A stretch of 27,679 nt of DNA from positions 1 to 27,679 of the IMG/VR virus record IMGVR_UViG_3300045933_000285; one strand, given 5' to 3'. Under the pieces are notes generated by a model, which saw only the letters and a list, made by a program, of their open reading frames with translations, searched no databases and was not told the DNA's origin. Of this stretch, positions 1 through 27,679 are shown in pieces. Each line of letters starts with the position of its first letter. Position 1 is the first letter of the stretch. A program made the translations under genes and the position numbers. Source of the DNA: a virus.

Positions 1-44
1 TCACCCCGCATTCGATCCTTGAACATTTTTCGCGGCGTCCGCCC

Positions 45-78
45 TTGCAGAGTGTAACGCCATGCGATACACTTAGTG
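45..78 (+). promoter_or_regulatory. higBA promoter and palindromic operator
   Basis: A -35-like hexamer TTGCAG (45-50) and a -10-like hexamer TACACT (68-73) are separated by exactly 17 bases. The interval from 51 to 73 is an inverted repeat with 10-base arms AGTGTAACGC and GCGATACACT around a CAT spacer, 9 of 10 positions pairing. A second, overlapping perfect palindrome, CACT-T-AGTG, lies at 70-78. HigA-type antitoxins are known to repress their own promoter through such palindromes, so this is very probably the autoregulatory operator. The expected transcription start falls near 80, almost on the GTG start of the toxin, so the mRNA may be leaderless or nearly so. Confidence 0.7.
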
Positions 79-80
79 AT

Positions 81-365
81 GTGCAGATTCGGTCGTTCAC
101 GCATGCGGGGTTACGACGGTTCGACCAAACCGGCGCGGCCCGCGGCGTGCCACCCGCGGCCGTCGACAAGCTGCGCAACATGCTGACCTTTCTGCGCGCG
201 ATGAAAACGGTCGACGAACTGCGCACGCTCCCGACGTGGAAGGCGCATCGGTTGTCGGGCAATCGTGCGGATACGTGGGCGCTGCACGTCACGCGGAACT
301 GGCGGCTCACGTTCCGCATCGTCGACCACGAACTGACGGAGGTGAATCTTGAGGACTACCACTGA
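81..365 (+). CDS. higB: HigB-like RelE/ParE-superfamily toxin
   Basis: Ninety-four residues from a GTG at 81. The protein follows the HigB family from end to end: IRSF..AGLRRF at the N-terminus, a central KLRNMLTFLRA helix, then HRLSGNR, WALHVTRNWRLTF and the terminal LEDYH. HigB toxins are ribosome-dependent mRNA endonucleases held inactive by HigA. The reading frame is open up to a TTG at 45, but that TTG is the -35 box and the extra 12 residues have no counterpart in the family, so 81 is chosen. Toxin before antitoxin is the typical HigBA order. The last 17 bases overlap the antitoxin gene, implying translational coupling. Catalytic activity is not shown by the sequence alone. Confidence 0.9.
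   Translation: MQIRSFTHAGLRRFDQTGAARGVPPAAVDKLRNMLTFLRAMKTVDELRTLPTWKAHRLSGNRADTWALHVTRNWRLTFRIVDHELTEVNLEDYH
338..343 (+). promoter_or_regulatory. Ribosome binding site deciding the higA TTG start
   Basis: GGAGGT at 338-343 lies five bases before the TTG at 349, inside the end of the toxin gene. It favours the TTG over the internal ATG at 385, which has no comparable site upstream. Confidence 0.65.
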
Positions 366-672
366 GCCCGACGAGCTCGGCCCGATGGCCACGCCGTCCC
401 ATCCTGGGGTGTTTCTGTGGTCCGAGGTGCTCGAGCCCCACGGGTTGACCGTGGCGGCGGCCGCCGGCGTGCTGGGCGTGTCGCGCGTCACCCTGTCGCG
501 ATTGGTCAACGGCCGCGCCGCCCTGTCGGGTGACATGGCGATCCGGTTCGAGAAGGCCTTCGGGCTGCGGATGGATACCTTGATGCGCATGCAGGCGCAG
601 TACGACATCGCCGAAGCCCGGCGCCGCGCCAGCTCGATTCGCGTCCGCCGCTATCGGCCAACGGCCGCGTAG
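349..672 (+). CDS. higA: HigA-like XRE-family antitoxin
   Basis: One hundred and seven residues from TTG 349. It carries the HigA arrangement: the HPGVFLWSEVLEPHGLTV segment (about residues 18-35), then a helix-turn-helix (about 36-60: AAAAGVLGVSRVTLSRLVNGR), then the MAIRFEKAFG and M..QAQYDIAEAR segments seen in this family. The protein should bind and neutralise HigB and repress the palindrome at 51-78. The basic tail RRRASSIRVRRYRP is somewhat longer than the core fold. If translation began at ATG 385 the product would be 95 residues and still hold the whole DNA-binding domain. A TA pair at the edge of a phage cluster is commonly a stabilisation or defence element; which role applies here is not decidable from sequence. 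Confidence 0.92.
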   Translation: MRTTTEPDELGPMATPSHPGVFLWSEVLEPHGLTVAAAAGVLGVSRVTLSRLVNGRAALSGDMAIRFEKAFGLRMDTLMRMQAQYDIAEARRRASSIRVRRYRPTAA

Positions 673-690
673 GCGGTCAGGGAACACGAG

Positions 691-714
691 CCGTGACCAG
701 AGAAGAACGCGTGT
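691..714 (+). repeat. 24-bp near-identical direct repeat, copy 1
   Basis: Positions 691-714 match 1430-1453 at 23 of 24 bases. This copy covers the GTG start and first seven codons (MTREERV) of the zinc-ribbon gene. Similarity stops on both sides. Confidence 0.7.
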
Positions 715-986
715 TCGTGGGGGTGGATGAAATTCGGGCCCTTCGCTGGACGTGCAGCACGTGTCGGGTCGCCATCTCCTATCCCCTGGATCAGACGATT
801 CGCCTGCCGAGGAACTGCCCGAGCTGCAACGCGGACGCGGTGGACGATCCGAACTTCAGGCCGCAGCACGCCGCTTATCACCGGTTTGTGGACGCGGTGA
901 AGACCTTGCGCGCCACCGAGAGCACCTTGGGCGATCACGCGCCCGGTCGATTGCAGATGGAGTTCTTGAGCGAACCCAGGCGATAA
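693..986 (+). CDS. Small zinc-ribbon protein of unknown function
   Basis: Ninety-seven residues from GTG 693. Two CxxC pairs, C21-STC24 and C42-PSC45, about 17 residues apart, form a plausible zinc ribbon in the first half. The second half (HHRFVDAV-like, residues about 59-97) is predicted helical and has no motif I recognise. It lies 20 bases after higA on the same strand and could be co-transcribed. The ribosome binding site is weak, and GTG 693 is chosen because it is the first start in frame and because the same start sequence recurs at 1430. I cannot assign a function; small zinc ribbons of this kind are common among phage and plasmid accessory genes. Confidence 0.6.
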   Translation: MTREERVFVGVDEIRALRWTCSTCRVAISYPLDQTIRLPRNCPSCNADAVDDPNFRPQHAAYHRFVDAVKTLRATESTLGDHAPGRLQMEFLSEPRR

Positions 987-1003
987 AGCAGACGCCCTTT
1001 TGC

Positions 1004-1171
1004 CTATCGATCTCGAGGCGGCGGTGGGGGCGGTAGGGGTGGCGGCGGGAGCGGCTCAGGAAGTGGCGGCCAACCCCCGATGTAGTCAGGCTCCGGCCCT
1101 GGCCGACGCCATAGTCGGTGTAGCCATCTGACCAGCGCGCGGATCACGCCATCCTCGAGGCGGCGGCCCAT
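1004..1171 (-). CDS. Possible 55-residue proline-rich peptide
   Basis: An ATG at 1171 opens a 55-residue frame ending at TAG 1004-1006. The first 23 residues are a basic, amphipathic helix-like segment (MGRRLEDGVIRALVRWLHRL). The last third is almost pure proline and leucine (WPPLPEPLPPPPLPPPPPP). It overlaps the end of the truncated lipoprotein frame by 28 bases. Proline-rich tails occur in phage lysis and envelope proteins, but there is no lipobox, and a GC-rich GGN-repeat tract on the other strand can produce this by chance. Coding status is uncertain. Confidence 0.3.
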   Translation of the reverse strand: MGRRLEDGVIRALVRWLHRLWRRPGPEPDYIGGWPPLPEPLPPPPLPPPPPPRDR

Positions 1172-1257
1172 CGCCCCGGCTCACAGGTGTAGCCGCAGAT
1201 CCCGTGCGTGCAGCCTTCGTGGGTGAGCAGGCGGTCAAATGAGTAGGATTTGTCCAT
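1144..1257 (-). pseudogene. Truncated third copy of small cysteine-rich lipoprotein family
   Basis: The last 28 codons (about 1144-1230) encode LLT..GC.HG.CGY.C.PGRW, matching the C-terminal ends of the lipoproteins at 1459-1674 and 15639-15842. Upstream of LLT the similarity stops, and the signal peptide, lipobox and first conserved cysteines are missing; an ATG at 1257 gives only an unrelated lead MDKSYSFDR. The simplest reading is a fragment left by deletion or recombination. A functional 37-residue peptide cannot be excluded but would be cytoplasmic. Its ATG (CAT at 1255-1257) and the ATG of the plus-strand gene at 1256 share the same CATG. Confidence 0.6.
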
Positions 1258-1423
1258 GAAGGTAGTTCTCACGGAGCGGGACGGGAGCGGCGGGACATGG
1301 ATCGATGACGCGCCAGATGACGCGTCATCCTTGCGGCTCACCGAAGTGGTCGAGTATGAGGCAACTGGCGAAACGCGGCACGAGCGTTCGTATTCGTCGA
1401 AGGTCGAGCGCATAGATCCATAG
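1256..1423 (+). CDS. Small acidic hypothetical protein
   Basis: An ATG at 1256 with an AGGA site seven bases upstream (1245-1248) opens a 55-residue frame to TAG 1421. The peptide starts MKVVLTERDG, has an acidic middle (WIDDAPDDAS) and a charged end (SYSSKVERIDP). No membrane segment, cysteine or known motif is visible. The good start context supports a real gene; the shadow frame on the other strand has no such support. It lies beside recombined debris, so it may itself be a remnant. Confidence 0.45.
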   Translation: MKVVLTERDGSGGTWIDDAPDDASSLRLTEVVEYEATGETRHERSYSSKVERIDP

Positions 1424-1429
1424 TCGCGG

Positions 1430-1453
1430 CCGTGACCAGAGACGAACGCGTGT
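1430..1453 (+). repeat. 24-bp near-identical direct repeat, copy 2
   Basis: Second copy of the 691-714 sequence, with one mismatch. It again begins an MTRDERV reading frame at GTG 1432, but similarity to the zinc-ribbon gene ends after seven codons and the frame then runs antisense to the lipoprotein gene at 1459-1674. It looks like the 5' stub of a duplicated and lost gene. Confidence 0.65.
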
Positions 1454-1458
1454 CCGGC

Positions 1459-1674
1459 TCAGGAGCCGCTGAGGACGGCCCAGCGTCCGGGCAGGCACGA
1501 GTAGCCGCACACCCCGTGCGCGCAGGCCGGCGAGGTGAGTACCTTCGGCGGGATCCCATCCGGGCAGGTCTTCGGGACGCGCACCCAGTGCTCGCTGGCG
1601 CGCGTGACGAGCGCGCAGGAGCTCGAGCACAGCGCCAGGACGAGCAGGAGTAGCCATCCGATCTGCTGCCTCAT
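1459..1674 (-). CDS. Small cysteine-rich lipoprotein, copy A
   Basis: Seventy-one residues from ATG 1674, preceded by a GGAG about nine bases upstream. The N-terminus MRQQIG is followed by a hydrophobic core WLLLLVLAL and a cysteine cluster C16-SSS-C20, as in a lipoprotein signal peptide, although neither cysteine has a perfect lipobox. The mature part has VP.TCPDGIPP.VLT, then C51, C56 and C60 in ..HGVCGYSCLPGRW. A homologue lies at 15639-15842 and a fragment at 1144-1230. The gene begins 18 bases after the HNH nuclease stop and is probably the last gene of the late transcript. Small phage lipoproteins include Rz1 spanins and superinfection-exclusion proteins; neither identity is proven, and it lacks the proline-rich body typical of Rz1. 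Confidence 0.75.
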   Translation of the reverse strand: MRQQIGWLLLLVLALCSSSCALVTRASEHWVRVPKTCPDGIPPKVLTSPACAHGVCGYSCLPGRWAVLSGS

Positions 1675-1691
1675 GTCCGCTGGCTCCGCCA

Positions 1692-2090
1692 TCACTCCAT
1701 TCGCGGACGCGTCGCGCGCCGACAGTCCTTGCACTGGTTCTGCAATCCGTCGGGGACGTTCCGCTGCGCCCAGAAACACGCGAACGGACGCGGTCGCCAG
1801 CAGGCACAGCAGACTTTGTCGGTGTTGGGATTCCCGCCGAGGCGCTTTACACGGGTGCGGCGATGCAGAAGCAGGTGATACGCCTGATCCTCACAGATCA
1901 CGAGATTGCGCGCGACATTGTGGCGACCATTCCCATCCACGTGATGCACGACCGCCCGAGGCGGCAACGGCTTGCCCAATACGCGCTCCGCGACCAGGAC
2001 ATGCTCCAAGCGGAGTCGCGTGCGGTTCTCCGTCCACACCTGCACGCGACCGCGACGGGTCTTCGTGGGGCTACTCGTCGTCAGGTCCAT
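1692..2090 (-). CDS. HNH homing-type endonuclease with C-terminal zinc ribbon
   Basis: One hundred and thirty-two residues from ATG 2090. The HNH fold is clear: LEHVLVAERVLGKPL (28-42), VVHHVDGNGRHNVARNL (47-63) with the catalytic HH pair at 49-50 and asparagines at 54 and 62, and H71/H76. The end carries a zinc ribbon C94-x2-C97 and C120-x2-C123 with the NVPDGLQNQCKDC pattern common in phage HNH proteins. The open frame extends far upstream, but the extra part is antisense-like shadow inside the glycosidase-lectin gene, so the ATG overlapping that gene's stop by 20 bases is chosen. HNH proteins near terminases often assist DNA packaging; this one sits at the far end of the operon, so a selfish homing role is equally likely. 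Confidence 0.88.
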   Translation of the reverse strand: MDLTTSSPTKTRRGRVQVWTENRTRLRLEHVLVAERVLGKPLPPRAVVHHVDGNGRHNVARNLVICEDQAYHLLLHRRTRVKRLGGNPNTDKVCCACWRPRPFACFWAQRNVPDGLQNQCKDCRRATRPRME

Positions 2091-3891
2091 AGAACTTGTC
2101 CGTCGCGCTTGCCCACAGTGGTTTGCCTGCATCCGGCCCCTTAGGGTCGGCGTAGAGACAGAAATTGCCGTCATCCTGCATCTGCACCATCGCGCCCGGG
2201 TGCCCATCGGTCCGCGTCGCGCGAATTGCGGCGCTTGCGGAATACAGAACCAGGTTACCGTCCGGTTGCATCTGCAACGAGCCGCACGTCTCGCCGGCAC
2301 TCTGCGAGGACCACATCGGTTGGCCCTCGAGATAACTCACCAGGTTGCCGTCGCTCTGATAGCGCAGATCGGCCTTGCCGCCCGGCGAATGCAGCGACTG
2401 ATCCGGCAGCAGCGACATGCCCGCGTAGAGCGCGGACTGCTTCGTCGGGGGCACCGGCTCGTAGCCGCCGCCGCCGCCGTCGATGGGGGGCGGCTCGCCG
2501 CCGGCGCGGCAGTCGCGCAACCCGTTCGAGATCGCCACCTGGTTCGGCATGTCCCAGATGTTCCGGATTTCGTGGCAGTCCGCGTAGTAATCGCCGTACT
2601 TGTTGCGGAGGTCTGCCACCGTCTCCGCCGGGATGAGCCCGCCCCATGCCGAGTGTGCGCTGTGAGCCACGTAGAGCTCCCAGCCCGCATCGCCGCACTT
2701 CTTGTACGCGTTGATGATGGTCGGCGGGTCGTCCGTCCACCAGACCGAGCTCGCCTGTCCGAACGGCTCGTGGTCGCACTTGCCCAACTCCGGGAGGATG
2801 AAGTTGTAGGTGCCGTGCTCCGACCACCTGTCCGACTGGTCGCGGACGATGTGATAGTCGATGGTCGTCGCCCCGAAGTGCGGCGGGTTGTCCCCGAACA
2901 GCAGGCGCGTGCTCTCGTCCATCTCCTCGTTCGTGGCCTGTCCGACGTGCGACCCTGACGGGCTGCTCAGCGAGATGCGGAGCGTCGGCAGCACGTTCGA
3001 CGGAATCTTCTTGACGAGGTCGCTGACGGCGTCTTGGCAGTCAGACTCATCGAACCGGTTGACGTTGTATTCGTTCATGCCATGGAAACCGTACACGGCG
3101 TCCCAGCCGTTGCAGCCGTTGATGGTCTGCACGATCTGGTCGTTGAAGCGCCGCCGGTCGTCCTTGGTCGGGTAGTGATTGATCCCGCCGTAGAGGGTGA
3201 AGTGATACGTCCACCCAAACTGTCGCCCCAGCGCGATGGCCTTCTGCACGAGCGCGGGCCACTGCGGGTCGTGTCCGTCGATGCCGCCGTCGCGCCAGCA
3301 GTCCGGTTCTCCGTGGGACTCGCCCTCAAGGTCCAGGAACGTGCGGATGACTTCGGGCTTCTCCTCCACCGAGAGCCACGTGAGTTGTTCGAGCGTGTTG
3401 TCGTAGTGGTCTTTCAGTCCGCGGAGCAGCCAGAACAGCCCGCGGCCCAGCCGCGCGCGCGTGATCGTCACGTCGGACGGTGGAATCACCGCGAACGTCT
3501 CGAACGGGCCGACCGGCGTGTTGTGCGGCCGGTAGAGGGTCGGGTCGATTTCCGACCAGGTGGGCGCACCCGGCGGGCGCACACCCGTCGATGGGTTGGG
3601 GTCCGCACCGCCGGCGGCGATGATGTCGATCTGCCGCTGGGTGGGGCTGTGCCAGATGACATCGTGCGAGATGCGCTGGCCATTGGGCAGGTAGACGCCC
3701 GCCTCGCCGTCGTTCTTGCAGATGTGCCGCCATTCGGCGTAGGACCCGCTGGGCGTGCTGTTGCCGTTCAGCGCGTAGAGACTGCGCTGCACGAACTCGC
3801 CGCAGGCTTCATGCGAGTTGTTCTTCAGCAGGTAGGGAAATTGATCGTTGACGGCTTCGACGGTCTCGAGACGATTCGGAGCATCACCCAT
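2071..3891 (-). CDS. Glycosidase-like TIM-barrel protein with C-terminal bulb-type lectin domain
   Basis: Six hundred and six residues from ATG 3891 (GGAGG 11 bases upstream). Residues 1-120 are an unassigned N-terminal domain with C30 in EACGEFVQRSLYAL. Residues about 130-460 resemble a clan GH-A glycosidase: GFHGMNEYN with N273-E274 as the likely acid/base pair, H347 in IDYH, and FILPELG with E368 as candidate nucleophile. A Gly/Pro linker (463-483) leads to a bulb-type (GNA-like) lectin with three motifs exactly 30 residues apart: Q512SDGNLVSY, Q542PDGNLVLY and Q572DDGNFCLY. It ends the tail gene block, so a receptor-binding or polysaccharide-degrading tail protein is the best inference; an endolysin role is less likely. 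Substrate is unknown, and catalysis is not demonstrated. Confidence 0.75.
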   Translation of the reverse strand: MGDAPNRLETVEAVNDQFPYLLKNNSHEACGEFVQRSLYALNGNSTPSGSYAEWRHICKNDGEAGVYLPNGQRISHDVIWHSPTQRQIDIIAAGGADPNPSTGVRPPGAPTWSEIDPTLYRPHNTPVGPFETFAVIPPSDVTITRARLGRGLFWLLRGLKDHYDNTLEQLTWLSVEEKPEVIRTFLDLEGESHGEPDCWRDGGIDGHDPQWPALVQKAIALGRQFGWTYHFTLYGGINHYPTKDDRRRFNDQIVQTINGCNGWDAVYGFHGMNEYNVNRFDESDCQDAVSDLVKKIPSNVLPTLRISLSSPSGSHVGQATNEEMDESTRLLFGDNPPHFGATTIDYHIVRDQSDRWSEHGTYNFILPELGKCDHEPFGQASSVWWTDDPPTIINAYKKCGDAGWELYVAHSAHSAWGGLIPAETVADLRNKYGDYYADCHEIRNIWDMPNQVAISNGLRDCRAGGEPPPIDGGGGGYEPVPPTKQSALYAGMSLLPDQSLHSPGGKADLRYQSDGNLVSYLEGQPMWSSQSAGETCGSLQMQPDGNLVLYSASAAIRATRTDGHPGAMVQMQDDGNFCLYADPKGPDAGKPLWASATDKFYGPDDE

Positions 3892-3950
3892 GGCGGGACT
3901 AGCCTCCGTCGCGGAGGGTAGACGGGCACGCCCCGGCAGTACAAGCTCGA

Positions 3951-4472
3951 TCAGTTGCTGTAGTAGGCGATCGTGCCGTAGAGCTGACTCGTGTCGGTCA
4001 GATGGGCGAAGGTCAGTTCTTCGGTGTCATCGTCGATGCCGATGCGGCCGGCGAAGTAACACGCCGTCTGGCCCGAATTGATCACCACGCTCAGCGACGT
4101 CCACGTGTCGCCGAGATTGCGGTAGAAGATCGGCGTGCCGGTCCACAGTTGCGGGCCTGAGCCGGCGGCGGCGTGCGCGCCGGCCAAGCCCTCCATGTAG
4201 ACCTGCCCCTCCAAGCCGTTGAGCGCGGTGAGCTCCAGGCCGAAGACGACGACGCGCTGCCGCCCCTGCTTGTAGACCCACCCGTTGCGCGTGCTGTAGC
4301 TCGCCGGCCCGCCGCCGCCGCTGCCGGTCAGGTTCGGCGTCCAGTTGCTCACCTCGAGCGCGGCGCCATCGACCTGCGCACGCAGCGCGACGAGGTTGTC
4401 ACGGTGGTCGACGTTCAGGATCGCCGCCGTGAGCACTTCACCGGCGACATAGGTGCGGGGCGTCGTCCACAT
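3951..4472 (-). CDS. Putative tail fibre or tail-tip accessory protein
   Basis: One hundred and seventy-three residues from ATG 4472, which overlaps the stop of the upstream gene as ATGA. The start MWTTPRTYVAGEVLTAAILN followed by HRDNL matches an N-terminal segment often seen in small phage tail or fibre proteins. The rest looks beta-rich: a Gly-rich turn (SGGGG) is followed by many aromatic and Thr/Ser-rich strands (WVYKQGRQRVVVFG, TPIFYRNLGDTWTSLSVVI, GTIAYYSN). A beta-sandwich, possibly trimeric, is likely. The long open frame upstream of the ATG is low-complexity shadow and was excluded. It lies between the zinc-binding gene and the glycosidase-lectin, consistent with a distal tail structure. 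Confidence 0.65.
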   Translation of the reverse strand: MWTTPRTYVAGEVLTAAILNVDHRDNLVALRAQVDGAALEVSNWTPNLTGSGGGGPASYSTRNGWVYKQGRQRVVVFGLELTALNGLEGQVYMEGLAGAHAAAGSGPQLWTGTPIFYRNLGDTWTSLSVVINSGQTACYFAGRIGIDDDTEELTFAHLTDTSQLYGTIAYYSN

Positions 4473-4930
4473 CAGAGCGCTCCAGGGATCGGCGGCAGCG
4501 GCGGCAGCGGCGGGTCGAAGCGACGCGGCGGCGGGGCGGCGGGCAGGCCGTGCGCGAGGTTCTCGGCGATCAACTGGTCGACCGTTTCGCCCGGCGCCCA
4601 GTTGCGCGTGGCGGTGACGGGCCGCGCCAGCAGCACGCGCGCGAGGTCGTCGCGCGCCTCCGGCCAGACGAGTGTCGGATGCACGGCGCCGCAGCCGAAG
4701 CAGCACGCGACCGCCCACGCGGGATCGGCCAAGGCGCCCGCGCCGCACGCGCAGTCGATCAGCCAGCGCCCGTGATCGATGCGCACCGGCGCCGGGCTGT
4801 CGTCGACATGCACGAACACGCGGCGGCCGCGCCGCGCGAGCCGTCCGATCGCCTGTTGATGCGCCTGCCGATAGCCCGCCTCGTCGCGCACGTGGTGTCC
4901 GTCAGCCGCGGTCAGGATGGTGTGATCCAT
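4472..4930 (-). CDS. Phage zinc-binding hypothetical protein
   Basis: One hundred and fifty-two residues from ATG 4930. Cysteines at 60, 62, 76/77 and 80 in DCACGAG and CCFGCGAVH suggest a zinc site. Upstream is a basic helical region (RLARRGRRVFVHVDD); the C-terminus is proline-rich (PPRRFDPPLPPLPPIPG). The same CxCG..CFxCGAVH pattern recurs in small genes of phage tail modules, but I know no established function. Three bases separate it from the LamG/tail gene upstream, and it overlaps the next gene by four bases, so it is part of the tail operon. Confidence 0.7.
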   Translation of the reverse strand: MDHTILTAADGHHVRDEAGYRQAHQQAIGRLARRGRRVFVHVDDSPAPVRIDHGRWLIDCACGAGALADPAWAVACCFGCGAVHPTLVWPEARDDLARVLLARPVTATRNWAPGETVDQLIAENLAHGLPAAPPPRRFDPPLPPLPPIPGAL

Positions 4931-4933
4931 GGG

Positions 4934-7900
4934 TCAATATCCGAGCGCGTTGGCGTCGAGCTCGCCGCGCTCCGGGTCGTCGAGGATGAGGACGCTCCCG
5001 ATGTCGACGGGGCCGAGCCGATACCGCATCGTCAGGCGCCGCTCGACCGTGAGCTCGCCCGACAGGCTGTGGATGGCGACCGGCACCGGCGTGTCGTCGG
5101 CCGGCACCGCCACGCAATCGCCGATGTCGCGGACGATGCACTGCTCGGTGAGCACGTCGTCGTCGTTGGCGATCCGGAACGCCACCGGCGTGCGCATGGC
5201 GCTGTAGAGATTGGCGAGAAAGGTCGCGAGCGATTGCCCGACCGACAAGTCGCTCTGGTAGGGCATCAAGAGCGGCGAGTCGAGTTGCCGCCGGCCGACG
5301 TGGGCGATGCTGTCGGGGTTGGTGCCATGCACGCCGATCGGGCGATAGCCGTAGACGCCGCGGCCGCGGGCCTGCAAGCCGGTCTGCCCGGGCGGGCCGC
5401 GGAACCACACGGCGACGACGCCGTCGTTGTGGAGCTCCAGGGTGGCGCGTGAGCCCCAGAAGAAGCCGACCACGTCGAGCCCCGCCGACACGTTGCTACC
5501 GCTGCCGTCTTCGGCCGTGTTCGCCGTCCAGTCCTGATCGAGGCCCGGCTGGAGCATGTTCGCGGCGCCGACGAATTCGGCTTCGTTGAGCGGGTCCTTG
5601 TAGTCGGCTTCGATCGTCACGACCTGCCCGGCGCCGACCAGCACGGCGGCATCGAGGCGAATGAGCACCACGTTTGCCGCCGGGTCAACGCGGCGCGGCA
5701 CGACCTGCACCTCGACATCGTTGACCAGATCCTCGAGGGTCGAGGGCACTTCGATCGCGTCGCGCTCGTGCGGCAGATCCTCGGTGACGAAGGTGTGCAG
5801 CGGCTCGGTGAAGATGCGCCCGAGCCGGTTCTCGAAGCGCACCGTTTCGCCGTCGGTGTCATCGCCGCGCACGTAGAAGAAGCCGAGGTCGCTCTGCGCC
5901 AAGTCCTGCGCCACTTCCGGCGCCTTCGGCTGCGTCTCGCCCAGGTCGTCGAAGGCGACCTCGTAGGTTTCGATGCCGGGATCGAGCACGAGGTTCGCCG
6001 GCACATCCGAGACCTGATCGACGAGCGTGCCGAACAGCACATCGGCGGCGACGTTGATGCGCAGCGGCAGAGTGATCACGTCGGTCGCGGCGAACACATC
6101 CATCCAGTCGCGCGCCACGCAGCGCACCAGCCGCGCATCGTAGAGGCCGATCGGATCGGGCTCGATCTGATGGAGCCGGCCGCGCATGATGTAACGCTCG
6201 ACGGGACCGTTACTCAGGTGCAGCCGCACGCGCGTGCCGTGCCGCCACCAGCTTGGCGCATTCGGATGGCCGGGCGTGTAGTAGTCGGCGAGCCCGTGCG
6301 TGTTCTCGGCGGTGTTGTCGAGCGTGAAGGTGAAGGTGCCCGGGCGGGCGAGGCGATCGAGCGGACCGGAGCCGCTGATGCCGCGCTCCCATTGAATGGG
6401 ATCGATGACGAGGTCGCCGCTGATGTCGGTCCACACATTCGGCGCCGACTCCGCCTCGATGGTCGGCTGCACGGGGCCGATGGGCGGCCAGATGTCCTCG
6501 TAGTCGAGGCCGGCGCCGCCGTTGAAGTACGTGCCTACTTCGGCGTCGGTGAGCTCGCGGTTCCAGAACGCCGCGCGCTTGACGTGGCCGAGCCACGGCA
6601 GCCCGCTGTACTCGCGACCGATGGCGAGGCCATCCCCATCGTTGGGCAACGCGGGCAAGGTGTAGGGCGGGACCGCGTCCACCCCGTTCCGCGTGCAGCG
6701 GAACGTCAACGTCGCTGGATTGAAGCGAAAGACCCAGAGCGCCCAGTCACCGAGGCGCCCGTCGGGCTGATTGTAGTAGTAGCTCCCATCGCCGACATAC
6801 ATCACGGGAAACGGGCTATTGGTGTAGGGCGGCGCGGACGCCATCACGAACGCCATCGCCCACGCCGGGAATGAGCCATTGCTCGCGATCGCCCGGTACG
6901 GATGGGGCCCGCTGCCGTCTTGCGGCGTGATGCCGAACACTGCGCAGGTGAAGGCGTGTTGCGACGAGAACGCCGGATCGCTTCCAGGGCCGGTCAGGGC
7001 GAGGGCGGCATGCGCGGCGATCTGCGCAGCCGTCAACGCCAACGGATAGAGCGCCACTTCGTCAATGTCGCCGGTATAGCCGGCGCTGAAGGGATAGCCA
7101 ATATACGTCCCGCTGGTGCCGTTGGTCAGGTTGCCCGGCGGCGCCGCGACGCTGGCTCGCATGATGCCGTCGACCCATAACTCGACCGCGTGTGGTGTGG
7201 TGTCACGACGGAGTACGCCCGCGATGTGATGCCACTGCCCGTCGGCGAAGAGTACGGCCGGCGCCGAGCCGAGGCCGACGACGTTGTCGGCGTCCCGCGC
7301 CTGAACATAGAGGTACTCCGTCGTCACGAAGAACCCGAACGCCGTTTCGACCGCGTACAGATTGCCGGTCGCGACGACAATGGCTGTCGCCGTGAACGGC
7401 CCACGGATCAGGCATTCCACCGTCGCGGAGGCCGTGCCAAATGCGCTGTACGCGCCGGGCGGGATGTGGATGTGGCCGTCGATGCCATCGAAGCGCATCG
7501 CGCGCGTGCCCGCCGGCAGACTCTCCACGCCGAGGGTGACGCCGCCGCTGATCGTGCCGGCCGGCCCGCGCCGGGCGTGGGCGATCGTGCCGCTCGTCTC
7601 ATCCAAGGACCAGTAGGCGCACACACCCGCCATGCTGTCTTGGATCACCGTCGCCCGATAGCTCGGCGGCGTGGCGAGCCAGCCGCCCGCGGACAGGTTC
7701 GCGGCATCGCCGGTGAAGGTCGGCGCCGGTCCGTATGGGCTCATGTCCCGGTGGCCCGTGTGCGCGTCGGTGGCGTCGGTCGCGAGGCGCCAGTAGCCGA
7801 CGAGGCCGTCACGCAGCGCGCGCGTCGGCGGGATGACTTGGTCGTACTCAAGGCCGGCGCCGCCGTTGAAGTACGCCTCGCAGTCGCCGTCGGAGAGCAC

Positions 7901-9178
7901 GCGCTGCCAGTAGGCGGCGCGCTTGAGTTGTCCGGGGTGCGTCACGACGCCGTATGCCCGGCCGAGCCACAGACTCGGCGGGCTGCCGGTTTGGTGGTCC
8001 AGATAACCGGACAACGTCGCCGACGTGCTGACGGGCGCCGCCCCCGCGCGGCGCGTGGTAGTCCGCAACGCGCCGGTCGACGGGTCATACGACACGCTGA
8101 TCAAGGCCCACGCATCGGCCACCGTGTTCTGATTGGACGCGCCGTAGGTCGTGCTGGTCAGATAGCCCCGCGTTTCCAGGGCATCGGTCGGATTCGGATT
8201 GACGTACACCGCCCAGCCGCCGGGATACCATGACCCCGCCGTCAACGATGTGGCACTCAGCACGCCGTAATAGGTGGGCTCGGGCGGCGGCATCTGCATC
8301 CAGCACGCGACGGTGAACGGGCGATTGTCGTAGCGGAACACGTCATCGACTATCTCGAGCCACGGCGGCAGGTAACTCTGCCGCCGGGCGTAGTGGTCGG
8401 CAATCTCCGAAGGCGTCAAGGCGCGCGGGTAGATCGCCACTTGGTCGATCGTGCCCGCCACCGGGTAGCCGCCGTCGCTGCCCGCGCCGATCGTCACAGG
8501 GGCGCTGTTGCTCACCGGGTGATTGGCGGTCGCCCCGATCTGCGTCACGCCATCGACGGCGTAGAACACCGCCGCCGCCGCGGCGTCGTAGCCCCACACG
8601 CAGTGATGCCACACGTTCGGCGTCAGGACCGTCGAGCCGCCGGGATATGGCTCGCCGTCCGAGCCCCAGAACAGCATCAACGTGTCGGCCGACGAGATGA
8701 ACGCCCGCCAGCCCGGCACGCCCGTGCTGCCGCCCTTGCCGACCACGGTCTGCCACGCCCCGCCCGCCGTGCGATAGACCCACGCTTCGATCGTGAACGA
8801 GCCGGCGCCGAAGTTGGCGGCGGCGATCGCGCCCGCATCGATGCGCCCGCCGGCAAACGCCATTGATGGCCCGCCGTTGAACACGGCGGCCGGCTGGCCC
8901 AGGGTGACAGCGCCGCTGATCGTCCCGTCGTACCCGCCGATGGGATCATGGGCAATGGTCCCGCTGCTCTCGCCGAGCCGCCAGTAGGCCAACGGCCCGT
9001 CGCGGCGCACGGCGTAATCGTAGGACTGGGTGGCAAAGTGGGCGGCATCTCCGGTGAACACGACGCCGTTGTGGTTCGTGCAGGGCCGCCCGCCATGACT
9101 GTCTTCGGGGCCGGTCGCCAGCCGCCACCACGACACCAAGCCGACGGCGAGCTCCGGATGTGCGGGAGGGGCACTCAT
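4934..9178 (-). CDS. Minor tail (hub/tip) protein with duplicated LamG-like domains
   Basis: One thousand four hundred and fourteen residues from ATG 9178, overlapping the tape measure stop as ATGA. Residues about 8-890 are two units of roughly 440 residues. Each starts GLV.WWRLAT/GYWRLAT, passes through an FTGDAA motif and a concanavalin/LamG-like domain with YWRLGE.SGTIAH or YWSLDE.SGTIAH, and ends with a KRAAYW/KRAAFW..L.D.....YFNGGAGL segment. Residues about 896-1414 are different and resemble phage minor tail or hub proteins (TFTLDNTAENTHGLADYY, WRHGTRVRLHL, VARDWMDVF). The LamG units probably bind sugars on the host surface or mucus; the C-terminal part should sit in the tail tip. The open frame upstream of 9178 is shadow inside the tape measure. 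Position directly after the tape measure supports the tail-tip role. Confidence 0.8.
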   Translation of the reverse strand: MSAPPAHPELAVGLVSWWRLATGPEDSHGGRPCTNHNGVVFTGDAAHFATQSYDYAVRRDGPLAYWRLGESSGTIAHDPIGGYDGTISGAVTLGQPAAVFNGGPSMAFAGGRIDAGAIAAANFGAGSFTIEAWVYRTAGGAWQTVVGKGGSTGVPGWRAFISSADTLMLFWGSDGEPYPGGSTVLTPNVWHHCVWGYDAAAAAVFYAVDGVTQIGATANHPVSNSAPVTIGAGSDGGYPVAGTIDQVAIYPRALTPSEIADHYARRQSYLPPWLEIVDDVFRYDNRPFTVACWMQMPPPEPTYYGVLSATSLTAGSWYPGGWAVYVNPNPTDALETRGYLTSTTYGASNQNTVADAWALISVSYDPSTGALRTTTRRAGAAPVSTSATLSGYLDHQTGSPPSLWLGRAYGVVTHPGQLKRAAYWQRVLSDGDCEAYFNGGAGLEYDQVIPPTRALRDGLVGYWRLATDATDAHTGHRDMSPYGPAPTFTGDAANLSAGGWLATPPSYRATVIQDSMAGVCAYWSLDETSGTIAHARRGPAGTISGGVTLGVESLPAGTRAMRFDGIDGHIHIPPGAYSAFGTASATVECLIRGPFTATAIVVATGNLYAVETAFGFFVTTEYLYVQARDADNVVGLGSAPAVLFADGQWHHIAGVLRRDTTPHAVELWVDGIMRASVAAPPGNLTNGTSGTYIGYPFSAGYTGDIDEVALYPLALTAAQIAAHAALALTGPGSDPAFSSQHAFTCAVFGITPQDGSGPHPYRAIASNGSFPAWAMAFVMASAPPYTNSPFPVMYVGDGSYYYNQPDGRLGDWALWVFRFNPATLTFRCTRNGVDAVPPYTLPALPNDGDGLAIGREYSGLPWLGHVKRAAFWNRELTDAEVGTYFNGGAGLDYEDIWPPIGPVQPTIEAESAPNVWTDISGDLVIDPIQWERGISGSGPLDRLARPGTFTFTLDNTAENTHGLADYYTPGHPNAPSWWRHGTRVRLHLSNGPVERYIMRGRLHQIEPDPIGLYDARLVRCVARDWMDVFAATDVITLPLRINVAADVLFGTLVDQVSDVPANLVLDPGIETYEVAFDDLGETQPKAPEVAQDLAQSDLGFFYVRGDDTDGETVRFENRLGRIFTEPLHTFVTEDLPHERDAIEVPSTLEDLVNDVEVQVVPRRVDPAANVVLIRLDAAVLVGAGQVVTIEADYKDPLNEAEFVGAANMLQPGLDQDWTANTAEDGSGSNVSAGLDVVGFFWGSRATLELHNDGVVAVWFRGPPGQTGLQARGRGVYGYRPIGVHGTNPDSIAHVGRRQLDSPLLMPYQSDLSVGQSLATFLANLYSAMRTPVAFRIANDDDVLTEQCIVRDIGDCVAVPADDTPVPVAIHSLSGELTVERRLTMRYRLGPVDIGSVLILDDPERGELDANALGY
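6490..9157 (-). repeat. Internal duplication of LamG units in the minor tail gene
   Basis: Two coding units, about 7825-9157 and 6490-7824, share the same order of motifs. The DNA is diverged except for short identical tracts, such as a stretch of about 24 bases around GCCGCCGTTGAAGTACG near 6510-6535 and 7853-7878, which encodes the end motif YFNGGAGL. Confidence 0.65.
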
Positions 9179-12100
9179 CGCCGCCGGCCGCTTGTCTGCG
9201 CCCCGTGTCGCGCCGCCGTCTCCATCATGCCGGGCAAGGTCGAGAACAGGTCCCGCCTGAGCGCCGCGCGATCGGTCGACATGTCCGCGCGCAGCCCGGC
9301 GATCTCCTTGATGACGGCGCGATCGCGGGCTTCGAGCGCCGACACGGGCTGGATCACTTCCGGTCCGCGCTCCCCCACCATCGCGAGCGTCGGCAGGCGC
9401 ACGACGCCGCCGGTGGCGAGGTGCGGAATCGCCCCTTGCGTCAGGTAGGCGTGGACAGCCGCCTTCGCCCTGGCGGCATCCGTGCGGCTCAGCGTCGAGG
9501 CGCCGGTGTAGCCGATGTAGCGGGAGAACATCGCCCGCTCTTCCGCCGTCGAGAGCCGCCCGCGCTCCGCCATGAACATCGAATCGAGCTCGCGCACGAC
9601 TTCGTCGATGGGCACGGCTGTCTCGGGCGCCGTCGTCGGTGTCGCGGTCGGCGGCGAGGTCGCGCCGGGCGGCGGCACGATGACGTTGGGATTTGCGGTC
9701 GCGATCGCGGCGAACATCTGCCGCACGATCGCCCACGCATCGACGGTCGCCTTCGCCGCCTCTGCCGCCGCGTCGACCATCGCCTTGTACTTCGCCTTGA
9801 CGAGCTCGACGGCCTCGCCGTAGATGCGTTCGTACTCGTCGGGCACGGGACCGATCGCGGCGAGCTCCTCGTCGTGCTTCGCCTTCGCGCGCTCGGTCAT
9901 CCGGTCGTAGTAGAGGTCGACTTGCCGCAGGGCTTCCTCGTAGATTTGTTCGTACTCGGAGGGCAGCGGGCCGAGTTGTTCGATCTCGGCGTCGTAGCGC
10001 TCCTGCGCCTCAACGCGCATCTCGTCGAATTCGGCGATGACGGCCTGGCGCGCGGCGGTGTAGCCCCTGCCGTACTGGGCGGCGTTGTCCTGCAGTTGCT
10101 TGAGCTCGCGCGCCTGGTTCTCATCGATCGACTTGCGCGACTTGTCGAGCGCCTTCTGCGCCTTCGCGCGGCCCTTTTCGTACTGTTGCCCGTAGAGCTC
10201 AGGGACGGGGCCGAGGGCGCGGATCTGATCCTCGCGGGCGAATTCGAGGTCTTCGATCATGAACCGCAGCTGATCGCCGAGCACGCCGCGCACGCGCTCC
10301 CACTCGCGCCGATAGAGGACGGGGTCGGGGCCGAGGTCGCGAATCTCGTCGCCCATCTGGAAGCGCAGGTTCAGCAGGTCACGCGGCATCCCCTCGGCAG
10401 CGCCCGCCAGTTGCACCGCCCGGCTCAGCGCCGTCACCTTGTCGACGAGCCCCGTGCCGAAGCCGCGCCGCGAGCTCGCCGCCGTGCCCAGGTCGCCCGT
10501 CTCGAGCTGGCGGATGTTGTTGACGAGCCCCGTCAATTGCCGCCCGATGTTCGAGCTCGTGATCCGCTGAAAGGCGGCGGTCAAGCTCTCGCTCGCCACC
10601 GCCACGCCCGAGACGATGCTGCCGAGCGGCATGAGCGCCGAGATACTCTCGCGCGCCATGTCGCGGATCGCATCGGCGGCATACCCGGCGTAGACGATGA
10701 TGCCTTCCAGGCCGGTGGGCGACGATTGCTGGATCACGCCGTCGACTTCGTCGCCGAGATCAGTGACAGCCGGGATGGCGTTGCGCCGGATCGAATCGGC
10801 CATCTTGCGCGCGGCCCGATCGCCCTCGTCGCCCATGTTGCGCGCCGCGCCGCCGGTGTCCTCGAGCAATTCGATAAACCGTTCCATCTTCTCGACGAGC
10901 AGGAGCAGCGCGCCGGTGACGGGGTCGACCGCGTCCTCGCCCGCGTCTTTCCAGATGCCGAATTCCACGGACTGATCGATGAGGTTCTGCAGGTTGCTGT
11001 CGAGCGGAATGCCGAGCAGCCGCGCCTGCTTCGCCGCCTCCTGCAGGAAGCCTTGCATCGGCAGCAGCGCATCGCGCGACGTGCCGCCGAGTTGCTCGAC
11101 CTGCCCCTGCACGCGCGAGTACATCTGGAGCCCCTGCCGCTCCATCGCGCGGAACGTGTCGACGTTCAAGAGCCCCATGTTCGACAGGGCGATAAAGCTC
11201 TGTGACAGCCCGCCGATTCCGGCGATGAGTTGCGGGTTCTTGGTGAGAATGTCGTTCTGCATCAGCAGCGCCGACAACCCGGCATCCTCGATGTCGAGGC
11301 CGAGATCCTTGTATGCCTGCCGCAGCGCGGTCAGTCCTGGGCTCGCCGTCTTCAGCGCTTCGCCGAAACTCTGGCCGGCGGCGATCGCCGCCGCGAAGGT
11401 GCCGACGGCGATGAGGCCCAGGTCGGCGAGCTCCGCCTTGTTGCGCGCGGCTTCCTGCCCTTGCACCTGGAGGGCGTTGAACAATTCGAGGTTGGCGTTC
11501 TTGATGGCTTCCAGGGATTCGGGCGTGCCGTCGCTCGATGCCTTGAGCTCGTCGAGCTTCTGCCGCGCCGCGTCGACGCGCGCGCCGACTTCGCCCCACA
11601 CGGCGGGCATGCCGGCGACCACCGTGTTGAAGCCCTCGATCGCGATCGTGCCCTGCCCCTGCAGGTACTCGGCGATCGCCTTCGACCGGATGCCCATCTG
11701 ATCGTTGAGGCGGATGATCTCCTGCAGCGCAGGCGACAGCCGCCCGCTCGCGTCGGTGCCCGCGCGCACGAACGCCGCCCAGTTCTCGTCGAGGACCTGC
11801 CGCGCCTGCGAGGCTTGAAACAGTCCGCGCTGCACCATGACGAAGACGTCACGGAGCTTGCCGGTAAAGCGCGAGAAGTTGAGCTCGTTGAGCCCGCCCG
11901 CCGACTCGATGAGCGGCTTGAGGTTGAACACGCGCGCCGCTTCGACGTTGCCGCCGAAGAGGCTCGACGCGGTCATCTGGATCGACGCCGCCATGCCCTC
12001 CGAGATCGACACGCCCCAGTCGCGGCCGACCTGCTCCATCTGCCGCCGCGTGTCGCGGCCCCGGAAGATGCCGACGATGATGCCGATGATCGCGCCCGCG

Positions 12101-14889
12101 ACGGCGCCCCAGATGCCGCCGGCCATCATGCCGATCTTGGCGCCCGATGCCATCGCCACGCCCATGCCGACAAACGCGCCCATCGCGGCGCCGCTGGTCA
12201 TCCCGCCGACGATGTTCTTCGCGAGGTTCGCGCTGCTCGTCGCGTTCGCGATGCCGCCGATGCCGCTGATGATCGACGTGATGATGCCGACCACGCCCGC
12301 CGCGATCGCGCCCTTGCTCGCGCCGTCGACGAGGGCTTTGTTCATGCCCGCGAGAAACGATTCGCCCGCCGCGATGCCGAGGTCGAGCGCGCCGAGGGTA
12401 TCGGCGATCGCCCCGGCGACCTCGCCCAGTCCGCCCTCGATTTGCGAGAGGTTGCCGAAGGCACTCACGAGGCCGCCGATCGACTCGGTCCACTTCTCGG
12501 TTTTGCCGGTCGCCGTTTCCGTGGCGGTGCCCGTGTCGCGGATGACGGGCAGCAGCAGCCCGCCCGCGTCGAACCATTTTTTCCACGCCTCGCGCGCGCG
12601 GTCGGAGGCTTCCTTCTGCTCGTCAACCGAGCTCACGATGAGCGTGCCATCGGCGCGGAAGCCCTGGGCGAGGTTGTCGAGCTCTTCGTCGGTCTGTTCG
12701 ATCGCGACCTTGAACGGCTCCCACGTGTCTTGCGTCAGGCTGCGCGCGGAGGCGGCGAAGCGCTCCTGCGCCAGCCGCGTCTTCTCCGCCGCCGCCTGCG
12801 TCTTCTCCTGCTGATCTTCGAGGCGTTTGAACTGCGCCGTGTACTGATCGATCGCCGCTTCGCTCACGACGATGTTGAGTTTCTTGAGCTCTTCGGCGAT
12901 TTCCTTCGAGGACATCTTGAGTTTGATGCCCGCTTCGATGTTGCGCTTCTGCTCGTCGGTGAGCTCGCGCACTTCGCGCTGCACCGCCGCGAGTTGCGCC
13001 GTCAGGTCCTGCTGCGCCGCCTTCGACTGGTTGGCGCCGGTCGCGTGATCGCGCAGCGACTTCGCCGCCTTGTCGACGTCGACCGTGAGCCCTTTCGTGG
13101 CGCCCTGCAGCCCCTTCGCCTCTTCGGCGGCACGCTGATAGACCGCCGCGTGTTCGAGCGTGAATTTGATGGCTTCGCCATTCACGCGAATCGACTGCAC
13201 CGTCTGCCCGGTGAGCCCGGCCTGCCGCACGGCGAGAATCTCGAGCGCGTCCTGCAGGTCCTTGATCGGGCGTTTCACGACCTTGTACGCCTCAATCCGC
13301 TTGTCGAGGTTCTCGTTTTCCTCCTTCATTTTGTTGTTGAAGTTGTTGACGACCGCGATGATGCCGGTGAACCACGCGGCGATGCCGAGGCCCATCAGCC
13401 CCAACCACGCCGCCGACATGCCGCGAATCGCCAGGGCGGCGTTCGTCGCGGCGCCGCCCAGCGTGCCCATTGCCGTGCCGATGTTCGTCAGCCCGGTCAC
13501 GAGCATCGGCTGCAGCGCGACGAGCGCGCGCATCGCCAGCCCCTTCTCGGTGAAGGCGCGGATGAGCCCGGCGATCGAGCTCGTGAGCGAGCCGAAGACG
13601 AACGTCAGCGGGCCGATCGAGGCGGCGAGCGCACCGATCGCCAACGCCGCCTGGCGCACGGGTTCCGGCAGACCGGCGAACCACTCGGCCATGGTCTTGA
13701 GCACGCCGATGAGCGGCTCCGCCGCCTTCAGCAGGTCCTGCATCATCGGCAGCAGCGCGGTGCCGACGGTGATGCCGACGTCCTGCAATTTGTTCTTGAA
13801 CAGAATCAGTTGCGACTCGAAGGTGCGGAAGCGCTGTTCGGCTTCCTTGGTGTGGGCGCTGTTCTCCTGCCAGAAGCGATTGCCGTTGGCGAGGCTCTGC
13901 GCGAGCAAATCGCCGGCGCCGGCGAGGCGGTTCAACGTGTCCTTGGTGATGATGCTGCGCCCGACCAGCCCCTCCATCGTCTGGTTGATGTTCTCGCCCT
14001 CCTTGCCGAGCCGCTGCAACCCGTTGACGAAGGCGACCACGGCGCCGCCCGCGTCCGTCTCGAATTTCTTCTTGAAGTCGTCGACGCTCATGCCCGCGAC
14101 GCGCGCCCATTCCGCCAGCCCATCGCCGCCCTCCATGACGGCGTCTTTCATCTTCAGGAACACCTTCGAGATGGAACTGCCGCCCGCTTCGGCGTTGATG
14201 CCGACCGACGAGAGCGCATTCGAGAACGCCAGCACCTCCGCCTGCGACAGGCCGATCTGCTTGCCCGCGCCGGCGATGCGCAGGCCCATCTCGATGATCT
14301 CTTTCTCCGTCGAGGCGCCGTCGTTGCCCAGGCCGACGAGCGTGGCGGCGAAGCGATCGACGTCCTTACCGGCGGCGCCGAAGATGTTCTGAATGCGCGC
14401 CGTCGCCGTCGCCGCCTCGTCGGCGGTAAGGTTGGTGGTCACGCCGAGAATCGCCATCGTCTCGGTGAATTCGACGATGTCGTCTTTCCTGATGCCCAGG
14501 GCGCCGGCCGACTCGGCGACTTTGTTGAGCTCGTTGACGTTGATCGGGATCTCTTTCGCCATGTCGCGCATGGCCTGTTGGATCTCCTTGCCCGCCTCGG
14601 TGAGCTCGCCGAACTGATCGACGGTGCCGTCGACCGTTTTGCGCACGCCGGCAAAGGAGCTCTCGAAGTCGCTCGCCGCCTTGATCGCCGCCGCGCCGAA
14701 GGCGACCAGCGGGAGGGTGACGGCTTTGGTCAACGACGCGCCGAGCGCCTGCGCCTGCTGACCGAAGGTGCCGAGCTCCTTGGTGAAGCGCTTGATCTCG
14801 GTGTTCGACTTCTTGAGCGTGGCTTCGAGCTCGGCCGACGAGCCGGTCAGCAGCACGCGCAGAATGCCGACGGTGGCGGATTGAGCCAT
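9175..14889 (-). CDS. Tape measure protein (TP901 type)
   Basis: One thousand nine hundred and four residues from ATG 14889 (AAGG four bases upstream). The N-terminal 400 residues match the TP901 tape measure core: ASDFESSFAGVRKTVDGT, EIPINVNELNKVAESAGALG, and ALSSVGINAEAGGSSISKVF. Hydrophobic segments occur near 415-450, 495-518 and, most strongly, 860-946 (alanine/glycine-rich, ending GIIVGIFRGRD), as expected for a protein that inserts in the membrane during injection. Long charged coiled-coil-like stretches lie between. Residues 1516-1715 are five exact 40-residue repeats. At the usual rise of about 0.15 nm per residue the length predicts a tail near 285 nm (inference). It follows the chaperone genes, as in other siphoviruses. 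Confidence 0.95.
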   Translation of the reverse strand: MAQSATVGILRVLLTGSSAELEATLKKSNTEIKRFTKELGTFGQQAQALGASLTKAVTLPLVAFGAAAIKAASDFESSFAGVRKTVDGTVDQFGELTEAGKEIQQAMRDMAKEIPINVNELNKVAESAGALGIRKDDIVEFTETMAILGVTTNLTADEAATATARIQNIFGAAGKDVDRFAATLVGLGNDGASTEKEIIEMGLRIAGAGKQIGLSQAEVLAFSNALSSVGINAEAGGSSISKVFLKMKDAVMEGGDGLAEWARVAGMSVDDFKKKFETDAGGAVVAFVNGLQRLGKEGENINQTMEGLVGRSIITKDTLNRLAGAGDLLAQSLANGNRFWQENSAHTKEAEQRFRTFESQLILFKNKLQDVGITVGTALLPMMQDLLKAAEPLIGVLKTMAEWFAGLPEPVRQAALAIGALAASIGPLTFVFGSLTSSIAGLIRAFTEKGLAMRALVALQPMLVTGLTNIGTAMGTLGGAATNAALAIRGMSAAWLGLMGLGIAAWFTGIIAVVNNFNNKMKEENENLDKRIEAYKVVKRPIKDLQDALEILAVRQAGLTGQTVQSIRVNGEAIKFTLEHAAVYQRAAEEAKGLQGATKGLTVDVDKAAKSLRDHATGANQSKAAQQDLTAQLAAVQREVRELTDEQKRNIEAGIKLKMSSKEIAEELKKLNIVVSEAAIDQYTAQFKRLEDQQEKTQAAAEKTRLAQERFAASARSLTQDTWEPFKVAIEQTDEELDNLAQGFRADGTLIVSSVDEQKEASDRAREAWKKWFDAGGLLLPVIRDTGTATETATGKTEKWTESIGGLVSAFGNLSQIEGGLGEVAGAIADTLGALDLGIAAGESFLAGMNKALVDGASKGAIAAGVVGIITSIISGIGGIANATSSANLAKNIVGGMTSGAAMGAFVGMGVAMASGAKIGMMAGGIWGAVAGAIIGIIVGIFRGRDTRRQMEQVGRDWGVSISEGMAASIQMTASSLFGGNVEAARVFNLKPLIESAGGLNELNFSRFTGKLRDVFVMVQRGLFQASQARQVLDENWAAFVRAGTDASGRLSPALQEIIRLNDQMGIRSKAIAEYLQGQGTIAIEGFNTVVAGMPAVWGEVGARVDAARQKLDELKASSDGTPESLEAIKNANLELFNALQVQGQEAARNKAELADLGLIAVGTFAAAIAAGQSFGEALKTASPGLTALRQAYKDLGLDIEDAGLSALLMQNDILTKNPQLIAGIGGLSQSFIALSNMGLLNVDTFRAMERQGLQMYSRVQGQVEQLGGTSRDALLPMQGFLQEAAKQARLLGIPLDSNLQNLIDQSVEFGIWKDAGEDAVDPVTGALLLLVEKMERFIELLEDTGGAARNMGDEGDRAARKMADSIRRNAIPAVTDLGDEVDGVIQQSSPTGLEGIIVYAGYAADAIRDMARESISALMPLGSIVSGVAVASESLTAAFQRITSSNIGRQLTGLVNNIRQLETGDLGTAASSRRGFGTGLVDKVTALSRAVQLAGAAEGMPRDLLNLRFQMGDEIRDLGPDPVLYRREWERVRGVLGDQLRFMIEDLEFAREDQIRALGPVPELYGQQYEKGRAKAQKALDKSRKSIDENQARELKQLQDNAAQYGRGYTAARQAVIAEFDEMRVEAQERYDAEIEQLGPLPSEYEQIYEEALRQVDLYYDRMTERAKAKHDEELAAIGPVPDEYERIYGEAVELVKAKYKAMVDAAAEAAKATVDAWAIVRQMFAAIATANPNVIVPPPGATSPPTATPTTAPETAVPIDEVVRELDSMFMAERGRLSTAEERAMFSRYIGYTGASTLSRTDAARAKAAVHAYLTQGAIPHLATGGVVRLPTLAMVGERGPEVIQPVSALEARDRAVIKEIAGLRADMSTDRAALRRDLFSTLPGMMETAARHGAQTSGRRR
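9745..10344 (-). repeat. Five tandem 40-residue repeats within the tape measure
   Basis: Residues 1516-1715 divide into five units of exactly 40 residues with no gaps. Four begin (I/L)xx(L/I)GPxPxxY followed by a Y or W four positions on; the third unit keeps the tyrosines but has lost GPxP. The rest of each unit is charged and helical. Each unit is 120 bases, so unit gain or loss keeps frame. Confidence 0.88.
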
Positions 14890-14895
14890 GTGCCC

Positions 14896-15632
14896 TTACG
14901 ACGGGCGGGCGCTCGTCGTCTCGACGAACGGCAGGCCGTAGTGCTCCGAGAATGCCTTCAACATGTGGCGGTGCAGCGCGCGGCGTTCGTCGCGCGTGCG
15001 CGGCGCGGGTCGCTCGAGACGGCGCGCGTCAGGATCGGGCGCGAGCAGGCGGTCGAGCGGCGGCAGTTTGCTGTTCTGGCCGGAGAGCGCTGCGATATGC
15101 CACGCCAGCGACATGCGTTGGTTGTGCTCCATGCGGCGCCGCTGTGCGGCGATCGCGAGCTCGCGAAACAGGCCGCGAATCGTCAGGCGCCAGAATTCGT
15201 CCTGGCTCAGGCCGGCGTGGCGTGCATGGATTTGAAGGGTCCGCCAATCCCACGCTTCCGCTTCGCCTTCACCTGAGCCGTCGGAGGGTTTGCCGCGTTG
15301 ATCTCCTTGACGTCCGCCGGATCGGGCTGCGCCGTCTTCGCCAGCGCTTGCAGCTGATTGTTCAGACCGACGAGCCCGACCTCGTCGATCAGCCGGGTCA
15401 CGTCGCGCTTCGTCATCTCGGCGTGATGCTCCCGCAGGCACGCCCAGATGAAGGCGACGACGTAGCGCGTGCTGCCGGTGTTGACCTTCTGCATCAGCGC
15501 CTGCGCGGTGTACTCCCGATCGGGCGTCGAGAACACTTCTTCGAGCTCGCACATCGCGTTGGTGTTGAGCACCATCGTGTAGGTGCGATCGCCGACGATG
15601 ATGTCGAATTCGCCCTTCTCTCGATTTGCCAT
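14896..15632 (-). CDS. Tail assembly chaperone fusion (GT-type) made by -1 frameshift
   Basis: Predicted 245-residue product: residues 1-116 come from the 15632 frame, and 129 residues come from the -1 frame down to TAA 14896. The shifted part begins SDGSGEGEAEAWDW and includes QDEFWRLTIRGLFREL and AWHIAAL...LPPLDRLL, a pattern typical of the second tail-chaperone partner. That part has no plausible start of its own before WDWRTL, which supports frameshifting. Such G/GT pairs bind the tape measure and recruit tube subunits before assembly, and the fused form is a minor product. Location directly before the tape measure is the classic one. The frameshift efficiency is unknown. Confidence 0.75.
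15207..15632 (-). CDS. Tail assembly chaperone (G-type, GTA-gp10-like)
   Basis: One hundred and forty-one residues from ATG 15632, with GGAAG about ten bases upstream. The N-terminus ANREKGEFDIIVGDRTYTMVL...AMCELEE resembles the gp10 family of gene transfer agents and related phage tail chaperones. A middle helical region (LIDEVGLVGLNNQLQAL) is followed by a flexible basic tail (KAKRKRGIGG) translated only when ribosomes do not shift. Its stop TGA 15207-15209 lies inside the -1 frame of the fusion. The upstream neighbour is a lipoprotein gene and, beyond it, the tail tube. Confidence 0.85.
   Translation of the reverse strand: MANREKGEFDIIVGDRTYTMVLNTNAMCELEEVFSTPDREYTAQALMQKVNTGSTRYVVAFIWACLREHHAEMTKRDVTRLIDEVGLVGLNNQLQALAKTAQPDPADVKEINAANPPTAQVKAKRKRGIGGPFKSMHATPA
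15285..15291 (-). promoter_or_regulatory. Candidate -1 programmed frameshift site (A AAC CCT)
   Basis: On the minus strand positions 15291 to 15285 read AAACCCT. In the zero frame this is A|AAC|CCT, codons 115 and 116, which fits the X XXY YYZ rule. After a one-base slip the next codons are TCC GAC GGC TCA, leading straight into the second chaperone frame. Confidence 0.7.
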
Positions 15633-15638
15633 AGACGC

Positions 15639-15842
15639 TCACTTCCGAGGCGCCGCCTGCCAGCGATCGGGCAGGCACGAAAACCCGCAGACGCCGTGCG
15701 GGCAGAGGCCGGTCAGGACCTGCGGCGGCAAGCGATCCGGGCACGTCGCGGGCAGACGCACGAAATGTGCGCGCAGCGGCGCCGTCAGGGCGCACGACGA
15801 CTGCGCGCACGCGAGCATCACCACGAGGGCCACGTGCCGCAC
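15639..15842 (-). CDS. Small cysteine-rich lipoprotein, copy C
   Basis: Sixty-seven residues from GTG 15842. AGAGG lies six bases before the GTG and overlaps the tail tube stop, so the start is well supported; a second GTG at 15833 is possible. The hydrophobic lead ALVVMLACAQSSC has cysteines at 12 and 17 (MLAC is the better lipobox). The mature part VRLPATCPDRLPPQVLT...CPHGVCGFSCLPDRW aligns with copy A at 1459-1674, including the four mature cysteines, which could form two disulfides. It sits between the tail tube and chaperone genes, where no structural gene is expected, so it is probably a moron-type insertion. Superinfection exclusion is a possible role (inference). Confidence 0.8.
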   Translation of the reverse strand: MRHVALVVMLACAQSSCALTAPLRAHFVRLPATCPDRLPPQVLTGLCPHGVCGFSCLPDRWQAAPRK

Positions 15843-15851
15843 GCCCCGCCT

Positions 15852-16343
15852 CTACGGCAGGTCGGCGGTGTAGTCCTGCAGCGGCTGCACTTCCGCCTCG
15901 TACTTCACCAGTTCTTCGAGCCCGAGCGAGCCGAGCTTGAGCTTGCTGATCACGCCGCGGAACGGCACTTCGGTGCCCGGCGAGCCGTCGGGCAGCACGA
16001 ATTTCATGTCGCGCTCCTCGAGCGATCGATGGATGGCGATCAAGCCGCCGCTGGTGAAGCCATCACCGCCCGCGTTGTTGATCGAGCCGTGCTTCAGGTT
16101 CAGGGTGCCGGTCATCCGGAAGGGGCCGATGTCGCGGATCGTGGCGATCTTCTCGTGCGCCCGGCCAGGGCTGCGGAGGTGCGTCTTGTTGATCACGCCC
16201 GCCGTCATCTCGCCGAATTCGATCGTGTCGACCTGCGCCACACTCACGAACACCGGCGGACTGCCGCCCTGCGAGATCATCCACTGCGCCCCGTAGCCGA
16301 TGAAGCCTTCGGAGGGGTAGTAGGTGTCGGTCACGTTGCTCAT
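15852..16343 (-). CDS. Major tail tube protein (internal start)
   Basis: One hundred and sixty-three residues from the internal ATG 16343, the length of a typical siphovirus tube protein. The start MSNVTDTYYPSEG looks like a natural N-terminus, and the preceding AAGGAG is the best ribosome binding site in this part of the operon. This short form is the likely bulk subunit that polymerises around the tape measure; the long form would be minor. It could instead be the sole product if the upstream lectin frame is a separate gene that has lost its stop. Confidence 0.7.
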   Translation of the reverse strand: MSNVTDTYYPSEGFIGYGAQWMISQGGSPPVFVSVAQVDTIEFGEMTAGVINKTHLRSPGRAHEKIATIRDIGPFRMTGTLNLKHGSINNAGGDGFTSGGLIAIHRSLEERDMKFVLPDGSPGTEVPFRGVISKLKLGSLGLEELVKYEAEVQPLQDYTADLP

Positions 16344-16847
16344 GCTGTCTCCTTCGTACTGAGTGGCCCGCCAGTTGTCGCCCGCGCAATCCGTGCTGAT
16401 CCAGAAGCCCGCCGCGCCGGTCGCGTAGACGGCATCGGTAATCTCCGCGACATGCACGACGACGCCGTCGATCGTCGCGGTATAGGTGGTGCCCTGCACC
16501 GTGAGGCGCCCGACGCTGCCGCTGGCGTGCCACGTCGGCAGGCCGGAGGCGACGACCGTCGGCGCCCCCGCGAGATATTTCCGGATCACGCCGCCCGTCG
16601 AGAAGACGACGCCCGTGGTGCCATCGCCGCTCATGCGGACGGCCGGTCCGAGATGCCCGGTGCCGCCGACGAATTCCAGCTCGGCGCCCTGCGTCGGCTC
16701 GAAGGGACCGCTGTGGAACGCGAAGCCCGCGCCGCCGGTCAGATGGCTCACGACCTGCTGCGCGACGATGCGTGGGCGCTGCGCCGCCGGTGCGGTCCAC
16801 GCCGCGCCGAGGTCGCCGTCGGGTCGATTGAAGGTGTCGACGATCAT
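15852..16847 (-). CDS. Lectin-like domain fused in frame to the major tail tube protein
   Basis: Three hundred and thirty-one residues from ATG 16847, three bases after the tail terminator stop. Residues 1-168 resemble a concanavalin/LamG-like jelly roll (DTFNRPDGDLGAAWT at the start; AGFWISTDCAGDNWRATQYEGD at the end). Residues 169-331 are the tail tube protein (MSNVTDTYYPSEGFIGYG, FGEMTAGVINKTHLRSPG, FRMTGTLNLKHG, VPFRGVISKLKLGSLG). There is no stop between them, but a strong ribosome binding site and ATG occur exactly at the domain border, so both a long and a short product are likely. In other phages tube decoration domains are usually C-terminal or made by frameshift; an N-terminal lectin with internal restart is unusual. 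Confidence 0.75.
   Translation of the reverse strand: MIVDTFNRPDGDLGAAWTAPAAQRPRIVAQQVVSHLTGGAGFAFHSGPFEPTQGAELEFVGGTGHLGPAVRMSGDGTTGVVFSTGGVIRKYLAGAPTVVASGLPTWHASGSVGRLTVQGTTYTATIDGVVVHVAEITDAVYATGAAGFWISTDCAGDNWRATQYEGDSMSNVTDTYYPSEGFIGYGAQWMISQGGSPPVFVSVAQVDTIEFGEMTAGVINKTHLRSPGRAHEKIATIRDIGPFRMTGTLNLKHGSINNAGGDGFTSGGLIAIHRSLEERDMKFVLPDGSPGTEVPFRGVISKLKLGSLGLEELVKYEAEVQPLQDYTADLP
16349..16354 (-). promoter_or_regulatory. Strong internal ribosome binding site for tail tube
   Basis: The minus strand reads AAGGAG, five bases before ATG 16343, within the lectin/tube frame (codons for YEGDS). It supports independent initiation of the tube protein. Confidence 0.7.
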
Positions 16848-16850
16848 CGG

Positions 16851-17261
16851 CTAGACCTCGCGGAACCACGCGAAGTAATCGCGCAGCACCTTGTATTGCC
16901 GCAGTTCTTCGGCGTCGTAGGCGGGACGGCGATCGACCGGATCGATCAAGTCGATCAGCAGCGTGCCGACGAGCCCGCGGAAACAGCGCAGGCCCGTGCT
17001 GACGCCGTCGCCATGCACGGCGGCGTCGAGCTCGACGGCGGCGGCGCCCTCCTTGCCAATCGAATCGACCTGCACGCGCGCGCGCCGCAAATTGCCAGGG
17101 CCGCGCAGATGGATCGGCTCGTGTTCGTCGATCGTCTGCACGCGCACGGCGGGCAGGGTGGGGCTCTGCGGCAGATGCAGCACGTAGACGCGCGCGGCCA
17201 CGAGCGCGGTCACCGGCGGCATCGACAGGAGCAGTTGCCGGATCGCGTTGTCGAGCGTCAC
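16851..17261 (-). CDS. Tail terminator / tail completion protein (DUF3168-like)
   Basis: One hundred and thirty-six residues from GTG 17261, whose GTGA overlaps the stop of the upstream gene. The start VTLDNAIRQLLLSMPPVTALVAARVY and the middle P.LPAVRVQTIDEHEPIHL..PGNLRRARVQVDSIG follow the pattern of small tail-terminator proteins that cap the tube at the head-proximal end. The C-terminus carries DVRRPAYDAEELRQYKVLRDYFAWFRE-like charged helices. Its place just before the tube gene is the standard one. The extra upstream frame (basic, arginine-rich) is shadow. Confidence 0.78.
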   Translation of the reverse strand: MTLDNAIRQLLLSMPPVTALVAARVYVLHLPQSPTLPAVRVQTIDEHEPIHLRGPGNLRRARVQVDSIGKEGAAAVELDAAVHGDGVSTGLRCFRGLVGTLLIDLIDPVDRRPAYDAEELRQYKVLRDYFAWFREV

Positions 17262-17698
17262 AGCCCCACGCCTCCGCCGCCGCTGCCGCGACTGCCGGCC
17301 AGGCCGCGCGCGGTCAGCGCCGCCCACAGTCGGCTCTGCACAATCAATAGGGCTTGCCGGGTCTTCTCGTCGAACGCCGGCCGCGCGAACGGCTTCGCGC
17401 CGTGACGCGAGGTGCCGAGCTCCTGCATCAGCCCATAGAAGACGTCGCGACTGGGGCCGACGGCGATCGCCACGGCGGCCGACTCGCCCTTCGGGCGCGC
17501 GTTGGCGATGTTCATGCTCTGCGCCAGGTTCGGCGCCTGCGGCGTGCCCCGTGGGGCGGCCGATGCCATGCGCGCGCGGATCGGCTCGGCCGCTTCGCGC
17601 AGCGCTTCGCGCAGCATCTTGGCGCCGACACGCGCCGACATCTGCGCGAGCGCCGCCGCGATCGCATCGCCGCCCTCGAAGCGCAGCCCGATCTTCAT
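17258..17698 (-). CDS. HK97 gp10-like tail component
   Basis: One hundred and forty-six residues from ATG 17698, overlapping the preceding stop as ATGA. The sequence MKIGLRFEGGDAIAAAL..M..RV..KMLREALREAAEPIRARMASAAPRG is characteristic of the HK97 gp10-like family, followed by the VGPSRDVFYGLMQELGTSRHGAKPFARPAFDEK block that marks it well. These proteins lie at the head-tail junction and act in tail completion. The glycine-rich tail (GSRGSGGGGVGL) is probably disordered. Confidence 0.88.
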   Translation of the reverse strand: MKIGLRFEGGDAIAAALAQMSARVGAKMLREALREAAEPIRARMASAAPRGTPQAPNLAQSMNIANARPKGESAAVAIAVGPSRDVFYGLMQELGTSRHGAKPFARPAFDEKTRQALLIVQSRLWAALTARGLAGSRGSGGGGVGL

Positions 17699-18057
17699 AG
17701 CGCCGCCAGCGTGATCAACTTGATGCCGTGCCCGTCGTCGTGCGGCAGGACTGCCGCCTGGACGATGTCGTAGGTCCGATCGCGGAAGCGCAGGCGCCGC
17801 CGCTTCGGCAGATCGATCACCTCCGGGTCCATGTCGGCGCGATAGCCGAGCTCCCATTCGGTGTAGGTATGCGCCGCCCACTGCGCCGCGTCGAAGCGCT
17901 CGGCCGCACGCTCGCGCGACAGGGCGTCCTGCTTCCACATCCATTCGGCCGGCGACAGATCCGCCCACGTTTCGAGCGGCACGCCCGCATCGTCGATCGT
18001 GTCGGTGAGCGCCTGAATGGTCACGAGGCGATCGCGCGCGCCGGCCTGCAGGCTCAT
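17695..18057 (-). CDS. Head-tail joining (head closure) protein
   Basis: One hundred and twenty residues from ATG 18057, overlapping the DUF115-like stop as ATGA. The order LQAGARDRLVTIQALTDTIDDAGVPLETWADLS, W..KQDALSRERAAERFDAAQWAAHTYTEWELGYRADMDP and RLRFRDRTYDIVQAAVL fits the SPP1 gp16-like/head-tail joining family, a small beta barrel that closes the portal channel before the tail binds. Length is normal for the family. Neighbours on both sides are head-tail proteins apart from the GPSL gene. Confidence 0.85.
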   Translation of the reverse strand: MSLQAGARDRLVTIQALTDTIDDAGVPLETWADLSPAEWMWKQDALSRERAAERFDAAQWAAHTYTEWELGYRADMDPEVIDLPKRRRLRFRDRTYDIVQAAVLPHDDGHGIKLITLAAL

Positions 18058-18770
18058 GACTTCACCATCCGCCGCGATTCGAGCCACGCCGCGTCGGTGT
18101 CGGGCACCGTCAGCCGCTCGACGCGCAGCGCCGACGCGAGCTCCGCGCGCGGGAAGCACTCGAGCGCCGTCTGCGGCGTGCAGTTGAGGACCTCGATGCC
18201 GCGCGCGGCGAGCGGCGCGACCAGCGTGGCGAAGCAGCGCCGGAAGTCGGGATAGAGGTTCGGGTTGCTCGTCAGCCCGCGCGGATGCGCGCCGAAAAAG
18301 TGACTGCGACTGCCGACCAGCCCGACGTTGTAGCCAAGCAGCAGGATGCGCGCCGCACCGCCATGCACGGCCAGGTTGATCGCCGCGTAGCCGCTGTTCA
18401 GGCCGCTGCGCAAACCCGTCGGCGCGTCCTCGAGCCCCTCGACGCCGGTGTGCTCGAGGACGGCGATCGACGGCAGATGCGTGAAGGCGCGCGAGCTGCC
18501 GACCGTCGCGCCGATGCCGTAGCGGAGCCCTTGGAAGTCCGGCACGCCCTTGTAGAACGGCCACCACACCCGATCGCTGCTGTAGAGCACATCGGCCCAC
18601 GGCGCCAGCCGGTGCGCGTCGTTGACGGCGATGACGCCGTCGACGTGTCCGCGCAGCGCGTCACAATCCTCGCGCGTGAGCGATGGGCCGGTCGCGAGGC
18701 AGGCGACCGTGCCGCCGGGCCAGAGGCGCGGGACGCTAGGCAAGGCTGGGCACCCGCAGGCCCGCCGCAT
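18054..18770 (-). CDS. GPSL-motif, DUF115-like Rossmann protein
   Basis: Two hundred and thirty-eight residues from ATG 18770 (AAGGA nine bases upstream), overlapping the adaptor gene by 35 bases; a TTG at 18743 is an alternative start. Key motifs are CLATGPSL (24-31), VIAVNDAHRLAPWADVLYSSD (46-66), NSGYAAINLAVHGGA (125-139) and ILLLGYN (142-148). GPSL plus SG.AA...A...G plus ILLxGYN is the pattern of the DUF115/MAF-like family, whose better known members act in flagellin glycosylation or as pterin pyrophosphokinases. Phage versions are common but uncharacterised. Lying between adaptor and closure genes, it is not needed for a standard connector, so it may be a transferred accessory gene or an unrecognised virion-modifying enzyme. 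Confidence 0.7.
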   Translation of the reverse strand: MRRACGCPALPSVPRLWPGGTVACLATGPSLTREDCDALRGHVDGVIAVNDAHRLAPWADVLYSSDRVWWPFYKGVPDFQGLRYGIGATVGSSRAFTHLPSIAVLEHTGVEGLEDAPTGLRSGLNSGYAAINLAVHGGAARILLLGYNVGLVGSRSHFFGAHPRGLTSNPNLYPDFRRCFATLVAPLAARGIEVLNCTPQTALECFPRAELASALRVERLTVPDTDAAWLESRRMVKS

Positions 18771-19059
18771 AGAGGCGATCCTTCACGCGATCGGTGAAGG
18801 GGCCGGGCACGTTGTCGTCGGCATCGCCGCGATGCCGCCAGATGTTCGCGAGCACTTCGAGAATCGCCGACTTGCAGACGGCGTAGGCGACATCGGCCGC
18901 CGGGTCAGTGTCGGCGGTCCAGTCCTCGTCGGCCTGATCTTGGATGTAGACGAGCACGATCGCATTCGCCTGTTCGAGCGTGTCGGTGATCTCGGCGTCG
19001 AAGTCGGGCACCGTGATGCGCAGATGGCGGCGCGCGTCGGCGAGACTGACGATCGCCAT
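18736..19059 (-). CDS. HK97 gp6-like head-tail adaptor
   Basis: One hundred and seven residues from ATG 19059, joined to the collagen-like gene by a TGATG overlap. MAIVSLADARRHLRITVPDFDAEITDTLEQANAIVLVYI is the helical start of the gp6-like connector family, followed by AVCKSAILEVLANIWRHRGD. The protein forms the ring that docks under the portal. The normal size and position agree. The extra upstream arginine-rich frame is shadow. Confidence 0.88.
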   Translation of the reverse strand: MAIVSLADARRHLRITVPDFDAEITDTLEQANAIVLVYIQDQADEDWTADTDPAADVAYAVCKSAILEVLANIWRHRGDADDNVPGPFTDRVKDRLYAAGLRVPSLA

Positions 19060-19787
19060 CAGTACCTCGCCGGTCCTTGCGGCCCCTGCGGGCCGGGCTC
19101 GCCGGGTTTGCCGGGGGCACCGGGCTTGCCCTCGCGGCCCGCTTTGACGGCGAGCCGCCACGCGGCGCTCGCGCCCGGTTGGCCGTCGGGCTTCGCGCTC
19201 GTGTCCTCTTGCGCAATCCAGAACGAGCCCGCCCAGGTGACGCCGTCGCCGCGTTCGTAGCTGCGCTCACTGATCCAGACGCCGCGATCGAGCACGGTCG
19301 GCAGGCGAATCACGCCGCCCTCGATCGGATCGCCGTTCTTGAAGCAGAAGGTCAGCGTGCGTTCGCCATCCCAGATCGCCTTAAGCTGCTCCAGGGTGCC
19401 GTCGCGGCCGGCGGCGCCAGGCAGGCCGTCGACGCCGTCGCGGCCTGGAGCGCCGTCCTTGCCGTGGAGCCCGTCGAGCCCGTCGCGCCCCTTCTCGCCC
19501 GTCGGACCGGCGATGCCGTCGCGCCCGGCGATGCCGTCGCGCCCGTCGAGGCCGTCGCGTCCCTTCTCGCCCGCCGGGCCGGCGACACCCGGCAAGCCGT
19601 CGCGCCCGGCGATCCCTTCGGGACCGGCAGGTCCAGGCGGGCCGGCCTCGCCGCGCGGGCCGACAGCCGGCGGGCGGTCTTCGAGCGCGCGCAGCCGATC
19701 GTCGACGGCGTGCAGCGCCGCGGCCACGAGCTCGCGCATCACCGGCGCCACGCTGCGTGCAATGACCGCCAGATCGCGGGCCGTCAT
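19059..19787 (-). CDS. Collagen-like neck or head fibre protein with CBM-like domain
   Basis: Two hundred and forty-two residues from ATG 19787, overlapping the portal stop as ATGA. Residues 1-40 are helical. Residues 43-129 are 29 uninterrupted Gly-X-Y triplets, with a 24-residue internal repeat (EKGRDGLDG at 73-82 and again at 97-106). Residues about 131-215 are a small domain with GVWISERSYERGDGVTWAGSFWIAQ, similar to CBM5/12-type chitin/sugar-binding modules. Residues 217-240 return to eight Gly-X-Y triplets. Collagen-like phage proteins form trimeric fibres; the place between portal and adaptor suggests a neck or head fibre. Sugar binding is inferred from resemblance only. Confidence 0.82.
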   Translation of the reverse strand: MTARDLAVIARSVAPVMRELVAAALHAVDDRLRALEDRPPAVGPRGEAGPPGPAGPEGIAGRDGLPGVAGPAGEKGRDGLDGRDGIAGRDGIAGPTGEKGRDGLDGLHGKDGAPGRDGVDGLPGAAGRDGTLEQLKAIWDGERTLTFCFKNGDPIEGGVIRLPTVLDRGVWISERSYERGDGVTWAGSFWIAQEDTSAKPDGQPGASAAWRLAVKAGREGKPGAPGKPGEPGPQGPQGPARY

Positions 19788-21187
19788 GAGACGTACGCCT
19801 CCTTCCGCAGGAAGCTCACCATCGTCTTCTCGGCGTCGTCGTCGTCGTCGAGCTCGTCGTCGAGCTCGTCGCGCGGCTCGTCGTCGTCGTCGGGCTCGTC
19901 GTCGGGCGACAGCGGGTCGGAGGCAAACGGGTCGGACGCCGCGTCCCGTTTGGCGAGCGCTTCGAGTGAGAAGTTCTGCTGCTGCAGGTAGGGCGAATCG
20001 CCGCCGGCCACGGGGCCGAGGCCGTAATACTTCTTCCGCGCTTCGTTCGGAGCCATCGCGCCGCTGCCGATGCCGTCCTTCGCCGCGCGCGCGGCCGTGG
20101 CCGTGTCCATGCGATAGAGGTCGTCCAGATCCAGCTCGGTGCCGTAGGGCGTCGGCAATTCGAGCCCCTCGTCGAGCAGGATCTCGATGCACTCGATGGG
20201 ATTCTGCAGGGTCTGCGCGTAGTACTCGACGCCCAGGGCTTCGACGTTGTTGTTGGCCGGCGGCGGCGCCACGCCGATCTTGTAGGCGGGCACGCGAAAG
20301 GCGGTGCAGACGTTCTCGGCCGTCCACTTCAACTGCTCGATGAGTTGCGCGTCGGTCGCGCTCATCGTCATCGCCTCGTACTTCAGGCCGTCGCCGAGGA
20401 CCGCGACCTTGCCCGCGTTGGCGCCGGTGAAGTTGGTTTCCCACTCGAGCTTGAGGCGATCGGCGGTGGTCTGGCTGATGGTCGCGGGCGCCGAGAGTAC
20501 GCCCGAGGGCAGCGAGCCGTTGGCGAAGAAGGTCGTCGCGTTCGTCTGGATGCGCAGCCCCTGCATCGCCGACACGCCACAGGCGGTGAGCGGCGAGACG
20601 CCGCACAACGGGTGATAGAGCGGCACCATGACGTCGTGGATGATGGCGCGCGCGGGCGCCGTGACTTCGTCGACGAGGCCGGCGAGGTTGTCGATCCGCA
20701 GGCGATACCAGACGCCGCCGTCGGGCGCCACCAGTGCCGTGACGCGCGTCGGGTCCAGGATGTACATGGCGCGCACGACGCCGCGGTTGTCGCGATCGAG
20801 CAGCACGTAGGTGTTGCCGTGCAGGAGCTTCGAGACGAGCCAGAATTCGAGAAACTTGATCCGGTTCTGAAACCGATTCGGCTTGCGCAGGACCGGCGAA
20901 AACGCCGTCGACTTCGTCTCGGTCCAAATGCCGTGGGCGTCCTCCTGCACCAGCTTGATGCGGAGCTTGCCGATGTCCGAGGCGATGAGCGTCACGCAGG
21001 CGTAGACCGCCGCGTGCGTGAGCACCGTGTCGACCGACCACTCGATGTTGCGCTGCCACGCGCCCGCGAACGGCTCGCGCACCATCGGCCACCACCAGCG
21101 CCCGCGATCGACGGTCGCGAGCGATTGCGGCGCCGTCGCAGCGGCGATCGCCTTGGTGCGGGTGATCGTGAGCCCGAAGAGTTGCAT
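19784..21187 (-). CDS. Portal protein (HK97 family)
   Basis: Four hundred and sixty-seven residues from ATG 21187. Family landmarks are VLTHAAVYACVTLIASDIGKL near residue 56, LHGNTYVLLDRDNRG, GVSPLTACG, ANGSLPSGVLSAP, and the FRVPAYKIG motif near 310. The portal is the dodecameric ring for DNA entry and exit. The last 50 residues are very acidic (runs of Asp/Glu in DDEPDDDDEPRDELDD), followed by a short basic end; the DNA is correspondingly a TCGTCG/GAGCTCGTCG simple repeat at about 19838-19915. It follows rather than precedes the capsid gene, an unusual order. Length is normal. Confidence 0.95.
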   Translation of the reverse strand: MQLFGLTITRTKAIAAATAPQSLATVDRGRWWWPMVREPFAGAWQRNIEWSVDTVLTHAAVYACVTLIASDIGKLRIKLVQEDAHGIWTETKSTAFSPVLRKPNRFQNRIKFLEFWLVSKLLHGNTYVLLDRDNRGVVRAMYILDPTRVTALVAPDGGVWYRLRIDNLAGLVDEVTAPARAIIHDVMVPLYHPLCGVSPLTACGVSAMQGLRIQTNATTFFANGSLPSGVLSAPATISQTTADRLKLEWETNFTGANAGKVAVLGDGLKYEAMTMSATDAQLIEQLKWTAENVCTAFRVPAYKIGVAPPPANNNVEALGVEYYAQTLQNPIECIEILLDEGLELPTPYGTELDLDDLYRMDTATAARAAKDGIGSGAMAPNEARKKYYGLGPVAGGDSPYLQQQNFSLEALAKRDAASDPFASDPLSPDDEPDDDDEPRDELDDELDDDDDAEKTMVSFLRKEAYVS

Positions 21188-21190
21188 CGG

Positions 21191-21445
21191 CTACTCGCGA
21201 CGGCGACGGCGCGCGCGCGGCGCCGGGGGAGGCGCCTCGACCTCGACGAGCTCGCCGACGGCGGCGGCGACCATGTCGCGCGTGCGATAGATGGGCCGCG
21301 CCGCCCGATCGAGCACGACCTGCCCGCGACGGCCGAGCACCAGCGCCTGCACGAGCGTGCAGGTCACGAACTCGCCTTCACGATAGCGGCGCCCCTCGAA
21401 GGCGAAGGGCTGCGCGGCGACGACGGTGACGATCTTGGAGGACAT
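21191..21445 (-). CDS. Small hypothetical protein between capsid and portal
   Basis: Eighty-four residues from ATG 21445; a TTG at 21466 would add seven. Neither has a good ribosome binding site. The sequence MSSKIVTVVAAQPFAFEGRRYREGEFVTCTLVQALVLGRRGQVVL looks like a small beta fold, ending in a basic arginine-rich tail (APRARRRRRE). I recognise no family. Similar small genes often sit next to portals and capsids and may be minor head proteins. Three bases separate it from the portal. The hairpin just upstream may tune its expression. Confidence 0.65.
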   Translation of the reverse strand: MSSKIVTVVAAQPFAFEGRRYREGEFVTCTLVQALVLGRRGQVVLDRAARPIYRTRDMVAAAVGELVEVEAPPPAPRARRRRRE

Positions 21446-21486
21446 CGGAAAAGGACGGCGGGCCAAACCCCAGTGACCCGCCGTTC
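21446..21486 (-). terminator. Terminator-like hairpin after the capsid gene
   Basis: On the minus strand, after the capsid stop, an eight-base perfect stem (ACGGCGGG/CCCGCCGT, extended by a G-U and a G-C pair to ten) encloses a 14-base loop and is followed by CCTTTTCC. This resembles an intrinsic terminator with a weak U tract. Because co-directional genes follow, it is more likely an attenuator or an mRNA 3'-end stabiliser that gives more capsid than portal. Confidence 0.5.
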
Positions 21487-21503
21487 ACCCAACCTGCCGA
21501 AAC

Positions 21504-23483
21504 CTACGGACTGCCAGCGGGGGCGCCCCAGGTCACGTTGTGCATGTAGACGACGGCTTCGGGGCGCCGCTTCTGCCAGTTGACGAAGCGCTCCGCCCTC
21601 AAGCCCATGAGGTTGTTCTGCCAGAGCGAGACGAGCTCGGCGCCGAGGCCGGTGACGCCGTCCTGCGTCGGCGCGTCGGACATCTCGAGCGAGGCTTCCG
21701 TGCTCACGTCGACCGTCGCCTGGCCGTCGTCGGCGAAGTAGACTTCGTCGGCGTTGACGGCGATGACGATGTTGCCGTGCGTCGGAATGTTCGCCACGTA
21801 CTGCGACGGGATGACGGGAATGCCCTCGACGGTGCCGCCGCTCAGCGACAGGTCAGGGAATTCCTTGTTGCCCAGGTCGTTGCGCATCAACGAGCCCGCC
21901 AGGGCGAGCGTGTTCGGCATGATGAGCACGAGGCTCGACACGTCCTGGTTGCTCGCGACGTAGGCGTTGATGAGCGCGGCGATGTCCTGACGCACGGCCG
22001 CCGCGTCGTCGCCACTCGATTCGAGCGGCGTGAGGCCGTTGGTGATCGACGCGGGGCTGACATTCGCGACCGCCGCCTTCGACGGGATCACGAAGTCGAT
22101 GTCCATGCGGCGGGCGATCGCCCGCGCCAGGCCGTTGCGGGCGAGCGTCTCCGCCGAGGGCGACGAGAAGCGCGCCGTCTCCTGCGTGATGACGGTGATC
22201 GTGGCGAGCTTCGCCCAGCCCAGGGTCATCGCCTGATAGCCAAACTTGGTGAGCGGCTTCGGCTTGCCTTGCCCCACCCACCACGCATCGCCGTCGGCCG
22301 TCTCGCCGATCGTGCGGATGTTGAACGGCACCTGATGCAGCGGCGGAATGCCGCCCTGGCCGAATTTGCCGATGATCGTCATCGGCCGCAGAAACTCGAC
22401 GAATTCGCCGGTGAGGTTCGTCGGGTCGACGAGGACGCCGGCCCACGCCGGGTCGGTGGTCGTCGCCGGCGGCACCGCCGCCTTCAAGGCGAGTTGAATG
22501 CGCTCGTCGCTCGGATAGCGCTCGCGCGCGAAGTCGAGCGCCGACTTGATCTCGCCGCGCTGCAGCGACAGGAACGACGCCGCCTTGCACAGCACCATGC
22601 GCGTGAAGGCGATGCCGGGCGGTAGGCTCGGCGCCTTCACCTGGATGACGGACGACTGACGGGACGCCTGCGCGTCGGCCGGCGAGGCGCCGCGCGCGGG
22701 CACCGCCGCGGCCTTCTGGAGCTCCTCCATGTTGCGCAGCCGCACGAGATGCTCGTCGATGCTCTTGACGGCGGCGGCGAGCTCGTCGTACTCCTGCTGC
22801 GCGGCGGCGTCGAGCGTTTCGCCCTTCTCGCCCGCCGCGTTCATGATCTCGAGCATCCGCGCCGACTTCGCCTGGCGCGTGGCCTCGAAGCCGGTGATCT
22901 GTTCTTGCGTGGTCTTCATCGATCGGGTGACTCCACGAAGCGCCGCATCGCCGGCCAGTTGAGGACGCGGACCGTCGTCGGTGCCAGACGCGGCGGACTG
23001 ACGGGCCACAATGGATTTGATCGCCGTGATGGTCGCGTCGACATTCGCGGGCACGGCGACGAGCGACAATTCAAGAATCTCGAAGGCGGTGATGCGCCAG
23101 CCGCCGGTCTTGAGCACTTCGATCCCGTCGTCGAGGATGCGAAAGCCGATCGACACGCCGCGAATGAGCTGCGCCTTCAGCGACTGCCACGCCTCCGCGA
23201 CCCGCTCCTGCAGGATGCCGGGCTCGGTGATCGCCGGGATGGAAGCCGAGAAGGTGATCGCGTTGCCGGTCTTGCTCAGTTGCGCCACGCCGACGGGGCG
23301 TCGGCTGTCGTGGTACAGCAGCAGCGGGATCTCCCGCGCGAAGACGGCGCCGCTCGGCTCGAGAATGTCACCGACCCGATCGGGCGTCGGCGTCGACGCC
23401 ACGCCTTCGATGAGGCGTTGCTCCTCATCAAACGCCTTGACGAGGAGGGTCGAATAGGCGCGTGGTAGCACGTCGCGGGCCAT
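21504..23483 (-). CDS. Prohead protease fused to major capsid protein (HK97 fold)
   Basis: Six hundred and fifty-nine residues from ATG 23483. Residues 1-165 are an HK97-type prohead protease (MARDVLPRAYSTLLVKAFDEEQRLIEGVAST; H58 in LLLYHDSRRPVG; S111 in IRGVSIGFR; E135/E138 region ITAFEILELSLVAVPAN). From M189 (MKTTQEQITGFEATR, nucleotide 22919) a coiled-coil delta/scaffold-like region (about 189-275) leads to the major capsid fold (PTNLTGEFVEFLRPMTIIGKFG, VITQETARFSSPSAE, GIPVIPSQYVA). Such protease-capsid fusions are known in the HK97 group. Capsid protein could be released by cleavage or made from the internal ATG 22919, which has only a distant GGAG. It is the first late gene after the plus-strand cassette. 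Confidence 0.93.
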   Translation of the reverse strand: MARDVLPRAYSTLLVKAFDEEQRLIEGVASTPTPDRVGDILEPSGAVFAREIPLLLYHDSRRPVGVAQLSKTGNAITFSASIPAITEPGILQERVAEAWQSLKAQLIRGVSIGFRILDDGIEVLKTGGWRITAFEILELSLVAVPANVDATITAIKSIVARQSAASGTDDGPRPQLAGDAALRGVTRSMKTTQEQITGFEATRQAKSARMLEIMNAAGEKGETLDAAAQQEYDELAAAVKSIDEHLVRLRNMEELQKAAAVPARGASPADAQASRQSSVIQVKAPSLPPGIAFTRMVLCKAASFLSLQRGEIKSALDFARERYPSDERIQLALKAAVPPATTTDPAWAGVLVDPTNLTGEFVEFLRPMTIIGKFGQGGIPPLHQVPFNIRTIGETADGDAWWVGQGKPKPLTKFGYQAMTLGWAKLATITVITQETARFSSPSAETLARNGLARAIARRMDIDFVIPSKAAVANVSPASITNGLTPLESSGDDAAAVRQDIAALINAYVASNQDVSSLVLIMPNTLALAGSLMRNDLGNKEFPDLSLSGGTVEGIPVIPSQYVANIPTHGNIVIAVNADEVYFADDGQATVDVSTEASLEMSDAPTQDGVTGLGAELVSLWQNNLMGLRAERFVNWQKRRPEAVVYMHNVTWGAPAGSP

Positions 23484-23699
23484 CGTCAGGCCGAACGGCG
23501 CCGCGCGTGTTTGAACTGTTGGACAAATGCCGGGCGTAGACTGTGACGCGGCGCGCACGCCAGCGGGCGGACAGGGGGAGCTGATTCGATCCGATCGCCG
23601 TCGCCGCGTCGTCTGAACTGGCGCGGCCTGTGACTCCGGGGGGAGCGCTGCCGCTGGCGTGCGTGGCTGTGAGTTGAGCGCCGCGATTTCAAATCACAT
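23484..23699. other. Divergent intergenic region between capsid and plus-strand cassette
   Basis: These 216 bases separate two divergently read blocks, so promoters in both directions are expected. I see no convincing -35/-10 pair on either strand. Two less GC-rich patches, around 23509-23530 (GTTTGAACTGTTGGACAAA) and 23685-23700, are the best places to look. No gene is supported. Confidence 0.45.
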
Positions 23700-23813
23700 A
23701 TGCGCGATCGCTGGTTCCGGCTCGGCTATCTCGTGGGATGGGTCCTGTACTACCTGCTGCTCATCGCCTTCGGGTGGGCGATGTATCGGGTGACGACGTG
23801 GCTGATCACGTGA
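23700..23813 (+). CDS. 37-residue single-pass membrane peptide
   Basis: ATG 23700 opens a 37-residue frame that is too short for usual gene callers. After a basic start (MRDRWFRLG) there is one clear membrane span (YLVGWVLYYLLLIAFGWAMY, residues 10-29) and a short polar end. Its stop overlaps the glycosyltransferase GTG start as GTGA, suggesting coupling. No good ribosome binding site is visible. It could anchor the glycosyltransferase, flip a lipid carrier or be a holin-like peptide; only the membrane span is directly supported. Confidence 0.55.
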   Translation: MRDRWFRLGYLVGWVLYYLLLIAFGWAMYRVTTWLIT

Positions 23814-24496
23814 CGCTGCTGACGGCGACCGGCGCGCGGCCGGTCGCGTGGGGCTTGTGCGAACAGTTGATGACGGCGCAGGACTACACCGGCGCCGTGC
23901 GGTGGGTCGTCGTCGACGACGGCCCGACGCCGCAGCCGCTCGCCTTCGTGCGGGACCACTGGAGCCTCGACGTCATTCGCCCGCTGCCCGCGTGGCGCCC
24001 TGGACAGAACACGCAGGCGCGCAATCTCAGCGCGGGCTTGGCGGCGATCGCCGCCGACGAGCGCGTGGTCATCATCGAGGACGATGACTGGTACGCCCCC
24101 GACTGGCTGACGCACGTCGTCGCCCGACTCGACGGCGCGGAGCTCGTCGGCGAATCCTGCGCCCGTTACTATCACGTGCGCGCCGGTCGGCAGCGGCAAC
24201 TGCACAACGACCAACACGCCAGCCTGTGCGCCACAGCCCTGCAGGGGCGGGCGATTCACGCGCTGCGCGAGGTGTGCGCGGCGCGGCCGACCTATCTCGA
24301 CATCGAGCTCTGGCGCCGTCCGCTGCAGCGCCGCCTGTTCGACGGGCATCGCGTCGTCGGCATCAAGGGCTTGCCGGGGCGCCCCGGCATCGGCAACGGG
24401 CACGCACCGACCTTCGGCGAGCTCGACGGCGCCGGTCGGCCGGTCCTGAAGGACTGGGTCGGCGCCGCCTGGGCGAAGCGCTATCGCGAGGTGTGA
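23810..24496 (+). CDS. Phage GT-A family glycosyltransferase
   Basis: Two hundred and twenty-eight residues from GTG 23810 (a GTG at 23798 would add four). The start TLLTATGARPVAWGLCEQLM is the natural N-terminus of this phage family. VVVDDG (33-38) and EDDDWYAPDWL (90-100) are the nucleotide-sugar and metal-binding acidic motifs of a GT-A fold. Further on are YLDIELW (162-168) and GIKGLPGRPGIGNGHAPTF (184-202), blocks that recur in phage glycosyltransferases. It overlaps both neighbours and forms a unit with the methyltransferase, opposite to all structural genes. Likely role: adding a sugar to a virion protein, DNA or host envelope; the acceptor is unknown. Confidence 0.8.
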   Translation: MTLLTATGARPVAWGLCEQLMTAQDYTGAVRWVVVDDGPTPQPLAFVRDHWSLDVIRPLPAWRPGQNTQARNLSAGLAAIAADERVVIIEDDDWYAPDWLTHVVARLDGAELVGESCARYYHVRAGRQRQLHNDQHASLCATALQGRAIHALREVCAARPTYLDIELWRRPLQRRLFDGHRVVGIKGLPGRPGIGNGHAPTFGELDGAGRPVLKDWVGAAWAKRYREV

Positions 24497-24987
24497 TGCA
24501 CGGGGCTGCCTACGACTTCGTCGCCGCCTGCTGCCAGCGCTGGCGCCCGCAGAGCCCGATCTACGAAGTGGGCGCGCTCGACATCAACGGCAGCGTCCGC
24601 GGCCTGTTCGGCGGGCCGTATGTCGGCATCGACCTGCATCCGGGGCGCGGCGTCGACGTGGTCGGCGATGCGCGCGTCTACGTGCCGGCCTTTCAGCCGG
24701 CGACGATCGTCTGCTGCGAGGTCCTCGAGCACACGCCGCACGCCGCGGCGCTCCTCGCCCACCTGGGCACCGTCCTGGCGCCGGGCGGCGTACTGATTCT
24801 CACGGCGGCCGGGCCGCGCCGCGCGCCGCATTCCGGCCTCGACGGCGGGCCGCTGCGGGCCGGCGAGTACTACGGCAACGTCACGCCCAACGCCCTTGCC
24901 CGCTGGCTCGACGCCGCCGGCCTGACGCTGCTGCTCGTCGAGCTCGGCCCGCTGCAGGCCGACGTCTACGCCGTGGCGACGGCGTGA
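24496..24987 (+). CDS. Class I SAM-dependent methyltransferase
   Basis: One hundred and sixty-three residues from ATG 24496, overlapping the glycosyltransferase stop as TGATG. Motif I is reduced to IYEVGALDING (22-32); then come GIDLHPGRGVDVVGDA (44-59), CEVLEH (74-79) and LAPGGVLILT (94-103), giving a compact Methyltransf_11-type fold. It lacks an added substrate-recognition domain, as in small-molecule or sugar methyltransferases. Tight coupling with the glycosyltransferase suggests methylation of the transferred sugar. It ends 46 bases before the convergent ribbon-helix-helix gene. Confidence 0.85.
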   Translation: MHGAAYDFVAACCQRWRPQSPIYEVGALDINGSVRGLFGGPYVGIDLHPGRGVDVVGDARVYVPAFQPATIVCCEVLEHTPHAAALLAHLGTVLAPGGVLILTAAGPRRAPHSGLDGGPLRAGEYYGNVTPNALARWLDAAGLTLLLVELGPLQADVYAVATA

Positions 24988-25033
24988 CAGATGGCAACAG
25001 GTCGCGTGAGTGTGGCACGTGAAACGTGTGACT

Positions 25034-25246
25034 TCAGCGCGGGCGCCGCTGTTGTTTGATGAGGTGGTCGACGGCTTCGCCGACCAGGCGCGAGAGCGAG
25101 GCATCGCGGCCGCGCGCCAGCTCCTGCAGCCGGTCGTAATGCCGGATCGGAATCCACGCCGAGATGCTCGTCTTCGGCTCGGGGGCGATCGGGCGCCCAC
25201 GCGGCCGTTTCGTCGACTCGTCCTCACGCGGCGAGAGCACGATCAT
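25034..25246 (-). CDS. Ribbon-helix-helix (CopG/Arc-like) DNA-binding protein
   Basis: Seventy residues from ATG 25246, whose ATGA overlaps the large terminase stop. After a basic, flexible N-terminus (STKRPRGRPIAPEP), residues about 25-65 fit a ribbon-helix-helix: TSISAWIPIRHYDRLQELA then DASLSRLVGEAVDHLIKQQ. Such proteins dimerise and bind short operators. It could regulate the adjacent late genes or cassette, or assist terminase; no operator for it is obvious. It is the last gene before the plus-strand block. Confidence 0.78.
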   Translation of the reverse strand: MIVLSPREDESTKRPRGRPIAPEPKTSISAWIPIRHYDRLQELARGRDASLSRLVGEAVDHLIKQQRRPR

Positions 25247-26967
25247 CGCCCGCCTCCCAGGAAGATGAGCTGAAACTGCGGCTCCGGCGGCGGCGCCGCG
25301 CGCGCGACCTGGTCGATCGCGTTGACCAGCGCCTGCACGCCGTCAACCTTGCGTGGGTCCATGCGGCTGTGGGGCTTGACGATTTTCAGGTTGCCCGCCG
25401 GGTCCTGTTTGACCTCGACGTTGTCGGCCATCCACCGCAGGACGGGATGGGCGCCGTGATGAATCGCCCGCTTCAGCCAGCGCCGCTCGAATTCTTTCAT
25501 GGGCGGGCCTTGCCCGACGAAGCCCTGCCCGACGGCGACGACGACCAGCCCGGCATCGCTCAGATGATTCGACACCTGTTGCCCTTGAAACAATCGATCG
25601 ATGCCGACCGCCTTGATCGCGAACGTCTGCGCCTCCTGCAGGATCGCCGCCTCGATGAAGTCGTAGTCGGTGGCCGTGCCGGGTGTCGTCTCGAGCAGCG
25701 GCACGCCGTCGACGATCGTCGCGTGCCACTGCTGATAGAGCAGCCGATTCGGGTTCTTCTCGTCGTCGAGCGCCGCTTCGGGCACCCAGAATCGCATGAG
25801 GACGTCGAGCGCGTCATCTTGTGACGGGCACTCGACGACGATCGCCGCCGCCGTCAGGTCGCTCACCGAGCCCAGGTCGAGCCCGACGTACGCGGCCGCG
25901 CCCGCCAGCGTCACGCGGCTGACCGGATGCACGTGGTTGGCGTCCCAGGTCGCGAGCGGAATCCAGCGTGTGACCTGCTGCACCCATTGATTGAGCCGAT
26001 AGCGGCGGAAGTTGTTTTGTTTGGCCGGCTGCGTGCGCGCCTCGGTGCACTCTTCGGCGAGGCGATCGACCTTCACCGTGACGCCAAACGACGGGTTCGC
26101 CTGGCGCCAGGTGGTCGGCGCGGTCCAGTCGGCATCGGGCGGGGCTTCGTAGAGGAGGGCGAAGAAGGCCCAGTCGTCCGTGTTGATGCCGTTGGCGATC
26201 GCCCGCGCGTAGCTGTACTGCTCCCAGCCGATCGAGCCGATCTCGTGGATGCCGGCCGTCGAGATGGAGAGAATCAGCGGCTGCGCCCGCGCCGAGCCGC
26301 CGTAGACCAGCGTGTCCCACAGCGCGCGCGACTTCATGGCGTGGATCTCGTCGACGATCAAGGCGTGGATGTTCAGCCCTTCCTTGGTCGGCGCGTCGGC
26401 GCTCAGCGCCTTGAACGTCGAGCCGGTCTGCTTGTCGTAAATCGTCTTCGTCGAGCGAATAATGCCGCTGCGGCCGACGCGCGTCGCCAGGATGGGCGAG
26501 AGCTCGACCATGCGCGCCGCGTGGTTGTAGATGATGCCCGCCTGCGATCGATCGTTCGCCGCCGAGTAGACTTCGGCGCCGAGCTCGCGATCGCCGAACA
26601 GCATGTAGTTTTCGAGGCCCGCGCACAGGGTCGATTTGCCATTCTTCTTCGCCACCCATAGCCCGCCGCGTCGATGTCTGCGGGTGCCGTCGCCGCGTTT
26701 CCAGCCGAACAGCGGGCGCAGGAAGTGGTGCTCCTGCCACGGCATCAACACGAAGGGGCCGACCTGCCCCTGGCGCGACGTGTCGGCGTGGCGCAGGACC
26801 TTGCCGAAGAAGGCGACGACACGCGCCGCTTCGACCTCGTCGACGTAACAGCCGTGGTCGAGGACGGCGCGCGCGTCGAGCTCCTGTTTCACCCACGCCG
26901 GATTCCAGCCGTGTTTGCGGGCGCGGCTCTTCGCCGAGGCGATCGTCGGGCTAGTGCGTGACGCCAT
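25243..26967 (-). CDS. terL: Terminase large subunit (Terminase_1/HK97 type)
   Basis: Five hundred and seventy-four residues from ATG 26967. Walker A is VAKKNGKS (105-112), Walker B LIVDEI (203-208) with D206-E207, and the RNase H-like nuclease starts at VGLDLGSVSDLTA (361-373) with D364. WQ at 77-78 (MPWQEHHFLRPLFGW) is the adenine-binding region typical of this group. The protein is the ATP-driven packaging motor and cuts concatemers. It overlaps terS by 17 bases and the ribbon-helix-helix gene by four. Length is normal and all catalytic residues seem present. Confidence 0.96.
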   Translation of the reverse strand: MASRTSPTIASAKSRARKHGWNPAWVKQELDARAVLDHGCYVDEVEAARVVAFFGKVLRHADTSRQGQVGPFVLMPWQEHHFLRPLFGWKRGDGTRRHRRGGLWVAKKNGKSTLCAGLENYMLFGDRELGAEVYSAANDRSQAGIIYNHAARMVELSPILATRVGRSGIIRSTKTIYDKQTGSTFKALSADAPTKEGLNIHALIVDEIHAMKSRALWDTLVYGGSARAQPLILSISTAGIHEIGSIGWEQYSYARAIANGINTDDWAFFALLYEAPPDADWTAPTTWRQANPSFGVTVKVDRLAEECTEARTQPAKQNNFRRYRLNQWVQQVTRWIPLATWDANHVHPVSRVTLAGAAAYVGLDLGSVSDLTAAAIVVECPSQDDALDVLMRFWVPEAALDDEKNPNRLLYQQWHATIVDGVPLLETTPGTATDYDFIEAAILQEAQTFAIKAVGIDRLFQGQQVSNHLSDAGLVVVAVGQGFVGQGPPMKEFERRWLKRAIHHGAHPVLRWMADNVEVKQDPAGNLKIVKPHSRMDPRKVDGVQALVNAIDQVARAAPPPEPQFQLIFLGGGR

Positions 26968-27463
26968 GCGGCGGCGCCAGGGCGGCCTCGAGCGGGTCGT
27001 CGGGCGCGGCGGCGTGCGGGAGCTCGTCGCCGCTGGCGGTCACGCGGCTGCGCGACGACGGCGTCAGCCCGAGCTCGGCCCACAATTTCAGGCACAGGCT
27101 GAGGGCGCGGTTGGCGATCGGCAAGTAGGGATTCATCAGCGGATAGCCGCTCGGCGACTTCACGACCAGGCCGGCCTGCGCCACCTTCGCGTCGGCCTCG
27201 ACGTAGCGTGCCCACTGGACGCACGCCGCGATGAGCGCGCCGCGATCGCCGGCGGTGAGCACTTTCGAGTGCCGCAGGATCGGCTCGAGTCGCGCCCATT
27301 CGTCGCGCGCGATCGGGTTCGTCAGTTCAGGCGGCGGCGCCGACGCGACGGACGTCGGCAACTGCGGCTCGTGCTTCGGCAACGCGCGTTTCCCGGGATT
27401 GCCGCGTGCCCGTTTGATCGCCGTCGGCGTCGGCTTGCGGCCCTTCATGCGACGCGACACCAT
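26951..27463 (-). CDS. terS: Terminase small subunit (P27 family)
   Basis: One hundred and seventy residues from ATG 27463; ATG 27448 (MKGRKPTPTAIK) is an alternative, but AGGTGG lies just before 27463. The start GRKPTPTAIKRARGNPGKR and the block ARDEWARLEPILRHSKVLTAGDRGALIAACVQWARYVEA are hallmarks of the P27 family. The central KSPSGYPLMNPYLPIANRALSLCLKLWAELGLTPSSRSRV is equally typical. It recognises the packaging site and loads the large subunit. The reading frame runs open upstream, but it is low-complexity and not supported. Confidence 0.93.
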   Translation of the reverse strand: MVSRRMKGRKPTPTAIKRARGNPGKRALPKHEPQLPTSVASAPPPELTNPIARDEWARLEPILRHSKVLTAGDRGALIAACVQWARYVEADAKVAQAGLVVKSPSGYPLMNPYLPIANRALSLCLKLWAELGLTPSSRSRVTASGDELPHAAAPDDPLEAALAPPHGVTH

Positions 27464-27679
27464 GACTCCACCTGACCGCCTCCTTCCCGCCTCCCGACGT
27501 CCACCTCGATGCCGACCCGTCCCGTCCCGGCCCCGTCCCGGCACAAACCGCCAGGTGACGTCAGCGCGCGTCGACGGCCCCGTCGTCCGACAACTCGACT
27601 GCCCGATCGTCGGCCCTGACGTCGCCTGGACGTCGCCCCAGGCCCCCCCTACGCAGAAACGCGGGTACACGCTCCTGAG
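27464..27679. other. Region upstream of terS with GACGTC palindromes
   Basis: No gene is supported here. Four GACGTC palindromes occur at 27496-27501, 27557-27562, 27618-27623 and 27629-27634; the last two lie 11 bases apart, about one helical turn, within a TGACGTCGCC/GGACGTCGCC direct repeat. A CCCGTCCCG repeat occurs at about 27517-27541. Packaging sites commonly lie beside terS, so this is a candidate terminase-binding or cos/pac region. Confidence 0.4.

Follow-up and report, generated by a model that had tools for sequence, protein, structure and literature searches.

Can a single phage gene supply both a plain tail tube subunit and a second, lectin-bearing version of it? The question is raised by an open reading frame (ORF) in the window, by which we mean the whole 27.7-kb stretch of DNA analyzed (IMG/VR record IMGVR_UViG_3300045933_000285), a single metagenomic contig from an uncultured, siphophage-like virus. 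The ORF (16847-15852, minus strand) runs for 331 codons without an internal stop. The original prediction read it as a tube protein lying in frame behind a 168-residue lectin-like domain, with AAGGAG, five nucleotides and an ATG exactly at the boundary, and proposed that the gene makes two products. The anatomy is as described: 168 codons precede the internal ATG and 163 follow from it.

The ORF list and Pfam and PHROG profile searches place this frame in a siphophage head-tail module on the minus strand of the window. The module encodes a terminase, a fused S78 protease and major head protein, a portal, an adaptor, closure proteins, a tail completion protein, the lectin-tube ORF, a tail chaperone, a tape measure, and a long tip protein with LamG-type domains. 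The tube gene has the tail terminator/completion gene on one side and the tail chaperone followed by the tape measure on the other, which is the lambda gpV-type order. The tail-completion gene closes with a TAG (16853-16851), the lectin-tube ORF starts 3 nt beyond it, and the end of that upstream gene also contains the lectin start's GAGG. The features are as follows.

16851 to 17327, minus strand: upstream gene, tail completion/terminator protein (Tail_completion_gp17; PF11367, E = 4.5e-7; phrog_347, E = 0.0025)
16856 to 16859, minus strand: Shine-Dalgarno (SD) GAGG of the lectin start, 8 nt ahead of ATG 16847 (-6.6 kcal/mol; opening energy 10.9)
16344 to 16847, minus strand: lectin-like N-terminal module of 168 codons from ATG 16847 (ConA-type jelly-roll, DTFNRADG family; motif family, AF2 model, and structure match)
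16349 to 16354, minus strand: internal SD AAGGAG, 5 nt ahead of ATG 16343 (-8.8 kcal/mol; opening energy 6.9)
15852 to 16343, minus strand: tail tube protein, lambda gpV-like, 163 codons plus stop, with its own ATG 16343 (weak profiles, structure match, and free homologues)
15207 to 15632, minus strand: downstream gene, tail assembly chaperone (GTA-gp10-like; PF11836, E = 3.5e-8; phrog_2115, E = 2.7e-15)

The window has further features of note. An additional ORF in the -1 frame (15207-15276, minus strand; EAWDWRT...) overlaps that of the tail chaperone, with CGGAAGCGTGGGA common to the window and to the related contig L005; this is possibly a frameshift site of the lambda G/GT type. On the opposite strand, two ORFs (23738-24987, plus strand) lie between the genes for terminase and head protein; one resembles a glycosyltransferase by eye, the other a methyltransferase. 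Directly downstream of the portal gene is an ORF (19059-19784, minus strand) with collagen-like GxY repeats.

Assignment of the second half relies mainly on fold. Profile matches to residues 169-331 were weak (PF16461, E = 0.0026 and 18.1 bits against a cut-off of 26.1; phrog_158, E = 1.5e-4), and a search for tube homologues in genome_contigs returned no match. The AF2 model has a pLDDT near 84-91 across most of the domain, and its nearest fold is that of lambda gpV, whose chains its residues 179-331 match with Z of 14.2-14.8 and an rmsd of 2.0-2.4 over 137-138 aligned residues. By modeled fold, residues 169-331 are a lambda gpV-like tail tube, in line with the tube protein of the original prediction. 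The two halves were modeled separately; the lectin half of the full-length model reached a pLDDT of only about 30-55.

The first half opens with DTFNRPDG, a motif that heads the domains of one family, each about 170-195 residues long. Domains of this DTFNRADG type occur in phage fibers and in small structural genes. The window's module aligns over its full length with ten phage domains (17-28% identity) and has both the conserved N-terminal DTFNR-DG motif and the final D-N/W strand of the family. Searches against Pfam, PHROGs, and PDB sequences gave no meaningful match, the phage and plasmid collections gave no credible one, and viral_contigs gave none with the window sequence as sole query. 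The separate AF2 model (pLDDT 75, pTM 0.73) is a ConA-type jelly-roll. Its best solved match is the C-terminal domain of the mycobacteriophage Douge central fiber gp20 (residues 693-878; Z 17.6, rmsd 2.5, 162 residues), followed by the TM4 gp23 receptor-binding domain (Z 15.4) and CBM66 (Z 15.3); predicted phage minor tail proteins were common among its matches in a viral structure library. The label "lectin-like" is thus supported by the motif family and the modeled structure rather than by sequence profiles, and the fold suggests sugar binding. Family domains at protein C-termini (L011, L017, and L018) end within about 8 residues of the shared last strand, which implies that the window's module is complete. 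The tube begins almost directly after it, across a linker of roughly five residues.

Codon 169 is the ATG at 16343-16341, with AAGGAG (16354-16349) ahead of it and the 5 nt ACAGC in between, so a free form would have 163 residues. Two in-frame starts are present, each with an SD, and the internal one is the stronger: the predicted SD-antiSD duplex is -8.8 kcal/mol at ATG 16343 versus -6.6 at ATG 16847, computed with a canonical anti-SD that may not be the host's. Duplexes at the nine other gene starts of the window that could be scored range from +1.5 to -5.5 kcal/mol, some of these starts being uncertain, and the internal start has the strongest SD among all those scored. Of the 222 in-frame NTG codons internal to six genes of the window, only 1 has an SD as strong. 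The predicted cost of opening the mRNA is likewise lower at ATG 16343 (6.9 kcal/mol) than at ATG 16847 (10.9); the median for random positions is 12.0, and ATG 16343 falls near the 5th percentile. Together, these start strengths predict mainly free tube and some fusion. A search of the window found no dedicated promoter or terminator ahead of the tube. A frameshift upstream of the joint was considered and ruled out: third-codon-position GC is constant (0.83-0.97 in 90-nt steps) through lectin, joint, and tube, and the lectin's last strand is in frame.

Relatives of the tube identify which of the two starts is older. IMG/VR contains 18 tube matches from about 12 distinct lineages (41-74% identity). 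Every relative examined has a free tube whose first residues are M-x-(D/N)VT (MNVT in L002), aligned exactly with ATG 16343, and all of these starts carry an SD (-6.4 to -12.1 kcal/mol). The tube thus has its ancestral start at ATG 16343, and this ATG with its rare SD coincides with the conserved first tube residue of all relatives. The lectin is absent from all 18 matches, and none of them is fused; 163-codon open frames upstream of the tube in L033 and L034 were rejected as fusions, since each overlaps, in a different frame, with the tail-completion gene. Most relatives have 12-66 nt between the tail-completion gene and the tube gene. In L002, L003, L005, and L046, the gap is about 180-206 nt, noncoding, and strongly structured. 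These other inserts indicate that the site accepts insertions, and the lack of the lectin in any relative indicates that it is a private insertion between the two genes. The original prediction had suggested looking for split versus fused genes. The lack of any fused form comes close to the outcome that it had named as counting against it, but a lectin followed by a stop was not found either. As the relatives have no lectin at all, they point to the private insertion and are uninformative about stop loss in the window.

The inserts of the four relatives are of interest in themselves. They hold a conserved structured RNA of about 170 nt (L002:4816-4997, L003:4820-5003, L005:2245-2440, and L046:2795-3000) at the same gene boundary as the window's lectin. 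It consists of a stem around two hairpins (core CUAGG...CCGAA), then a long hairpin, with a T-rich run after it in some members. Three members were folded (z about -5.5), and across the four sequences 14 of 32 pairs covary (0 of 500 shuffles). Rfam gave no gathering-level match for L002 or L003, and below gathering only chance-level matches for L003. A covariance model matched strongly only the four relatives, with no strong match at the window's site. A further variation is found in the tube of L010 (4001-4735), which has about 75 extra residues as an internal stretch. Part of this stretch (query residues 150-200) matches segments of various Rhizobium and Klebsiella phage proteins, and the stretch is possibly another mode of decorating this tube.

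The explanation that we propose takes the anatomy, folds, ancestral start, SD strengths, and predicted mRNA accessibility described above as its basis. A complete ConA-like module of the DTFNRADG family would have been inserted, without a stop, between the tail-completion and tail-tube genes and in frame with the tube. The ancestral tube ATG and its SD would have been retained and are now enclosed by the long ORF. Initiation at ATG 16343 would give the major product, the free 163-residue tube, and initiation at ATG 16847 a scarcer 331-residue lectin-tube protein; both the two products and their ratio are what we infer from the starts. By analogy with SPP1 gp17.1* and 936 TpeX, a minority of tagged subunits would enter the tail with the lectin on the outside. 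The exposed lectins could then make additional weak contacts with cell-surface sugars, as proposed for C-terminal extensions of other siphophages. The claim that one gene gives two products thus stands as a prediction: both starts have an SD, with the stronger and more accessible site at the internal one, consistent with a major free and a minor lectin form, but the relatives have only the free tube. We give the full explanation, from module insertion to tagged subunits in the tail, slightly less than an even chance. Against it, the fusion is seen in one contig only, no relative has the lectin, and a stop-less insertion would join the tube in frame with a chance of about 1 in 3. Because the module is new in this lineage, the SD may have been kept owing to recency and not to selection for two products.

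Alternatively, these could be two ordinary neighboring genes, with the lectin a separate small virion- or fiber-associated protein whose stop disappeared through recent mutation or an assembly error, leaving the fusion as a by-product. A lost stop or base error is possible because one base change in the final pre-tube codons (e.g., TAC to a stop) would split the lectin from the tube. The lectin ends at the joint as free versions do (L017, L018, and L011 terminate just past the domain, and L011 and L021 have small genes made up mainly of it), the tube retains a full start site, and the evidence is a single metagenomic contig. However, the frame is open as sequenced, third-position GC remains high across the joint, and a split lectin and tube arrangement is absent from the relatives too. 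We regard this explanation as unlikely.

The lectin could instead be present on every tube subunit, all of them translated from ATG 16847, and the internal start would be an ancestral relic. One open frame with an SD at 16847 would permit this. Some siphophage tubes do have a domain on each subunit, such as the Ig domain of lambda gpV (PMC8718954), and L010 carries its extra stretch in every tube subunit. Yet the internal start is stronger and more open, so free tube should exceed fusion, N-terminal arms form ring contacts (PMC7385642), and the N terminus is free in all relatives; we consider this improbable. Somewhat less improbable, although still quite unlikely, is that both forms are made and only the free tube assembles, the long form remaining free or having a role confined to one site, for example the tube end nearest the head. 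The SD strengths and mRNA accessibility fit this too, and the N-terminal arm is directed to that end. A soluble long form could, however, poison tube growth and be selected against.

Whether tagged subunits could be built in at all depends on the N terminus of the tube. In lambda-type tubes, the beta2-beta3 loop is the main contact of the N-loop, which in contractile systems reaches the sheath (PMC8718954); this places it on the outer side. The lambda/YSD1-type N-terminal arm is part of ring and inter-ring contacts, and in YSD1 it points headward, contacts neighbors, and is needed for assembly (PMC8718954, PMC7385642). Given these contacts, only some subunits, or none, may tolerate an N-terminal tag. 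Tubes fail to assemble once the T5 N terminus or the YSD1 N-terminal arm is removed (PMC8718954, PMC7385642), an argument that the free tube form is likely needed. A 168-residue domain on a short linker may be excluded from the tube, since the arm is an assembly contact and is headward in YSD1. By comparison with these systems, an N-terminal tag is geometrically conceivable but risky and would fit a minor fraction, or none, being built in. That a lectin is carried N-terminally by a minor fraction of tube subunits, in a ratio set by two competing in-frame starts and not by frameshifting, is a claim that we make only as a rather doubtful possibility.

Dual-start genes are established in phages, and lambda S and C/Nu3 are examples. 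In SPP1, genes 24.1 and 26 each have an in-frame internal AUG with a correctly placed ribosome-binding site that yields a shorter product (PMC6316719). These examples are lysis or head genes, whereas the window case is a tail tube.

Two-length tubes are also known. SPP1 makes gp17.1 and gp17.1* from one locus, the minor form at 3:1 (1 in 4 subunits), and the adhesin-type domain of gp17.1* is thought to touch cell-wall carbohydrate (PMC6316719, PMC8718954). The window would resemble SPP1 in having a two-length tube with a minor adhesin-type form. The SPP1 extension, however, is C-terminal, has an FN3/Ig fold, and arises by +1 frameshift, whereas the window's is N-terminal, ConA-like, and proposed to result from dual initiation. 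Lactococcal 936 phages place a carbohydrate-binding module on a fraction of tail-tube subunits as MTP-TpeX, and TpeX bound host cells (PMC6669499); that extension is C-terminal, frameshift-made, and a BppA-type CBM, unlike the N-terminal, same-frame extension of the window. A C-terminal programmed-frameshift extension of the SPP1/936 type is absent here. Lambda gpV shares the tube fold and also bears an extra outer domain, but that domain is C-terminal, Ig-like, and on every subunit. The jelly-roll fold of the window's lectin is that of the Douge gp20 C-terminal domain and TM4 gp23, which belong to baseplate or fiber proteins, whereas here the domain is joined to a tail tube. In a published view, chance decides whether an adhesive module lands in frame or out of frame, and its retention then depends on function (PMC5009743); the window arrangement, if it works as proposed, fits this view.

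The original prediction had also held that N-terminal decoration by internal initiation is undescribed. No internal initiation at tail-tube genes was found in the literature searched; as this covered few subscription journals, the negative result carries little weight. Decorated tubes of two lengths and dual-start genes are each known, but neither their combination nor an N-terminal position turned up in that literature.

If the proposed explanation is true, dual initiation would be a third genetic route for placing adhesins on a minority of tail subunits, beside in-frame fusion and frameshifting, and the N terminus would be a new protein end for such adhesins. The locus would also offer a direct test of whether a lambda-type tube tolerates an N-terminal domain, its N-terminal arm being an assembly contact.
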